Assembly: GCF_900002405.1 (NCBI RefSeq) | Contig: NZ_LK995542.1 | Coordinates: 148,449 to 212,448 of the forward strand | Source of the DNA: Actinomyces succiniciruminis | Lineage (GTDB): Bacteria > Actinomycetota > Actinomycetes > Actinomycetales > Actinomycetaceae | Direction of reading: 5' to 3' | DNA: 64,000 bases | Part shown: positions 1 to 64,000 of the stretch, piece by piece | Numbering within the stretch: position 1 is the stretch's first letter | Layout of the letters: the number at the start of each line of letters is the position of its first letter | Made by a program: the position numbers and the translations under genes | The notes under the pieces: generated by a model | Seen by the model: the letters and a program-made list of their open reading frames with translations, nothing else | The model's database searches: none | Told to the model about the DNA's origin: nothing

Positions 1-494
1 AGGCGCATCCGCACCGACACGAGGGCATCTCCTGGGACGCGGTCGCCGCCCGCCTGGCCGCGCATCCCGAGGCGCTGACCGCGCTCGGACGCATGGAGGA
101 CACGGGCGGGGAGCCCGACGTCGTCGCCTATGACGCGCAGGCGGACGAATTCGTCTTCTACGACTGTTCGGCCGAAACGCCCGCCGGCCGGCGCAGCCTG
201 TGCCTGGACGACGAGGCCCTGCGCTCCCGCAAGCGGAACCCGCCGCGGGGCAGCGCCGCGGGTGAGGCGGCGGCGATCGGCGTCGAGCTCATGAGCGAGG
301 CGGACTACCACCACCTGCAGGGCCTGGGGGAGTTCGACTTGAAGACCTCGACCTGGCTGGCGACGCCGGCGGATGTCCGGGCACTGGGAGGCGCACTGTT
401 CGGCGACCGGCGCTTCGGCCGGGTCTTCGTCTACCACAACGGCGCCGACTCCTACTACGGGGCGCGCGGCTGGCGCGGCGTGCTGCGGGTTTAG
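1..494 (+). CDS. DUF4256 family protein, 5'-truncated by window edge
   Basis: An open frame enters from the window edge; its codons are in phase with position 3 and it stops at 492-494. The visible part reads HPHRHEGISWDAV, then a G-EPDVV-YD segment, FYDCSAE, a run of basic residues (RKRNPP), and the C-terminal LKTSTWL, FGDRRFGRVFVYHNGA and YYGARGWRG. This pattern is typical of the DUF4256 family, small cytoplasmic proteins of about 185 residues without a defined role. An internal ATG lies at 93, but homology-like sequence continues upstream of it, so the true start is outside the window. No operon partner is visible because the next gene is on the other strand. Confidence 0.75.
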   Translation, partial: AHPHRHEGISWDAVAARLAAHPEALTALGRMEDTGGEPDVVAYDAQADEFVFYDCSAETPAGRRSLCLDDEALRSRKRNPPRGSAAGEAAAIGVELMSEADYHHLQGLGEFDLKTSTWLATPADVRALGGALFGDRRFGRVFVYHNGADSYYGARGWRGVLRV

Positions 495-535
495 CGGCCG
501 GGGTCAGCGCGCAGCCGGCGTCAGCCGGTAGGCAG

Positions 536-1558
536 TCATGCCGTCTTCGGTGTTTTGGATGAGATGAAGGCATCGAAGTCGAAGGGCTCCGCGGGGCCGC
601 TCGCTTCGCCTGCTGCAAGCGCCTCGCGCAGTGCCGTCGGTCCCGCCGCGCGGCGTGCAATGGCTGCTGCCCGAGGATCGTCGGGCAGCACGACGAGCCC
701 ATCGGTGACGCCGGGCCAGTGCAGGGGCGGGGAGAAGCCGGCACGTGCGAGCGCCGTGCGGATGGCGGCGGCTTGGGGATGGGCGATCACCGGCGGGTAG
801 GCGGCCCCGGGGTTGATGACGTCCAGATCGGCGACGGCGGCGTGCAGGCGCGCCAGGCGGGCGCGACGCCGGGTGAGCTCGGCGCCTAGCCCCGGGGCGG
901 CGAGCCGGGCACGGTAAGGGCCCGGCATGGGGGCGGGAGCCCAGGCGAGGTCGAGCAGGTCCTCGACGGCGTCCTTGAGCACGGGCACATCCCGGTGGCG
1001 TTCGGCGATCGCGGCGACGGCGGCCAGGTCCGCGTTCAGTTCGTCCCGGGTCGGCGCCGTCGGGCGCGCGAGCCCGTGGACCACGCCGCCGAGCGGGATG
1101 GGCAGCAGCTTGCGCAGGCTCGCCACCAGATAGTCGGCGTCGTGAGGGCGAGCGGCCTCGGGCTCGGCGTCTGTCAGCAGTTCTTCGGCGCGTTCCAGTG
1201 CCGTGTGGGTGGCGTCGACGACGATGCGCGCCCCGGTCGAGCGGGCGGCGGCGAGCACGGCGCGGAGTTCGTCGCCGGCCCGGTTGCCGAAGGTCTCGGC
1301 GTGCAGGATCAGTGGCTGCCGGTTGCAGGCCGCGAGCGCGGCGGCGAGGGCGCCGGGGTCGAGCAGGCCGGATGGTGCGCAGTCGACGTTAGTGACGTGC
1401 AGGCCCTCGAGCTCGAAGGGGGTGGTCATGGCGGTGCAGCGCACGCGGGGCGCCAGGACCTCGCGGACGCCGTCGGCGCGGGCCTCGCGGGCCACCAGGG
1501 CCAGCGTGTGCCTGCCCGCGGCGGTGAACACGGGCGATGCCGGCTGGGACGTAGGCAT
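536..1558 (-). CDS. PLP-dependent aminotransferase-fold protein, probable
   Basis: This 340-residue protein has the layout of a fold-type I PLP enzyme. It shows a small-domain start, an Asp-containing stretch ARIVVDATHTALE near residues 135-147, and SLRKLLPIPLGG near residue 175, where the Lys would be the cofactor-binding residue. The substrate is not recognisable. The open frame extends 47 residues further upstream, but that part overlaps the divergent arfB start region and is rich in Arg/Ala, so I chose the ATG at 1558. Only about 33 bp separate it from the divergent arfB, implying back-to-back promoters. The family assignment rests on pattern only. Confidence 0.5.
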   Translation of the reverse strand: MPTSQPASPVFTAAGRHTLALVAREARADGVREVLAPRVRCTAMTTPFELEGLHVTNVDCAPSGLLDPGALAAALAACNRQPLILHAETFGNRAGDELRAVLAAARSTGARIVVDATHTALERAEELLTDAEPEAARPHDADYLVASLRKLLPIPLGGVVHGLARPTAPTRDELNADLAAVAAIAERHRDVPVLKDAVEDLLDLAWAPAPMPGPYRARLAAPGLGAELTRRRARLARLHAAVADLDVINPGAAYPPVIAHPQAAAIRTALARAGFSPPLHWPGVTDGLVVLPDDPRAAAIARRAAGPTALREALAAGEASGPAEPFDFDAFISSKTPKTA

Positions 1559-1591
1559 GCGCCCAGGGTAGGCCCGGCGCACACTGTTCGC

Positions 1592-2032
1592 ATGAAGGAC
1601 CTGTCGATCCCGCCCGGCCCCGGCTGCCCGCGGGGGCTGACGGTGCCGGCGGCGGAGCTGAGCGAGCAGTTCACGCACGCCTCCGGCCCCGGCGGCCAAG
1701 GCGTAAACACCGCCGACTCCCGCGTCCAGCTGAGCCTGGACCTGGCGACGACGACGGCGCTTGACGAGCGGCAGCGCCAGCGGGCCCTACAAAACCTGAA
1801 CGAGCGCCTGACCGGGACGGTGCTCACGGTTACCGCGGCCGAGCACCGCTCCCAGTACCGCAATCGGATGGCGGCGCGGGAGCGCCTGGCGGCGTTGCTG
1901 CGGGGTGCGCTCGCACCGCCAGTGCCACGCCGGGCGACCAAGCCCACCCGTGGTTCCCAGCGTCGTCGTCTGGCGGCCAAGCGACGGCGCGCGGAGCTTA
2001 AGGGCCTGCGGCGCAGACCGTCCGCCGAGTAG
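1592..2032 (+). CDS. arfB: ArfB/YaeJ-type peptidyl-tRNA hydrolase (ribosome rescue)
   Basis: The product is a 146-residue protein with the release-factor catalytic motif HASGPGGQGVNTADSRVQL near residues 28-46. GGQ is the tripeptide that triggers hydrolysis of peptidyl-tRNA. The C-terminus is a strongly basic tail (KPTRGSQRRRLAAKRRR), which in ArfB enters the empty mRNA channel of stalled ribosomes. There is no codon-recognition domain, so this is a rescue factor and not RF1 or RF2. Length and layout match the family (about 140 residues). ATG at 1592 directly precedes the conserved N-terminal part. Confidence 0.88.
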   Translation: MKDLSIPPGPGCPRGLTVPAAELSEQFTHASGPGGQGVNTADSRVQLSLDLATTTALDERQRQRALQNLNERLTGTVLTVTAAEHRSQYRNRMAARERLAALLRGALAPPVPRRATKPTRGSQRRRLAAKRRRAELKGLRRRPSAE

Positions 2033-2076
2033 AGCCGCAGGCGCTTGCCGGGCGGCAGGGATGTGGGCGAGCGGTC

Positions 2077-2511
2077 TCAGAGACCCGCGAGCGTCTTTGA
2101 AGCTCCTCCGCTCATAATCGCGCGGGGGTTGCGCAGGCCCGCGCCGGCCAGGCGCGCGAAGCCGAGCTTCTCGTAGTACGGCAGCATTCCCGGATCGCAG
2201 CACAGGTCGACGGCGTACATGTCACCGAGCTGGGCTAGCAGTCGACGCACCAGTTCCGCGCCGATCCCCCGGCCCTGGTAGTCGGGGTGGACCTCGAGCC
2301 AGGGGATGAAGGCGTTGAGCACGCCGTCGCTGATGGCGTTGATGTAGCCGATGACGCGGTCGCCGTCGAGCGCCCAGACGCGCCGGTAACTGCCGTCCAT
2401 GACCGCCACCAGCTGCTGCGGGGAGGGAGGAGACGGCCAGCAGACGAACATGCCCTCGATCTGTCCGGGCGCGACGGCGCCGCGGCCGGTGAGGTAGGTC
2501 GGCTCGTCCAT
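2077..2511 (-). CDS. GNAT family N-acetyltransferase
   Basis: This 144-residue protein has the acetyl-CoA site of GNAT enzymes: a beta-strand AFIPWLEVHPDYQGRGIGAEL with the Q/R-x-x-G-x-G/A signature near residues 75-95, followed by a C-terminal YYEKLGF motif. The substrate cannot be inferred. The ATG at 2511 begins MDEPTYL; the frame runs further upstream into the hairpin repeat at 2567-2693, which is not coding. That repeat therefore lies directly in the promoter region of this gene and could influence its expression. Confidence 0.82.
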   Translation of the reverse strand: MDEPTYLTGRGAVAPGQIEGMFVCWPSPPSPQQLVAVMDGSYRRVWALDGDRVIGYINAISDGVLNAFIPWLEVHPDYQGRGIGAELVRRLLAQLGDMYAVDLCCDPGMLPYYEKLGFARLAGAGLRNPRAIMSGGASKTLAGL

Positions 2512-2566
2512 GGCGGGGATCCTACGGCGGAATTGCTCCCAGCAACGTATGTCACTCAGCCCTGGG

Positions 2567-2741
2567 CTGCGCCACTTCACCGTCTGCAACGCCACTTCGG
2601 GGTTAACAACGCCGGTTAACCGTCTGCTGAAAGCTCCTGGGGTATACAGCAGAACGTTAAGTAGCGTTGTTAACGTCCAACCGGCGCAGCAGACACCTCG
2701 GCCCCGATGCAATCACCACACACCCAAACCGGAAGAACCGG
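2567..2741 (+). repeat. Intergenic hairpin element, copy 1, with terminal motif
   Basis: Positions 2567-2693 match the reverse complement of 29982-30109 at roughly 85% by eye, including the shared blocks CAACGCCACTTCGGGGTTAA and TTAAGTAGCGTTGTTAACG. The two halves are inverted repeats of each other: GTTAACCGGCGTTGTTAACC-like arms around a GTATAC-containing centre. At 2714-2741, read on the minus strand, follows CGGTTCTTCCGGTTTG plus GGTGTGTGGTG, the terminal motif of the larger elements described at 6195, 29905 and 46900. This looks like a truncated copy of such an element upstream of the acetyltransferase gene. Confidence 0.8.
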
Positions 2742-2773
2742 TAACACCGCAGACGTCGCACACGGGCGCGCGG

Positions 2774-3607
2774 TCACTCCTCGATGATCGGGAAGCACGC
2801 ATCCGTAACCCAGGTGGACGGGTCGGGGTTGTGCGCCGGGCCGACCCGGTAGATGTTGAGCATGGGTCCCGTGCGAAGGTTGTGGGCCGCGATGTAACTG
2901 CCGATCGCCGCGGTGACCTCCGGCATGCCGTCATATCCGCCATGTAGCGTGGCGGCCACGACGTCGCGCGCAGGCACCTCACGGCATTCCAACGGCGCTA
3001 CCGGTGTGAAGGGTTCCGGGACTCTGATCCAAACCTCGAGCTCTACATCAGTCTCCCTGTACTCCGGGTCTAGGTAGGTCGCCCCACCCAGCCCTTCGTC
3101 ATGACTGGGCAGTTCCAGGCCGCTGCGCTCCATGAGCGGCACGATCTCCTGCCACAGCCGGCCCTCGTCGTTGTAGGACGGCAGGACGCGGCGCAGGACT
3201 GCCACGGTCATGGCAGGCATGTGAATCTGGCGGACATCGATATCCATGGTCGACTCCTTGAGATAGGCGTTGATATGTTCAAACGCGGCGCTCATGCGTT
3301 CCAGCCGTTCCCGCTCGGCATCCAAGCGGTCGCCGTGGGCGGACATGATGGCGCGCACACGCGTCGGATCACCACGGTTGGCCATAATCTCGGCGATCTC
3401 CCCGACCGGCATTCCGGCGTCACGCAGTCGTACGATCCAGTGTGCGTCAGTGAGCTGAGAGGGCGCGTAGGACCGGTGCCCGGTGAATGGGTCGATGGCG
3501 GCGGGCTCGAGTACACGCTGTTCCTGGTAGTAGCGCAGCATCCTCACACTGATCGCCGTGAGCCTGGAGAACAGACCGATACGCAGCAGTCCCTCGTCGT
3601 GATCCAT
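2774..3607 (-). CDS. MerR family regulator with GyrI-like effector domain
   Basis: The product is 277 residues. The N-terminal 70 residues are a MerR winged helix (LLRIGLFSRLTAISVRMLRYY, then GHRSYAPSQL), followed by a coiled dimerisation helix (about 90-115). A C-terminal effector-binding domain runs from about 130 to the end (AVLRRVLPSY, VELEVWIRV, ATLHGGYDGM, YRVGP), as in BmrR/GyrI-type multidrug sensors. ATG at 3607 fits the usual distance to the helix-turn-helix; an in-frame ATG also exists at 3628. It diverges from the phd gene across about 110 bp. The ligand and targets are unknown; no efflux gene is adjacent. Confidence 0.85.
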   Translation of the reverse strand: MDHDEGLLRIGLFSRLTAISVRMLRYYQEQRVLEPAAIDPFTGHRSYAPSQLTDAHWIVRLRDAGMPVGEIAEIMANRGDPTRVRAIMSAHGDRLDAERERLERMSAAFEHINAYLKESTMDIDVRQIHMPAMTVAVLRRVLPSYNDEGRLWQEIVPLMERSGLELPSHDEGLGGATYLDPEYRETDVELEVWIRVPEPFTPVAPLECREVPARDVVAATLHGGYDGMPEVTAAIGSYIAAHNLRTGPMLNIYRVGPAHNPDPSTWVTDACFPIIEE

Positions 3608-3674
3608 GCCTCCATGGAACATCCTCACACCGTGTCAGATGCAAGTGGGCGTCGGCCTCTTGTACGGGCTATAC

Positions 3675-3693
3675 ACCCGACATAACGTCGGGT
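3675..3693. promoter_or_regulatory. Palindromic operator upstream of phd-type antitoxin
   Basis: The sequence is ACCCGAC-ATAAC-GTCGGGT, a perfect 7-bp inverted repeat with a 5-nt centre. It lies 26 bp before the antitoxin ATG, embedded in an AT-richer stretch (CTATACACC...GGTATGTGG). Phd/YefM antitoxins repress their own operons by binding such palindromes, so autoregulation is the likely role. A good ribosome site (AGGAGGTG) follows at about 3705-3713. Confidence 0.6.
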
Positions 3694-3718
3694 ATGTGGC
3701 TACACAGGAGGTGTCGAC

Positions 3719-3958
3719 ATGCCGTCGATCACTGCTCGCGACTTCAACCACGATGTCAGTGCCACCAAGCGGGCCGCCAATGAGGGACCGGTCATCATCA
3801 CGGACCGAGGCAAGCCAGCTTACGTTTTGCTGACCATTAACGACTACCGCCGACTCGGGGGGACGGGCGCCTCGCTCGTGGACAGGCTGAGCATGGATGA
3901 CGACGTCGACGTCGAGTTCGAGCCGGCCTCTATCGGTCTGAAGGCTCCGGAGTTATGA
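3719..3958 (+). CDS. Phd/YefM family antitoxin
   Basis: This 79-residue protein begins MPSITARDFNHDVSATKRAA, then GPVIITDRGKPAYVLLTINDYRRL. This is the Phd/YefM fold: an N-terminal DNA-binding half and a hydrophobic 'prevent-host-death' strand pair. The C-terminal part (DDDVDVEFEPASIG) is the acidic flexible tail that normally wraps a toxin. The stop overlaps the next ATG (ATGA), the usual coupling in toxin-antitoxin operons. The partner toxin is broken, so this is an orphan antitoxin. It has a strong AGGAGG ribosome site. Confidence 0.88.
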   Translation: MPSITARDFNHDVSATKRAANEGPVIITDRGKPAYVLLTINDYRRLGGTGASLVDRLSMDDDVDVEFEPASIGLKAPEL

Positions 3959-4166
3959 GCTACCTATTGGATACCAATGCAGTCAGTGAGCTCCGCAAGC
4001 CCGCCGTGCCGCACACCTGCATGTCCCCGACCCGCGGCCGGAGCGCGACGCACTGATCGCGGCCACCGCCGCGGTCCACGGCCTGACCGTCGTGACGCGC
4101 AACGTCAAGGACTTCGCACCGCTGGAGGTAGCGGTCGTCAATCCGTGGGAGGGCACGCCCCGATGA
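3955..4166 (+). pseudogene. PIN-domain (VapC/FitB-type) toxin remnant with internal deletion
   Basis: ATG at 3955 overlaps the antitoxin stop and encodes MSYLLDTNAVSELRKPAVPH, the classic PIN start with the first catalytic Asp in LLDTN. The frame then ends prematurely at about 4056. In another frame, the typical C-terminus follows from 4014: PRPERDALIAATAAVHGLTV, then VTRNVKDFAPLEVAVVNPWE, ending at 4166. A normal VapC has about 130-140 residues; here only about 68 codons' worth remains. A deletion removed the middle (with the second acidic active-site residue) and shifted the frame. The toxin is inactive. Confidence 0.87.
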
Positions 4167-4194
4167 ACGAAGCTGTGCAGGCAACGCAGTCCTG

Positions 4195-5043
4195 TCAGTC
4201 CAGGAAGGCGCGAACTTGTGAGGCGAAGAGGTCCGGCTCCTGGAAGATGGCGCCGTGGCCGGCGCCGGGGTAGAGCTCCTCGAGCCTGGCGGCGGGCAGG
4301 CGCCGTCCCAGGTCTAGGGTGTTCGAACTGGGAACCATGAGGTCGTTGTCGCCGTTCACCACCAGGACCGAGTGGCCGATCCGGGACAGGTCCTGCGGTT
4401 CCTGCCGCCCCCAGCCGCGCACGGCCCTGAGTTGGCGTAGGAGGCCGGGCACCCGCGCGGCCCTGTCCGGATGCTTGAAGGCCGCCACGCGGTCCAGGAA
4501 CTCATCCGCCCTGTCCCAGGCGGTCACGGGGAAGAACAGGTAGTGACGGGGGTCCTTTCGGGTCAGCGCCGCCTTCGCCATGGCCCGGAAGGTCAGGCCC
4601 GGCACCCTGGCGATACCCGCGCCTCCCGCCGGGCCGGTTCCAGCCAGCACGGCCATGCGGAACCGCTGCGGATGGGCCAGCAGCAGCTGTTGAGTAACGA
4701 AGCCGCCCAGCGAGAGCCCGAGCACGTCCACCCGCTCCAGCCCTGCGGCGTCCAGGAACTCGATCACGCCGTCGGCCATCTCCGCAACGGTCGTTGGCGC
4801 CGAGCCGGACGAGCCGCCCATGCCGTGGTAATCCACCGCTATGACCGGGCGGTCCTGCGCCAACCGGTCGACCAGCAGCGGGTCCCAGCCGTCGAGGGTG
4901 GCCGCCAGGTGGTTCAGGAGCAGCAGGGGCACCCCGCCGTCGGAACCGACCGCCCGGTACGCGAAATGCGCCCCTTGGGGTGTGGACATGCGCTCGACCG
5001 GCGCGTCCACGTATGGGCCGTCGAAGTACTTCACGGCGCTCAC
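4195..5043 (-). CDS. Alpha/beta hydrolase
   Basis: The product is a 282-residue alpha/beta-hydrolase-fold enzyme. It shows the oxyanion-side motif NHLAATLDGWD, the nucleophile elbow GLSLGG (Ser near residue 123), an acid in VVNGDNDLMVP and the catalytic His in GAGHGAIFQ near the C-terminus. No signal peptide is visible, so it should be cytoplasmic. Its ATG overlaps the TGA of the upstream oxidoreductase (ATGA at 5040-5043), so the two are translated together. The substrate is unknown; relatives include non-haem peroxidases and lactone or ester hydrolases. Confidence 0.85.
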   Translation of the reverse strand: MSAVKYFDGPYVDAPVERMSTPQGAHFAYRAVGSDGGVPLLLLNHLAATLDGWDPLLVDRLAQDRPVIAVDYHGMGGSSGSAPTTVAEMADGVIEFLDAAGLERVDVLGLSLGGFVTQQLLLAHPQRFRMAVLAGTGPAGGAGIARVPGLTFRAMAKAALTRKDPRHYLFFPVTAWDRADEFLDRVAAFKHPDRAARVPGLLRQLRAVRGWGRQEPQDLSRIGHSVLVVNGDNDLMVPSSNTLDLGRRLPAARLEELYPGAGHGAIFQEPDLFASQVRAFLD

Positions 5044-6044
5044 TCCCCTGCCTCCACGACGATCTTGCCCGGGCGAGCCCTCCCGGAGGCGGACAGCTCC
5101 ATGGCCTGCTCCAGTTCGTCCAGCCTGAAGGTGTGTCCCACCAGCGGCTTGATGCTGCCGTCCTCAATGGCGGGGGCGAGTTGCGCCAGTCGGCCGCCGT
5201 CGGCACGCATGAAGAGGAACTTATACGCGGCTCCCTGCTGCTTGGCAGCGCGGCGCACCTTGCGGCCCATCAGCCACATGACCGGCTTCAGGATCGGCTT
5301 GCCCAGCTGTGCAGCGAAGTCGGGGTCGGGCGCGCCAACGACCGAGACCATGGTGCCTCCCGGTCGCAGCACCTTCATGGAGCGCAGGGTCTCGTCCTTT
5401 CCCAGGGTGTCCAGGACGACGTCGTAGTCCTGGACATGGTCCTCATACCTCTGGGTGCGGTAGTCCACGACGACGTCGGCGTCCAGCTCGCGGGCCAGGT
5501 TGACGTTCTTGGTGCTCACGGTGGTCGCGACCGTGGCGCCGAGGTGCTTGGCCACCTGGATGGCGACTGAGCCGAGGCCCCCGGTGCCACCCTGGATGAA
5601 GACCTTGTCCCCCGGCTTGACTCGCACCTTCTCCATGAAGGCCTGCGCGGCCGTGAGCAGCACCAGCGGCAGGGAGGCCGCCTCGGCGAAGCTGAGCCCG
5701 ACGGGCATGGGGGCGAGGTCGGCGGCATCGACGGCGATGGCCTGCGTGAAGGTGCCGATCCGGTTGATGCTCGGGCGCCCGAACACGTGGTCACCCACCG
5801 CTAGGTCCTCAACGCCGGGCCCCACCTCGGTGACCACGCCGGCGAGCTCCTGCCCCAGCACCTGCGGCAGCCGGTAGGGAATGAGCTGCCGGAACTGCCC
5901 GGCGGCGATCATGCGATCCAGCGGGTTGAGGCCGGCCGCACGGATCTCGACAACCACCTGCCCTGGACCGGCCGCCGGCTCGGGTATGTCCAGCCACTCG
6001 AGTGTCCCACCGTTGCGGTAGGAGGTAAGGGCATAGGCCTTCAT
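5040..6044 (-). CDS. Zinc-free NADPH:quinone oxidoreductase-like (MDR family)
   Basis: This 334-residue medium-chain reductase has a GroES-like N-terminal half (AAGLNPLDRMIAAG, then LGQELAGVV) and a Rossmann domain with VFIQGGTGGLGSVAIQVAKH near residues 146-165. The zinc-binding Cys/His set of alcohol dehydrogenases is missing, as in quinone oxidoreductases. ATG at 6044 has AGGAG about ten bases upstream; a second ATG at 6068 has weaker support. The gene leads an operon with the hydrolase and diverges from an HxlR regulator, a common arrangement for quinone or electrophile detoxification. Confidence 0.86.
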   Translation of the reverse strand: MKAYALTSYRNGGTLEWLDIPEPAAGPGQVVVEIRAAGLNPLDRMIAAGQFRQLIPYRLPQVLGQELAGVVTEVGPGVEDLAVGDHVFGRPSINRIGTFTQAIAVDAADLAPMPVGLSFAEAASLPLVLLTAAQAFMEKVRVKPGDKVFIQGGTGGLGSVAIQVAKHLGATVATTVSTKNVNLARELDADVVVDYRTQRYEDHVQDYDVVLDTLGKDETLRSMKVLRPGGTMVSVVGAPDPDFAAQLGKPILKPVMWLMGRKVRRAAKQQGAAYKFLFMRADGGRLAQLAPAIEDGSIKPLVGHTFRLDELEQAMELSASGRARPGKIVVEAGE

Positions 6045-6105
6045 CACGTCTGCTCCTGTCTCTGTCATGCTCCCATCGGGATACGACCCGGCAGGCGACA
6101 ACCAT

Positions 6106-6128
6106 CTAAGTCCAGATCGCGAACTTAG
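6106..6128. promoter_or_regulatory. Palindromic operator over the -10 of the oxidoreductase promoter
   Basis: The arms CTAAGT (6106-6111) and ACTTAG (6123-6128) are an exact inverted repeat separated by 11 bp, and the right arm overlaps the -10 box of the minus-strand promoter. An A/C-TTAG-type dyad of this spacing fits a dimeric winged-helix repressor. The adjacent HxlR regulator is the natural candidate, which is inference. Confidence 0.5.
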
Positions 6129-6150
6129 CCTGTGCCGGCTGCACTGTCAA
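6122..6150 (-). promoter_or_regulatory. Sigma-70-type promoter of the oxidoreductase-hydrolase operon
   Basis: On the minus strand, TTGACA (6150-6145), a 17-bp spacer and TAAGTT (6127-6122) lie about 78 bp before the ATG at 6044. A perfect -35 with ideal spacing makes this one of the clearest promoters in the window. It is overlapped by the palindrome at 6106-6128. Confidence 0.6.
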
Positions 6151-6194
6151 CCGGATGTCCAGCCCACAACGTCTTCTTCATGCACAGCCTTCAC

Positions 6195-6662
6195 GGTTCT
6201 TCGCGTTCGCGGGGTGCGGCGGGCCGGCGGTCGGCGTACGTGGTTGGAATGTCGGACACGTACGCCCGGGGGCGTCTTGGGTTCGCCACCAATGCGGCAG
6301 GCATTCACAGCCAAGAAGCCGCGGTCTCGAGCCGGCGCCCACATGACTCCAATGGCTCCAACGAATCCTCCGCCGGTCACCAACACCGTCGATCCGAGAA
6401 CGACCCCGCCAACCCGAGAACGACCTCTTCGGCCCGAGGACGACCCGGGTTCGGCCAAGACGTCCTCGTCAACCCGAAACCCTCCACATTCGGGAGGGTT
6501 TGGGGCCGACGAGGTCGTATTCGGCAGACCGACACCTACCGAGTACGACCTCGCCGCCCCGAGTACGACCTCCTCGGCCCGAGCACGACCTCGCCGAGCC
6601 GAAACCGACCACCGCATCACAACCCCAACCCAAACCGCCACACCCACAAAACACGGAGAACC
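6195..6662. mobile_element. Miniature transposon-like element A (non-coding)
   Basis: The ends 6195-6222 (GGTTCTTCGCGTTCGCGG plus GGTGCGGCGG) and 6635-6662 (minus strand: GGTTCTCCGTGTTTTGTG plus GGTGTGGCGG) are inverted copies matching at 21 of 28 positions. They resemble the ends of the elements at 29905 and 46900. No convincing gene lies inside; most of the interior is the 20-bp-period array at 6394-6610. TGCACA occurs just outside both ends (6181-6186 and 6665-6670) but is not tightly adjacent, so a target duplication is uncertain. It separates the oxidoreductase promoter from the HxlR gene. Confidence 0.55.
6394..6610. repeat. 20-bp-period repeat array (core CCGAGNACGACC)
   Basis: The hexamer ACGACC or a close variant recurs at exactly 20-bp steps. 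The first block is at 6400, 6420, 6440, 6460 (ACGTCC) and about 6480. The second is at 6525 (CAGACC), 6545, 6565, 6585 and 6605 (CCGACC). Most units read CCGAGNACGACCTC followed by G/C-rich filler. Between the blocks lies one inverted unit, GAGGTCGT at 6511-6518. Two DNA turns per unit would place all sites on one face of the helix. There are no spacers of unique sequence, so it is not a CRISPR array. Confidence 0.8.
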
Positions 6663-6866
6663 CCTGCACACCCCGGTCGCGAGCCGTGGAGCTCAGTGCT
6701 ACGCTCCCTGGGTATCAAAAGCGGACTCAGAGATGCGCCGGACTCGCAGGCGACGAGCGTACGCGGGTGCGACGCGCATGCACGGCTGCGGCCACACCTG
6801 CAGGCGAGCCGACGAGCCTGTTCCGCCCGCATCGACGCCGTATATACACGCATCCAGGAGACCGCG

Positions 6867-7346
6867 GTGCCATCGGCAGCCGCAACGGATCAGGGAGTGT
6901 CAGAGACCATGACGGGACCACAAACCACCTGCCCCATCGCCGCCAGCCTGGAGCTGCTGGGCGAGAAGTGGACTCTACTGATCCTTCGCGATATTCACCG
7001 GGGTATATGCCGGTTCAGCGACCTGGAGGAGAGTCTCGGATGCCCGCGCTCGGTACTGTCGGCGCGACTGAGGAAACTCGTCGAACACGACATCCTGCGG
7101 GCCGAGCCCTACCGGGAGCCCGGCCGCAGGCAGCGACACGCCTACACCCTCAGCACCAAGGGACGCAATCTTGCCCTCGTGCTGGCGGCGCTACAGCAAT
7201 GGGGACTCAAGCATCTGCCGGACGTGGCACCGATTGCGCCGGAGCCGGTTCACCTGGGTTGTGGCAGCCCCGTCGAGGCGCGCCTGTCCTGCCGCCGGGG
7301 CCACCACGTCGAGGCCGACGCCGTCGGCCTTCCGGAATGTTCGTAA
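6867..7346 (+). CDS. HxlR family transcriptional regulator
   Basis: The core reads TTCPIAASLELLGEKWTLLI, then LRDIHRGICRFSDLEESL, then CPRSVLSARLRKLVEHDIL. This is a full HxlR winged helix with the conserved Cys-Pro near the N-terminus (the redox or electrophile-sensing Cys in YodB/HypR relatives) and a C-terminal wing (PGRRQRHAYTLSTKG). I chose GTG at 6867, which has AGGAG about seven bases upstream; ATG at 6909 is the alternative and gives 145 residues. Additional Cys residues occur near the C-terminus (LGCGSP, LSCRRGH). It likely controls the divergent oxidoreductase operon. Confidence 0.85.
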   Translation: MPSAAATDQGVSETMTGPQTTCPIAASLELLGEKWTLLILRDIHRGICRFSDLEESLGCPRSVLSARLRKLVEHDILRAEPYREPGRRQRHAYTLSTKGRNLALVLAALQQWGLKHLPDVAPIAPEPVHLGCGSPVEARLSCRRGHHVEADAVGLPECS

Positions 7347-7371
7347 GCCACCACCATCGCACCGTCGGCAC

Positions 7372-7616
7372 TCAGGCGGCTTGGATGGGCCTGATGGCAT
7401 CGAGCTCAGCGGCGATGCGCCCCTCCGCCAACTCCAGTTCCTAGCGCGACTGCAGGTTGAGCCAGAACTGCGGCTCACGCCGAAGTAACGCCCCAGGCGC
7501 AGCGCCGTGTCCCCAGTAATCGCCCGCTTGCCATGCACGATCTCGTTGATACGACGCGGAGGCACACCGATCGACACCGCGAGCGTGTGCTGCGTGATGC
7601 CGAAGGGACGAATTCG
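7372..7616 (-). pseudogene. higA: HigA-type antitoxin pseudogene
   Basis: Minus-strand translation gives PFGITQHTLAVSIGVPPRRI, then NEIVHGKRAITGDTALRL, then GRYFGVS. This is the helix-turn-helix core of HigA antitoxins. After FGVS the frame shifts by one, and the rest continues in the next frame as PQFWLNLQSR, an in-frame TAG, then ELELAEGRIAAELDAIRPIQ before the stop at 7372-7374. The N-terminal 15-20 residues are missing because the sequence runs directly into the displaced end of ychF. No higB toxin is present. The gene carries at least two inactivating changes. Confidence 0.82.
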
Positions 7617-7664
7617 TCACACGTTAAACCGGAACTCGACGATGTCCCGGAGATCATATTTCAC
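7617..7664 (-). pseudogene. ychF: Displaced native 3' end of ychF
   Basis: The minus strand reads GTG at 7664 then KYDLRDIVEFRFNV and a TGA stop at 7619-7617. YchF/OLA1-type GTPases end in the conserved tail DGDVV-FRFNV, whereas the complete ychF upstream now ends in [13 protein letters not shown]. The fragment therefore carries the original last codons of ychF, separated from the gene by the insertion at 7641-10389. It keeps a strong ribosome site (GAGGAGG) but could only make a 15-residue peptide. Confidence 0.8.
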
Positions 7665-10389
7665 CTCCTCAGCTGGCACACCTCCCCTTTCAGGGCCGTT
7701 GAAGCCTCACTGCCTGCCCCTAGAAGGAGCCGAGGCTCGAATCAGAACCCGTAGAGATGCTGACGGGCATCAAAGGCAGCAGGGCCACCCTCGAGGATGT
7801 CCTCCACTAGGGCACGCACAGCACGGTCATCGAGAGAGCCAACTCCAGCCTCAGTCGGTCGTCCGCGGTTCCCATCGCTCTCGAGAGCCACAATCAGCTC
7901 AGCATCGCCAAGCACCGGCACATTTGCATTATGGGTGCTAGCGATGATCTGCCGCTTACCCTTCAGCTCTCGTAGATGTCGGACCACTCCGCTGTAGATG
8001 AAGCTGTTGTCAAGGTCGTCTTCCGGCTGGTCGATGATCAGTGGTGCATCCGAGGCTTCAAGCAGCAGGAGTAGTAGAGCCGTGGCCCGCTGCCCCTTGG
8101 AAAGTTGCCCTAAACTCCGAAGACCCTGCGCTCCGTCAAGCTTGAGAAGCACTTCGACTGCGAGGCCTACAGTCAGCTCCTCCAGTTCGCGTGCCAATTC
8201 CTCACCTGCTTGGATCAGATTCGATGCCTGTGATCCGGTAATCCCCAACTCGGCGAGTGCTCCATTGCCAGCCCTTATCGCCTGCGCAAGCCGCTGCGGA
8301 GAGAACGCTTGATCATTCACGGCAGCGAGGATCTTAGTCCTTTGACCAGTGACCTTCTCTTTGATCGCGTTGATTACATTGGAGCGGTCCGTGGCCGGTA
8401 TAGGCCTAACCACCACAACTCCATCAGTCGACTCGTTCGCTGACCTGATCGCTTTATGCAGGCGCTCGGTCGCGGCCGTCTCATGGGCACGGAGTTCGTC
8501 AAGCATGCCACTGCGCGCTTTGAGCAATTCCTTAATCGCCTTGGCGTTTGCATTCAGGCGCGGTTCTGCGGCATTAATCGATGCCAGCCTCTTCTTGGCA
8601 GCGATGTACGTACCGGGGTCGAGCCCCTCTTCGGCGAGCTCTCTGAGTACCTCTCCGTAACCTTCCCTCTCACCGCTGGTGGCGTCTGTCCAATCAGCCT
8701 GTGCCGCACTGATCTCACTCTTCGCCACCTCGATCGCTTTGGCTGCCTGCTCGCCAAGCCCCTCCAGCACTTGACGCAGTCCATCTAGCGCCGCCGTCAC
8801 ACGAGACAGCCGCTCCATCTGCGGCGAACCATCAATATCGTCGATCGTCGCAGCGAGATTCGTCAGAGATGCTGACTGTCGAAACTGGTCCAGTGTGGTC
8901 CTTGCCGCACCTACCCGCGACGATCCTTCCTCGAATACAGCTTCATCCTGGACGAGCCGCTCGTGCCCCCGAAGCTTGCCGGGCACGTCGGTGTCCTTAT
9001 ACCGATCGAGCTTCTCTTCAAGTCGGTCAGCCTGCGCTTGCTCCTCTTCGAGCTGAGTCCTGCGTTCCTCTTCTCGCCTCAAGTCTTCCCGATTCACCCG
9101 TAGCCGCTCGCGGACATCCACCAGTGCTGGATCTTCGCCTTCAGAGCCGTCAAAGCGCCTGATGAGTTCGGCGATGCTGTCCGAGTCACCGGAAAGCTCC
9201 GCAAGCTCGTGCTGACCGAATACCTCGACAGGCCCAACTGCATCTTCGGGAGTGAGCTTGGTTCGGACGCCCGCAGAGTCGAACACAATGGGGGGATGTG
9301 GCACCTCGCGCTGAATGGTGTAGGTCTGGATAATGGGAGAAACGCTCTCAACCACAACCCGTACGATCGTGCCCACATTCAGCACCTGGTCCACAATCGC
9401 CTTGTGGTCTTTGGCCATCTGAGCCGAAATCGGCTGGATGTCGAGCGCATAGCGGATACTCTCGATCACGGTCGACTTTCCAGCGCCCCTTCCACCGATG
9501 AGCGCTGTCAGGTCAGATGAGATCGGCACGGTTACCCCGTCGAGGTATCCCCCGGTCCAAGACACACTCTTGATGCGGGGCCTCGGCTTCGACTGCGGGT
9601 CATTAAGGGACACTCTCGTCTCTGGTGTCCTCACTGCAAGTTTCAAGCTCTCAAGCGAGCGCGAGCTGACCTTGAACCATGTGCTTGCACCGGGCTGACA
9701 CATCTGACGAGGACCCATAACGTCGTCGGCGTGGATCACTGCCAGAGGGTGAACACGCTCGAAGATCCCGCTCCCGTTGACAACCGACTCCTGATCCTTG
9801 GCTGGTTCGGCATTTGGCGACACGCCAATGGCATGAAGATCCTCGTGGAGAATCATCGTCGCAAGCGGCTGGCCCGAGCGTGTCGTCAACAGCCCGGCAG
9901 GCTTCACATTCACGTGGGCGGGAACAGGCAACGCTCCAGCAGCGGTCATCTGCTCCATGATCTTCGCGTAGGGTTCGCCAGTAGTCCCATTGTCGCACCC
10001 GGGGGTGGCTCCGCACCGACCGATGGCAGCATTGATCGTCGCAATGGGAGTCCCAGACTCAAAGATGACCAGGATGTGGATCCCCTCCGACGAGTTCGCC
10101 TCGAACCCTGGAAATGCGACGATTCCACGGGACTCAGCGGCAGCGATAAGGCCTGCTGCCGAGTCGACGCGCCAGTGGTCAGTCACAGCGATCATGCTGA
10201 TGCCCATCTTCTGGCACGCGTCTAAGAGCGCGAAGTTGTAGGCGGCCTCATCGCTGAAGAACGCCTTCGGCGCGTTGCGCCCCTCGTAGGTGAAGGGGTT
10301 GACCTGCAACGCAGCCCGGATCCAGTGCGCCCCCGCGTCGGTGTTGATCATCTCTTACCTCCAGACGTAAGTCCTGTACGGAACTCGAC
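7641..10389 (-). mobile_element. Single-gene insertion in the 3' end of ychF
   Basis: An 11-bp direct repeat, GTCGAGTTCCG on the minus strand, occurs at 10389-10379 inside the last codons of ychF and again at 7640-7630 inside the displaced ychF tail. Flanking bases extend the likeness (GACGTG versus GACATC). The 2.75 kb between holds only the PHP-ATPase gene, which by eye is less GC-rich than its surroundings. No integrase is present. The left end supplies ychF with nine new C-terminal residues and provides the ribosome site and overlapping start of the cargo gene, so the insert uses ychF transcription. Confidence 0.7.
7742..10351 (-). CDS. PHP-domain / SMC-like ATPase (TrlF type), probable defence protein
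   Basis: The product is 869 residues. Residues 1-250 form a PHP-type phosphoesterase region: AVTDHW (His59), PGFEAN (Glu84), GIHIL (His92) and PAHVN (His146). The expected first motif, an H-x-H pair, reads ALQVNPF (Gln16, Asn18). Residues 280-869 form a RecN/SMC-like ATPase: Walker A GGRGAGKST (286-294), a long charged coiled coil (about 400-680), signature LSKGQRA (750-756), Walker B PLIIDQPEDD (770-779) and H-loop STHN (805-808). Similar proteins are called TrlF and are found in accessory regions. ATG overlaps the ychF TGA, with GGAGG just upstream. A defence role is inference. Confidence 0.8.
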   Translation of the reverse strand: MINTDAGAHWIRAALQVNPFTYEGRNAPKAFFSDEAAYNFALLDACQKMGISMIAVTDHWRVDSAAGLIAAAESRGIVAFPGFEANSSEGIHILVIFESGTPIATINAAIGRCGATPGCDNGTTGEPYAKIMEQMTAAGALPVPAHVNVKPAGLLTTRSGQPLATMILHEDLHAIGVSPNAEPAKDQESVVNGSGIFERVHPLAVIHADDVMGPRQMCQPGASTWFKVSSRSLESLKLAVRTPETRVSLNDPQSKPRPRIKSVSWTGGYLDGVTVPISSDLTALIGGRGAGKSTVIESIRYALDIQPISAQMAKDHKAIVDQVLNVGTIVRVVVESVSPIIQTYTIQREVPHPPIVFDSAGVRTKLTPEDAVGPVEVFGQHELAELSGDSDSIAELIRRFDGSEGEDPALVDVRERLRVNREDLRREEERRTQLEEEQAQADRLEEKLDRYKDTDVPGKLRGHERLVQDEAVFEEGSSRVGAARTTLDQFRQSASLTNLAATIDDIDGSPQMERLSRVTAALDGLRQVLEGLGEQAAKAIEVAKSEISAAQADWTDATSGEREGYGEVLRELAEEGLDPGTYIAAKKRLASINAAEPRLNANAKAIKELLKARSGMLDELRAHETAATERLHKAIRSANESTDGVVVVRPIPATDRSNVINAIKEKVTGQRTKILAAVNDQAFSPQRLAQAIRAGNGALAELGITGSQASNLIQAGEELARELEELTVGLAVEVLLKLDGAQGLRSLGQLSKGQRATALLLLLLEASDAPLIIDQPEDDLDNSFIYSGVVRHLRELKGKRQIIASTHNANVPVLGDAELIVALESDGNRGRPTEAGVGSLDDRAVRALVEDILEGGPAAFDARQHLYGF

Positions 10390-11451
10390 CACGTCGCCGT
10401 CGGCCATGACGTAGTCCTTGCCCTCCATGCGGACCTTGCCGTGGGCGCGGACCTCGGCCATCGAGCCGTACTCCATGAGGTCGTCGTAGGAGACGATCTC
10501 CGCCTTGATGAAGCCCTTCTCGAAGTCGGTGTGGATCACGCCCGCGGCCTGCGGGGCGGTCCAGCCCTTGTGGATGGTCCAGGCGCGAGACTCCTTCTCC
10601 CCCGCCGTCAGGAAGGTCTGCAGACCGAGCGTGTCGAAGCCGACCCGCGCCAGCTTGTCCAGACCGGACTCGTCCTGGCCGTTCTCGTGCAGCATCTCGG
10701 CGGCTTCGTCGGGCTCCAGCTCCACCAGCTCGGCCTCGAACTGGGCATCCAGGAACACGGCCTCCGCCGGGGCCACCAGGGCACCGAGCTCCTGCTGCCG
10801 GGCGGCGTCGTGCATGCCGGCGTCGTCCAGGTTGAACACGTAGATGAAGGGCTTGGTGGTCATCAGCTGGAACTCGCGCAGGATCTCCTCATCCAGCGCC
10901 TTGCCCGCCGCGGCGGCCGACAGCAGCTCGCCCGCCTCCAGCACCTTCAGCGCGGCCCGCGCCACCTCCAGCACGGCGGCGTCGGTCTTCTTGCCGCGCA
11001 CCTCCTTCTCCAGGCGCGGGATCGTCTTCTCCATGGTCTGGATGTCGGCCAGGATCAGCTCGGTGGTGATGGTCTCAATGTCCGAGGCGGGCTCCACCTT
11101 CCCGGCGACGTGGACCACGTCGGGGTCGTCGAAGGCGCGGGTGACGATGCAGATGGCGTCGGCCTCACGGATGTTGGCGAGGAACTGATTGCCCAGTCCC
11201 TCCCCCTCGCTGGCGCCGCGCACGATCCCGGCGATGTCGACGAAGGAGACGGTGGCGGGCACGATCTTCTGGGAGTGGAACATCTTGGCCAGCGCGTCCA
11301 GCCGCGCATCCGGCAGGGGCACCACACCGACGTTCGGCTCGATCGTGGCGAAGGGGTAGTTCGCCGCGAGAACGGTCGCCCGGGTCAGGGCGTTGAACAG
11401 GGTCGACTTGCCGACGTTGGGCAGTCCAACAATTCCGATAGTGAGTGCCAC
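10348..11451 (-). CDS. ychF: Redox-regulated ribosome-binding ATPase YchF
   Basis: The product is a 367-residue Obg-family protein. [17 protein letters not shown] is the P-loop, [20 protein letters not shown] is switch II with G3, NLDDAG stands at the G4 position (relaxed, as in YchF, which prefers ATP), and a C-terminal TGS-like domain includes [19 protein letters not shown]. YchF binds ribosomes and responds to oxidative stress. The start is GTG at 11451 ([11 protein letters not shown]). The usual terminal tail FRFNV is replaced by [11 protein letters not shown] because of the insertion at 10389. The missing FNV and new basic tail may not destroy activity, since the catalytic domain is intact. 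Confidence 0.95.
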
Positions 11452-11520
11452 GGGGCGAGTGTAGCGGCCCGCCGCTAAGCGCCCGGAATTCATGTCGGCG
11501 CCCCGTGTCATGGTGGCCCC

Positions 11521-12804
11521 ATGTCCACAGCGCTTCCCATCCTGCTCCTGCTCATCGGCCTGCTCGTCGGGGCGGTGGCCGGTTACGCCCTGGCGGTGGC
11601 CCGCTCGGCTACCGCCCGTGCCGGCGGTCGCGACGAGGCCGCCGCCCTGCGCGCCGAGGCGGCCCAGTGGCGGGCTCGCGCCGAGGAGTTGACCGCCCGC
11701 ACCGTCGCGGCCGAGGAACGCGCCGAGCGCGACGGCTCCGTGCTGCGCGCCCTCGCGCCGGTCCGCTCCCAGTTGGAGCAGGTCGGCGCCCGGGTCGAGC
11801 GGATGGAGCAGCAGCGCGCTGCCGAGCACGCCACGCTTACCGAACAGCTGCGCGCGGGGGCCGAGTCCGATCGCGAGCTGCGGCGCACGACGACGGCGCT
11901 CGAGGGCGCCCTGCGCTCGCGCTCCTCGCGTGGGCTGTGGGGTGAGGTCGAGCTCGCCCGCGTGCTCGAAGCCTCCGGGATGATGCGGCATATCGACTTC
12001 TCCGAGCAGCGCTCGGTGGCCTCCGTGGTCGGTCGCCGCAGCGGCGCCGGCGGCAGCGGGGGCGCAAGCGGCAAGGCGCGTCCCGACGTCGTCGTGCACC
12101 TGCCCGGCAACGGATTCCTGGCGCTGGACGCCAAGGTGCCGTTGGACTCCTACCTGAAGGCCTGCGCCGTCGGAGCAGATCCCGACGGCGCCACTGCCGA
12201 CGGTGCCGCCGCGCCCGGTGGCCCCACTACCGACGGCGCCCACTGCGGAACCGCCACGCAGGAGCGCCGGGCCCGGCTGCTGGCAGAGCACGCCAAGGCG
12301 CTGCGTGCTCACGTCGACGCCCTGGCCGAGCGTCACTATGCGCGCACGCTCCAGGACTCCCCGGAACTGGTGGTGCTGTTCGTGCCGGCCGAGCCGATCC
12401 TGGCTGCGGCGCTGGAGGCAGATCCCACGCTCATGGAGCATGCACTCGACCACGGGGTCGCCCTGACCACGCCCGCTTCACTGCTGGCGCTACTGCGGAC
12501 CTGCGCGATCGCATGGGCGCGCACCGCCGTGAACGACGACGCACGCGAACTGGTAGAGCTGGGCCGCACACTTTACGAGCGCCTCGGCACGGTCGCCAGA
12601 CACCTCGACACCCTGGGCTCCGCCCTGACGCGCTCCGTGACCGCGTACAACCAGGCGGTCGGGTCCATGGAGTCGCGACTACTGGTCACGGCCCGCTCCT
12701 TCGAGACCCTCGGCGACGACCTGACCACGCCACGGCAGGTTTCCCCGGATAACGCGCAGGTTCGGCGCTTCGCCAGCGCCGAGTTGGCGGCGGCGTCCGA
12801 GTAG
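11521..12804 (+). CDS. rmuC: DNA recombination protein RmuC
   Basis: This 427-residue protein has one N-terminal membrane helix (residues 5-27, LPILLLLIGLLVGAVAGYAL), a coiled-coil segment rich in Ala, Glu and Arg (about 35-130), and the RmuC nuclease-like core: SRGLWGEVELARVLEASGM, DVVVHLPG, FLALDAKVPLDSYLKA and VVLFVPAEPILAAALEADP. RmuC limits recombination at inverted repeats. Between PLDSYLKA and RRARLLAEHAKALR lies a Gly/Ala/Asp-rich insertion of about 30 residues. It diverges from ychF across about 70 bp and stands alone. Confidence 0.92.
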   Translation: MSTALPILLLLIGLLVGAVAGYALAVARSATARAGGRDEAAALRAEAAQWRARAEELTARTVAAEERAERDGSVLRALAPVRSQLEQVGARVERMEQQRAAEHATLTEQLRAGAESDRELRRTTTALEGALRSRSSRGLWGEVELARVLEASGMMRHIDFSEQRSVASVVGRRSGAGGSGGASGKARPDVVVHLPGNGFLALDAKVPLDSYLKACAVGADPDGATADGAAAPGGPTTDGAHCGTATQERRARLLAEHAKALRAHVDALAERHYARTLQDSPELVVLFVPAEPILAAALEADPTLMEHALDHGVALTTPASLLALLRTCAIAWARTAVNDDARELVELGRTLYERLGTVARHLDTLGSALTRSVTAYNQAVGSMESRLLVTARSFETLGDDLTTPRQVSPDNAQVRRFASAELAAASE

Positions 12805-12964
12805 CAGCAGGAGTCCGCAGCACCAACGATTCGCAACGATGGGGTTACATATGCGCTTTCATTCGCATAAACTAGTTGCACACAATATCTCACAGCAACC
12901 TTCCAGGTGCGCCCCCTAGCGTACCTGGTGATCTTTGAATCTACCTTGTGGAGGTTCTTCCTAC

Positions 12965-13636
12965 ATGGCAGCCCCAACCACCAGCAGCCCCCCATCCAGC
13001 GTCAACGCCACTCACGGCGAGGCCGCCTCCGCACACGGTGCGAGCGCGGATGAGGTACTCGACCACCTGGACACCCTCGCCTCCAAGCAGCAGGAGCTGC
13101 AGGACCAGCTCAGCACGCTGCGCGACGAGCGCGACAGCCTCATCCTGCGCGGACTCGCCAATGGCCTGAGTTCCACCGAGTTGGCCGAGACAGCCCACCT
13201 GACCGGGGCGCGCGTACGCGCCATCGCCGATGCCGCGGCGGACTCCTCCGCCCGCGAGCGCATCTCGCGGGCCATGTCCATCCTGGTCGCCCACCGCCCC
13301 CCGATCTGCACCACCTACGGCGCACTCGCAGAAGCCGTGGGCATCGGCTCGGCAAAGGGAGTGGCCTCCTCGCTGGCCACCAACCCCGAGGTCCCGGCCC
13401 GCGCCGGCGCCCGCGTACTCCTGCTGCGCTGGGCGAATCCGGCACTGGGCGGCTACGTCATTCCCAGCGAGGAACCCTCATGGCAGACCCAGGGGGACGA
13501 CACCGCCTCGCGCCTGGACTGTCTTCAGGCCGAGCACCTGGTGGTGCAGGTTGACGCCCCGAGCGGTCCGGTGTGGGTAGTCCCCTTCGATCGGGTCGTG
13601 GCCGACGCCGATACCCTGGCAGGCATAATCGGCTGA
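12965..13636 (+). CDS. Uncharacterised protein with coiled coil and alkyltransferase-like winged helix
   Basis: This 223-residue protein begins MAAPTTSSPPSS and has a Ser/Ala-rich N-terminus. A heptad-like helix follows (about 38-65, LDTLASKQQELQDQLSTL), then a helix-turn-helix-like stretch (LANGLSSTELAETAHLTG). A C-terminal part reads TYGALAEAVGIGSAKGVASS, LATNP and LGGYVIPSE, recalling the DNA-binding half of O6-alkylguanine transferases. The PCHR active site is absent, so it cannot be a transferase; a binding protein is possible. GGAGG lies 12 bases before ATG 12965. Function is unknown. Confidence 0.6.
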   Translation: MAAPTTSSPPSSVNATHGEAASAHGASADEVLDHLDTLASKQQELQDQLSTLRDERDSLILRGLANGLSSTELAETAHLTGARVRAIADAAADSSARERISRAMSILVAHRPPICTTYGALAEAVGIGSAKGVASSLATNPEVPARAGARVLLLRWANPALGGYVIPSEEPSWQTQGDDTASRLDCLQAEHLVVQVDAPSGPVWVVPFDRVVADADTLAGIIG

Positions 13637-13679
13637 GCCTCGCGCCCTGCCGCGAGTCCCGATCCGCCTATCAGACAGC

Positions 13680-13721
13680 GAGCTGTCGGCCGCGCACCAA
13701 CCGGTGCGCGGCCGACAGCTC
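13680..13721. terminator. Strong bidirectional hairpin terminator
   Basis: A perfect 19-bp stem (arms 13680-13698 and 13703-13721, GAGCTGTCGGCCGCGCACC with its complement) closes on the loop AACC. It lies between the end of the convergent gene at 13636 and the ispH stop at 13720-13722, which it overlaps. There is no clear T-run, as is usual in high-GC actinobacteria. Confidence 0.75.
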
Positions 13722-14766
13722 AGCGGGTGTGGTCGTGCGCCGGGCGGTCGCGCTCCGGGGCGCGGCCGCCAGCGGCGGCCTTGAGGTCGGCGCGCAGGTT
13801 CTTCGGCAGGGAGAAGGCAATCTTCTCCGTCGCGGTACGCACCTGCTCAACGTCGGTGAATCCCAGTTCCCCCAGTCGCTCGATCACCTCGCGCACCAGT
13901 ATCTCCGGCACCGAGGCCCCGGAGGTCAAGCCCACGGTGTTCGCGCCGTCGAACCAGGAGGGATCCAACTCGCGGGCGTAGTCGACCCGGTGGGCGGCGG
14001 GCGCGCCGGCCTCCAGGGCGACCTCCTTCAGCCGCACGGAGTTGGAGGAGTTGCCGGAGCCGACCACAATCATCACGTCCACCTGCGAGGCGATGCTCTT
14101 AACGGCCCCCTGCCGGTTCTGAGTGGCGTAGCAGATGTCGTCACCGGGCGGGTCGCTCAGGCCCGGGAAACGCTCCCGCAGGCGCCGCACCGTCTCCATG
14201 GTCTCGTCCACGGACAGGGTGGTCTGGCTGATCCACACCACCTTGCTCGGGTCGCGCACCTGCACCGAGTCGACCTCGTCGGGACCGTTGACCACCTGAA
14301 TGTGGTCGGGCGCCTCCCCCTGGGTCCCCTCGACCTCCTCGTGGCCCGAGTGACCGACCAGGATGATGTCGTAGTCGTCCTTGGCGAAACGAATCGCCTG
14401 CTTGTGTACCTTCGTCACCAGCGGGCAGGTCGCGTCGATCGTCTGCAGGTGGCGGGCGGCCGCCTGCGCGTGCACGGCCGGGGACACGCCGTGGGCGGAG
14501 AAGACCACGCGCGCCCCCTCGGGCACCTGATCGGTCTCCGAGACGAACACCGCGCCCCGCTTCGAGAGCGCCTCCACCACGTACTTGTTGTGCACGATCT
14601 CCTTGCGCACGTATATCGGCGCCCCATAGAGGGCCAGGGCCTGTTCCACGGCGTCGACGGCGCGATCCACGCCGGCGCAGTAGCCGCGCGGGGAGGCCAG
14701 CAGGATGCGCTTTCCGGGCCTGCCGGCGGTATCCGGCGCACCCGCAGCAGCTTGAGCAATCGTCAC
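13720..14766 (-). CDS. ispH: 4-hydroxy-3-methylbut-2-enyl diphosphate reductase
   Basis: This is the last enzyme of the MEP isoprenoid pathway, making IPP and DMAPP. The 348-residue protein has the three iron-sulfur ligands Cys30 ([12 protein letters not shown]), Cys114 ([11 protein letters not shown]) and Cys212 ([11 protein letters not shown]), plus the substrate-binding [12 protein letters not shown] and [10 protein letters not shown]. The C-terminal 30 residues are hydrophilic, a common extension in actinobacteria. GTG at 14766 is the start, since the sequence upstream is not conserved and runs into the divergent promoter region. In the same window uppS uses the pathway's product. Confidence 0.96.
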
Positions 14767-14770
14767 GCTC

Positions 14771-14833
14771 CCACTGTGCCACACCACCCGGTCGGACGGA
14801 CACGCCCCGGCGGCGTTTAACGTGGCACAGTGG
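14771..14833. promoter_or_regulatory. Mirror-image start regions of ispH and xseA (likely leaderless promoters)
   Basis: The 11-mer TGGCACAGTGG occurs on the plus strand at 14823-14833 and, inverted, at 14771-14781. Each copy is followed by AGC-rich bases and a GTGAC codon context: GTG at 14766 for ispH, and GTG at 14830 or 14839 for xseA. CACAGT sits six to eight bases from the start codon, where the -10 of a leaderless actinobacterial transcript would lie. By analogy xseA may really begin at 14839. Confidence 0.4.
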
Positions 14834-16197
14834 AGCACGTGACCGACTCCTCGCCCCGCCGCACACCTTCGCCGCCCGCGCAGGCGCCCCTGAACCCGCC
14901 CGCCGCCCAGCCCGCTGGTCCCGGCACGAGCCGACCCCTGGCTCGTCTGGCGCGTGAGACCACCCCGGAGAACCCCTGGCCGTTGCGGCTGCTGTCCACC
15001 AAGATCGACGAGTACGTCAACAAGATGACCTTCGTGTGGGTGGAGGGGCAGATCGTCCAGTTCAACCGGCGCCCCGGCTCGGGCATGCAGTACCTGACCC
15101 TGCGCGACGCCGACGCCGACATGTCCATGTCCGTGTCCGTGTTCACCCGGGAGCTGACCGCCATCGAGCGGGCCACCGGCGTGCAGGTGACCGAGGGGGC
15201 CCGCGTCGTCGTCCACGCCAAGCCGCGCTTCTGGACCAAGCGCGGCAGCCTGGAGTTGCGCGCCGACGACATCCGCCCGGTCGGTATCGGCGACCTGCTT
15301 GCCCGCATCGAGCAGCTGCGCCGGATCCTGGCGGCCGAGGGCCTGTTCGACGCCGAGCGCAAGCACCCACTGCCCTTCCTGCCCCGCAAGGTCGGACTGG
15401 TTTGCGGCCGCAACGCCAAGGCCAAGGACGACGTCGTCGTCAACGCCCGCCTGCGCTGGCCCGGCCTGCCCTTCGAGATCCGTGAGGTCGCCGTGCAGGG
15501 GGCGCAGGCGGTGCGGGAGGTCACCGCCGCCATCCGGGAGCTCGACGCCGACCCGAGCGTGGACGTGATCGTAGTGGCGCGCGGGGGTGGGGCCGTAGAG
15601 GACCTGCTGCCATTCTCCGACGAGGGGCTAGTGCGGGCCGCGGCCGCCGCCCGCACCCCGATCGTCTCCGCGATCGGGCACGAGACCGACTGCCCGCTGC
15701 TGGACCTTGTCGCCGACTACCGGGCATCCACCCCCACGGATGCGGCCCGTCGCATTGTGCCGGATCTGGCCGAGGAGACCATGGGCTTGGACCAGGCCCG
15801 TGAGCGCATGCGCACGGTGCTGCGCTCCCGCCTGGACGCCGAGCAGCGCGGCCTGGACCAGGTGCTGGCCCGGCCGGTGATGGCCGATCCGACACTCATC
15901 GTGCGCGACCGGGTTGCCGAGCTGGAGCAGGCCCGCGAGCGCATGCGCCGCGCGCTGTCCGCCACGTTGTCCCTGGCCGACGCCGATCTGCGCGCCGATC
16001 ACGCCCGCCTGCGGGCCCTGTCCCCCCAGGGTGTGCTCGACCGGGGCTACGCGATCCTGCGCAGCCCGGGCGGCGGCATCATCACCTCCGCCCAGCAGTT
16101 GAAGAAGGGCGATCTGATCGAGGGTGTGCTGGCCTCGGGCCGCCTGGTGGCGCAGGTTGTGGGCACCACCAAGCCCGCCTCCAACGCACCCGAATAA
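14830..16197 (+). CDS. xseA: Exodeoxyribonuclease VII large subunit
   Basis: The 455-residue product has a Pro-rich N-terminal tail (about 1-35). An OB-fold domain follows ([35 protein letters not shown]), then the nuclease core [40 protein letters not shown] and [13 protein letters not shown]. Arg/Glu/Ala-rich coiled coils come next and then the C-terminal [14 protein letters not shown]. With several XseB copies it degrades single-stranded DNA. The partner xseB is 1.3 kb downstream, separated by a regulator on the other strand. Confidence 0.95.
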
Positions 16198-16267
16198 CGA
16201 AACGCCGCCCCGCGCCGGGTCGGACTACACCCACCTGCGCCGAGCCCGACCCTGCCGAGTGCCAGGT

Positions 16268-17293
16268 TCAGCTTCCCGGCCGCGTCACCGACTCCCGCTC
16301 AACCACGCGCCCGACGATTCGCAGGTTCTGCGGCTGCGCATCCGGGTTGTCCAGCAGCCCATACAGCCGCTCCACCGCCCACGCCGCCATCTCCGCGTGC
16401 GGGAGGGCGATGGAGGTCAACGGCGGGGACAGCGACTCGTTTATCAGCACCATGTCGTCGAATCCGACCACCGACAGGTCCTGCGGTATACGCAGTCCCA
16501 ACTCGGCGGCGGCCGCGTACACGCCCATGGCCATGGCGTCGGCGAAGCAGAACACTCCGGTGGGGCGCTGTGCCGGTGGCGCGTCAAGCAGCCGGATGGC
16601 GGCGTCGTGAGCGGCGCGACCGGTCGGCATGCAGGCGGCGACGACGGGCTCGATGCCACTAGCGCGGCAGCGGGCGACGAATCCCTGTGCGCGCCCGTGA
16701 GCCGCGGGGATGTCATCCTGGTTGTTGATCATGGCCACGCGGCGGTGCCCGGACGCTAACAGCGTCTCGGCGCCGGCGCGTCCGCCGGCCACTTCATCCG
16801 GCACCACCCAGGAGTACCGGGCGTCGGTGGTGAAGGCGTTGACCACCACCGTGGGCACGCCCGCCAAAGCGGATGGCACCGTCACCTCCTGGTGGTAGAG
16901 GGCACCGAGGATGACGCCGTCGACTTGATGATCCATGAGGGTGGCGATCACACCGTCCTCGTCGTCTGCCGTGTCGGCGACGATGAGCAGCCCGCCGTGG
17001 GCGCGCACGGCGTCCTGGGCTCCCAGCACCATGCGGCCCAGGTGTTCGGTGGTGGCCAGTTGGCGCCCGACCAAGGCGATCGTGTCCGTGCGTCGAGTGC
17101 GCAGGGCGCGGGCGGAGGGGTTGGCGCGGTAGCCGAGAGCCGCCGCCACGGACTTGACGTGGGTGCGGGTCTCCTCCGAGACGCGCGATCCCTCCGGGTT
17201 GTTCAAGGCGTGCGAGACCGTCGTGACGGATACGCCGGCCTCCCGGGCCACATCCTTGATGGTGACCCGGTCAGCCTTGCGACCAGGGCTCAT
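16268..17293 (-). CDS. LacI family transcriptional regulator
   Basis: The product is 341 residues. The N-terminal DNA-binding domain is VTIKDVAREAGVSVTTVSHA (about 9-28) followed by a hinge helix (NPSARALRTRRTDT). A periplasmic-binding-protein-like ligand domain follows (VDGVILGALY, RVAMINNQDD, PTGVFCFADAMAMGVYAAA, LSVVGFDDMVLINESLSPPL). The ligand is likely a sugar or nucleoside. It sits between xseA and xseB on the opposite strand and 565 bp from a PfkB sugar kinase, a possible target. No palindromic operator is obvious nearby. Confidence 0.92.
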   Translation of the reverse strand: MSPGRKADRVTIKDVAREAGVSVTTVSHALNNPEGSRVSEETRTHVKSVAAALGYRANPSARALRTRRTDTIALVGRQLATTEHLGRMVLGAQDAVRAHGGLLIVADTADDEDGVIATLMDHQVDGVILGALYHQEVTVPSALAGVPTVVVNAFTTDARYSWVVPDEVAGGRAGAETLLASGHRRVAMINNQDDIPAAHGRAQGFVARCRASGIEPVVAACMPTGRAAHDAAIRLLDAPPAQRPTGVFCFADAMAMGVYAAAAELGLRIPQDLSVVGFDDMVLINESLSPPLTSIALPHAEMAAWAVERLYGLLDNPDAQPQNLRIVGRVVERESVTRPGS

Positions 17294-17494
17294 CGGCCAC
17301 TCCCTCCTGCAAACACTCGGGCAGGCGGTAAGTATCCCCCATGTGGTCCGCCGCGATGCAGGCGCGGGCCATCAAGGCCATCGGCGTACCAGGCGTGCAG
17401 TTGCTTGCCGGTTCGCGCGGAGTCTCGATCCGGATTCACCGTGCCCGAGCGTTAACTGGCGCACATCCGCCGCCCGCGTGCAACAATCGGTGCC

Positions 17495-17785
17495 ATGAGC
17501 GCACCCTCCCCCGCTGAGTCGATCGGCCCCGCAGACGCCAACGCCGACGTCGCCTCCCTGCCCTACGAGCAGGCCCGCGAGCAGCTGGTCGGCGTCGTCC
17601 AGCGCCTGGAGGCCGGTCAGGTTCCCCTGGAGGAGGCCCTGAAGCTGTGGGAGCGCGGCGAGGCCCTGGCCGCCCGCTGCCAGTCCTGGCTCGACGACGC
17701 GCGCGCCCGCCTGGCCGCCGTCGCCGGCAATGGCAGCGAGTCCACCGAATCCGCCGTCCCCGACGCCAATTCCACACCCTTCTGA
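17495..17785 (+). CDS. xseB: Exodeoxyribonuclease VII small subunit
   Basis: The 96-residue protein carries the XseB helical core LPYEQAREQLVGVVQRLEAG plus QVPLEEALKLWERGEAL and CQSWLDDARARL (about 24-75). It is framed by a short acidic N-terminus and a Ser/Thr/Pro-rich tail. XseB subunits coat the XseA helix and are needed for nuclease activity. It is normally adjacent to xseA; here a LacI gene intervenes, so it must have its own promoter in the roughly 200-bp gap upstream. Confidence 0.93.
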   Translation: MSAPSPAESIGPADANADVASLPYEQAREQLVGVVQRLEAGQVPLEEALKLWERGEALAARCQSWLDDARARLAAVAGNGSESTESAVPDANSTPF

Positions 17786-17857
17786 GCGCCCTTCCGCCCC
17801 GTATTCACTTGTCACCGTCCGCCCTCGCCACCGCCCATCAACCATGAGGAGCCCAAC

Positions 17858-18814
17858 ATGTCCGCACCCGGCCCCGCAGGCGCCGCTCTCGTCATCGGCG
17901 AGGCGCTCGTCGACGTCGTCATCCACCCCGGCGAGCCCGCCCAAGACATTCCCGGCGGCTCCCCCGCCAACGTCGCCCTGGGACTCAGTCGCCTGGGCCG
18001 CGACGCCGAGCTGGACTGCTGGATCGGCACCGACCCGCGCGGCCTGGCGGTGAAGGCGCACCTGGAGGCCTCCGGAGTGCGGCTGACACCGGGGTCCGAC
18101 GGCGCCGAGCGCACCTCGACGGCACAGGCCACCATCGGCGCCGACCGGGCCGCCACCTACGTGTTCGACCTGGACTGGAATCCGCCCTACCCGCAGCGCA
18201 CTGAGGGCGCCCCCGCGCCACTGCTGGTGCACACCGGCTCCATCGGGGCGGTCCTCCAGCCCGGCGCACGCACGGTCGAACAGGTGCTGTCCGACTACCG
18301 GGCCACCTCCACGATCTGCTACGACCCCAACGCCCGCCCGCAGCTGATGGGCACGCCCGAGCAGGCACGCGCGCAGGTCGAGCGGCTGATCGCCCTGGCC
18401 GACGTGGTCAAGTGCTCCGATGAGGACATTGCCTGGTTCTACGGTGAGGACGCGGACGTCGAGGCCGTGGCGCGCGACTGGCTGAAGCTGGGCGCGGCCG
18501 TCGTCGTCGTCACCCGCGGCAAGCAGGGTTCGCTGGCGGTGACCGCCTCCGGGCTGCGCATGGAGGTGCCCGCCGACCCCACCGTGGTGGTCTCCGACAC
18601 CGTCGGCGCGGGCGACTCCTTCATGGGCGGGCTCGAGGACGGCATCTGGGCAGAGGGCCTGGTGGGCGCCGAGCAGCGTGAGGCGCTGCGCAACATCGAC
18701 GCCGCGGCGCTCGAGCGCGTGCTGCGGCATGCGGCCGCCATCGCGGACATCACCGTCTCCCGCGCCGGCGCCAACCCGCCCACCCGCGCCGAGCTGGAGG
18801 GCCACACCGCCTGA
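17858..18814 (+). CDS. PfkB family sugar kinase (fructokinase-like)
   Basis: This 318-residue ribokinase-fold protein shows the N-terminal substrate region IPGGSPANVALGLSRLG and the C-terminal signature DTVGAGDSFMGG, where GAGD forms the anion hole and the Asp is catalytic (about residue 254). The layout resembles bacterial fructokinases, but the sugar cannot be fixed. It starts 72 bp after xseB, and may be controlled by the nearby LacI repressor (inference). Confidence 0.85.
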   Translation: MSAPGPAGAALVIGEALVDVVIHPGEPAQDIPGGSPANVALGLSRLGRDAELDCWIGTDPRGLAVKAHLEASGVRLTPGSDGAERTSTAQATIGADRAATYVFDLDWNPPYPQRTEGAPAPLLVHTGSIGAVLQPGARTVEQVLSDYRATSTICYDPNARPQLMGTPEQARAQVERLIALADVVKCSDEDIAWFYGEDADVEAVARDWLKLGAAVVVVTRGKQGSLAVTASGLRMEVPADPTVVVSDTVGAGDSFMGGLEDGIWAEGLVGAEQREALRNIDAAALERVLRHAAAIADITVSRAGANPPTRAELEGHTA

Positions 18815-18854
18815 CCCCGCCCGGCCCCTCCGCAGTGGCGGGCAGGTTCGGCGC

Positions 18855-20186
18855 TCAGTACAGCGGGATCTCGTCGAGCATGCGCGTGACCAGCTCGGCG
18901 ATCTCGCTGCGCTCGGTGCGCACCAGGTCGATGTGCGCGAACAGGTCCCGGTCCTTCAGGGACTCGACCACGCTGACCACGCCGTCCCAGCGGCCCACCC
19001 GCAGGTTGTCCCGCTGGGCGACGTCGTGGGTGAGCACCACCTTGGAGTTCTGGCCGATCCGGGACAGCACCGTCAGCAGCACATTGCGCTCCAGCGACTG
19101 GGCCTCGTCCACGATCACGAAGGCGTCGTGCAGGGAGCGTCCGCGCACGTGCGTCAGTGGCAGCACCTCCAGCTGCCCGGCGGCGACGATCCGGTCGATC
19201 CGGTCCGTGGGCACCACCGAGCTGAGGGTGTCAAACACCGCGTCCCCCCAGGGGGACATCTTCTCAGCCGAGTCGCCGGGCAGGTAGCCGAGGGTCTGCC
19301 CGCCCACCGCGTACAGGGGCCGGAACACCATCACCTTGCGGTGCTCGTGCCGGTTGACGACGGCGTCCAGGCCGGCGCTCAGCGCCAGGGCGGACTTGCC
19401 GGTGCCCGCACGGCCGCCCAGTGAGACGATGCCGATGTCGGGGTTGAGCAGGTGGTCGATGGCGATGCGCTGCTCGGCGCTGCGCCCGCGCACGCCGAAC
19501 ACCTCACGGGAGGGGTCGACCAGGTGCAGGGTCCCGCCGATCACGGTGGCCAGCGCCGATCCGCGTGGGGAGGTCACCACCACGCCGGTGTGGGTGGGTT
19601 GAGCCGCCAGGTCGTCGGCGGCCTCCTCGTCCGTCAGCCCGGACAGGTCCAGGACACCGTCGTCCCACAGGCGGGAGATCTCCTCCGCGGTGACGGTTAC
19701 AGCGGTCATGCCGGAGTAGATGTCCTCGCTGGCGAGCTCGGCCCGGTACTCCTCCGCGGTCAGCCCGACGGCCGCGGCCTTGATACGCATGGGCAGGTCC
19801 TTGGACACGACGACGACCTCGCCGTCGTCCCCTCCCTGCCGGGCGCGGCGGGCAAGGGTGACGGCCACGGACAGGATGCGGGAGTCGTTGTCGCCCAGGC
19901 GCATGGCGGCGGGCAGCACGTGGTCGTCGGCGCCGTTGAGTTCGACCCGCACCGTGCCGCCGCGGTCGCCCACGGGGATGGGGCGGTCGAGCCGGCCGTG
20001 CTGCTCGCGCAGGCCGTCGAGCAGCCGCAGTGCGGAGCGGGCGAAGTAGCCCAGCTCGGGGTGGTGACGCTTGCCCTCCAACTCGGTGACCACCACGACC
20101 GGCAGCACGACGGCGTGCTCGTCGAAGCGCAACACGGCGCGGGGGTCTGACAGTAGGACCGAGGTGTCCAGGACGTAGGTTCGCAT
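18855..20186 (-). CDS. PhoH2-type PIN-PhoH ATPase
   Basis: The product is 443 residues. The N-terminal PIN ribonuclease domain has acidic residues in [25 protein letters not shown] and [10 protein letters not shown] (about 1-150). The C-terminal PhoH helicase-like domain has Walker [17 protein letters not shown]-like [17 protein letters not shown], Walker [11 protein letters not shown] and [10 protein letters not shown]. PhoH2 proteins unwind and cut RNA. Being fused and complete, it does not need a separate VapB. It is downstream of uppS on the same strand but 221 bp away. Confidence 0.93.
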
Positions 20187-20407
20187 GGCTGTCTCCGTCT
20201 GTGCTCGGCGGGCTGTACCCGACGTCCGGACCCGGCCCGTCTGTGATACCGCTCACCATACCCGCTGTCGCTGCCGGAACGCTGAGCACAACGAGGCGTG
20301 GTGGCCGGACCGCCGTCCGCGTACGTCTACAGCCACGTACCCACCCGCCGACGGCCAGCCACGGAGCCACCGCCGACCGCGGGGGCCGGCGCCCGAACAA
20401 ACCTCGG

Positions 20408-21271
20408 CTACTTGCCCAATCGGCGCTCGCGTCGCCCGTAGTCGCGCAGCGCCCGCAGGAAGTCGATGCGGCGGAAGTCCGGCCAGTACACCTCGCAGAA
20501 GTAGTACTCGGAGTGAACCGACTGCCACAGCAGGAAGCCGGACAGGCGCTGCTCCCCCGACGTGCGGATGACCAGCTCGGGGTCGGGCTGCCCCTTGGTG
20601 TACAGGTGGGCGGTGATGTCCTCCTCGGACAGGGAGTCGGCGACCTGCTCCAGCGTGGCGCCGGCGGCGGCGCGCTCACGCAGCAGGGAGCGCACGGCGT
20701 CGGCAATCTCTTGGCGCCCGCCGTAGCCGACGGCGACGTTGACCTGCATACGCCCATCCACGCCCGGCCCGCCGGCATTCCCCGCCGCAGACGCCGAGGC
20801 GCCGCCGGCGGCGGATCCGGGCCCGACGCTCCCAGCGTCGTCGAGGCCGTCGTCGTCGCGCCCGGCGGTGGACGCGACGGCGGCGCGCAGCCGGTCCGCC
20901 ACGGGCGCGGGCAACAGGTCCACATTCCCCACCAGACGCAGCCGCCAGCGGCCGGCGGCGGCCAACTCGTCGACGGCGTGGGCGATGATGTCCAGCAGTG
21001 GTGAGAGCTCGGCGGGGTCGCGGGAGAGGTTGTCGGTGCTCAGCAGCCACAGGGTGACCACACCGACTCCGGCATCCTCCGCCCAGCCCAGGAACTCCTC
21101 GATCTTGTCGGCGCCACGCTTGTGCCCCTGGGCGGTGCCGATACCCATGGCCCGCGCCCAACGGCGGTTGCCGTCGAGGATGACGCCCACATGCTCGGGC
21201 ACGCGGTCGGGTTTGACCTGGGCGACCAGGCGGCGCTCGTAGAGGTCGTACAGGAGGTTGTCGCCCGCCAT
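20408..21271 (-). CDS. uppS: Isoprenyl (undecaprenyl) diphosphate synthase with internal insert
   Basis: This cis-prenyltransferase of 287 residues shows GVILDGNRRWAR (catalytic Asp33), WLLSTDNLSRDPAEL, YGGRQEI, RTSGEQRLSGFLLWQS and EYYFCEVYWPDF. It elongates FPP with IPP to make the lipid carrier of cell-wall and polysaccharide synthesis. Unlike usual members (about 250 residues), it has about 35 extra residues at 137-172 made mainly of Gly, Ala, Ser and Asp, between the helix before strand D and MQVNVAVGYGGR. The insert looks like a flexible surface loop away from the active site. Confidence 0.94.
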   Translation of the reverse strand: MAGDNLLYDLYERRLVAQVKPDRVPEHVGVILDGNRRWARAMGIGTAQGHKRGADKIEEFLGWAEDAGVGVVTLWLLSTDNLSRDPAELSPLLDIIAHAVDELAAAGRWRLRLVGNVDLLPAPVADRLRAAVASTAGRDDDGLDDAGSVGPGSAAGGASASAAGNAGGPGVDGRMQVNVAVGYGGRQEIADAVRSLLRERAAAGATLEQVADSLSEEDITAHLYTKGQPDPELVIRTSGEQRLSGFLLWQSVHSEYYFCEVYWPDFRRIDFLRALRDYGRRERRLGK

Positions 21272-21383
21272 GGCTCGTCTCTTTCTGTGCGCGCCGGTCC
21301 GCTATGACGCCACCGCACCAGGGTCGGTGGGCGCGCCCAGCTCCGAGGGTACCGCGAGTGAGCCCTAGCCCACCTTCCCCACA

Positions 21384-21418
21384 AACCTACGGAAGCGTAA
21401 GTTACGGTAGCGTAGGTT
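21384..21418. promoter_or_regulatory. Operator-like double repeat upstream of hemolysin III gene
   Basis: Two 15-bp direct units, TACGGAAGCGTAAGT (from 21388) and TACGGTAGCGTAGGT (from 21403), lie in tandem. The whole 35 bp also has inverted ends (AACCTAC at 21384-21390 and GTAGGTT at 21412-21418). It stands 31 bp before the ATG. Such tandem near-palindromic sites suit a TetR-type regulator, but none is encoded nearby. Confidence 0.6.
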
Positions 21419-21448
21419 GCTGGGACGTCCACGTGAGGAGAACCGTCG

Positions 21449-22147
21449 ATGCGTACTTCCGCCCGGTCGCGCGGCGCGGCCGCAATCAGCGCCGCCAACG
21501 ACCTCGCCCGCGCCGTCAAACCCAAGTTGCGCGGGTGGATCCACGCCTGCACCGCTCCCCTGGCGCTGGCCGCCTGCATCGTGCTGACGGTACTGGCGCC
21601 GGGTGCGGGGTTGAAGTGGGCGTGTGCCGCCTACCTGGCCTGCTCGCTGCTGCTGTTCGCCAATTCGGGCGTCTACCACATCTCCAACGGCCACTTCCCC
21701 AGCGCCGTGTCCACGGTGCTGCAGCGCTTTGACCATGCCAACATCTACCTGCTGATCGCCGGCACCTACACACCCCTGTCGGTGGCGCTGCTAGACGCCG
21801 GCACGGCCCGTCTGGTGCTGGGGATCGTGTGGGGCGGGGCCGTACTCGGCATCCTCACCACGCTGCTGTGGCCGACGGCGCCGCGCTGGCTGTCGACCCT
21901 GTTCTACATCCTGCTCGGCTGGGTGGCGCTGTGGTTCCTGCCCCAATTCTGGGTCACCGGCGGCCCGGCGGTCTTCTGGCTGCTGGTGGCCGGCGGCGTC
22001 GTCTATACGGTGGGCGGTGTCATCTACGCGCGCAAGCGCCCCGACCCGTTCCCCCGCTGGTTCGGCTTCCATGAGATCTTCCATACGTGCACGGTGGCCG
22101 CGTGGGCCTGCCACTGCGTGGCCTGTTATCTGGCGGTGCTGGGCTGA
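21449..22147 (+). CDS. Hemolysin III family (TrhA/YqfA) membrane protein
   Basis: This 232-residue integral membrane protein has seven predicted helices and PAQR-family metal-site motifs: NSGVYHISNGHF (His and Ser), RFDHANIYLLIAGTYTPL and a C-terminal GFHEIFHTCTVAAWACH with the two His of the zinc site. Members in bacteria influence membrane fluidity homeostasis rather than act as secreted toxins. It diverges from uppS across 177 bp that contain the repeated operator at 21384. Confidence 0.93.
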   Translation: MRTSARSRGAAAISAANDLARAVKPKLRGWIHACTAPLALAACIVLTVLAPGAGLKWACAAYLACSLLLFANSGVYHISNGHFPSAVSTVLQRFDHANIYLLIAGTYTPLSVALLDAGTARLVLGIVWGGAVLGILTTLLWPTAPRWLSTLFYILLGWVALWFLPQFWVTGGPAVFWLLVAGGVVYTVGGVIYARKRPDPFPRWFGFHEIFHTCTVAAWACHCVACYLAVLG

Positions 22148-22304
22148 GAGGCCGCGAACCGCGCCACGCCCACCGCAGACATCTGGCTGACATGGCCACG
22201 CACACCGCCGTCGCCGACCCACGGGACGGCGGGAGCGTATAGACTCGCGGTTTATATCCGGACAGCACCTGAGGATTTCTGCCGCCCGTTCGCAAGGAGG
22301 AACC

Positions 22305-22799
22305 ATGGCCGAAGAGACCACCGAACAGCAGGGCACCTGGCTCACCCAGGAGGCGTTCGACCGACTCACCGAGGAACTCGAGCGCCGCAAGAACGTTGAG
22401 CGCAAGGCGATCGCCCAGCGCGTGGAGGCCGCCCGCCAGGAGGGGGACCTGCGGGAGAACGCCGGCTATCACGCGGCCCGCGAGGAGGCCTCGCTCAACG
22501 AGGCCCGCATTGTCACGCTCACCGAGATGCTGGAGCACGCGCAGGTGGGCGCCGCCAGCTTCGACGGCTCCGTCACCGCGGGCACCGTCGTCACGGCGAA
22601 GGTCGCCGGCCGCGAGCAATCCTTCGCCCTGGGCGGGCAGGAGATCACCGCGGACGTCCCCGAGGGCGTCAAGGTCTTCTCCCCCGATGCCCCGCTCGGC
22701 CGCGCCCTCATGGGGCACCGCGCCGGCGAGACCGTCACCTACAACGCGCCCACCGGCAAGGAGATAACCGCCGAGATCATCGACGTCAAGGCGCTGTAG
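22305..22799 (+). CDS. greA: Transcription elongation factor GreA
   Basis: The 164-residue product has the N-terminal coiled coil (AFDRLTEELERRKNVERKAI) with the acidic tip GDLRENAGYHAAREEASL, whose Asp and Glu enter the RNA polymerase channel to stimulate transcript cleavage. A C-terminal FKBP-like domain (about 85-164; APLGRALMGHRAGETVTY) follows. An AAGGAGG ribosome site precedes ATG. It is a single-gene unit closed by the strong hairpin at 22818. Confidence 0.95.
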   Translation: MAEETTEQQGTWLTQEAFDRLTEELERRKNVERKAIAQRVEAARQEGDLRENAGYHAAREEASLNEARIVTLTEMLEHAQVGAASFDGSVTAGTVVTAKVAGREQSFALGGQEITADVPEGVKVFSPDAPLGRALMGHRAGETVTYNAPTGKEITAEIIDVKAL

Positions 22800-22817
22800 A
22801 CCGCACCAACGACCAAC

Positions 22818-22854
22818 GCGCCCCGTGCCCGCCCATGCGGCGGGCACGGGGCGC
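22818..22854 (+). terminator. greA terminator
   Basis: A perfect 16-bp stem (22818-22833 and 22839-22854, GCGCCCCGTGCCCGCC with its complement) with loop CATGC is followed by a pyrimidine-rich stretch (CGTTCCTCTCCTGTTCCC). It begins 18 bp after the greA stop. Confidence 0.8.
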
Positions 22855-23027
22855 GCTCGTTCCTCTCCTGTTCCCACTCGTACTCCACGCCTCGCGCCGC
22901 ATTCCCGGGTCGGCGCGAACGGGGCGTTTTCGACCGGGGTGCCGCGGGGGTGCCCGCGCATACGCCTCCGGCGTACTCCCATGGTTCACACTTAACGCGC
23001 TCGGCCGCCCCGAGTACGGTCACCCCC

Positions 23028-23771
23028 ATGACAGCAGCTACACAGCCCGCTCCTGCCGCCGCGCCGACGGCGCGCCCCCGCCCGGCCCGCAACCCTCAGA
23101 TTCCCGGCCGGGAGACCACGCTCCTGCCCAACCCGGGTGACCACGTCGTCCTGGGCACTCCCCTGGACGGCCCCTGGCCCGAGGGCACTCAGGTGCTCTA
23201 CCTGGCGGGCGGCTGTTTCTGGGGTGTGGAGCGCTTCCTGTGGCGCCAGCCCGGCGTCGTGGCCACCGCCGTGGGCTACATGGGCGGCACCACCCCGAAC
23301 GCCACCTACCGGGAGGTGTGCACCGGCGCCACCGGTCACGCCGAGACGGTGCGCGTGGCTTATGACCCGGACGTGTGCGGGCAGGGCGGGGAGAGCCTGC
23401 TGCGCACCTTCTGGGAGAACCACGACTCCACCCAGCTGAACCGGCACGGCAACGACGTCGGCACCCAGTACCGCTCGGCGGTGTGGACCACCACGTCGGC
23501 GCAGGCCAACGCCGCCCTGGCGATCCGCACCGCCTTCCAGGGGGAGCTGACGCGGCTGGGCCGCGGCACCTGCGTGACCACGATCGCGCCGGCCACCGAG
23601 CTGTACGCCGACTTCGGCGGCCCCTTCTACCTGGCGGAGGACTACCACCAGGGCTACCTGGATAAGAACCCCGACGGCTACTGCAACCACGGCCCCAACG
23701 GGATCACCTGCCCGATCGGGATCGCGAACGTGCCCGCCCAGACGGACGTGCTGCCGCCCGAGGCGGTGTAA
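23028..23771 (+). CDS. msrA: Peptide methionine sulfoxide reductase MsrA
   Basis: The 247-residue product has the catalytic motif AGGCFWGVERF (Cys62), followed by VGYMGGTTPNATYREVCTG, FWENHDSTQLNRHGNDVGTQ and the C-terminal resolving-Cys region GYCNHGPNGITCP. It repairs methionine-S-sulfoxide in cytoplasmic proteins. An N-terminal 25-residue Ala/Pro-rich extension precedes RNPQIPGRETTLLP. ATG at 23028 was chosen because the longer reading frame (22950) lacks conservation. Confidence 0.94.
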   Translation: MTAATQPAPAAAPTARPRPARNPQIPGRETTLLPNPGDHVVLGTPLDGPWPEGTQVLYLAGGCFWGVERFLWRQPGVVATAVGYMGGTTPNATYREVCTGATGHAETVRVAYDPDVCGQGGESLLRTFWENHDSTQLNRHGNDVGTQYRSAVWTTTSAQANAALAIRTAFQGELTRLGRGTCVTTIAPATELYADFGGPFYLAEDYHQGYLDKNPDGYCNHGPNGITCPIGIANVPAQTDVLPPEAV

Positions 23772-23800
23772 GCACACCGAGCACGCCGCGGCAACGCGTT

Positions 23801-23839
23801 CGGGCCGGGCAGAGGCGTTCAGCGTCTCTACCCGGCCCG
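23801..23839 (+). terminator. msrA terminator
   Basis: The arms CGGGCCGGGCAGAGGCG and CGTCTCTACCCGGCCCG pair over 17 bp with two mismatches, loop about 5 nt, followed by TTACGTTCCC. It lies 29 bp after the msrA stop and before the convergent LysE gene. Confidence 0.7.
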
Positions 23840-23896
23840 TTACGTTCCCACCCGGCGCCCTACCGGCGCCGGCGGCGGCGAGGAAGGCCGCCGCCT

Positions 23897-24601
23897 TCAG
23901 GCACCCAGCGCCAGGTTGACGGCCACCCCCAGCATGACCAGGCCGACCAGTACATCCAGCACGCGCCAGGTGCGTGGGCTGGACAGCGGCCCGGACAGCG
24001 CCCGCGCCCCCAGGCCCAGCGCCGTGAACCACAGGATCGACGCCGTACCGGCGCCGGCGGCGGCCACCCACCGGGCCGCCCCGAAGCCGTTGGTGACCGT
24101 GCCGAGCATCAGCACGGTGTCGAGATAGACGTGCGGGTTCAGCCAGGTGAGCGCGAGCGTCGTCAGCGCCACCGACGACGCCGGACGCGCCTGCTCCTGC
24201 TCAAGCGCACCGGGACGCATGGCCGACCGGAAGCTGGAGATCGCGAAGCCGATCAGGTAGAGCACGCCGCCCCAGCGCAGCACCTCCAGGGCCCAGGGGG
24301 CCAGGCGCGCCACCACGCCGATCCCGCCGGTGCCGATGGCGATGAGCGCCAAGTCGCTGAGCGCGCAGATGGCGATCACCAGCCCGACATGTTCGCGGCG
24401 TACGCCCTGGCGCAGTACCCACGCGTTCTGTGCGCCGATCGCCACGATCAGCCCCAGGCCGGTGGCGAAGCCGGTAATGGCCGGTGCCAAGCCTGCGTTG
24501 TGTGCGGCCGACACCGTTCCGAAGACCGGTGCCGCCGTCAGGGCAGTGGACGTCGGATTCCAGGGCGCAGGGATCAAGGCCGCGCAATCCAGCAGGCTCA
24601 T
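23897..24601 (-). CDS. LysE/ArgO family amino-acid exporter
   Basis: This 234-residue, six-helix membrane protein carries the family pattern: GLIVAIGAQNAWVLRQGVRR near the N-terminus, AICALSDLALIAIGTGGIG and the conserved LTWLNPHVYLDTVLMLG. Such proteins export lysine or arginine. It has an unusual hydrophilic N-terminus of about 40 residues before the first helix. ATG at 24601 (MSLLDC) was preferred over the longer frame, which runs into the divergent gene's leader. Confidence 0.88.
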   Translation of the reverse strand: MSLLDCAALIPAPWNPTSTALTAAPVFGTVSAAHNAGLAPAITGFATGLGLIVAIGAQNAWVLRQGVRREHVGLVIAICALSDLALIAIGTGGIGVVARLAPWALEVLRWGGVLYLIGFAISSFRSAMRPGALEQEQARPASSVALTTLALTWLNPHVYLDTVLMLGTVTNGFGAARWVAAAGAGTASILWFTALGLGARALSGPLSSPRTWRVLDVLVGLVMLGVAVNLALGA

Positions 24602-24759
24602 GGAAGTGATCACGACCCGACCGTACGGGCAACGGCCGGGCTGCCGTAAGCCCGGCCCGCCGTCCGCCTCGGTGGCGGAGCCCACGCGGTGCCGGGTGCA
24701 ACTCGCCGTCGGCGGACCGCACCGCAGGGATCGCACCGGAAATGTGCCAATATCAGGGC

Positions 24760-27420
24760 ATGAGTGAGCGCAGTGACTTCACAGACGACCGCGGCTATGG
24801 CGACCGCGGCAACCGTCGCGACCGATACGACCGGCGCGACCGCGGGGACTACCGCGGCTCCGGCGGCTACGACCGTGGCTACCGCAGCAACTACCGGGGC
24901 GACGGCGAGCGCGGCTACGGCCGGGATCGCGGCTATGGCGACCGGCGCGACGACCGGGGCTATAACCGCGACCGCGACGGCCGGGGATACGACCGGGGCG
25001 GGCGCGGATACGACCGCGACGGCCGGGGCTACCGCAACCACCGAGAGGACCGGGATTATCGCGACAACCGCGGCTATGGCGACCGGCGCGGACGCGACTA
25101 CCAGCGCGACGACCGCGGCGGACGCGGTTACGACCAGAGCCGGAGCTACGACCGGGGCGGACGCGGATACGACCGAGACAGCCGGGGGTATGACCGCGGC
25201 GGGCGCGGTTACGACCGGGGAGATCGGGACCGCGACTACCGGCGCGAGGGCCGCCGCCACGAAAAGGGCCCGCGCAAGGGCACGCTCAGCGACCTGGTGG
25301 ATTACCTGCACGTACTCGACGGCCGCTCCTATTCCGCCTACCGCGACACGGTCGGCCACTACCGCGCCCCCGAGGGCTGGGTCCTGCACGTCGACTACGT
25401 CCAGCCCGACCCCTACGCCCCGCCCACCCGCATCCGCATTCAGGTTCCTGCCGACCTGCCGGGTCTGAAGCTGCTTCACGAGGAGGACCTGCTGTCCACC
25501 CACGACCGGCGCGTCGCGGTGGGCGACTTCCTCACCCGGGAACTGCACCGCGGTTTCCGCGGCACCAACCTCTCGATCGCCGGCCCCGGCCAGGAGATTC
25601 TCGAGCGCTGCTCCGTCATCGTCTCCGCCCCGGCCGAGGCCGATCCCGAGGCACAGACCGACGCCGATGCCTCCGCCGCGGCGTCCGCAGCGGACGCGGA
25701 GGAATCGCGCGGCCCCGCAAAGCCGGCCGACGAGGTCGTGGACCTGTTCACGGTGCTGACCGAGACGGACGCCGAAGACGCGGACGAGTCCGTTGCAGTG
25801 GAGGAGGCGAGCAGCCCCCGCGCGACCGCCGCCGAGGATGATGCCGCCGCCGACGATGACGCCGCTGAGGGCGCTGCCGAAGAGGACATGCCCGCCGCGG
25901 ATGACTTCGCCGCTGCCATCGGCTCCACCGAGCCCGTCGACACCACGATTGCGGCGCCGTCGGCGCAGATCGAGTTCACCGAGCCGGCCTCCGCCGCCTC
26001 CGCTCCACAGGCCCCGGACGCCGTCGAGGACGCCGAGGACACTGCCGAGGTCGCAGGAGCTGAAGCAGAGGAGGCGCCCGCCCCGGCTGCCGCCTCCGGC
26101 CCCGACTTCATCATTGAGATCCGCGCCCGGGTGGCGCTGCCGGCCCGTGGCCGCTCCATCCGCGGCCGCGAGGCCGCGAATATCTTCAACCTGGACCTGA
26201 CCCGCGAGGTCAACGCGGCCCTGGACCTGACCGGCGAGCGTGCCGAGCGCCTGCTGGCGCACGTCGCCGCCCTGGAGGACCACCGGGCGCTGACGCGGGC
26301 GGTGCTCGACAACGGCTGGGTCTCCTTCCTCGCCGACGGGTCGATCCTGCCCCGCCGCTCCGGCGTCAGCGATGCCCCCATGGAGGAGGGCGCCGTCGCG
26401 CTGACCGCCCCGGACTCGCTGGCCGCCACCGTCACCCTGCCGCACGCCGGCGAGGTGCGCGGCACCGCCGTCGGCTCCGGAGTGACGCTCATCGTCGGCG
26501 GCGGCTACCACGGCAAGTCCACGCTGCTGAGTGCGATCGAGCGCGGCGTCTACCCGCACGTGCCGGGCGACGGCCGCGAGCTGGTCGCCACGGTCCCGGA
26601 CGCCGTCAAGGTACGCGCCGCGGATGGCCGGGCGGTCACGGGCGTGGACCTGACCCCGTTCATCTCCCACCTGCCCGGCGGGAGGGACACCGCCTCCTTC
26701 ACCACCACCAATGCCTCCGGTTCCACCTCGCAGGCGGCCTCCATCGTGGAGTCGATCGAGGCGGGCGCCTCGGCGCTGCTGCTGGATGAGGACACCTCCG
26801 CCACCAACCTCCTGATCCGCGATGCGCGCATGCGCACGCTGGTGGCCGACGACCAGGAGCCGATCACCCCGTTCGTGGACCGGGTGGGCGCGCTGGCCGA
26901 GGCGGGCGTGTCCACCGTGCTGGTGATGGGCGGCTCCGGGGACTACCTGGATGTGGCCGACCGAGTGCTGCTGCTGGACTCCTACGTGCTGCACGACGCC
27001 ACCGAGCGGGCCGCCGAGGTCGCTGCGGCGCAGCCGCGGGAGGCCACGGCGCTCGCGGACTTCCCCATGCAGACCCCGCGCGTGCCGCTGCCCTCGCAGC
27101 GCACCCAGCGCGGCCCGGTGCGCACGCGCGCCCGCGGTACGGACTCGCTCACCCTGGACCGGGAAGACATCGACATCTCCGACGTGGCCGGCGTGGTCGA
27201 GTCCGGACAGGCGGAGGCCGTGGCCTACGCCCTGCGCGCACTGCTGGAGCAGCGCTTCGACGGGGAGTCGACGCTTGCCCAGTGTCTGGAGGACCTGGAT
27301 GCGCTGCTGGACGATGAGGGCCTGGACGCGTTGGATCGTCGCCCGGCCTTCCTGGTGCGCCCGCGCATGGTGGACGTGGCGGCCGCGGTGAACCGCTACC
27401 GCAAGCTCAAGCTGGCCTGA
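24760..27420 (+). CDS. ABC-class ATPase (PF09818-like) with Arg/Gly/Tyr/Asp-rich N-terminus
   Basis: The product is 886 residues. Residues 1-170 are a low-complexity tail built from repeats such as GYDRGG, RGYDRD and DYRGDG. A conserved domain starts at LSDLVDYLHVLDGRSYSAYR (about 180). An Ala/Glu/Asp-rich linker (about 295-445) interrupts it before the P-loop VGGGYHGKSTLL (about 580), Walker B-like SALLLDEDTSATN and DYLDVADRVLLLDSYV. This is the 'predicted ATPase of the ABC class', usually about 550 residues. The tail resembles RGG-type RNA-binding or phase-separating sequences. Function is unknown. The start could be ATG 24742. Confidence 0.82.
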   Translation: MSERSDFTDDRGYGDRGNRRDRYDRRDRGDYRGSGGYDRGYRSNYRGDGERGYGRDRGYGDRRDDRGYNRDRDGRGYDRGGRGYDRDGRGYRNHREDRDYRDNRGYGDRRGRDYQRDDRGGRGYDQSRSYDRGGRGYDRDSRGYDRGGRGYDRGDRDRDYRREGRRHEKGPRKGTLSDLVDYLHVLDGRSYSAYRDTVGHYRAPEGWVLHVDYVQPDPYAPPTRIRIQVPADLPGLKLLHEEDLLSTHDRRVAVGDFLTRELHRGFRGTNLSIAGPGQEILERCSVIVSAPAEADPEAQTDADASAAASAADAEESRGPAKPADEVVDLFTVLTETDAEDADESVAVEEASSPRATAAEDDAAADDDAAEGAAEEDMPAADDFAAAIGSTEPVDTTIAAPSAQIEFTEPASAASAPQAPDAVEDAEDTAEVAGAEAEEAPAPAAASGPDFIIEIRARVALPARGRSIRGREAANIFNLDLTREVNAALDLTGERAERLLAHVAALEDHRALTRAVLDNGWVSFLADGSILPRRSGVSDAPMEEGAVALTAPDSLAATVTLPHAGEVRGTAVGSGVTLIVGGGYHGKSTLLSAIERGVYPHVPGDGRELVATVPDAVKVRAADGRAVTGVDLTPFISHLPGGRDTASFTTTNASGSTSQAASIVESIEAGASALLLDEDTSATNLLIRDARMRTLVADDQEPITPFVDRVGALAEAGVSTVLVMGGSGDYLDVADRVLLLDSYVLHDATERAAEVAAAQPREATALADFPMQTPRVPLPSQRTQRGPVRTRARGTDSLTLDREDIDISDVAGVVESGQAEAVAYALRALLEQRFDGESTLAQCLEDLDALLDDEGLDALDRRPAFLVRPRMVDVAAAVNRYRKLKLA

Positions 27421-27466
27421 GGAGCCCACACAGGCAGCTGAGCGCCGCTCAAGGCCCAAATGGACG

Positions 27467-27500
27467 GGGAGCCCGCCACCTTGCGAGGTGACGGGCTCCC
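27467..27500. terminator. Bidirectional terminator between convergent genes
   Basis: A 9-bp perfect stem (GGGAGCCCG at 27467-27475, CGGGCTCCC at 27492-27500) is extended by ACC/GGT pairs in the loop. It lies between the ATPase stop (27420) and the convergent FMN reductase stop (27527). Confidence 0.7.
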
Positions 27501-27526
27501 GCGTGTATGGGCAGCGCGAGACGGAT

Positions 27527-28084
27527 TCAGCGCAGCGCGGCCAGCGCCTGGTCCTGGGCGACGATCGCCTCGACCATTGCGGGGACCTCGGCGTCGTGGA
27601 AGGCGGCCGGGGCGAAGCTGGACATGTTCTCGAAGTCGGTGGCCAGGTGCAGGTTGACCTGCGGCCCCACCACGCCGGTGGTGAAGTTCGACAGAATCAG
27701 GCGCAGGGCCTCGATCGGCCGGTGGCCGGCGGAGAAGGAGTAGCCGACCAGGCCGACGGCCTTGTTGGCCAGCACGGACGGGGTGACGAAGTCGATCGCG
27801 TTCTTCAGCGCGCCCGGGACGGAGTGGTTGTACTCCGGGGTGACGAAGACGTAGGCGTCGTATGCCGCCAGGGTCTCGTTCCACTTCACCGCGGCAGGGT
27901 CCTTGGCGGGGGCGGCCATCGGGGGAAGCTCCTCGGCGAAGACCGGCAGGTTGAAGGCGGCGAGCTCGAGGACCTCGGCCTGCACGCCCGCAACGGTGTT
28001 GGCCTTCTCGGCAACCCACTGGGCGACGGGCCCGCCCACGGAGTTGGGGCGAACGGAGCCGGTGATCACGGCGATCTTGGTCAT
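27527..28084 (-). CDS. NADPH-dependent FMN reductase family protein
   Basis: This 185-residue flavodoxin-fold protein has the FMN phosphate loop ITGSVRPNSVG (residues 8-18) and the second flavin motif TPEYNHSVPGALKNAIDF. Relatives reduce quinones, azo dyes, chromate or FMN. The ATG at 28084 is followed by a strand typical for the N-terminus (TKIAVITGS). It is a single gene, divergent from ilvA. Confidence 0.9.
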   Translation of the reverse strand: MTKIAVITGSVRPNSVGGPVAQWVAEKANTVAGVQAEVLELAAFNLPVFAEELPPMAAPAKDPAAVKWNETLAAYDAYVFVTPEYNHSVPGALKNAIDFVTPSVLANKAVGLVGYSFSAGHRPIEALRLILSNFTTGVVGPQVNLHLATDFENMSSFAPAAFHDAEVPAMVEAIVAQDQALAALR

Positions 28085-28249
28085 GTTGTACTCCTTGAAA
28101 GCACGGTTGAAAGCAAATCAAGCAGACCGGACTCTAGGCCAAAGGTCCCCGCCGACATACAGCTCATCCAATGACCTTGCTCATACTCATCGCTCATGCT
28201 TCTAGAAGGCCGTGTGTTTCCAAGGCACGCCCCCAGTTAGGCTGAGAGC

Positions 28250-29824
28250 GTGAGCGATGCCGGAAGCAACGGAAACCACGCCGACCCCGACTCCCATTGG
28301 GACGGTGCCCGCTACCTGCGGGAGATTCTGCGCGTCCCCGTCTATGAGGCCGCCGAGCACACCCCCCTACAGCCGATGCCCGCGCTGTCGACCCGCCTGG
28401 GCAACACGGTTGAGACCAAGCGCGAGGACCTGCAGTCCGTTCACTCCTTCAAGATCCGCGGCGCCTACAACGCCATGCGCTCACTGTCCGACGCCGAGCG
28501 CGAGCGCGGCGTGGTCACCGCCTCCGCCGGCAACCACGCCCAGGGCGTCGCCCGCTCCGCCTCCCTGCTGGGGGTGCGCGCACTGATCGTCATGCCCACC
28601 GTCACCCCCCGCATCAAGGTCGACGCCGTGCGCACCCTGGGGGGCGAGGTGCTGCTGAGCGGGGACAACTTCGACGCCGCCAAGGCCGAGGCGCTGCGCC
28701 TGGCCGAGGCCGAGGGGCTGACCTACATCGCCCCCTTCGACGATCCCCGCGTCATCGCCGGCCAGGGCACCATCGGATTGGAGATGATCCAGCAGGACGC
28801 CAATCTAGACCGCGTGTTCGTGCCCGTGGGCGGTGGTGGCCTGGTCTCCGGCATCGCCGTGCTGATCAAGCAGCTCATGCCGCAGGTACAGGTCATCGGC
28901 GTCGAGCACGAGGAGTCCGCCTGCCTGAATGCCGCACTGGCCGCCGGGGAGCCGGTCACGCTGGAGCACGTCGGCCTGTTCGCCGAGGGGGTGGCGGTGC
29001 GCCGCATCGGAGATGAGACCTTCCGCCTGTGTGCGCAGCTGCTCGACGACGTCGTCACCGTCTCCTCCGACGAGGTCTCCGCCGCCGTGCGCGACCTGTT
29101 CGAGGACCTGCGCGCCGTGCCCGAGCCGAGCGGCGCCGTCGCCCTGGCGGGGCTGAAGCAGTACGTCGCCGCGCACGACCTCTCCGGCGAGCGACTGGCC
29201 TGCGTGTTGTCGGGCGCGAATCTGAACTTCCACCAACTGCGCTACATCTCCGAACGCGCCGAGATCGGCGAGCAGCGCGAGGCCATCCTGGGCGTGACCA
29301 TCCCCGAGGTGCAGGGCGAGTTCCTGCGCTTCGCCTCCGTGTTGGGCGGCCGCGCGGTCACCGAGTTCAACTACCGGGTCTCGGCCTCCGCCCCCGCGGG
29401 CGCACCGGCCCGAATCTTTGTGGGCGTGCGGCTCACTCGCGGACGCGACGAGCGCCGCGAGATCGTCGCCGACCTGGAGGCCGCCGGCTACGGCGTGGTG
29501 GACCTGACCGAGGACGAACTCGCCAAGGTGCATGTGCGCTCCATGATCGGCGGGCGGGCCCCGGAGGGCCTGGTGGAGCGGCTGTTCAGCTTCGAGTTCC
29601 CGGAGTCTCCCGGGGCGCTGACCCGGTTCCTGGAGATCCTGGGGACCCGCTGGAACATCACCCTGTTCCACTACCGCACCGACGGCGCCGACTACGGGCG
29701 CATCCTGACGGCCTTCGAGGCCGGCCCGGACGACGCCGAGCTGACCGAGCACATGGATCGGCTCGGTTACGCCTACCAGGAGGAGACGGACGACCCCTCC
29801 GCCCGTTTCTTCCTTGCCCGCTGA
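28250..29824 (+). CDS. ilvA: Threonine dehydratase, biosynthetic
   Basis: This 524-residue PLP enzyme makes 2-oxobutanoate from threonine, the first step to isoleucine. Lys68 in SVHSFKIRGAYNAM binds the cofactor; SAGNHAQGVA and the glycine loop PVGGGGLVSGIA bind its phosphate and the substrate. Residues about 335-524 form two ACT-like regulatory domains (VTIPEVQGEFLRFASVLGGR; FEFPESPGALTRFLEILGTR), the hallmark of the isoleucine-inhibited form. GTG start at 28250. ilvD, a later enzyme of the same pathway, lies 3 kb away on the opposite strand. Confidence 0.95.
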   Translation: MSDAGSNGNHADPDSHWDGARYLREILRVPVYEAAEHTPLQPMPALSTRLGNTVETKREDLQSVHSFKIRGAYNAMRSLSDAERERGVVTASAGNHAQGVARSASLLGVRALIVMPTVTPRIKVDAVRTLGGEVLLSGDNFDAAKAEALRLAEAEGLTYIAPFDDPRVIAGQGTIGLEMIQQDANLDRVFVPVGGGGLVSGIAVLIKQLMPQVQVIGVEHEESACLNAALAAGEPVTLEHVGLFAEGVAVRRIGDETFRLCAQLLDDVVTVSSDEVSAAVRDLFEDLRAVPEPSGAVALAGLKQYVAAHDLSGERLACVLSGANLNFHQLRYISERAEIGEQREAILGVTIPEVQGEFLRFASVLGGRAVTEFNYRVSASAPAGAPARIFVGVRLTRGRDERREIVADLEAAGYGVVDLTEDELAKVHVRSMIGGRAPEGLVERLFSFEFPESPGALTRFLEILGTRWNITLFHYRTDGADYGRILTAFEAGPDDAELTEHMDRLGYAYQEETDDPSARFFLAR

Positions 29825-29841
29825 CCCCGCCGCCCCCTTCA

Positions 29842-29875
29842 CCGAGGTCGGTAGATCTTACACACCGAGGTCGGT
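29842..29875. repeat. 23-bp-period repeat, two units (third locus)
   Basis: CCGAGGTCGGT occurs at 29842-29852 and 29865-29875, separated by AGATCTTACACA, so the period is 23 bp. The sequence is nearly the same as the units at 41267-41346 and 42837-42893. It starts 18 bp after the ilvA stop. Confidence 0.8.
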
Positions 29876-29981
29876 TGCACCCTCAACGGTCTCTTCGCGT
29901 TTAGGAGCTCTTCCGGTTTGTGGGTGTGGTGTCCACGGGCCGGTCGGGAGCCTGAGCCGGGCGTGTAAGTGGACTGGGGGC

Positions 29982-30109
29982 TCTGCTACGCCGGTTGGGC
30001 GTTAACAACGCTACTTAACGCTCTGCTGTATACCTCGGAGCCCTTCAGTAAACCGTTAACAGGCGTTATTAACCCCGAAGTGGCGTTGGAGACCGGGAAG
30101 TGGCGTAGC
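29982..30109 (-). repeat. Intergenic hairpin element, copy 2
   Basis: This is the reverse complement of 2567-2693 with about 85% identity. It keeps both halves of the internal inverted repeat (GTTAACAACGCTACTTAACG at 30001-30020; CGTTAACAGGCGTTATTAAC at 30055-30074) and the central GTATAC. It lies inside element B, so the hairpin is probably part of that element family. Confidence 0.8.
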
Positions 30110-30299
30110 AGATGACCCCCGCTCCCAGACGCCGGGGTCGCCGGCAGACAAGTCCGGCCTGGTGAACCGGCAGGGTCACCGGTTTCCTCACCCGGCGACA
30201 CGTCGGCCGCCACATCCACAAGCACGAGGAGCCGGTCTGGATGGCCTGGTGGGGTTGTTCAAGGACACGGCCCGGCCCTCTAGGACGCCTCCCGGGAGA

Positions 30300-30345
30300 G
30301 CATCCTCGGCGGCCCGACGACGACTCCGCCGACCCGAGCACGACC
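30300..30345. repeat. Short degenerate 20-bp-period array
   Basis: GCATCC (30300), ACGACT (30320) and ACGACC (30340) follow one another at 20-bp steps, with CCGAGCACGACC as the best unit. This matches the period and core of the array at 6394-6610. It lies inside element B near its right end, as the longer array does in element A. Confidence 0.5.
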
Positions 30346-30590
30346 GCACCGCACCAACCACCACCCCCACACCACAGACCCGGCCGGAACCCACACCCGC
30401 AAACCGGAAGAGCCTGTTTAGGGTTGTGACTGGCGGCGTGTTCTGGCCGGCCCCGCAACGGCCTCCTCATGCCCGAACGCCGCCCTCCCACACCCGAGGA
30501 CAGCCTCCGCATTGTCCTTTCGACCCGCCGCACCCTCAAACACGAAGACCCATAAACATCGCCACATTAAGAGCAATTCAATAGCACACC

Positions 30591-30619
30591 TTGCACCTTC
30601 ATTACACATCTGATATATT
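30591..30619 (+). promoter_or_regulatory. Sigma-70-type promoter for the small membrane protein/ABC operon
   Basis: TTGCAC (30591-30596), a 17-bp spacer and TATATT (30614-30619) lie in a markedly AT-rich stretch 42 bp before the ATG at 30661. This is the best match to a canonical promoter on the plus strand here. Confidence 0.6.
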
Positions 30620-30660
30620 TACGACGAGCGGCATCCTCAATACGAAAGGCGCGATCAACA

Positions 30661-30846
30661 ATGCCCCCTGAACCCGCCACTCGCTCGCGACGCACACTGC
30701 GTTTGGTAATTGGCCTGCTAGCACTGGCGGTGGCGGTACGAGCATTCACGATCGGCAATACCCTCGAAGCCATCGCGAGCCTTGTTTTAGGGGTGCTGTT
30801 CGTCGCCGCCGCATTCCTAGGGCGCTCCGGATCACCGAAGGCCTGA
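30661..30846 (+). CDS. Small membrane protein, unknown
   Basis: This 61-residue peptide starts with a basic stretch (MPPEPATRSRRTLR), then two hydrophobic segments (LVIGLLALAVAVRAF and SLVLGVLFVAAAFLG) joined by a short polar turn. It would sit in the membrane as a hairpin. It lies 60 bp before the ABC ATPase, behind the promoter at 30591, so it is probably the first gene of that operon. No family is recognised; an immunity or accessory subunit is possible but unsupported. Confidence 0.6.
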   Translation: MPPEPATRSRRTLRLVIGLLALAVAVRAFTIGNTLEAIASLVLGVLFVAAAFLGRSGSPKA

Positions 30847-30906
30847 GCCGCACGCAGATCATCCGTTTCCCCTGCTTTTCACCTCACCCCGATCGAGGAG
30901 AGAATC

Positions 30907-31602
30907 ATGGAACACGTCTTCGAGGTTGTTGGGCTGCGCTCCTGGTACAACCGCTCCGACCCCGTCCTGACCGATGTCTCGCTGACACTCGATGCGGGCG
31001 AGGCGGTGGGGTTACTGGGCGTCAACGGCGCCGGAAAAACCACCATGCTCAAGGCGCTCTGCGACGCGCACCGGGGTTACGAGTTCCGGTCCATGCGGTA
31101 CCACGGACGCGCATGCAGGCCGGATACGCCCGCATTCAAACAGCAGCGCTATTTCGCCTTAACCAACGACACGTCGTTCCCCACCTGGTCCTTGGACACC
31201 TTCATTCGTTTCCTGGACCGCGCCTATGGGCGGCGAGAACGCCCGCAGCTGCTCGACGAACTCATCGACGGCTTCAACTTCGGCGACTATCGGTCAACCC
31301 CATTCGGGCAGCTGTCCAGCGGCACCCGAAAGAAGGCAGCGCTCATCGCCGCCTTCCAAACGCCGGCCGACATCTTATTCCTCGACGAGCCGGTGGACTT
31401 CCTCGACTTCGCGGCAACGGAATATCTCTACCACTGCATAGTCGCTGCCGCCGAACGTGGGCAGGCGGTACTACTGAGCTCCCACATCGCCGAGTCCTTC
31501 ACCCGGTGCACCACTAGGCTCTACGTACTCTCCGCGGGCCGGCTCAGCGGCCCCTTCGACACTCCTGGTGATTCCGATGCTGTCGCAGCCCTCATCAACT
31601 AG
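30907..31602 (+). CDS. ABC transporter ATP-binding protein
   Basis: This 231-residue nucleotide-binding subunit shows Walker A LLGVNGAGKTTMLKAL, signature LSSGTRKKAALIAAF, Walker B DILFLDEPVDFLDF (the D-loop has Phe-Leu-Asp rather than Gly-Leu-Asp) and H-loop LLSSHIAES. ATG is preceded by GAGGAG. It overlaps the permease gene by 35 bp, so the two are coupled. A single ATPase with one ABC-2-like permease is typical of exporters, including those for peptides or immunity. Confidence 0.92.
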   Translation: MEHVFEVVGLRSWYNRSDPVLTDVSLTLDAGEAVGLLGVNGAGKTTMLKALCDAHRGYEFRSMRYHGRACRPDTPAFKQQRYFALTNDTSFPTWSLDTFIRFLDRAYGRRERPQLLDELIDGFNFGDYRSTPFGQLSSGTRKKAALIAAFQTPADILFLDEPVDFLDFAATEYLYHCIVAAAERGQAVLLSSHIAESFTRCTTRLYVLSAGRLSGPFDTPGDSDAVAALIN

Positions 31603-32692
31603 CGCTCTGGCAGCTCGAGCCGTGGCGGGCGAGTTCCTCAGCAAACGGACCATATGGTCCAGCCTGATCCTGACGGCGGTCGCGGCGTGGGTTGGCATGC
31701 ACCTGGGCGTCGTGGTCAACCTGCGGGTCGCCTCCGCCGGGGTCTTCCTGGCCACGGCGGCAGCCATGTCATCAATCGCCTGGACCTGGGTCCACAGCGA
31801 GCGGTGGCCGGGCCTGACACGTTTCCCGATCGCCGCCAAGGACCTGGCTCGCGCCGCCTACCTCGTCGGTTCGCTGGTGGTGTTCCTTGAAGTCGTTCTA
31901 CCCGTGATCGCGTTCATCTCCACGGCTCAAAACGTCACGTGGACCGATGCCATCACGGTGACTCTGCTCGCCCTCGGAATGGCGCCCCCGGTCCTCCTGC
32001 TCTGGAGCGGCCCCACGCGCCGCCATCGCCTGGGAGCGCTCATCGCATTGGCGGCCGGGATCGTCCTTGGCGTTGTCCTCAATCCGCTCATAGCGGCCGT
32101 GATGCTCGCCGTCGAGGGCACCGTCTGTTTCCTCCTCGGCTTCGAGGTGGTTGATGACGCCGCACGAAGGCGAGGAGCCGGACTGCGCGTCTCCAGCCTC
32201 GTACTCGGTGAGCTGGCGAGCTCCCGGATGACGCAGATCAACACCGCCGCGCTGGTTGCCTTCGGCTGGCTGTTCAACGCAATGCTCCACAACCACGGTG
32301 CCGCGCTGCCGCTCGGGGCCGTCATGGTGGTGCAAAACACCCCGCTCAACGCCTACTTCTCCCGGCATCCGAGCACCTGGCTCGTGGTCAAGACCTGCCC
32401 ACGCACGTGGCGCACGCTATGCGTTTACGCCCTCCAACTCGCGGCCCTGTACCTGATATGCGGAGCCGTCGCCGTCTTCGCTCCCGAGCCAACCCTCGCG
32501 CACTTCGGCAACGACGTCGTCTTCGTGGTCACCGCGGCTTCATCCGCGGCCCTGGCCGCTGCAGTCATGGAATGGCGCTGGCCGCTGCTCGATTGGAAGT
32601 CCGAACGCGAAGTAATCCGCCACCCGCGCAAGTACGTTCCCGCACTCGTCGCCTGCATACTCTCCACCGCATGCTGGGCGCTCACACGCTGA
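31568..32692 (+). CDS. ABC transporter permease, ABC-2-like
   Basis: The product is a 374-residue very hydrophobic protein with about ten membrane helices, e.g. LILTAVAAWVGMHLGVVV, LVGSLVVFLEVVLPVIAFIS, LGALIALAAGIVLGVVL and FVVTAASSAALAAAVMEW. It pairs with the upstream ATPase, in another frame with a 35-bp overlap; GTG at 31568 is the start, with ATG 31577 as alternative. I do not recognise a defined family. The cargo is unknown. Confidence 0.82.
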   Translation: MIPMLSQPSSTSALAARAVAGEFLSKRTIWSSLILTAVAAWVGMHLGVVVNLRVASAGVFLATAAAMSSIAWTWVHSERWPGLTRFPIAAKDLARAAYLVGSLVVFLEVVLPVIAFISTAQNVTWTDAITVTLLALGMAPPVLLLWSGPTRRHRLGALIALAAGIVLGVVLNPLIAAVMLAVEGTVCFLLGFEVVDDAARRRGAGLRVSSLVLGELASSRMTQINTAALVAFGWLFNAMLHNHGAALPLGAVMVVQNTPLNAYFSRHPSTWLVVKTCPRTWRTLCVYALQLAALYLICGAVAVFAPEPTLAHFGNDVVFVVTAASSAALAAAVMEWRWPLLDWKSEREVIRHPRKYVPALVACILSTACWALTR

Positions 32693-32763
32693 GCGGGTGC
32701 GGCCCCGACGACGGCGGGACGCGCACGCCCGCTCAGCTGCGCCAGTTCCGAATGCGCCAGGCG

Positions 32764-34659
32764 TCAGCGAACGCGGATCCGGCTAAGGTCGCGCACCGCG
32801 CCGAGGTCGGCGCTGGTGGCCAGCATGGCGTAGGCGCGCAGAGCCTTGGACACGTGCCGGGGACGCGGGTTGTGCGGCGTCCACGCGTCCTCCCCGCGAG
32901 CCTCCTCCTCGGCGCGACGCCGGGCGATCTCCGCCTCGTCCACATCCAACTCGATGGAGCGGTTCGGGATGTCGATGACGATGCGGTCGCCGGTGCGTAC
33001 CAGTCCGATGAGCCCGCCCGCGGCGGCCTCCGGGGAGACGTGCCCGATGGACAGCCCGGAAGTGCCTCCGGAGAAGCGGCCGTCGGTAAGCAGCGCGCAT
33101 TCCTTGCCCAGGTGCATGGACTTTATGTAGGTGGTCGGGTAGAGCATCTCCTGCATGCCCGGGCCGCCGCGGGGCCCCTCGTGGGAGATGATGACGACGT
33201 CCCCGGCCTTCACCTTGCCGCCGAGGATGCCGTCCACGGCCTCCTCCTGGGACTCGAAGACGACGGCGGGGCCGGAGAAGGTCAGGATCGAGGCATCCAC
33301 CCCGGCGGTCTTGACGATGCAGCCCTTCTCCGCGACGTTTCCGAACAGGACGGCCAGGCCGCCGTCTGCGGAGTAGGCGTGGGCGATGTCGCGGATGGCG
33401 CCATTCTCCCGGTCCACGTCCAGGGCCTCCCACCGGGAGTTCTGGGAGAACATCTGGGTGGTGCGCACGCCCGCGGGGGCGGCCAGGTAGCGGGTGCGGA
33501 TCGCCTCGTCGACACGGCTCGCCTGCGGGTCGCGCACGCCGTCCTCGCCGGGGCGGCCGATGTCGTACTGGTCGAGTTCGTCGGCCAGGGTGCCGCGCAG
33601 CACGGTGCGGGTAGTGGTGTCGAGCAGACCACCGCGGTCGAGTTCTCCGAGGATGCCCATGATGCCGCCGGCGCGGTGGACGTCCTCCACGTGCACGAGG
33701 TTGGTCGAGGGGGCCACCTTGCACAGGTGGGGCACCTTGCGGGAGAGGCGGTCGATGTCGGCCATCTTGAAGTCGACCTCCGCCTCCTGGGCGGCGGCTA
33801 GCAAGTGCAGCACCGTGTTGGTCGACCCGCCCATGGCGATGTCCAGGCTCATGGCGTTCTCGAAGGCGGGCTTAGTGGCGATCGACCGCGGCAGGACGGA
33901 GGCGTCGTCGTCCTCGTAGTAGGCCTTGGCGATCTCCACGATCCGGCGGCCGGCCTCCTGGAACAGGGCCTTGCGGTCCGCGTGGGTGGCGACGAGCGAG
34001 CCGTTGGTGGGCAGCGCCATGCCCAGGGCCTCGGTCAGGCAGTTCATGGAGTTGGCGGTGAACATGCCCGAGCAGGAGCCGCAGGTGGGGCAGGCCAGGC
34101 GCTCGATGGCGGAAATGGTCTCGTCGGGGACGGTGGGGTCGGCGGCGTCCATCATGGCGTCGATCAGGTCGAGCTTGCGGGTGGTGCCGTCGGCGGCGAC
34201 CATCTTCCCGGACTCCATGGGCCCGCCGGACACGAAGATCGTGGGGATGTTCAGGCGCAGCGAGGCCATGAGCATGCCGGGGGTGATCTTGTCGCAGTTG
34301 GAGATGCACACCAGGGCGTCGGCGCAGTGCGCGTTCGCCATGTACTCCACGGAGTCGGCGATCAGCTCGCGACTGGGCAGGGAGTAGAGCATGCCGTCGT
34401 GCCCCATGGCGATGCCGTCGTCGACGGCGATCGTGTTGAACTCCTTGGCGATGCCGCCGGCGGCCTCCACCTGTTCGGCGACGACGCGGCCGACGTCCCG
34501 CAGGCCCACGTGTCCGGGGACGAACTCGGTGAAGGAGTTGGCGATGGCGATGATGGGCTTGCCGAAGTCCGAGTCCTTCACGCCGGTGGCGCGCCACAGG
34601 GCGCGGGCGCCGGCCATGTTGCGGCCGGTGGTGGAGGTAGCACTGCGATAGCGGGGCAT
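32764..34659 (-). CDS. ilvD: Dihydroxy-acid dehydratase
   Basis: This 631-residue iron-sulfur enzyme of branched-chain amino-acid synthesis has cluster ligands in [15 protein letters not shown] and [16 protein letters not shown]. It also shows the family motifs [32 protein letters not shown] and [20 protein letters not shown]. Length indicates the long type (about 610). The ATG at 34659 has AGGAG about eight bases upstream; the frame runs 13 codons further without support. It stands alone, 400 bp from the FKBP gene. Confidence 0.96.
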
Positions 34660-35058
34660 GAGCGTCTCCTGGGATGCGGACGATTTTCGAATGGCCACAG
34701 CGTAGTGTCAGCAACGTCGGCAGTCCGTGTGCGTTCACTCACCGGACCACCGGTTTCCCGCGGCACAGCACCATTCCACCGACGACGTCCCCACTCACCG
34801 GCAGGCGAGACGCCTCACATCTACCCGCCGAATTACGGCACACACTCCTCACGCCTCCCTCCTCCTGCCCCGCCGCCGACATGCCCGCCCCACCCGCCAT
34901 CGCCCTCTACTGCGAACTTTTGCCCCCTGGTGTACACCATTTCGCCGTACATCAGGGGGCAAAAACTCATACCAGAGCACGAACTCGCGTCTCCGGCCGA
35001 GTAGATAAGCGCTCCAGGAGCGGACCGCCGCGGCGGCCACCCGCCCGGGGCGCCCGCG
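34660..35058. other. Gene-free gap upstream of ilvD
   Basis: Short ORFs on both strands are mutually overlapping and Pro/His/Arg-rich, without protein-like composition. The gap should hold the ilvD promoter and leader. Its one clear structure is the inverted repeat at 34918-34964. I see no leader peptide with a run of Ile, Val or Leu codons and no T-box signature. Confidence 0.6.
34918..34964. repeat. 12-bp perfect inverted repeat with A/T-capped arms
   Basis: TTTTGCCCCCTG (34918-34929) and CAGGGGGCAAAA (34953-34964) are exact inverses with a 23-nt centre. A second palindrome, TGGTGTACACCA (34928-34939), overlaps the left arm. Neither strand has a T-run after the second arm, so it is not a standard terminator. 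It lies 260 bp before ilvD and 95 bp past the FKBP stop. Confidence 0.75.
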
Positions 35059-35466
35059 TCACATGGTGCCGAGGATCTCGGTGACGAACACCAGGGTGTC
35101 GCCGCCCTTGATACCGGCCTGCGGCACTCCGCGCGAGCCATAGCCGAGCTCGGACGGAATGGACAGAATCACGCGGCTGCCAACGCGCTGGCCGACCAGC
35201 CCATCGTCCCAACCGCGGATGACCATGCCAACGCCAACCTGAAAGTTGAGCGGCTGGCCGCGGTCGTAGGAGTTGTCGAAGACGCGCCCGTTCCAGACCT
35301 GGCCCAGGTAGTGGCACACGACGGTGTCGCCGGCCTCGATGACGGCGCCGTCACCGGCGTCAAGCACCTGCACCTGCAGGCCCTCGGGGGCATCCGGCCC
35401 GGGGAAGGTCAAGGTCGGCTTGGCGCCCTTGGCGCCGGAAACGGTGGGCATGTTGCTGTTGATCAT
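35059..35466 (-). CDS. FKBP-type peptidyl-prolyl isomerase
   Basis: This 135-residue single-domain FKBP has the binding-pocket residues in GRVFDNSYDRGQPLNFQVG, then MVIRGWDDGLVGQRVGSR, IPSELGYGSRG and DTLVFVTEIL. No signal peptide is visible, so it should act in the cytoplasm. ATG 35466 (MINSN) is used; MPTVSG at 35451 is also possible. Confidence 0.93.
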   Translation of the reverse strand: MINSNMPTVSGAKGAKPTLTFPGPDAPEGLQVQVLDAGDGAVIEAGDTVVCHYLGQVWNGRVFDNSYDRGQPLNFQVGVGMVIRGWDDGLVGQRVGSRVILSIPSELGYGSRGVPQAGIKGGDTLVFVTEILGTM

Positions 35467-35547
35467 GCGGGCCAGGCTACGGCAGGGGGCGCAGCCGCGC
35501 CCAGTTCGCCGCACGGCCCGACGGCGTCGTCTGCCCCACTCAGGACG

Positions 35548-35591
35548 CGACGGTGCCCGCGGCGCCGGAGACCGGACCGCGGGCACCGTCG
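35548..35591 (-). terminator. Terminator of the Bax-inhibitor-like gene
   Basis: A perfect 15-bp stem (35548-35562, CGACGGTGCCCGCGG, and 35577-35591) with a 14-nt loop lies 15 bp after the stop of the minus-strand gene at 35607. Confidence 0.72.
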
Positions 35592-35606
35592 TCGGCACCG
35601 AAGGCG

Positions 35607-36578
35607 TCAGTTGTCGCGCAGTATGGCGAGAATGCGCAGGAACTCCACGTACAGCCACACCAGGGTGACGGTCAGGCCGAAGGCGCCGGACCAGGCGTAC
35701 CGGGTGGGCAGGCCGCGCTCCACCCCGCGCTGAATGGACTCGAAGTCCATGGTGAGGCTGGCGGCCGCCATGACGACGGCGAGCACGCCGACCACCAGGC
35801 CCAGCGGAATGCCGAAGATAGTGGCGCCGCGCAGGCCCCACGGGTCGGAGACGAGGCCCGTGAGCATGAGCACAAAGTTGATCACGCTGAAGATCAGGTA
35901 GCCGCCCATGGCGGTCAGCAGGATGCGCTGCGCCTTGGAGCTCAAGCGGAAGCCGGCGAACTTGTAAGCCGCCAGCACCACGCCGAAGGTCGCCACCGAG
36001 GCAAGCACCGCCTGCATGACAATGCCGTCGTAAAAGCTCTCCATGACGCCGGAGAACGCGCCGAGCATGGCGCCCTCGCAGACGGCGTAGGCCATGATCA
36101 GTGCCGGGCTGGGCTCGCGCTTGGCGGAGTTGACCAGGCCCAGCACCAGGGCGCCGATCGCGCCGCCTACCAGGGCCAGCAGGCCGATCTCCGCCGTGGC
36201 CTCGGTGGTGGCCAGCATCCAGCTGACGGCGCCGACGGCGAGGATCACCGCGAAGATACCGAAGGTGCGCACGATGACGTCGTCGTAGGTCATGCGGCCG
36301 CGGTCCACGTTGGTGGCCGCCGGCGCGCCGTACTGGGCCTCCAGGTCGGAGAGCTGCTGCGGGGAGACGCTGCCGTAGGCGGGCGCCTGGCCGTACTGGC
36401 CGCCGGTCTGATAGCCGTAGGCGGGTGCCTGGCCGTACGGCTGGGTGGCCTGCGGGCCGGCCTGGCCGGGCTGGTATCCCGGCATGGTCGGATAGCCGTT
36501 GGGAGTGCGCTGCACGGACGACGCCGAACTGGCGCTCCCGTCGAATACGGGGCTGCGGGAGAAGTACGGGTTGCTCAT
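35607..36578 (-). CDS. Bax inhibitor-1/YccA family membrane protein
   Basis: This 323-residue protein has a Gln/Tyr/Gly/Pro-rich cytoplasmic N-terminus of about 115 residues (repeats such as GYQTGGQYGQAPAYG). Seven membrane helices follow from TFGIFAVILAVGAVSWML. The core matches actinobacterial YccA-like proteins (LIMAYAVCEGAMLGAFSGVM; YDGIVMQAVLASVATFGVVL). The role in bacteria is unclear, probably a pH- or calcium-linked channel. ATG 36578 (MSNPYF) is chosen. Confidence 0.9.
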   Translation of the reverse strand: MSNPYFSRSPVFDGSASSASSVQRTPNGYPTMPGYQPGQAGPQATQPYGQAPAYGYQTGGQYGQAPAYGSVSPQQLSDLEAQYGAPAATNVDRGRMTYDDVIVRTFGIFAVILAVGAVSWMLATTEATAEIGLLALVGGAIGALVLGLVNSAKREPSPALIMAYAVCEGAMLGAFSGVMESFYDGIVMQAVLASVATFGVVLAAYKFAGFRLSSKAQRILLTAMGGYLIFSVINFVLMLTGLVSDPWGLRGATIFGIPLGLVVGVLAVVMAAASLTMDFESIQRGVERGLPTRYAWSGAFGLTVTLVWLYVEFLRILAILRDN

Positions 36579-36904
36579 CGCGTGAAGTATCGCCGATATT
36601 CCTGAAGAAGCCCTGAACGCGGTCAGCCACCGGCTCCACCAGGAGTTCAAGGCTCCGGTCACCCGGCATATCTACCGACCCCGCCGGTAACCTCACCCGG
36701 CCTCGGTCAGGTTCCTCCTCCAGGAGGACCCCGCTCCTCCGGCGTGCCCAGGACGACGCGGCGACTAATCGCCAGCCGGACCGATGAAGGCGCCCGGGAC
36801 GCTTCCTAACCTGGTGGTGTTCGGACGCAGGCCGGTAAACATCCGGCCGCAGCCGCCGCGCAAATGCGCGAACACGCAAACGCGCCACCCCGCCCCGAAA
36901 AGAG
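36579..36904. other. Divergent promoter region, no gene
   Basis: The 326-bp gap separates the Bax-inhibitor-like gene from the ABC transporter operon. It contains one short palindrome (TCCTCCTCCAGGAGGA at about 36715-36730) and no supported ORF. The first downstream start is TTG, preceded by GAAAAGAG. Confidence 0.6.
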
Positions 36905-37855
36905 TTGATTCCGTTGATCGAAGCTGTCGATCTCACCAAGCGCTACGGCTCCAAGACCGCCGTCGACCACATCTCCTTCACGATCGAACCCGGCACCGTC
37001 ACCGGCTTCCTCGGCCCCAACGGCGCCGGCAAGTCCACCACCATGCGCCTGATCATGGGCCTGGACAAGCCCACCGAGGGCACCGTGAAGGTCAACGGCC
37101 ACTTCTACCGGGACCTGGCGGCTCCCCTGTGCCAGGTCGGTGCGCTCCTGGACGCCAAGGGCCTGCACGGCTCCCGCAGCGCCCGCGCCCACCTGACCCA
37201 GTTGGCGGTCTCCAACGGCATCCCCACCCGCCGCGTCGACGAGGTGCTGGACCTGACCGGCCTGACCCCGGTGGCCAAGAAGCGCGTCAAGGGCTTCAGC
37301 CTGGGCATGAGCCAGCGCCTGGGCATTGCCGCCGCACTCCTGGGCGACCCGCAGGTACTCATCTTCGACGAGCCCGTCAACGGCCTGGACCCCGAGGGCG
37401 TGAAGTGGGTGCGCGAGACCTGCCGCCACCTGGCCGACCAGGGCCGCACCGTCTTCATCTCCTCCCACCTGATGAGCGAGATGGCGCAGACCGCCGACCA
37501 CCTGCTGGTCATCGGCCGCGGCCGCATCCTCACCTCCGGCCCCGTCGACGAGGTGATCGCCTCCGCCACCAACGACGTCGTCCGCGTCGCCTCGCCGCAG
37601 ACAGCCGACCTCGCCGCCGCCCTGAACACCGCCGGCATCGACACCAAGGCTCCCGAGCCCGGCGTCCTGACCACCACGATGGCACCCGCCGCCCGGGTCG
37701 GGGAGATCGCCGCCGCACACGGCATCGTCCTGCACGAGCTGGCCACCCAGCGCGCCTCCCTGGAGGAGGCCTACCTGGAGTTGACCGGCAACGACGTCGA
37801 ATACACCGCCGGCTCGGCCCCGGCGCCTTTCCCCGCGGCCGCCGCCCGGCCCTGA
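36905..37855 (+). CDS. ABC-2 type transporter ATP-binding protein
   Basis: The 316-residue protein has Walker A GFLGPNGAGKSTTMRLIMGL, signature FSLGMSQRLGIAAALL, Walker B VLIFDEPVNGLDPEG and H-loop ISSHLMSEM. It belongs to the CcmA/BcrA-like drug or peptide exporter class. A C-terminal DUF4162-like regulatory domain (about 215-300) follows. TTG at 36905 starts MIPLIEAVDL. It forms an operon with the permease and probably the two-component system downstream. Confidence 0.93.
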   Translation: MIPLIEAVDLTKRYGSKTAVDHISFTIEPGTVTGFLGPNGAGKSTTMRLIMGLDKPTEGTVKVNGHFYRDLAAPLCQVGALLDAKGLHGSRSARAHLTQLAVSNGIPTRRVDEVLDLTGLTPVAKKRVKGFSLGMSQRLGIAAALLGDPQVLIFDEPVNGLDPEGVKWVRETCRHLADQGRTVFISSHLMSEMAQTADHLLVIGRGRILTSGPVDEVIASATNDVVRVASPQTADLAAALNTAGIDTKAPEPGVLTTTMAPAARVGEIAAAHGIVLHELATQRASLEEAYLELTGNDVEYTAGSAPAPFPAAAARP

Positions 37856-37930
37856 CCGCCGGGCCCACCGCCCGCGCGCCGGCCGGCCCGCCGCACCCCA
37901 CAAGCCACATCGACACACGAAAGCATCCAC

Positions 37931-38857
37931 ATGTCCACCTCCACCGTTTCCGAAACCGTCTCCCCCGGCCGGGAGCAGACCGACGCCGCTCCCACCAACG
38001 TCGCCCGCACCCGTGACGACCACCCCTCCCGCGCCCGCCGCAGCGACGCCCGCCCGACCGCCGCGCCCTCCGGCTGCCGCCAAACCTTCGGCCGGGCGGT
38101 GCGGGCCGAGTGGGTCAAGATCCGCTCCCTGCGCTCCACCTGGATCACGTCCTTCATCGCCGTCGGCATCACCGTTCTGCTGGGGGCGGGCACGGCCATC
38201 GGCTACGCCGCCTCCCCGGAACTGGCGGAAGACGCCAAGCACGCCATCGTCTTCGGCTCCTCCTTCGGCCAGATCGTGGTGGCGGTGCTGGGTGCGCTGA
38301 TCATCACCGGCGAGTACACCTCCGGGCAGATCCGCTCCTCATTGGCAGCCGTTCCGCACCGGAGCCGGGTGCTGGCCGCCAAGGCGCTCGTCGCCAGTAT
38401 GCTGGCCTTCTGCATCGGAGCGGTGTCGATTCTGGTGTCGTGGGCGGTGTCCACACCCTTCATGCACGGCTACTCCGGCTCCTTGACCGACATGCACTAC
38501 TTCGGCTACGTATGGGGAACGGGCCTGAGCTTCGTGGTGATCGCCCTGATGGCTCTGGGCCTGGGATTCCTCATGCGCTCAACCGCCGGCTCCATCACCG
38601 TGGTGATGACCCTGCTGTTCGTGTTGAGCGTGCCGCTGTCGTTGATGGCGATGAAGTGGGATTGGGCATCCAGCCTGATCGCACTGCTGCCTCTCAATGT
38701 GGCCACCGCCGTCGCCGATCCCTTCAGCCTCGTCACCGCCTGGGGAGCGCAGAACGGCGCGTCCCTGTCTCACATGCAGGCGATCCTGGTATTCAGTGCC
38801 TGGGGCATCGTGCCGCTGCTGGCCGGCTGGGTGTTGTTCGCCCGCCGCGACGCCTGA
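37931..38857 (+). CDS. ABC-2 type transporter permease
   Basis: This 308-residue protein has a disordered N-terminus (about 1-50), then AEWVKIRSLRSTWITSFIAV, the signature start of this permease class. About six membrane helices follow, ending in VLFARRDA. It pairs with the ATPase 75 bp upstream. Such pairs next to a LuxR-type two-component system often export antimicrobial peptides or respond to envelope stress (family knowledge; cargo unknown). Confidence 0.9.
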   Translation: MSTSTVSETVSPGREQTDAAPTNVARTRDDHPSRARRSDARPTAAPSGCRQTFGRAVRAEWVKIRSLRSTWITSFIAVGITVLLGAGTAIGYAASPELAEDAKHAIVFGSSFGQIVVAVLGALIITGEYTSGQIRSSLAAVPHRSRVLAAKALVASMLAFCIGAVSILVSWAVSTPFMHGYSGSLTDMHYFGYVWGTGLSFVVIALMALGLGFLMRSTAGSITVVMTLLFVLSVPLSLMAMKWDWASSLIALLPLNVATAVADPFSLVTAWGAQNGASLSHMQAILVFSAWGIVPLLAGWVLFARRDA

Positions 38858-38929
38858 ACCGCACCCGTGCCCCGGCGGCCACCTGCCGCCGGGGCACAAT
38901 TAGTCCATGAGCAGAGGGGAGCCCACGCG

Positions 38930-40489
38930 ATGAGCACGCCGTCAAGCGCCGGCCGGGTGCTGCGTTGGCAGGCCGCGCACCCCTACCTCGCCGACGCCGC
39001 CATCGCGGTGGTGGTGCTGGTCCTCAACGTCTTCATGGGGCTGTGGCCGCTGCGGCAGGCGCAGATCCCGTCGCTGCACTCCTGGCTGCCGCTGACGCTG
39101 GCCGCCTGCCTGGTGTGCGCGCTGGCCCTGGTCTTCCGACGCCGCCACCTGACCGTCAGCTGGGCGGTGCTGACCTTCCTGCCGCTCGCCCACGAGGCGG
39201 TGGTAGCCCGCGGTTTTCCCGACATGGGGGTGGCCGAGATCGGCTATGCGGCCGACGCGCTGCGCGCCTTCACCCTGCTGGGCCTGCCCTTCGCCCTGGC
39301 CACCCTGGCCCTGCACCACCGGGCCGCCTGGGTGTGGGCGGCCTGCGCCGTCTCCACACTGACCACCGTGTTCGGCCAGGCCGCGCTCGGCGGTTACGCG
39401 GTCGACACCCTCGGCGGACTGCTCATGCCCTACGGACTGACCAACATCATCGGGGTGCTGGTAGGGGTGGTGATCCGCGCCCAGGAGACCCAGCTGCACG
39501 AGGCGGAGCTGCGCTCAGCGCGCCTCATGCTGGCCCGCGAGCAGGAGGCTGCGCTGGCCGCCGCCAACGAGCGCTCCCGCATCGCCCGCGAGATGCACGA
39601 CGTCGTCGCCCACTCCCTCGCGGTCATGATCACCCTGGCCGACGGCGCGGCCACCGCCATCGACCGCAACCCCGCCATGGCCAAAGAGGCCCTCACCACA
39701 CTGGCGGAGACCGGCCGCTCCGCCCTGGCCGACACGCGCCGACTGGTGGGGGTGCTGCGCGAGGACCCCGTCGCCTCCCCCACTGCCCGGGACGACGCCG
39801 ACACTCGCCCGGTACCAGCGGCCCGCCGCGCGCCCGCAGAGTCGACCGGGGCGGATACCTCCACCACCGCCCGCGAAAGCGCCGTCGTCGAGCCGCCCGC
39901 GGCCGCGGGCACCACCGTGCGCGAGCTGCCGGTTCCCGAGTTCGCCCCGCCCGGCACCGTCGCCCCGGTCGAGCCCAGCCAGCCGATCGCCGACCTGCGT
40001 CGGCAGGCCACCGACGTGGACGCCGACGCCTCCCGCGGTCAGACGCCACTCGCCCCCGCCCCCGAGCAGGCCGACCTGGAGGTACTCGTCGAGCGCTTCC
40101 GCACCGCGGGCGTACCCGTCACCTACCGGTGGACCGGCCGCAGGCTGCCCGCGGATAAGGGTCTGCAGCTCACCCTGTTCCGCATCGCCCAGGAGGCGCT
40201 GACCAACGTGCTGCGCTATGCGCCCACCACGCGCTCGGTCGCCGTCGCCGTCGACCGGCACTCCGGCACCGCCGTCCTCACGATCGACAACGACGCCGCC
40301 CCGGGCTCGACGCCGCTGCACGGTTCCGGCAAGGGGCTGATCGGCATGCGCGAGCGGGCCGCCGTCTATGGTGGCACTGTGCAGGCGGGGCCGACCCCGA
40401 CCGGCTGGCGTGTGCGGGCCGTCCTGCACTGGGATGAGAGCCTGGAAGACAACGACGAAGGGACAGCGCCGTGGCAGATGCCGCAGTGA
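38930..40489 (+). CDS. Sensor histidine kinase (HisKA_3 type)
   Basis: The 519-residue protein has five or six N-terminal membrane helices (about 15-175), then the dimerisation/phospho-acceptor helix ERSRIAREMHDVVAHSLAVM with the His at about 223. An unusual Ala/Pro/Thr-rich linker of about 95 residues (283-378) is followed by a HATPase region (QIALTLFRIAQEAL-like QLTLFRIAQEALTNVLRYAP; GKGLIGMRERAAVYGG). ATG 38930 is chosen. It overlaps the response regulator gene by 19 bp, so the pair is translated together. Confidence 0.92.
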   Translation: MSTPSSAGRVLRWQAAHPYLADAAIAVVVLVLNVFMGLWPLRQAQIPSLHSWLPLTLAACLVCALALVFRRRHLTVSWAVLTFLPLAHEAVVARGFPDMGVAEIGYAADALRAFTLLGLPFALATLALHHRAAWVWAACAVSTLTTVFGQAALGGYAVDTLGGLLMPYGLTNIIGVLVGVVIRAQETQLHEAELRSARLMLAREQEAALAAANERSRIAREMHDVVAHSLAVMITLADGAATAIDRNPAMAKEALTTLAETGRSALADTRRLVGVLREDPVASPTARDDADTRPVPAARRAPAESTGADTSTTARESAVVEPPAAAGTTVRELPVPEFAPPGTVAPVEPSQPIADLRRQATDVDADASRGQTPLAPAPEQADLEVLVERFRTAGVPVTYRWTGRRLPADKGLQLTLFRIAQEALTNVLRYAPTTRSVAVAVDRHSGTAVLTIDNDAAPGSTPLHGSGKGLIGMRERAAVYGGTVQAGPTPTGWRVRAVLHWDESLEDNDEGTAPWQMPQ

Positions 40490-41232
40490 ACGACGCAGCC
40501 GACCCGACCGCAGGCGCCGGGGCGGTGCCGCCCGGGCAGGCGGACTCCGCCCGCCGGCAGCGGCCCATCACGGTGGTGCTGGCCGACGACCAGGCGCTTA
40601 TGCGCATGGGCTTCCGCATGGTGCTCGACCCGGCCGAGGACATCGAGATCGTCGGGGAGGCCTCCGACGGCGCCACCGCCCTGGCACAGGCACGCGCCCT
40701 GAAGCCCGACGTGATCCTCATGGACGTGCGCATGCCCGGTATGAATGGCATCGACGCGACTGCCGCGATCACCGCGCAGTGCCCGGACACCAAGATCCTC
40801 ATCCTGACCACCTTCGACCTGGACGAGTACGCCTTCGCGGGCCTGCGCGCCGGGGCGAGCGGCTTCCTGCTCAAGGACACGCGGCCGGGCGAGTTGGCGG
40901 AGGCGATCCGCACGGTCGCCAGCGGCGAGGCCGTGGTCAGCCCGCGCATCACCCGGCGCATGCTGGAGCTGTTCGCCTCGCACCTGCCCGAGGACGGCGA
41001 GCGCGCGCAGGAGGATCCGCGCATCGCCGCGCTCACGCCGCGCGAGCGTGAGATCCTGATGCTGATGGCGCAGGGGCTGAGCAACTCCGAGATCGCCGAC
41101 CATCTGGTCGTCTCGGCGACCACGGTCAAGACGCACGTCGGCAACGTGCTGGCCAAGCTGGACGTGCGCGACCGGGTGCAGGCGGTGGTGGTCGCCTACG
41201 AGACCGGCCTCATGCGCCCCGACCACCAGTAG
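40471..41232 (+). CDS. Response regulator, NarL/LuxR family
   Basis: This 253-residue protein has the receiver domain VVLADDQALMRMGFRMVL with phospho-acceptor Asp85 in VILMDVRMPGMNG. The C-terminal LuxR helix-turn-helix is LTPREREILMLMAQGLSNSE then IADHLVVSATTVKTHVGNVL. An N-terminal tail of about 30 residues precedes the receiver. GTG start at 40471 inside the kinase gene. It likely regulates the ABC transporter genes upstream. Confidence 0.94.
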   Translation: MADAAVNDAADPTAGAGAVPPGQADSARRQRPITVVLADDQALMRMGFRMVLDPAEDIEIVGEASDGATALAQARALKPDVILMDVRMPGMNGIDATAAITAQCPDTKILILTTFDLDEYAFAGLRAGASGFLLKDTRPGELAEAIRTVASGEAVVSPRITRRMLELFASHLPEDGERAQEDPRIAALTPREREILMLMAQGLSNSEIADHLVVSATTVKTHVGNVLAKLDVRDRVQAVVVAYETGLMRPDHQ

Positions 41233-41266
41233 TCCCCGGCGCCACCGCGCCCTCCCGCCCTCTTCG

Positions 41267-41346
41267 CCGAGGTCGGTTGATTTTACGTACCGAGGTCGGT
41301 AGATCTTACGTGCCGAGGTCGGTAGATCTTACGTGCCGAGGTCGGT
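41267..41346. repeat. 23-bp tandem repeat array, four units, plus orientation
   Basis: CCGAGGTCGGT recurs at 41267, 41290, 41313 and 41336, exactly 23 bp apart. The fill between cores is T/A-GATCTTACGTG or a close variant. It lies between the convergent ends of the response regulator and pth. A three-unit array in the opposite orientation is at 42837, on the far side of pth-rplY; both begin with the same TTCGCCGAGGTCGGTTGA when read inward. Confidence 0.9.
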
Positions 41347-41375
41347 TGATATGGCGTTCGACGCCGGCGGGCGGC

Positions 41376-41972
41376 TCAGGCCGTATGCAACCGCTGTTGT
41401 GCAGCGGTGAAACCGTCCACCGCCACCTGCTCGACGACGTCGGCCGCCTGTTCCAGGGTGACGGCCAGCTCCGCCCGTTCCCGCCCTGGGAAGTCGCTGA
41501 GCACGAAGTCGGCGGGGTCCTGCCGCCCAGGGGGCCGCCCCACGCCGACGCGCAGCCGTGCGTAGTCCCGGGTGCCCAGCGCCTGGGAGATGGAGCGCAG
41601 GCCGTTGTGCCCGCCCTCGCCGCCGCCGCGTTTGAGCCGCAAGGTGTGCGCGGGCAGGTCGAGGTCATCATGGATGACCAGCAGGTGCGAGGCCGGGTCG
41701 ACATCGTAGAAGCGCGCCAGCGCCTTGACCGGTCCGCCGGACTCGTTCATGTAGCCGGTGGTGCAGGCGAGAATGACGCGCGGTCCGGGGGCGCCGCCGG
41801 GAAGGACGCCCAGACGCACGTCGGCGACACGGGTGTGGGTCTTGTGGCTGGAAAGGCGGGACCCGGCGCGCCCGGCCAGCACGTCAATGACCATTTGTCC
41901 GACGTTGTGGCGGTTGTGGGCGTACCGGGTCCCGGGGTTCCCCAGCCCGACGACGAGCCAAGGGGAGTTCAT
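41376..41972 (-). CDS. pth: Peptidyl-tRNA hydrolase
   Basis: The 198-residue product carries GLGNPGTRYAHNRHNVGQMV (catalytic His22, Asn12), TGYMNESGGPVKAL and IHDDLDLPAHTLRLKRGGG with the conserved Asp, and GGHNGLRSI. It releases peptides from dropped-off tRNA. ATG 41972 follows the usual N-terminus (MNSPWLVVGLGNPG). It is 25 bp downstream of rplY in a two-gene operon. Confidence 0.95.
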   Translation of the reverse strand: MNSPWLVVGLGNPGTRYAHNRHNVGQMVIDVLAGRAGSRLSSHKTHTRVADVRLGVLPGGAPGPRVILACTTGYMNESGGPVKALARFYDVDPASHLLVIHDDLDLPAHTLRLKRGGGEGGHNGLRSISQALGTRDYARLRVGVGRPPGRQDPADFVLSDFPGRERAELAVTLEQAADVVEQVAVDGFTAAQQRLHTA

Positions 41973-41997
41973 GAGCGTATGGCTGCGACGGCGAGCG

Positions 41998-42609
41998 TCA
42001 CTCGGCCTCGGCGGGGGCCGCGCCCTCGGCAGCCTCGGCCGGGGTCTCCTCCTCGGCGACCTCGACGGCCTCCAGGGAGACGTTGACGACGTCGGCGTCG
42101 GCCTCGGTGATCGCCTCAACGCCATCGGGCAGAGTCAGGTCGGACACGCGGACGGCGGTGCCGGCCTCGACACCGGTGAGGTCGACGTCGATGGACTCCG
42201 GGATGGCGATGGCCGGGGCGGAGACGAGCACGTGGGCCAGCTCGATGATGTGGATGGTGCCGGGCTCGGGCTCGCCGGTCACGACGACGGGCACCTCGAC
42301 CTCGACCTTCTCGTTGCGGTTGACCAGCAGGAAGTCAATGTGCTGCACGCCCGGGCGGATGGGGTGGCGCTGGACGTCCTTGGCGAGCGCCAGCAGGGAC
42401 TCACCGTCGACGTTCAGCTCGATCAGGGCGTTCTCGTTGCCGCGCAGGGCCAGGCGGGTGGCGTGCTCCTCCAGCAGCAGGTGGCGGGGCTCGGTGCCGT
42501 GCCCGTAGACGACGGCGGGTACCTGGCCGGCGCGGCGGGCGCGGCGGGAGGAACCCTTGCCGAACTCGGTGCGGTCGGTGGCGTCAAGCTTGATGGCGTT
42601 GGCGGGCAT
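41998..42609 (-). CDS. rplY: 50S ribosomal protein L25 (Ctc form)
   Basis: The 203-residue product has the 5S-rRNA-binding L25 domain (AIKLDATDRTEFGKGSSRRA, VPAVVYGHG) followed by a beta-rich CTC/TL5 domain (VDFLL-like VQHIDFLLVNRNEKVEVEVP) and an acidic Ala/Glu tail. GAGGAGAACGC precedes ATG. It is the first gene of the rplY-pth operon. Confidence 0.95.
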   Translation of the reverse strand: MPANAIKLDATDRTEFGKGSSRRARRAGQVPAVVYGHGTEPRHLLLEEHATRLALRGNENALIELNVDGESLLALAKDVQRHPIRPGVQHIDFLLVNRNEKVEVEVPVVVTGEPEPGTIHIIELAHVLVSAPAIAIPESIDVDLTGVEAGTAVRVSDLTLPDGVEAITEADADVVNVSLEAVEVAEEETPAEAAEGAAPAEAE

Positions 42610-42836
42610 GCGTTCTCCTCGGTTGTGGCGGGGAGCGTGCCCCGCGGTTCGGTGGTCCGGCGGGCACGACGACGTGCAGCACCTTCCGGCACCACCACGT
42701 CGATCACGGATGCGCTGGGCGCATCCCTCGCCGGGGCAATGCCGCCACTCTACGCGATGACGGTGCTCTCCGACGACGCCGCCAACGGTGACCCGCCCCA
42801 CGGCCCGGGCGCTGATCGATCACACGCGTAATACCG

Positions 42837-42893
42837 ACCGACCTCAGCACGTAACTTCCACCGACCTCGGCACGTAAGATCAACCGACCTCGG
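42837..42893. repeat. 23-bp tandem repeat array, three units, minus orientation
   Basis: ACCGACCTCAG (42837), ACCGACCTCGG (42860) and ACCGACCTCGG (42883) are 23 bp apart; the reverse complement is the CCGAGGTCGGT core of the array at 41267. It lies just past the aroD stop (42906) and 230 bp upstream of rplY. The two arrays thus bracket rplY-pth as an inverted pair. Confidence 0.9.
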
Positions 42894-42905
42894 CGAATGG
42901 AGACA

Positions 42906-43922
42906 TCAGGAGTGCAGCAACGCCAGGGCCTCCCGCACCCGAGCCACAGGCAGTTGGCCGGGCGCGGAAGCCGCCGATCCCGCGGTCGCGAAGGTGAGCG
43001 CCGAACCGAACACCCCGCCCGCAAGCCGGGTCAGGACGCCCGCCTCCCCCATGGCGATCGCCACCACCGGGATGTCCAGCTCCCCACGGGCGCGCGCCGC
43101 CACGCCCACGAGCCGCTCCACATCCGCCGGACCCGCCGGGGTGACGGCGAGCTTGGCGACCGCGGCGCCCGCGTCCTGCATGGCGTGCAGACGGCGCAGC
43201 ATTTCGACGTCGTTCGGCGTGGCGGCGAAGTCGTGGCTGGAGGCGACCACGTCGAGCCCCGCCCGGCGCGCCAGCCGCACCAGGCGCGGCAGGTCGCCAC
43301 GGGCCAGTTCGACGTCGACCGCCGCAGCGGCACCGCATTCCCTGCCGACCCGCTCAATCGCGTCCGCGAGCGCGGCCCGGTAGGTGACGTCGTCGACGTC
43401 GAGCCCACCGCCCTCCGCGGCTGTGCGCACCGTCAGCAGCACCGGCATGTCCGAACCGCGCAGTTCCGCCCCCACCGCGCGGGCGGCCGCCAGCCACAGT
43501 CCCGCAAGCTCCTGCGGCGCCCACCGCGCCGGCATGGTCGTGGCGGCGCGCTTACGCCCGGTCGCCGCAGCCGCCTCCGGTGCGGTCAGCAAGTCGGCGC
43601 GCAGCTCAACCAGGTCCGCCCCGGCCCGGCGGGCCGCCCGGGCCTGCTCGGCGCAGGCGGCGGCGTCGGCCCCGGTGGTGGCGACCGCGACTATGGGCAC
43701 CGGCCCACCCAACGTCGCCCGCCGCCAGGTGGCCGGTCGTGCACACGCCGGCGAGCCCGGCACCGCGATCCCGCTCTCCTCCAGGCGGGCGCGCAGGTCC
43801 TGCGCCTCCCGGAGTACTGCCCGTCGGTCTGCGGGGACGCCCGACGACGACGAGTCCTCGGGGACTTCCACTGAGTCGCTCTCGGCCGCGGGCTTGGCTG
43901 CCCGTATGCCGTCCGTGTTCAT
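42906..43922 (-). CDS. aroD: Type I 3-dehydroquinate dehydratase
   Basis: The 338-residue shikimate-pathway enzyme has LVELRADLL, the catalytic His in VVASSHDFAATP and the Schiff-base Lys in AVAKLAVTPAG, plus GEAGVLTRLAGGVFGSALTF. Family members have about 250 residues; here an N-terminal extension of about 75 residues, Ser/Ala/Asp-rich then Arg-rich, precedes PIVAVATTG. Its ATG overlaps the ppx stop (43919-43922). Type I enzymes are less usual in actinobacteria, where type II dominates (from memory). Confidence 0.9.
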   Translation of the reverse strand: MNTDGIRAAKPAAESDSVEVPEDSSSSGVPADRRAVLREAQDLRARLEESGIAVPGSPACARPATWRRATLGGPVPIVAVATTGADAAACAEQARAARRAGADLVELRADLLTAPEAAAATGRKRAATTMPARWAPQELAGLWLAAARAVGAELRGSDMPVLLTVRTAAEGGGLDVDDVTYRAALADAIERVGRECGAAAAVDVELARGDLPRLVRLARRAGLDVVASSHDFAATPNDVEMLRRLHAMQDAGAAVAKLAVTPAGPADVERLVGVAARARGELDIPVVAIAMGEAGVLTRLAGGVFGSALTFATAGSAASAPGQLPVARVREALALLHS

Positions 43923-44977
43923 GCCTGCGCTCCCGCGGGGAGGAGCGAGATGGCAATGCCGTCCAGGATGTCGGACAGGCTGGTGACGGCGGTGGTCAGC
44001 GGATGCCCGGCGGCGGCAGTGTCGGCGGCGACCCGGCTCACCACCTCGCTCCACACCAGCGCCCCGGCGGCGATGACGTCGCGGCGGCCGGGCAGCAGGT
44101 ACCCCCAGGACTCCCGCTGCGCAGCGGTGGAGTGCACGATCGCGTCGCAGGATGCCAGCACCCGCGCGATGCTCAGCTCGGCCCCGTCGATGGCGTCACG
44201 GTCGAAGGCGTCCAGGCCGAGGGCGTGGGCGGTGACGGTGGAGATGGTGCCGGCGAGCCCGACCAGCCGGGTGGCGGCGCCCAGGTCGACGGCGTCGGCG
44301 GCCCGGTCCAGTAGGGCGCGTACCTCCGCGCGGGCGGCCTGCTCCGCGGCGGGGGTGACGCCGTCGGCCAGGTAGCGCTCGGTGATGCGCACCGAGCCGG
44401 TGTTCATCGAGTAGGCGGCCTGCGGGGCGTCCACGCCCAGGACCAGCTCGGTGGAGCCGCCACCCAAATCGACGACGAGGCGGGGACCGTGTGTAGCCTC
44501 GTTCCGCTGCTTGGCGGGCTCTTGCCCGGCCCGGTCGGCCTCGGCGGGCCCGGCCGCCGGAGCGCCGTCGTCGTCGGCCCCGAGTAGTGAGCCGGCGAAG
44601 GACAGGCGGGCCTCCTCCTCGCCGGAGACGACCTCGGGGACGATGCCCAGCGCCGCACGCACCCCGTCGACGAACTCGTCACGGTTCTCGGCGTCGCGCG
44701 TGGCGGAGGTGGCGACGAAGCGCGCGTGCTCGGCGTTCAGCGGCACGTCCAGGCCGGCGCAGGTGGCGGCGTACTCGCCTACCACCGCCAGGGTGCGGGC
44801 CAGGGCCTCGGGGTCGAGGCGCCCGGTGCGGTCCACGCCCTGTCCCAGGCGGACGATGGTGCTGGAGCGGTGCAGGGGGTGCAGGCGGACGGCGCCGGTG
44901 CGCTCGTCCCGGACGGCGTCGGCGACCAGCAGCCGAATGGTGTTGGTGCCGCAATCAATAGCGGCGACGCGGGTCAT
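43919..44977 (-). CDS. ppx: Ppx/GppA family phosphatase
   Basis: The 352-residue product shows the phosphate motif VAAIDCGTNTIRLLVAD, SEEEARLSFAG-like VSGEEEARLSFAGSLLG, VVDLGGGSTELVLG and LVGLAGTISTVTAHALG. It degrades polyphosphate or pppGpp. An insert of about 25 residues (ADDDGAPAAGPAEADRAGQE) sits between the two halves of the ATPase-like fold. It follows DUF501 in the conserved actinobacterial order eno-ftsB-DUF501-ppx. Confidence 0.93.
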   Translation of the reverse strand: MTRVAAIDCGTNTIRLLVADAVRDERTGAVRLHPLHRSSTIVRLGQGVDRTGRLDPEALARTLAVVGEYAATCAGLDVPLNAEHARFVATSATRDAENRDEFVDGVRAALGIVPEVVSGEEEARLSFAGSLLGADDDGAPAAGPAEADRAGQEPAKQRNEATHGPRLVVDLGGGSTELVLGVDAPQAAYSMNTGSVRITERYLADGVTPAAEQAARAEVRALLDRAADAVDLGAATRLVGLAGTISTVTAHALGLDAFDRDAIDGAELSIARVLASCDAIVHSTAAQRESWGYLLPGRRDVIAAGALVWSEVVSRVAADTAAAGHPLTTAVTSLSDILDGIAISLLPAGAQA

Positions 44978-45043
44978 GTGTGGCTCCCCCTCGGATGGCT
45001 GTGCCGACGACTTCAGCGGTAACTCTACGGCGGTGGTCGGCGC

Positions 45044-45535
45044 TCAGCAGGAGCAGCGTTCGGGGTCCCACAGGCCCCGCTCGCGCAGTGCGTCCAGGGT
45101 GAGGTCGCCGATGGGGTTGACGCCCCGGCCAACCGCGAGCGTGTGCGCGAGCAGCGCGTGCAGGCACTTGACCCGGTTGGGCATGCCGCCGGCCGATACC
45201 CCGGTGATCTCCTCGGGGCTGCCCAGTTCGGCGCGGCGAGCCAGGTAGTCGTTGTGAGCGGCCGCGTAAGCGGCGGCCAGATCGGGTTCGGCGGCCAGGC
45301 GCCGGTTGAACTCCTCCATGAGGTGCTCCGCCTCGAGTGTGGAGCAGCCGCGCACCGCCGCCGGATGGGTCAGGTAGTACATGGTGGGGAAGGGCGAGCC
45401 GTCGGGCAGGCGCGGCGCGGTGCGCACGACCGTCGGTCGGCCGCACACGCATCGGGCGGCCACGTCGACGACACCGCGCGGTGTACGCCCCAGCTGCGTA
45501 CGCAGGGTCTCCAGGTCGGCTTCGCTCACGGTCAC
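45044..45535 (-). CDS. DUF501 domain-containing protein
   Basis: The 163-residue product has the DUF501 hallmarks: LGRTPRGVVDVAARCVCGRP near the N-terminus, then FPTMYYLTHPAAVRGCSTLE and GGMPNRVKCLHALLAHTLA. The Cys and His residues could bind metal. Function is unknown, but the gene is nearly always between ftsB and ppx in actinobacteria, as here. Its start overlaps the ftsB stop by 4 bp. Confidence 0.92.
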   Translation of the reverse strand: MTVSEADLETLRTQLGRTPRGVVDVAARCVCGRPTVVRTAPRLPDGSPFPTMYYLTHPAAVRGCSTLEAEHLMEEFNRRLAAEPDLAAAYAAAHNDYLARRAELGSPEEITGVSAGGMPNRVKCLHALLAHTLAVGRGVNPIGDLTLDALRERGLWDPERCSC

Positions 45536-46248
45536 TGCTGGTCTCCTGATTCGGTATCGGTGCCGGTCGACGGCGTGGCCGGCTGCGGCGTCGTGGTGGA
45601 CTGCGGGGCGGGGGTGGACCAGCCTCGGCGGGCGGGATCGTCGGCCTGTTCCCGTTCGACTTGTCCGGCCACGCGCGCCGACTCGCGCAGCTCCTCGTAC
45701 CAGGGCAGTCGCTCCTCGGCGTCGGCCCGGGCGGAGCCGGCCGCGTCGGTGTCCTCGAAATCGTCGGCCCCGACCACGACGTAGGTGGTCTCACCGGGCA
45801 TGACATACGACAGGCGCTCGCGGGCCTGGGCCTTGACGTAATCGTCGTCGTCCCAGCGGGCCAGTTCCTCCTCCAGGGCTGTGGAGGTGGCACGGGCCTC
45901 ATCGATCTGGTCCAGCACGGCGTCGTACTGGGCGCGCTGGCTTAGGTAGCCGCGCAGCGAGGGGAAGACCACGACGAAGGCCAGGGCCAACACACCGGCG
46001 AGGATGAGCAGGCGCATGGGCAGGGACAGCCCCTCCGCGCCGCCCAGGCGGGGAGCCGGATCTTCGGAATCTTCGTGGGTGGGGGCGGAGGTGGCATTGT
46101 GGTCGGCGTCGGCAGCGCCGCGGGAAGTGCTGCGGGCGGTATCGGGCTTATCGGTGTGCCGGCCGGCGCCGGCTCGAGCGTCGCGGGAGGGGCCGGAGCG
46201 GGTTCTGCGGGCGCCGGGGCGTGCTGGTACAGGTCGGCGCGGCGTCAT
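45532..46248 (-). CDS. FtsB/DivIC family septum formation initiator
   Basis: The 238-residue product has a disordered, Arg/Ala-rich cytoplasmic N-terminus (about 1-75), one membrane helix (LLILAGVLALAFVVVFPSL), a short extracellular coiled coil (LDQIDEARATSTALEEELAR) and the DivIC motif DDDYVKAQARERLSYVMPGE. A Thr/Pro-rich tail follows. It belongs to the FtsL/FtsQ division complex. Confidence 0.9.
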   Translation of the reverse strand: MTPRRPVPARPGARRTRSGPSRDARAGAGRHTDKPDTARSTSRGAADADHNATSAPTHEDSEDPAPRLGGAEGLSLPMRLLILAGVLALAFVVVFPSLRGYLSQRAQYDAVLDQIDEARATSTALEEELARWDDDDYVKAQARERLSYVMPGETTYVVVGADDFEDTDAAGSARADAEERLPWYEELRESARVAGQVEREQADDPARRGWSTPAPQSTTTPQPATPSTGTDTESGDQQ

Positions 46249-46614
46249 GGAACCGATCCTGCCTCACGGACGTGCGCATGGCGAGCGTGCGGCGCCGGTG
46301 CGTCGGCCACGAAGCGGCAAGTATCCCGGCCCTGCCCCGACACCGCGGCAGGGCGGCAGGGCGGCGGCCCGATGGCAGGGCGGCAAGACGACCGCACGGC
46401 GGGGACGACATCGGGGCGTCAACGTCCCTGTTGGACCGCAATCCTCCATTTGGACCGCCGTAGTGTGCCACTGGGGCGGTCCAACCCGACACGGGCGGTC
46501 CCAAGAGACTTTCGCGGTCCGAATAGAAGGTGATCGGACCGAATACGTGCGTGGTTCGGGGCTATTGGCGCGAACGCGTGTTTTGGCCCGGCGGCGTGCG
46601 GGGGCGGTGTTGTT

Positions 46615-46717
46615 GCACGACCTTGGGCGACACTGCACGACCTTGGTGCGCACTCCACGACCCCGGGGTGGTCGTGCAACACACACCAAGGTCGTGGAAC
46701 GCAGCCCGAGGTCGTGC
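46615..46717. repeat. Dyad-symmetric array, three plus three sites at 20-bp steps
   Basis: GCACGACC occurs at 46615 and 46635, with CCACGACC at 46655. The inverse GGTCGTGC then occurs at 46670, GGTCGTGG at 46690 and GGTCGTGC at 46710. All neighbouring sites in each half are exactly 20 bp apart, and the two halves meet at the palindrome CCCCGGGG (46661-46668). It shares the ACGACC core and 20-bp period of the array in element A. Confidence 0.9.
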
Positions 46718-46899
46718 AGCACATACATAGGGGCGGGGTGAGCATCACCGCCACCGGGGTCATCGGCACGAACGTGGTGCATTAGACCGGCGTGTCGCGG
46801 GGTGTCGTGCTGAGCCATACCCAACCCGATAAACCCCAAGTTCTCCCCACTATTTCAACGAAAACCCCCGATCACGCGCACACATTCGCGCCGATAACT

Positions 46900-47398
46900 G
46901 GCGTTTCCAGTTTGTGGGTGTGGTGGTGGATTCTGGTGTCGTGGGGTGCCGAACTGTCAACCTGCGGGCATGCCGGCTCGACGTCGCCCGCTGAACCGTG
47001 AGACGGCCCCGCAGGCTGTCCGCCTACGGGGTGTGCCGGCTGCAACCGGCAGCCGGCCTGCCGTTGGCGCACATGCCACTGTGCGGTGGTGGCCCGAAAT
47101 GTCACCAACCGGGACAAACGAGCCTCAACACCTACCAGGGGCATCCGGCACCCGCATGATTCCAACGTTTCCTTCACGGCCGCCGACGCCGCCGGACCCG
47201 TTTGTCCCGAATCATGACAATCACCCCTCCTAGAGACTCCCGGTGCACGGGCCACCCCGAAGGGACAGGCGAGCCGACGCTCCCGACCCACCGCTACTTG
47301 CCGTGCGCACACCCCGCCCACCCGTCACACCCACCAGACGGTCCACCTCCACCAGACGCCCGCCACCCGCCCCGCCACACGCGCAAACGGGAAACGCC
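46900..47398. mobile_element. Miniature transposon-like element C with near-duplication
   Basis: The ends 46900-46928 (GGCGTTTCCAGTTTGTGG plus GTGTGGTGGTG) and 47370-47398 (minus strand GGCGTTTCCCGTTTGCGC plus GTGTGGCGGGG) match at 24 of 29. Outside them lie CGATAACT (46892-46899) and CGACAACT (47399-47406), an 8-bp direct repeat with one mismatch. The 499-bp interior has no supported gene but contains the inverted repeat at 47100-47219. Confidence 0.65.
47100..47219. repeat. Internal inverted repeat of element C
   Basis: TGTCACCAACCGGGACAAACG (47100-47120) pairs with 47199-47219 at 17 of 21 positions, including an exact 11-bp core CGGGACAAACG/CGTTTGTCCCG, across 78 nt. It could form a long-range hairpin or be an older nested element. 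Confidence 0.65.
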
Positions 47399-47538
47399 CG
47401 ACAACTCCAAACAGAGCGGTCCCGGGGCACGCACACGATCAACGCGTGCATACCCCGGGACCAATCCGGGAAAGCAGGCCTCGGCTCAGGCAGACGACTT
47501 ACGCCGTGCCCGCCCCGAGCCTCCGCTAACGCTTCGGC

Positions 47539-48921
<1,383 letters not shown>

Positions 48922-49046
48922 TCAGTTCCGCAGTTGTTCACGCCCGGCGAGATCGCGCACCCGGCGCGCCGGCGGTTTCGGCCAACGACGTCGCCGCAGC
49001 CGCGCGCCTCCTCCACCCAGTCGAGGCGCGCGGGCCGCCGTCTGCG

Positions 49047-49601
49047 TCAGCCCAACTGCAGTTGGGTGTCATCCTGCAGCAGCCACGCACCGCCGCCCTG
49101 ATACCGCGGTGAGGCCTCCACACTCAGGGCGCCATGCAGTTCCTGGTATCGGGCGCTGACCGCGTCCTGGTCTTCCAGCGCGAAGACCTGGTTGGCTATC
49201 TGCACATAGCGATAGGTGTCGACGGCGGCGGGCGAGTAGTCAATATCCTTCTGCGCCTGCAACTCGGCCAACGCATCCGCGTCCGAAACTTCGATATCGA
49301 ATTCTGCGGCCAGCTGTTCGGCCGCCGGCAGATCCGCGAGCGCGGTCACGACGAAGGCGGCGGTGGGTCCCTGCTCGCCGCCAGCGGCGGCGTACTCGGC
49401 GAGGTCCTGTGTGGCGTCCTGCACCTCCTGCTCGGAGAGGGTAAACGTCTGAAGGACGCCGTCGGCATCGGTGTAGTTCACGATGGCGGCCTGCCCCGGG
49501 TGTGCGGAGCAGCCGGCGAGGGCACTGACGCCGAGCAGCAGGGCGGCGCCGGCTCCCAGTACGCGGGCACGCCGGGTGAGACTTGTGGTGGTTCGGGTCA
49601 C
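49047..49601 (-). CDS. Lipoprotein, SurA-N-like, mfd-linked
   Basis: The 184-residue product has a lipobox LAGC (Cys31) after a hydrophobic h-region (VLGAGAALLLGVSALAG). The mature part is Gln/Ala/Glu-rich helical and resembles the N-terminal chaperone part of SurA-like lipoproteins that actinobacteria encode after mfd. There is no PPIase domain. It probably assists folding outside the membrane; this is inferred from position and signal alone. Confidence 0.75.
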   Translation of the reverse strand: MTRTTTSLTRRARVLGAGAALLLGVSALAGCSAHPGQAAIVNYTDADGVLQTFTLSEQEVQDATQDLAEYAAAGGEQGPTAAFVVTALADLPAAEQLAAEFDIEVSDADALAELQAQKDIDYSPAAVDTYRYVQIANQVFALEDQDAVSARYQELHGALSVEASPRYQGGGAWLLQDDTQLQLG

Positions 49602-49666
49602 GGTCTGCTCCTGTTCGTTGAGTCACCGACGATGCTGCCGGGCTCGACCACCGCCCATCGTATATC

Positions 49667-50902
49667 TCACCGGCTCATTTCGTTCTCGGGGGCGATGATC
49701 CTCAGAACGCGTGCCGCGACCTGCTCCCAGGTAAGAGTAGCCGCATGTTCTCTGGCCAGAGCACCTAGCCTGCGAGCGGTTGCAGGATCCGCGAGAGTCC
49801 GCATGGCCTCCGCCAGGGCGTACTCGTCGTCGACTGGAACGATGATGCCGCCGGGGCCGATCATCTCACGAGCACCGCCAGCGTCCGAGCCGATGGAGGG
49901 GACACCGACTTGTCCGGCCTCGGCGTAGACGAGTCCGGCCGGTTCAATTCTTGAAGGCACGACGAGGCAGGTCGCCCGCGCGAACAGCGTGGCCAATAAC
50001 TCCTGGGCAGCGGGATCAGACAGAACGAGCGGGCCGTAGTCCTCGATTCCGGGAGCTTCCACTCTGGGGTGCTCGCCTACGAGAACGAGCCGCGCCTCGG
50101 GAAGCTCCGTGCGCACACGTCGAAAGGCCCTGACCAGCAAGGGACCGTTCTTCCGTTCCCAGTCGTGGCCAACGAACAGGAAGCACGGCGCCTCCCAGTT
50201 CTTACGGGTGGCGGCGTCGGCCGCTGCTCTGGACGTCTCCCTGTAGCGTCCGCCCAGGCCAATGACATTGACCTTTTCCGCAGGCACTCCGAAGTCCTCC
50301 CGCATCGACGCCGCGGCCCACTCGGTTGCCGCGAGCAGTCCGTCCACCTCGCGGTAAGTCCTCTGGTGACGACGCAGCCGGGCAGAGACGGCGCGATCGG
50401 AGTGCTGTGCCCAGTTGCCGAATCCCGCACCACGCGCCTGAACCAGGGTCATGTCCTCCAGAGTGAACACGTGCGAGTGAGGCACTCGGAATTGGGAGCC
50501 GATTTGGATGACGATGTCAGCGCGATTGAATCGACGGCACCTTGCCCGCGCTGTAAACGTAATCAAATCCCCGTACAGGGCAGTATCACGCCACATCATC
50601 CAGTTTCTCCCGGCCGCCCCGTGCCGGGTTAGCCGTGCAAGGACGCGCAGGGCATACTCGATGATGCTGCAAGGAGGTCGCACATCCGCCGCCAGTACCT
50701 CCACACCGTAAGCTCGCAGGCCTTCAATGAGCCCCGCAGGCGTACCCGACCAGGTCTCGGGATTGAGCGGATCTCCAACGGATACGACAGCGATGGTCAA
50801 CGACGCCGGTTCCTGCCCCTCACCCTGACTCCGCCCTAGTCCGCACGGTTCCTCCGGCGCTCCCGGCACGACCACACTGCCTCCCACAAACTCTTCATCC
50901 AA
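49667..50902 (-). CDS. Glycosyltransferase family 4
   Basis: The 411-residue GT-B enzyme shows CFLFVGHDWERKNGPLLVRAF and a donor-sugar-binding motif PSRIEPAGLVYAEAGQVG with the E-x7-E pattern, then GGAREMIGPGGIIVPVDD. The reading frame opens with TTG at 50902, but the conserved part begins at a TTG at 50800 (LTIAVVSVGDPLNPETW), so the first 34 residues are doubtful. It lies 24 bp past mfd and probably transfers a sugar to a surface polysaccharide. Confidence 0.85.
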   Translation of the reverse strand: MDEEFVGGSVVVPGAPEEPCGLGRSQGEGQEPASLTIAVVSVGDPLNPETWSGTPAGLIEGLRAYGVEVLAADVRPPCSIIEYALRVLARLTRHGAAGRNWMMWRDTALYGDLITFTARARCRRFNRADIVIQIGSQFRVPHSHVFTLEDMTLVQARGAGFGNWAQHSDRAVSARLRRHQRTYREVDGLLAATEWAAASMREDFGVPAEKVNVIGLGGRYRETSRAAADAATRKNWEAPCFLFVGHDWERKNGPLLVRAFRRVRTELPEARLVLVGEHPRVEAPGIEDYGPLVLSDPAAQELLATLFARATCLVVPSRIEPAGLVYAEAGQVGVPSIGSDAGGAREMIGPGGIIVPVDDEYALAEAMRTLADPATARRLGALAREHAATLTWEQVAARVLRIIAPENEMSR

Positions 50903-50926
50903 CGCAGTAACGATACTCGACTACAG

Positions 50927-53900
50927 TCAGCGGCGCCGCCGATACTTGGTGGCCTCGGACTCCCAGTCGGCCTCCCCCGCGACGACGGCGTGCAGCAGTA
51001 CCTCCGCCCAGCGCAGCAGCTCCTCTCCCTCGATGGCACCGCCGCCCATGCGGGCGGTACCGGGCGCGGGGACCACAATGGTGCGGGTGGCGGGCTTGAG
51101 CACCGTGCCCGGGTACAGGCGGGTGACCTTCATGCGCGCCGATTCGGGCAGGTTCACCGGCGCGAAGCGGATCGACTTGCCCTGCGCCACGATCTCGCGC
51201 ACCCCCAGCTGGGCGGCCAGCGCCCGCAGCCGCGCCAGGGCCGCCAGGCGGCGCACCGCCTCGGGCACCGGCCCGTAGCGGTCGGTGAGCTCGTCCAGCA
51301 CGTCGGCCACATCCGCGTCGGTGCGGGCGGCCGCGAACTTGGTGTAGGCCTCCAGGCGCAGCCGCTCGTGGGGCACGTACTCCTCGGGGATGGTGGCGTC
51401 CACGGGCAGGTCCACGCGCAGCTCGACGTCCTCCAGGTCCTCCTCGTCCGCGCCGGCGGCCCCGGCTCCGCCCGCGTCCCCCACCTTGAGGGCCTTCTTA
51501 TAGGCGGCCACCGCCTCGGAGACCATGCGCACGTACAGGTCGAACCCGACCCCGGCGATGTGCCCGGACTGCTCGCCGCCCAGCAGGTTGCCGGCGCCGC
51601 GGATCTCCAGGTCCTTCATGGCCACCTGCATGCCGGCCCCCAGGTCGGTGTTGGTGGCGATGGTGCGCAGCCGCTCCAGCGCCGTCTCCGTGAGCGGCTT
51701 GTCCGCCGGATACAGGAAGTAGGCGTAGGCGCGCTCCCGGCCGCGTCCCACCCGTCCGCGCAGCTGGTGCAGCTGGGACAGGCCCATGCGGTCGGCCCGG
51801 TCCACGATCAGGGTGTTGGCGTTGGACACGTCCAGGCCGGTCTCCACGATGGTGGTGCACACCAGCACGTCGATCTCCTTGTGCCAGAAGTCGTCGATGA
51901 CCTGCTCCAGCCGGGACTCGTGCATCTGCCCATGGGCGGTGGCCACCCGCGCCTCCGGCACCAGGTCGGCCAGCCGGGCGGCCACGGACTCGATGTCCTC
52001 CACCCGGTTGTGCACGAAGAACACCTGCCCGTCGCGCAGCAGCTCGCGGCGAATGGCGGCACTGACCTGCTTGGTCTCGTAGGTGCCCACATAGGTGAGG
52101 ATGGGGTGGCGGTCCTCCGGCGGGGTGGACAGGGTGGACATCTCCCGCAGGCCGGTCACCGCCATCTCCAAGGTGCGCGGAATGGGGGTGGCGGACATGG
52201 ACAGCACGTCCACATCGGTGCGCAGCGCCTTGAGGGTCTCCTTGTGCTCCACGCCGAAGCGCTGCTCCTCGTCGATGACCACCAGCCCCAGGTCCTTGAA
52301 GCGCACCTGCCCGGTGATCAGCCGGTGGGTGCCGATGACGACGTCGATGGTCCCGTCGGCCAGTCCCGCCAGCACCCGCTCGGACTCGGCGGCGGTCTGG
52401 AAGCGGGAGAGTTGGGCGACGTTGATGGGGAAGCCCGCGTAGCGCTCGGTGAAGGTCTCGGCGTGCTGGGACACCAGCAGGGTGGTGGGCACCAGCACCG
52501 CCACCTGCTTGCCGTCCTGGACGGCCTTGAAGGCGGCCCGTACGGCGATCTCGGTCTTGCCGTAGCCGACGTCCCCGCAGATGAGCCTGTCCATGGGCTG
52601 GGGTTTCTCCATGTCGGCCTTGACGTCGTCGATGGTGGCCAGCTGGTCGGGGGTCTCGGTGTAGGGGAAGGCCTCCTCCAGTTCGGCCTGCCAGGGGGTG
52701 TCGGGGCCGAAGGCGTGCCCGGTGGTGGCCGAGCGGGCGGCATACAGGCGCACCAGTTCCCCGGCGATCTCCCGCACCGCCTTGCGCGCCCGCTGCTTGG
52801 TCTTGGCCCAGTCGGCGCGGCCCATGCGGTTCAGGGCGGGGTTGTCGGAGCCGACGTACTTGGTGACCTGGTCCAGGGCGTCGGTGGGCACCAGCAGCCG
52901 GTCGCCCGGCTGGCCGCGCTTGGAGGGGGCGTACTCGATGACCACGTACTCGCGGGTGGCCTTCTCCTTGCCGGCGCCGCGTCCGGAGCCGACGTCGCGG
53001 CGCAGCAGCTCCACGAAGCGGCCGACGCCGTGCTGGGCGTGCACCACCAGGTCGCCGGGGCGCAGGGACAGCGGGTCCACGCTCTTGCGGGTGCGGCGGG
53101 CGGGCAGGGTCTTGGCGGAGCGGGCCGCGGCGGGGGCGCGTCCGGTCAGGTCGGACTCGGCCACCAGGGCCAGGCGCAGTCCCTCGGCCACGAAGCCGTG
53201 CCCGGCGGAGGCCTGGGTTACGCGCACCACGCCGTCGGGGGACTGGTAGGACAGGTCGGCGGCGTCGTCCAGGCCGGTGACGATGCGCGCGGGCACGCCG
53301 CCGTCGGCCAGCAGCTGGGCCATGCGGCGGCCGGGTCCGGGCCCCTCGGTGGCGACGACGACGCTCCAGCCGCCCCGGGTCAGCTCGCCGATGTCCTTCA
53401 CGGCGGCGTCCAGGCGCCCCCGGTAGCTCTCGGGGTCGCGCAGCGGCAGTTCGAGGGTGTCCGGGGAGGCCTTCAGGGAGGTGAAGGACCACCAGCCGCG
53501 GTTCGTGGACAGGGCCAGGGCGCGGGCCTCGGCGAGGTGGGCGAAGGCGGCGGCGGAAAGGTCGATGGGGGCGTTGCCGCCGGAGGCGGCCGAGGTCCAG
53601 GCGGCGGCGAGGAACTCCTCGGTGGTGGCCGCCAGGTCCTCGGCGCGCCCCCGCACCTTCTCCGGTTCGGCCAGGACCACGAGGCGGTCCCCCACCAGGT
53701 CCAGGAGCGGCACCATGCGTTCGGTCAGGACGGGGGCGAGGGACTCCATGCCCTCCACCGGGATGCCGGAGGCCAGTTTCTCCAACATGTCGGCGGCGGT
53801 GGGGATGACTCCGATCAGGGCGCGGGCGCGCTCGCGCACCTGCTGAGTGAGCAGCACCTCCCGGCAGGCGGTGGCGGTGACGGCGCCGAGGTCGGCGATG

Positions 53901-54676
53901 GTGCGCTGGTCGGTGACGGCGAAGGAGGAGACGGACTCGATCTCGTCGCCGAAGAAGTCCACGCGCACCGGCCGCGGCTGGGTGGGCGGGAAGACGTCGA
54001 GGATGCCGCCGCGGACGGCGAACTCACCGCGACCGGTGACCATGTCCACCCGGGTGTAGGCGGCCTCCGCCAGGCGGGTGGCGAGCTCCTCCAGGTCGGC
54101 GCGCATTCCCGCCGCCAGGTGGATCGGTTCCAGTTCCCCCAGGCCGTCGACCACCGGCGCCAGCAGGGCGCGCACGGGCACGATCAGCACGCGGATGGGG
54201 CCGCGCCACGGGTCCGGCATGGCGTCGGGGCCGGCCGGGGCGCCGTCCTCGGGATGGGCCAGGCGCCGCAGCACGGCCAGCCGGGTGGCGACGGTGTCGG
54301 CACGCGGGGAGAGCCGCTCATGCGGGAGGGTCTCCCAGGCGGGGAAGACGGCGACGTCGGGGTCGGGCAGGTAGCAGCGCAGGGCGGAGGCGAGCTCCTC
54401 GGCCTCCCGCCCGGTGGCGGTGACCACCAGCAGGGGGGTGCCGTCGCCGGCTGCTCCCACCCCGGGGCGCGCGAGGCGGCCCGAGGGATCCGGGCCGGCC
54501 CCGGTGACGCGGTCGACGCCGACCGCGCCCAGGGCCATGGCGGCCAGGACGGCGGGGCGGGCGCCGGGGGCGACGACGACGCTGCGGTCGGTGCGCGAGC
54601 GGCTGCCGGCGGCCGTAACCAGGGAGTCGATGGCGGGGTCGGTCAGCAGCGGGGGCAGGAGAGCAGTCAGACGCAC
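50927..54676 (-). CDS. mfd: Transcription-repair coupling factor
   Basis: The 1249-residue product has UvrB-like domains (about 60-430), the RNA-polymerase-interacting CarD-like domain (LRPGDLVVHAQHGVGRFVEL), helicase motor 1 (MDRLICGDVGYGKTEIAVRA; VIDEEQRFGVEHKE; MSATPIPRTLEM), motor 2 (HGQMHESRLEQVIDDF; TTIVETGLDVSNANTLIVDR; QLRGRVGRGRERAYAY) and the autoinhibitory C-terminal TRCF domain. It removes stalled polymerases and recruits UvrA. The start is GTG. It is embedded in surface-polysaccharide genes on the same strand. Confidence 0.97.
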   Translation of the reverse strand: MRLTALLPPLLTDPAIDSLVTAAGSRSRTDRSVVVAPGARPAVLAAMALGAVGVDRVTGAGPDPSGRLARPGVGAAGDGTPLLVVTATGREAEELASALRCYLPDPDVAVFPAWETLPHERLSPRADTVATRLAVLRRLAHPEDGAPAGPDAMPDPWRGPIRVLIVPVRALLAPVVDGLGELEPIHLAAGMRADLEELATRLAEAAYTRVDMVTGRGEFAVRGGILDVFPPTQPRPVRVDFFGDEIESVSSFAVTDQRTIADLGAVTATACREVLLTQQVRERARALIGVIPTAADMLEKLASGIPVEGMESLAPVLTERMVPLLDLVGDRLVVLAEPEKVRGRAEDLAATTEEFLAAAWTSAASGGNAPIDLSAAAFAHLAEARALALSTNRGWWSFTSLKASPDTLELPLRDPESYRGRLDAAVKDIGELTRGGWSVVVATEGPGPGRRMAQLLADGGVPARIVTGLDDAADLSYQSPDGVVRVTQASAGHGFVAEGLRLALVAESDLTGRAPAAARSAKTLPARRTRKSVDPLSLRPGDLVVHAQHGVGRFVELLRRDVGSGRGAGKEKATREYVVIEYAPSKRGQPGDRLLVPTDALDQVTKYVGSDNPALNRMGRADWAKTKQRARKAVREIAGELVRLYAARSATTGHAFGPDTPWQAELEEAFPYTETPDQLATIDDVKADMEKPQPMDRLICGDVGYGKTEIAVRAAFKAVQDGKQVAVLVPTTLLVSQHAETFTERYAGFPINVAQLSRFQTAAESERVLAGLADGTIDVVIGTHRLITGQVRFKDLGLVVIDEEQRFGVEHKETLKALRTDVDVLSMSATPIPRTLEMAVTGLREMSTLSTPPEDRHPILTYVGTYETKQVSAAIRRELLRDGQVFFVHNRVEDIESVAARLADLVPEARVATAHGQMHESRLEQVIDDFWHKEIDVLVCTTIVETGLDVSNANTLIVDRADRMGLSQLHQLRGRVGRGRERAYAYFLYPADKPLTETALERLRTIATNTDLGAGMQVAMKDLEIRGAGNLLGGEQSGHIAGVGFDLYVRMVSEAVAAYKKALKVGDAGGAGAAGADEEDLEDVELRVDLPVDATIPEEYVPHERLRLEAYTKFAAARTDADVADVLDELTDRYGPVPEAVRRLAALARLRALAAQLGVREIVAQGKSIRFAPVNLPESARMKVTRLYPGTVLKPATRTIVVPAPGTARMGGGAIEGEELLRWAEVLLHAVVAGEADWESEATKYRRRR

Positions 54677-54723
54677 GGTGGGGAGTGTACGAGGCGCCAG
54701 GGACTTCTGGGTTCGCGACTGGA

Positions 54724-55653
54724 TTAGCCTCGGCCGTACTCCTCGGGAGTCATACCGAATGCCCCAAGCACCATGCCCAGCCCGCCGACGCAGGAAACCT
54801 CATAGGCAGCGCGAGCAGCAATATCACCACGAGCCCACGCCGACAGCGCACGCACCCCCGCGACGATGGCACGTCCCACCCCTTTAACCGCGTAAGCCAA
54901 CCGAAGCGGCGGACGCATGCCCTCGTAGGTGTCGACCCGGACCCGAGCCCATGACGAGCCCGCCCGACAGGTCCGGCGGAGCACCCATCCACGGCATGCC
55001 CGGGAATCGGGTACTCGTTTGACAACTACCGCGTCCGCCGCGAAGCGGATGCGTCCACCCCCCCGTGTCAACTGGCGGGTGAAGAGCGAATCCTCACCGC
55101 CGGTGAGCCCGTAACGCGGGTCGAAGGCGAGGCCGAGACGACGAACAACTGTCAAGTCGAGAAGAAGGTTACCGGTGTCGGCACTTAGAACTACGGCTTC
55201 ATCGGGGGCATCCCAGGAGTCGAAGGCTCCCGACGCGCGCACCCATGGATCCGGCGCCGTGTCGAAGCGTGGCGGCGTGGGTCCGGTAACAGCCGCCGCA
55301 TCGGTGCGTTCCCACACCTTCAGCAGTGCGGTTATCCACCGCTCGCCCGGCAGTTCGTCATCATCGATGAAAACGAGCAGATCGTCTTCAACAGACTCGC
55401 TCAAAGCCCGATTGCGGCCGGCAACGATGCCGGGTACGGGCTCGTGAACGTAGTCGAGCCCAGCGCCCCCCTCCCTAATCTCCTCTATGACGGGGAGGGC
55501 AGCGCCGCCCGGGTCATTGTCAATGACCAGTACACGGGACCGCAGGCCGACCTCGTCAGCCATACGCGCCTGCGCTAGCAACCGTGGTATGAGATCCACA
55601 AGATAAGCGTTGCGACGGTATGTGAGCACAGCGATGGTGAGAGATCCGTGCAT
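54724..55653 (-). CDS. Glycosyltransferase family 2
   Basis: The 309-residue GT-A enzyme starts SLTIAVLTYRRNAYLVDLIP, with VLVIDNDPGG, GRNRALSESVEDDLLVFIDD (metal-binding Asp cluster) and GLTGGEDSLFTRQL. The last segment (about 255-300) is hydrophobic. It shares one base with the polymerase gene (TGATG at 55653), so the two are coupled. It probably builds a repeat unit of the surface glycan. Confidence 0.88.
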   Translation of the reverse strand: MHGSLTIAVLTYRRNAYLVDLIPRLLAQARMADEVGLRSRVLVIDNDPGGAALPVIEEIREGGAGLDYVHEPVPGIVAGRNRALSESVEDDLLVFIDDDELPGERWITALLKVWERTDAAAVTGPTPPRFDTAPDPWVRASGAFDSWDAPDEAVVLSADTGNLLLDLTVVRRLGLAFDPRYGLTGGEDSLFTRQLTRGGGRIRFAADAVVVKRVPDSRACRGWVLRRTCRAGSSWARVRVDTYEGMRPPLRLAYAVKGVGRAIVAGVRALSAWARGDIAARAAYEVSCVGGLGMVLGAFGMTPEEYGRG

Positions 55654-56984
55654 CAAGTACCCCGAAGCGGTCGTGCGTACGGGAGCCCCGACGGCGCCCT
55701 CGGCGCGCCGTCTCGCTGGTCGCCCGCATCTCCTTGCGGCTCGTCCGTCGGCTCCTGGGATATCCGAGTCATTGTGTGGGCGGCCTTCTCCGCGGAGAGC
55801 GCCATTCCGATAATCAGCCACACCACCGTCGACAACTGGGTGATGAAGGCGACAGTGACATACGCCGGCGCGAGCGCGACAACTGCCGTCTGCGCGGCAT
55901 TGGCGCGGCGGGCGAGCACGCGCCAACAAACGACGGAGAAACCGACGAGCAGCAGCACGACCGGAGCCCAGCCGTAGCACAACGCAGCACGGAGCAGTTC
56001 ATCATCGACGGAGCCGAATCCGGCCCAGGTCGACCCAGTGTTGTTTCGTCTTCCGGCGGGAGACACACCGATGAACCTCAGGTAACGCACCAATACCAGC
56101 AGATCGCTGCGATAACGGGCACTGCCTGCCTGCTCCTCTCCCGCCAGTGCGAAGACATCCAACAGCCGTGGGAAAGCTATGACGCCAATCGCGGCCAGCA
56201 GACCTATAACGCGTAGCCGCCACCGCCTGGAAATTCCAGTGCGAAGCACCGTCAGGGACAGGAGCAGGGCAAGAACTGCACATGCCATCCCGGTACGCGA
56301 AAGGCTTGGCAAAGTGGCTGCCACTAGGAGCACCATCATCAGGCACCGTGCCCGCGAGGACCACCGGGTAACGGCTACCAGAGGTATGCCCGCGGCCATA
56401 CAGGTGGCATAGGCGATGGAGTGTCCGAAGGCTCCCTCGACCCGTGCGATCCCGGCTCGTTCCTGCGTGACTGCCCACTCGCTGTATAGAGAGTTCGGGA
56501 AAGGGACCAGGACGAAGGGATTAAAGCCAGTCACCGCCTCAAGTAGACCAAGTACAGCCGCCGCCGCCCAGACCACCGCAATCACCTCGGCGACCTTGGT
56601 CAGGCCGAGTCGCTCAACGAGCATTCGTCCTGCCAGATACGCGGGCAGGGCGCCAAAAACAAGATCTCCCAGAACAAGCGTGACAGAGGACCCCACTAGC
56701 ACTGACAAACCGACGAGCCAGAACGCGGCGGCGACGAGCACATCTCCGCTGGACGCCCGCCAAGAGAAGGCAGGCGCCAACGCCAGACACACCAACAGAC
56801 AGGCAAGTGTCGCCGGGGGGACATAAACACCGATGGGGAGCGCCACCCATACACCGACGAAGGCAATGGCCACGGATATGATCACGGCGCCTGCCAACGG
56901 GCGGCGAGCAACCGTCGCCAGGCTACCGACCACGGTTCCGCCTCCTACTGCCGCAGCAGCGAGGAGTGGAAACATCTGTGTCAT
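55653..56984 (-). CDS. O-antigen ligase/Wzy-like polysaccharide polymerase
   Basis: The 443-residue protein has about twelve membrane helices and one large extracellular loop near residues 170-200 and 275-320. Motifs include RVEGAFGHSIAYATCMA and RYRSDLLVLVRYLRFIGVSP, with Arg/His positions as in O-antigen ligases and Wzy polymerases. The N-terminus is strongly hydrophobic (LLAAAAVGGGTVVGSL). It joins glycan units on the outer face of the membrane. Confidence 0.83.
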   Translation of the reverse strand: MTQMFPLLAAAAVGGGTVVGSLATVARRPLAGAVIISVAIAFVGVWVALPIGVYVPPATLACLLVCLALAPAFSWRASSGDVLVAAAFWLVGLSVLVGSSVTLVLGDLVFGALPAYLAGRMLVERLGLTKVAEVIAVVWAAAAVLGLLEAVTGFNPFVLVPFPNSLYSEWAVTQERAGIARVEGAFGHSIAYATCMAAGIPLVAVTRWSSRARCLMMVLLVAATLPSLSRTGMACAVLALLLSLTVLRTGISRRWRLRVIGLLAAIGVIAFPRLLDVFALAGEEQAGSARYRSDLLVLVRYLRFIGVSPAGRRNNTGSTWAGFGSVDDELLRAALCYGWAPVVLLLVGFSVVCWRVLARRANAAQTAVVALAPAYVTVAFITQLSTVVWLIIGMALSAEKAAHTMTRISQEPTDEPQGDAGDQRDGAPRAPSGLPYARPLRGT

Positions 56985-57040
56985 GCCGATCCTGACTTAG
57001 CTCGGTACTTTCCCTACGCAGCGATACCCCGTCGCCGGTA

Positions 57041-57670
57041 TCAAGAGGCTGCCCCTTGAAACACCGTCACGGGAAGATCAGTGGAGACGTACACCCGCAC
57101 AACCACCCGGTCGCGCGCGTCCTCGGGCACGGAAAACACGTAATCTCCCGTTGCCGTACCGCCCGCCGAGACCTCTTCAGGAAGAGTCTGCGTCCCCTCA
57201 CTGAGCAGGCCGGCCGACGCGTCCTGATCGCCGTAGTGGAGTGTGACCGCTGCGCCTGTCAGATCCAGGGGCTCGCCTCCGGCCTCAACGGTGACGTGCA
57301 CCTGCAACGCGGGTCCGGAGACTTCTCCGGGAAGTGTCGCCTCTCCCATGACAGGTTCCAGATCAATCCTGACTTGTGCCTCACCCGCATCAGCATATTC
57401 GTCGAACGCGACAGGATCACCCTCCGGCTGAACATATCCGGGGTCCCCCGGCTGAGGAGACTCCGTTGTAGACGACGCAGCCACAGCAGAGGTGGCCCGC
57501 CCCGCTGAGCCAGCCCCCGAATCCGTCGCGGAGGCAGACGCCGCTGCCGACGTGGCCGACGAACCAGCCGGGGCGGACCCACCCGGATTCCCCTGTCCTG
57601 TGCACCCGGCCAGAAGAATCAGCTCAGCGAGCACGACGGCGCCCACGCGGCGACGGCGACTGATACTCAT
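57041..57670 (-). CDS. Secreted lipoprotein of the polysaccharide locus
   Basis: The 209-residue product has a short basic start (MSISRRRRVG), hydrophobic segment and lipobox LLAGC (Cys23), then a Ser/Ala/Thr/Gly-rich linker to about 95. A beta-rich domain follows (EAQVRIDLEPVMGEATLPGE; TATGDYVFSVPEDARDRVVV). GAGGAGG lies just before the ATG. It follows the LamG protein gene by 20 bp, so the pair is an operon; a cell-wall-anchored partner of that protein is plausible. Confidence 0.8.
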   Translation of the reverse strand: MSISRRRRVGAVVLAELILLAGCTGQGNPGGSAPAGSSATSAAASASATDSGAGSAGRATSAVAASSTTESPQPGDPGYVQPEGDPVAFDEYADAGEAQVRIDLEPVMGEATLPGEVSGPALQVHVTVEAGGEPLDLTGAAVTLHYGDQDASAGLLSEGTQTLPEEVSAGGTATGDYVFSVPEDARDRVVVRVYVSTDLPVTVFQGAAS

Positions 57671-57690
57671 CGCGCCTCCTCGTGCCCTTG

Positions 57691-60600
57691 TCACAATTGC
57701 AGGTCGCGAGCGGAGAACGAGTCCACACGTAGCTCGCCGGTGGTCGATGTGGCGGATCCGGACAAGTACGTCTGAATACCGACTGTCCCCGCGGCCTGGA
57801 GCGCTTCAGTGTCGTCGGTTGCAACCAGCGTCGGTTCCTGCGGCGCCGTGCCGGCACCTGTCCAGACAGTGGCCTGCAACGTGGTTGTGTCGATACCAGT
57901 TGCGGACACCGTCACGTTGATCGGCGTCTCCGGGGTCCAGCCCCCTGTGATGTACGCGCTCGCCAAAGCCTTCTCATCCCCGCCTGAAACGGCGGTCAAG
58001 ACGGCACTGACGTGACCACCCGAGCCAGTGACGATCTTGACTCCGTAGTAACCCATATCGGTCCGGCGAGCCAACACGGTGGTATAGATGCCACCCCCCG
58101 TCGGCTGTTCATTCAGGGTCAGCGTCGCGGTGACCTCGGCCGAGGTTGTGGAAACCGCGGGCAACACGGCTGTAGTCGTCCAACCCGGCTGGTCAAGGCC
58201 GATGACGCCCGCGGAGCCGTCGACCGAACTCGGCCGCCACGACGGCAGCTGCCAGGCCTCCCCGGTGTCTGCCTGTCCCCAGCCAGACACGACTTCGCGG
58301 GAGAAGGTGTCTTCAACGAGAATTCTGGCGGCCACCGGCTCCGCAGGATCAGCCGGATCTACTGGCGTATCACCGTCGGCGGCTGGAGCAACGCGGGAGG
58401 CAATCTCCTCGGCGGAAAGCGCCTTCGGATACACGGCGAGGTCGTCAATGTCACCGACTACGGCCGATACCGAGGCACGATTCCACCACCCGCCTGCACC
58501 GTTGGTAGCTCCCGGCCACCCGGTGATCGTGCCACCGAGTGTCCACATGCCGGAAAACGATCGGGCGGTCGTAATGGTCGCATCGGAGCCACTCGGGCTG
58601 CCGTCTACATAGATCATGGCCCCATCGGCTCCCAGGGATGCGGCGATGTGGTGCCAGATCCCGTCGTTGACAGCCGCGCCGGAACGCACAGTTCGTATCT
58701 GGCCGGTATTGACGCCCAGGCGTACGTACCCATCCGAATCCAGGTATAGGAGCCGGTCTACAGTTGAGCCGGAGCGATACGAGATGATGCTACCCGCACT
58801 GGTGGAACTGGTGCGTATCCATGCCTCGACGGTGAACGGCTGAATGTCTCCGTCGGAGGATGAGGTGGTGGCGGATGCCCCCGATCGCAAGGAGATCGCG
58901 TGAGAACCATCGCGAGCGCCCTCAGCTCCGACGGTCACACTGCTGTTGATCTGCATAGGAGCATTTCCGGCCAGGTCAGCCAGCGTAGTACCGGAGCTCT
59001 CCTCCATCGTCCACAGATGTGCGGCGCCGAGGTTAAGGGCGCCCATCGCGTGCTCGCCTGGGCCGTCTCCATCAACGTCCACAGAGACAGGATCCGTGGT
59101 CAGTGTGTTCCCGCCGGGATCAGTCACCTGGAGCCGATACAAGTGTGTTCCAGCGGATGCACCAAGATCGCGCAGAGTCCTGGTCGTCTGGGACTCCCAG
59201 TGGCGGTCGGAGACCTCGAGGGCGGCCACCGGATTCGGGTCGTCATCGCGAAGCAAGCTGTAGCTGAGCGTCGTGTCGTCACGGTCCCATGTGGGGGTAA
59301 AGGAGGCGGTGACGACGCCGGACCCCGCAGCCACGGTCAGCCCGAGGTCGGACGCGTCTCCCTCGGGTACATGTGAAGTCGTGAGTCCTCGACGCGGGTA
59401 GCGCACGAGCCCCTGCTGCGGTCTTCCGTCGGCCGATGTGAACTCACCGGCAAGAAGCACGTAGTCGTCGGTAAGGGCGATGTCATATGCGGCCTGGTAT
59501 TGACCTGTATACGTTCCCTGAGCCAGATCGGTGTACCAGTCGAGAATGTCGGGGCTGCTGTGACCGGTCCAGTCCTGGTACTGCCCGGTCCCCTGCTTAC
59601 GAATTGCAATATCCGACGAATTGGTGAAAGCCATTCCGGAGTAATACCGAGTCTGCGTGACGCCGTTCACCGTTACCTTTGTGTCCGCAAAGCCGCCGAT
59701 GGTCTCGCAACTGTGGGCGTGGTTGACAACATATACCTCGCCGCCGCTGGGCACCACCGAGTAGGAGTCTCCGTGGCACGGCTCGATCCACAGCTCGTTG
59801 CCATCCCAGTCGGCCTTGAACACCCCCTCGAGGTTGGCCTGGCTGCGGGACTGAGAGTAGCCGGCGCCGTAGAAACCGCCCTCATCAACCGCAATGTCCA
59901 GGATCGCTCCCCACTGCCCGGCGTTCCTCACCGCCGAGTTGACCGGGGTGGGAAGAACCGCGCCCGTCACGGCGTCGAGCAGCGCCAGGCCGTAGCCCGG
60001 GTTGGAGCTGCCATTGATCTGCGAGAAGGAACCGCCTACTACGACTTTACTGCCGTCGGGGGAGACGCGCAGAGCCCGAACCTGCGCGTTTGTGCCGGTG
60101 GCGGATGCAGTCCAATCCAGCGTGGCACCGGTTGTTGCGTCGACGGCCGCCAACTCATTCCTGGTCACACCGTTGACCGCGGTGAAATAACCGCCGGCGT
60201 AAACGACGTCGCCAACCACGTCGACAGCCCTGACTGCCGTGTTGAACACCGGCTTGAAGGACTCCATGACCACTGGCGCCCCTGAACTCACATCGAGTGC
60301 CACCAGACTGTTGTGCCATGCGCCGTCCACCTGATCGAAGGCGCCGGCTACGTAGAGCGTCTGCCCGTCATCGGAGACGGCCAGCGCATAGCCCGCGCCG
60401 TTGAACTGCGGCATGGGAGCCCCGAGTAATTCGCCCGTGGTCAAGTCGTAGGCCACGAGGTTGGACACCGTCGTCTCGTCGCTGCCCGCCGGGCTGCCAG
60501 CCGGTCGCGCACGGGTGAACTCGCCGGTCGCATATACGGTTGTACCGACGACTGCCTGGTCCCAGACGACTCCGTTAATCTGCGCCGTCGGAAGCGCATC

Positions 60601-60738
60601 TGCCGTGTAGGCGGTCGCGGGACGAACAGGTTCCTGCGCCTCCGCCATGGACGTCGGAGAGACGACGATCAAGGCCGGCAGGGCAAGACAGACGGCAGTC
60701 AGCACCGCCAAAGCACGACGAAGGCGCGGATTCTTCAC
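57691..60738 (-). CDS. Large secreted protein with beta-propeller repeats and LamG domain
   Basis: The 1015-residue product has an N-terminal signal peptide (VKNPRLRRALAVLTAVCLAL), then about six blade-like repeats (VVGTTVYATGEF; SDDGQTLYVAGAFDQVDG; VVGDVVYAGGYFTAVNGVTR; PDGSKVVVGGSFSQINGSS) around residues 45-460. A fibronectin-like segment follows, then a LamG/concanavalin-like domain (HLWTMEESSGTTL; SFSGMWTLGGTI) and a C-terminal beta-sandwich. GTG at 60738 with GGAGAG is the start. It likely binds carbohydrate; no catalytic motif is seen. Confidence 0.85.
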   Translation of the reverse strand: MKNPRLRRALAVLTAVCLALPALIVVSPTSMAEAQEPVRPATAYTADALPTAQINGVVWDQAVVGTTVYATGEFTRARPAGSPAGSDETTVSNLVAYDLTTGELLGAPMPQFNGAGYALAVSDDGQTLYVAGAFDQVDGAWHNSLVALDVSSGAPVVMESFKPVFNTAVRAVDVVGDVVYAGGYFTAVNGVTRNELAAVDATTGATLDWTASATGTNAQVRALRVSPDGSKVVVGGSFSQINGSSNPGYGLALLDAVTGAVLPTPVNSAVRNAGQWGAILDIAVDEGGFYGAGYSQSRSQANLEGVFKADWDGNELWIEPCHGDSYSVVPSGGEVYVVNHAHSCETIGGFADTKVTVNGVTQTRYYSGMAFTNSSDIAIRKQGTGQYQDWTGHSSPDILDWYTDLAQGTYTGQYQAAYDIALTDDYVLLAGEFTSADGRPQQGLVRYPRRGLTTSHVPEGDASDLGLTVAAGSGVVTASFTPTWDRDDTTLSYSLLRDDDPNPVAALEVSDRHWESQTTRTLRDLGASAGTHLYRLQVTDPGGNTLTTDPVSVDVDGDGPGEHAMGALNLGAAHLWTMEESSGTTLADLAGNAPMQINSSVTVGAEGARDGSHAISLRSGASATTSSSDGDIQPFTVEAWIRTSSTSAGSIISYRSGSTVDRLLYLDSDGYVRLGVNTGQIRTVRSGAAVNDGIWHHIAASLGADGAMIYVDGSPSGSDATITTARSFSGMWTLGGTITGWPGATNGAGGWWNRASVSAVVGDIDDLAVYPKALSAEEIASRVAPAADGDTPVDPADPAEPVAARILVEDTFSREVVSGWGQADTGEAWQLPSWRPSSVDGSAGVIGLDQPGWTTTAVLPAVSTTSAEVTATLTLNEQPTGGGIYTTVLARRTDMGYYGVKIVTGSGGHVSAVLTAVSGGDEKALASAYITGGWTPETPINVTVSATGIDTTTLQATVWTGAGTAPQEPTLVATDDTEALQAAGTVGIQTYLSGSATSTTGELRVDSFSARDLQL

Positions 60739-61017
60739 AATCTCTCCACGTAAACTAGTTAACCCAGTAGGGTTGGCGGCATCCGCGGACCCGGAAGGCC
60801 AGTCGAAGTATGCCTCATTCCGAGCCACTCAGAGTAACGGGCGACTGCCCAAGACTGTTGTCTTCCCCACTACCAGGCAGGTCAACGTGCACATCCGGAA
60901 CGTATCTCAGCCGCCCATTTCTCTCGACACCAGCACGGGAACGCGGCGGGCTCGCGCCAGTGAGCATAAGCGGGTGCCTCTGCACCGCCCGCACGAACCG
61001 AGGAGGTGTGACGCACT

Positions 61018-62154
61018 GTGAACACCCGGCGCGTCCTCGTCGTCCATCCCGCCGCCGATCTTTACGGCTCGGACCTCCAGTTGGTCGAGGCCGTCCGCGC
61101 CCTGGGTATGGCCGGCGCCACAGTCAAAACGGAGCTGCCTGAGTCCGGTCCGCTCCATGACTACCTGCACGCCGCCGGAGCCTCCACGGACGTCCGCCGT
61201 TTCCCCGTCCTGCGCCGTTCGGCGCTCTCACCCAGGCGTGTCATACCGTTCGCAGCAAGTCTGGGACCCGCGGTTGCCGCGGCCGCGGATCTGCTGCTGC
61301 GAGCACGCCCGGACGTACTGCTCGTCAACACCCTCACGATCCCCTGGTGGATCCTCGCGGGGAGGATTGCCGGCATCCGTGTAGTCGTGTACGCCCATGA
61401 GGCCGAGGCCGGGCGCGGACGCCTCGTTGCCGCTGGGCTTGCTGCGCCACTCCTGGCGGCCGACCGAGTCATTGCCAACTCCGGCGCCACCACGCGAGTA
61501 CTTACAGCGGACCTGCCCGGCTTGATCGATCGGGTCGTTACCGTCCCCAACGGCGTGCCCGACACCGGGGAACCCGCACCGCTGCGAGAGCGCATCCCAT
61601 CCGACCCGATGCGTTGCGTCGTGGTGGGCCGACTGTCTCCGCGGAAGGGAACAATGGTTGCGTTGGAGGCAGTGGCGACCCTGCGGGCACGTGGCATCGA
61701 CACCACTCTGGAAGTGTGCGGCTCGGTATTCCCCGGCTACGAGTGGTTCGAGTCGGAGTTGCGCGCCCGGAAGGAGAAGCCAGATCTTGCGGGCTCGGTG
61801 CGTTTCCACGGTTATGTGAGCCCCACCCGTCCGTTTCTGGAGGACGCCGACGTCGTCCTCGTCCCTTCATTCGGCGAGTCCTTCGGAAACGTCGCCGCGG
61901 AAGGCATGCTCGCCGCCCGACCCGTCGTCGCGTCAGCCGGCCTGGGGTTGAGCGAAGTGCTGATGAATGCACCCAAGACCGGCCTATTGGTGCCCCCCGG
62001 GGATCCCGCGGCCCTGGCCGACGCCGTGGAGACGCTTGCCGCCGATCCTGCTCTGGCTCGCCGAATCGCATCGGCCGGGCGGGCCGAGGCATTGGCGCGA
62101 TTCTCAGTCGAACGCTATCGGCGCGATTTCGCCCGGGCGGTGCTCGATGTGTGA
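61018..62154 (+). CDS. Glycosyltransferase family 4
   Basis: The 378-residue GT-B protein starts RRVLVVHPAADLYGSDLQLV, with VVVGRLSPRKGTMVALEAV, FHGYVSPTRPFLEDADVVLV and the donor-site motif PSFGESFGNVAAEGMLA (E-x7-E). GTG start at 61018 with a GAGGAGGTG ribosome site. It is oriented opposite to the LamG operon and convergent to the flippase, all within the polysaccharide locus. Confidence 0.9.
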   Translation: MNTRRVLVVHPAADLYGSDLQLVEAVRALGMAGATVKTELPESGPLHDYLHAAGASTDVRRFPVLRRSALSPRRVIPFAASLGPAVAAAADLLLRARPDVLLVNTLTIPWWILAGRIAGIRVVVYAHEAEAGRGRLVAAGLAAPLLAADRVIANSGATTRVLTADLPGLIDRVVTVPNGVPDTGEPAPLRERIPSDPMRCVVVGRLSPRKGTMVALEAVATLRARGIDTTLEVCGSVFPGYEWFESELRARKEKPDLAGSVRFHGYVSPTRPFLEDADVVLVPSFGESFGNVAAEGMLAARPVVASAGLGLSEVLMNAPKTGLLVPPGDPAALADAVETLAADPALARRIASAGRAEALARFSVERYRRDFARAVLDV

Positions 62155-62265
62155 CTCATCACCAGATGTGTATCATCCACACTCCCGACCGCTCCGGACC
62201 GCATCCGCCCCGCAATGCAGAAATAGCACGGACTGTAGACGCTGCGGCACCCGGCGGAATTGTAG

Positions 62266-63657
62266 TCACACGCTAGTACTCGCCGACTCCGGTTCCTCCT
62301 CTCCGGCACCGGCAGCAGTCCTGCGCCTGCGCAGATCCCTGCGCACCCACCACGAGTACGGCGCCAACTGGCACACGATGACCGACAGCGCCGAACCTAG
62401 AATCGGGCCCGCAGCACCGCAGTAGGCGATGAGGGTCCAGGACAGGGCGAAGTTAGTCGGCACGAGCACCAGCACGGGCAGCATTTGAAACTGCAGGCCG
62501 TGCGGATCCGTCATATACATGCCGAGCGGTTGCTTGAAGGCCTCGACCACGACGTCGAGTGCATAGGCGACCAGGAGAACCGCGGGCAAGGTGATTCTTC
62601 CGTCGGACAACAGCCGCGCGGCCCAGGGCGTCAACAGTACGAGGATGAGTGCCAGCACGAGGGCGATGGCTGAGAAGATCAGCGCAGGTCGAAAGGGGGA
62701 CTCGATGCGGCCGCGCGCCCGTGCCTTGGCAAACTGGGGCCACATCGCAACTCCTGTCACCGAGATCGTCTGAGTGAGCAGGCCAAACATGCTGGCGGCG
62801 AGGTTGTACTCGGCCAGCGAGTTCCCCTGCCCCAGGTGGGAGAGCAGTAGACGATCCGTCTGAAATGCGATCGGGATTGCTAGGGATTGGACCAGCTGAG
62901 GGCCGGCGGTACCAATGATCTTGACGCCGGGAACACTTCGCAGCCTGGGTAGGTCTCTCGCGGCGTCAAGCAGAAGGGGCCCTGCTGCCCAGCAGGCGAC
63001 TGCCAGACACACTATGGACACGAGGGTGTTGGCCGCGTACGAGAAAACCGGGACTCGGTTGCCATCGTCCACGCCGGCAGCCACAGCAACAAGCAGCAGC
63101 ACGGTCATCGCCGGAGACACGATCGCTTGTGACAGAACCTGGACAGCAGATCTCCCCATGCCCACAATCACCCGCTGCCCTATGCCCAACGGCAGCGCCG
63201 CGGCATAGATGAGCAGGCACCAGGTGGCCGCCGTTTCGCCGCCAGGAAGGAGCTTGCCCCCTAGGACTGCGGGCCACAGCCCCAACACTTGCAGGCAGAC
63301 GCCCACCGCTGCGATGACGAGCGCCGATCCGGTCATGGCACGGAGCGCAGTGGTCAAGGTACGCCTGACGACCGTGTCTTTCGCCAGATTCGAGGAGGAG
63401 GCCACCGCGTTGATGACAACGGCGCCGATTCCCAAATCAGTGAAGGGCATAAGACCTGGGAAAGACGCCAGAAGCCCGTACTGGGCGTAGGCATCGGCAC
63501 CGAAGTGAGCGATGATCAGGCGTGTGTTGACCAGTCCGAAGACACCGGCGACACCCATCGCGAGTATCTTCGCCACGGCAGTGCGCCCCACCGATCCCCA
63601 CATGCCGCCGGCGACCCGACCGGCGGGCCGAAGGCCTCGTTGTGAACTCCGCTTCAC
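62266..63657 (-). CDS. Polysaccharide flippase (Wzx/MATE-like)
   Basis: The 463-residue protein has twelve to fourteen membrane helices, e.g. ILAMGVAGVFGLVNTRLIIA, ALVIAAVGVCLQVLGLWPAV and LIFSAIALVLALILVLLTPW. It begins with a basic region (MKRSSQRGLRPAGR) and shows the layout of O-antigen flippases, which move undecaprenyl-linked units across the membrane (substrate made with the help of uppS). It diverges from the last glycosyltransferase. Confidence 0.88.
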   Translation of the reverse strand: MKRSSQRGLRPAGRVAGGMWGSVGRTAVAKILAMGVAGVFGLVNTRLIIAHFGADAYAQYGLLASFPGLMPFTDLGIGAVVINAVASSSNLAKDTVVRRTLTTALRAMTGSALVIAAVGVCLQVLGLWPAVLGGKLLPGGETAATWCLLIYAAALPLGIGQRVIVGMGRSAVQVLSQAIVSPAMTVLLLVAVAAGVDDGNRVPVFSYAANTLVSIVCLAVACWAAGPLLLDAARDLPRLRSVPGVKIIGTAGPQLVQSLAIPIAFQTDRLLLSHLGQGNSLAEYNLAASMFGLLTQTISVTGVAMWPQFAKARARGRIESPFRPALIFSAIALVLALILVLLTPWAARLLSDGRITLPAVLLVAYALDVVVEAFKQPLGMYMTDPHGLQFQMLPVLVLVPTNFALSWTLIAYCGAAGPILGSALSVIVCQLAPYSWWVRRDLRRRRTAAGAGEEEPESASTSV

Positions 63658-63796
63658 GTGCTACTCCCGCTTCTCGCAATGCCCCGTGCTCGACCGGCAC
63701 GGAGCACGCTAGCGCAAGGCCAGAGGTTCGGTGCCGCGGGGTAGCGACTGCCTGTAACGTAGCAGCGAGGCTATCCCGCATACCAAGGAGTCGAAC

Positions 63797-63847
63797 ATGA
63801 TCTTCACCAAGGTTCTCCTGACGCCGCGCAGAAGTATCCCGCAGTGA
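63797..63847 (+). CDS. 16-residue leader peptide overlapping the next glycosyltransferase
   Basis: ATG at 63797 has AAGGAG (63785-63790) six bases upstream and encodes MIFTKVLLTPRRSIPQ before TGA at 63845-63847. That stop overlaps the GTG start of the next gene (GTGA at 63844-63847), giving translational coupling. The leader's ribosome site is better than any directly before the GTG. It may be only a coupling device; the peptide resembles nothing I know. Confidence 0.5.
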   Translation: MIFTKVLLTPRRSIPQ

Positions 63848-64000
63848 CGGCACCCGGCCTGCGCGCCACGGTCGCGATACTCACCTTCCACCGCCCGGAG
63901 CAGGTGTGCGAGACGGTGCGGCTGGTCCACGACCAGGCCGCCGCCGCCCCGCCGTGGTGCGAAGTCGACGTGCTGGTCGTGGACAACGATCCGGCCGCCT
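63844..64000 (+). CDS. Glycosyltransferase family 2, 3'-truncated by window edge
   Basis: The first 52 codons read VTAPGLRATVAILTFHRPEQ, then VCETVRLVHDQAA and VLVVDNDPAA. This is the start of a GT-A enzyme closely similar in layout to the one at 54724 (SLTIAVLTYRRN and VLVIDNDPGG). GTG overlaps the leader peptide stop. It diverges from the flippase across 186 bp and continues beyond the window. Confidence 0.75.
   Translation, partial: MTAPGLRATVAILTFHRPEQVCETVRLVHDQAAAAPPWCEVDVLVVDNDPAA

Follow-up and report, generated by a model that had tools for sequence, protein, structure and literature searches.

Between the threonine dehydratase gene and a downstream small ORF and ABC transporter genes, the 64,000-nucleotide stretch of Actinomyces succiniciruminis DNA analysed here (the window) contains a 509-bp segment, M2, set into the remains of a second element, M1. 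ORFs overlap M2 mechanically and, judged on these ORFs, nothing points to a gene. The features of the site are:

29881-29888, no strand: probable left target duplication of M1, CCTCAACG (CCTAAACA in genome G056), deduced from orthologous flanks
29889-29905, plus strand: left fragment of M1, interrupted by M2; its junction with the sequence from 30423 on recreates GGTCTCTTCGCGTTTAGGGTTGTG, intact in G056
29898-29905, no strand: left copy of the 8-bp target duplication of M2, CGTTTAGG, 7/8 identical to the right copy
29906-30414, no strand: M2, a non-autonomous ISL3-type element of 509 bp (IS-like ends, genomic copies, empty site in G056)
29906-29934, plus strand: left terminal inverted repeat of M2, AGCTCTTCCGGTTTGTGGGTGTGGTGTCC, with its tip changed from G to A; 24/25 identical to an IS end
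29981-30093, no strand: hairpin module, an imperfect palindrome of ~113 bp that is one copy of an independently dispersed repeat (matches on both strands, sharp borders, many copies)
30094-30113, minus strand: additional 20-bp unit of the palindrome arm, CGGGAAGTGGCGTAGCAGAT (period-20 units stand beside other copies; inverted arm at 30078-30112)
30386-30414, minus strand: right terminal inverted repeat of M2, GGCTCTTCCGGTTTGCGGGTGTGGGTTCC; 28-nt arms, 89% complementary to the left
30415-30422, no strand: right copy of the 8-bp target duplication of M2, TGTTTAGG
30423-30550, plus strand: remainder of M1, with its right end GGTCTTCGTGTTTGAGGGTG on the minus strand
30551-30558, no strand: probable right target duplication of M1, CATAAACA (TCTAAACA in G051, TCTTAACA in G014), placed to within +/-1 nt

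Borders, ends and target duplication of M2

An earlier note on this DNA had described a miniature inverted-repeat transposable element (MITE) of 511 bp with an exact 6-bp target duplication. Our recount bears out its observations: the two GTTTAG copies (29899-29904 and 30416-30421) enclose 511 bp and abut inverted ends with 25 matches in 30 positions. The flanks remain identical beyond this motif, as far as GTTTAGG, and once the ISL3 tip GGCTCTTC is set as the end of the element, M2 spans 29906-30414 (509 bp), with inverted ends of ~28 bp (GGCTCTTCCGGTTTG) and flanks CGTTTAGG/TGTTTAGG that are alike at 7 of 8 positions. A repeat search of the window returned arms at 29907-29934 and 30386-30413 (28 nt, 89%). 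This is the sole inverted pair in the window with at least 25/28 matches at a spacing of 250-800 bp, and six first-order Markov resamples of the window yielded zero such pairs. Since the duplication is imperfect (7/8) and the left tip has AGCTC in place of GGCTC, this copy by itself is insufficient to prove the family to which it belongs.

Assignment to the ISL3 family

The tip GGCTCTTCC was the first pointer to ISL3. Among the checks proposed in the earlier note was a search for a transposase whose ends match those of the element. When the window's genome (3.33 Mb, 90 contigs) was scanned with PF01610 (DDE_Tnp_ISL3), a single copy came up, at C80:73162-73866 with 176.8 bits. It belongs to an ISL3-family IS of 1448 bp (G000:C80:73038-74485, G000 being the window's genome) that has the ends GGCTCTTCCGGTTTA / GGCTCTTCCGGTTTG and is flanked on both sides by an exact 8-bp GCATACAT. 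The terminal 25 nt of M2 are 96% identical (24/25) to the right end of this IS. Two non-coding relatives in the same genome, of 818 bp and 667 bp, also have exact 8-bp duplications (CGTAAACG and ACTTTTCC, respectively). Because the same genome contains both an IS and non-coding relatives with such ends and with exact 8-bp duplications, we assign M2 to the ISL3-family MITEs. Judged from sequence, M2 is almost certainly a miniature non-coding ISL3-family element with an 8-bp duplication, nested in an older ISL3-type MITE. The MITE identity proposed in the earlier note is thus supported: the ends and the duplication bound a stretch with no gene, further copies exist in the genome, a transposase has ends of the same kind, and the site is empty in a relative. 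The length of M2, 509 bp, is above the usual MITE size range and counts against this explanation.

We considered whether M2 belongs to some other family of transposons, one that really duplicates 6 bp of its target, as the exact abutment of GTTTAG on the 511-bp reading would suggest. This is very improbable, given that the identity runs on to GTTTAGG, that with the ISL3 tip as the border the IS and two related elements have exact 8-bp duplications, and that the end sequence of M2 is that of an ISL3 element; no copies with exact 6-bp and not 8-bp repeats were found. The 6-bp duplication was replaced by one of 8 bp after alignment of the IS and the sister elements, so that the flank identity reported earlier stands and its length does not: the duplication is 8 bp (7/8 kept), as is typical of ISL3.

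ISL3 relatives in named actinobacterial contigs carry GGCTCTTC/GGCTCATC at their ends and are flanked by 8-bp duplications; under strict automatic pairing, 9 of 26 pairs agreed at 7/8 positions or more. Among named genomes, Actinomyces gerencseriae supplied the closest transposase match (62%). Among published elements, the ISL3 member ISArsp7 of Arthrobacter has the ends GGCTCTTCGCGGTTGG and CCTTTGCC and 8-bp repeats (PMC6305408 Table 3), and ISPpu12a, also ISL3, has a similar kind of end and 8-bp repeats (PMC4133298). The M2 family shares with ISs such as ISArsp7 (PMC6305408) the GGCTCTTC tip followed by a G-rich stretch and the 8-bp duplication, and the C80 IS shares with them an autonomous copy of ~1450 bp with a DDE_Tnp_ISL3 transposase. 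M2, in contrast, is without a transposase, is 509 bp long and has only its ends in common with the IS. A gene-less core between the ends of an autonomous transposon, a mosaic interior and presumed mobilisation in trans are also features of the TIMEs, mosaic miniature elements derived from Tn3 (PMC4133298); these, however, have Tn3 ends, 5-6-bp duplications and mostly a single copy, whereas M2 has ISL3 ends, an 8-bp duplication and many copies.

Copies of the family in the genome

The earlier note had also proposed a genome search for the ends. With one mismatch at most allowed, the genome contains the end motif CTCTTCCGGTTTG 38 times, versus 4 for a reversed control, so further copies are present. 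Copies related to M2 are diverged and mosaic: its right half recurs at 90% identity in an 854-bp element at L002, its left half and the module recur elsewhere, and relatives with M2-type ends span 289-818 bp. Two other loci with related ends, as had been noted, exist in the window. One, at 46900-47398, is a second ISL3-like non-coding element of 499 bp with ends GGCGTTTCCAGTTTG / GGCGTTTCCCGTTTG and flanks CGATAACT / CGACAACT (7/8); the other, at 2725-2739, is a single ISL3-type end, GGTTCTTCCGGTTTG, beside a palindrome copy at 2582-2694, and no partner end was seen. Plasmid records searched at 'distant' sensitivity contained nothing similar.

These copies bear on a second alternative, namely that M2 is a decayed autonomous ISL3 IS whose transposase gene was removed by an internal deletion. 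The terminal 22-25 bp that M2 and the C80 IS have in common would fit such an origin, as would the recurrence of the right half of M2 in longer elements, including the one of 854 bp. We nevertheless consider it unlikely, as the interior of M2 has no significant match to the 1448-bp IS of the same genome (a comparison with that one IS), and there are relatives with the same ends at sizes of 289-818 bp.

Separately, the left flank of L009 and window positions 47100-47170 have a segment in common (CGGGACAAACGAGCC...CACCCGCATGATTCCAACGTTTC), which hints at a further repeat family.

A nested insertion and its empty site

When the flanks of M2 are joined with one copy of the duplication, they read GGTCTCTTCGCGTTTAGGGTTGTG, an ISL3-type end, whose partner end GGTCTTCGTGTTTGAGGGTG lies on the minus strand at 30550. 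Since the joined flanks restore such an end and its partner is present, M2 was inserted into a terminal repeat of the older MITE M1. Empty sites in relatives were among the checks suggested in the earlier note, and one was found in G056, where the M1 end is uninterrupted. The joined flanks of the window align across the G056 junction with a score of 106, the maximum in 300 shuffles of the right half being 86. In G014 the element is at the same place and in the same orientation, 92% identical over its length; G051 has it at the same site and orientation with a further insertion inside. G053 and G012 have kept the neighbouring genes and are without M1 and without M2.

The sequences CATAAACA, TCTAAACA and TCTTAACA on the right, together with CCTAAACA on the left, look like the 8-bp duplication of M1 itself. 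Both G014 and G051 are without the part of M1 between the two right ends, a loss that recombination between these two similar ends would explain. Downstream of the threonine dehydratase gene we also observe short tandem units such as CCGAGGTCGGTAGATCTTACGTA, whose number varies between species, with two in the window and about seven in G051 (positions: window 29845-29880; L181 ~1930-2095; L254 1101-1240).

Age and activity

The suggestion in the earlier note that the family is active is unsupported for M2: its site is common to G014 and G051, its copies are diverged and mosaic, and the one ISL3 transposase found in the genome is frameshifted. Being common to three species, diverged, and mutated in both tip and duplication, the M2 insertion is not recent. 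The sole ISL3 transposase found in the draft genome (L021:1351-2739) is frameshifted near its C-terminus, after NGPTEAVN; this C80 protein is 87% identical over 410 residues to a 466-aa G005 transposase, after which its reading frame changes. The frameshift weighs against an active helper in the present genome; as repeats are often lost in draft assemblies, another ISL3 transposase copy may be missing from this one. G005 has ten ISL3 transposase copies with an equal score of 201.4 bits and an open frame of 466 aa, and 5 of 6 examined have exact 8-bp duplications. These identical-scoring open copies and exact duplications argue that ISL3 elements of the G005 type have been active in the genus.

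A dispersed palindromic repeat inside M2

Window positions 29981-30093 form a near-symmetrical imperfect palindrome of ~113 bp with 20-bp units around a hairpin. The hairpin module reported earlier in M2 is thus present, and it is not peculiar to the MITE: it is a dispersed repeat in its own right, found by itself at many sites. The window's genome has 47 matches with both strands counted. The borders are sharp, from (G)TCTACTACGCC to GGCGTAGTAGAC, and the flanks of separate copies, notably of those in G005 and G012, are unrelated to one another. We scored a covariance model in 49 genomes of the genus, in which each place matches both strands: nine genomes have 55-77 strand-matches (with the best 77 candidates scored), each of four further genomes has two strand-matches (one copy), and no palindrome was found in 36 of the 49. 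Among 297 genomes of the order, with the best 12 candidates taken for each, the palindrome was found in the window's genome alone.

Copies vary in the number of their units. In the G005 arrays the arms consist of 20-bp units in tandem around the centre CTGAAGG...CCTTCAG: one arm has one to three of them, the opposite arm two to seven in inverted orientation. Tandem Repeats Finder reports a period of 20 for these arrays. Large arrays of such units, in blocks of ~325 bp, occur in G005 at L271:6961-8143 and L270:6900-7440. We looked in G005, by way of single ends, for an autonomous element bounded by the ends of the palindrome itself, and no such transposon was seen. Single end matches mean little there, since the pattern (66+46) is nearly as common in the reversed control (37+28); paired or clustered matches are palindrome modules and arrays. 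Empty sites for the palindrome alone were sought at three loci, of which one has the module in four species, and the copy at pyrE lies within a larger insertion; no target duplication belonging to the palindrome was found. Directly upstream of pyrE (L016, L250, L238, L243, L236, L239, L235), nearly all the species compared differ in the repeats or insertions they carry.

A total of 34 copies align nearly without gaps to a consensus of 25 pairs with 94% of cells paired, and the pairing drops to 27-50% when the alignment is slid. Changes on both sides were observed in 50 cells versus 21 in column shuffles, which ignore relatedness. Could the palindrome then be what matters functionally, as a regulatory RNA or protein-binding site under selection, with the MITE a mere carrier? 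The high pairing, its loss on sliding and the excess of double-sided changes are all compatible with this, as is one intergenic site at which the palindrome is kept in G000, G014 and G051 and is present in a strongly diverged form in G056. The paired changes do not prove selection, however, because relatedness, which the shuffles leave in, and arm-to-arm correction could contribute to them, the latter yielding paired changes in the absence of selection. The match on both strands and the varying unit number equally fit a DNA palindrome or a mobile repeat, and Rfam gave no match for the window (gathering threshold) or for M2 (E up to 1). A selected function consequently seems to us possible and rather doubtful. 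An integron attC site was dropped by eye, as GTTAACA does not fit GTTRRRY.

Discussion

With the ends, target duplication, family copies, IS with the same ends, empty site and nested order shown at the level of sequence comparison, a layered history can be proposed. An ISL3 transposase acting in trans would most likely have recognised the ~25-bp terminal repeats GGCTCTTCCGGTTTGNGGGTGTGG and moved M2, whose insertion would have duplicated 8 bp of an A+T-rich target, CGTTTAGG. The target was the left terminal repeat of M1, an older ISL3-type MITE that was already resident, and the insertion predates the split of the three species G000, G014 and G051. Later decay has altered one base of the duplication and one of the tip, and the right part of M1 is absent in G014 and G051. 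The core of M2 is not IS-derived; it is a mosaic that includes a copy of the independent palindromic repeat, carried as cargo.

With its many dispersed copies, sharp borders and unrelated flanks, the palindrome resembles, by analogy, BOX/ERIC-type dispersed repeats. The ERIC sequences of enterobacteria are imperfect palindromes of roughly 110-130 bp that are dispersed intergenically. By description, our repeat is like ERIC in size, imperfect symmetry and intergenic dispersal, and it differs in host group and presumably in sequence. We know of no counterpart of the 20-bp unit architecture. BOX elements of Streptococcus pneumoniae have a variable number of boxB (PMC3049150) and, like the palindrome, are foldable intergenic repeats of one species group with two outer parts and variable short tandem units. 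The palindrome differs from BOX in that its 20-bp units flank a central hairpin in inverted arrangement, the likeness being one of architecture. The repeat family is apparently not described in the literature searched. We give an even chance to the reading that it is an undescribed family built of the 20-bp unit TCTACTACGCC[AG][GC]TTCGGCC, in variable number on one side of the hairpin and inverted on the other, that a non-ISL3 mobiliser has carried to tens of positions per genome within one species group, its pairing being kept while the sequence diverged.

As a MITE, M2 is ordinary, a further example of a familiar type. Its site offers a clean layered history, consisting of M1, M2 in the M1 end, partial loss in two sister species and an empty site. 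The palindrome is the more novel part and is worth following: its family lends itself to typing, to tracing across the genus and to a search for whatever mobilises it or for influences on adjacent genes.
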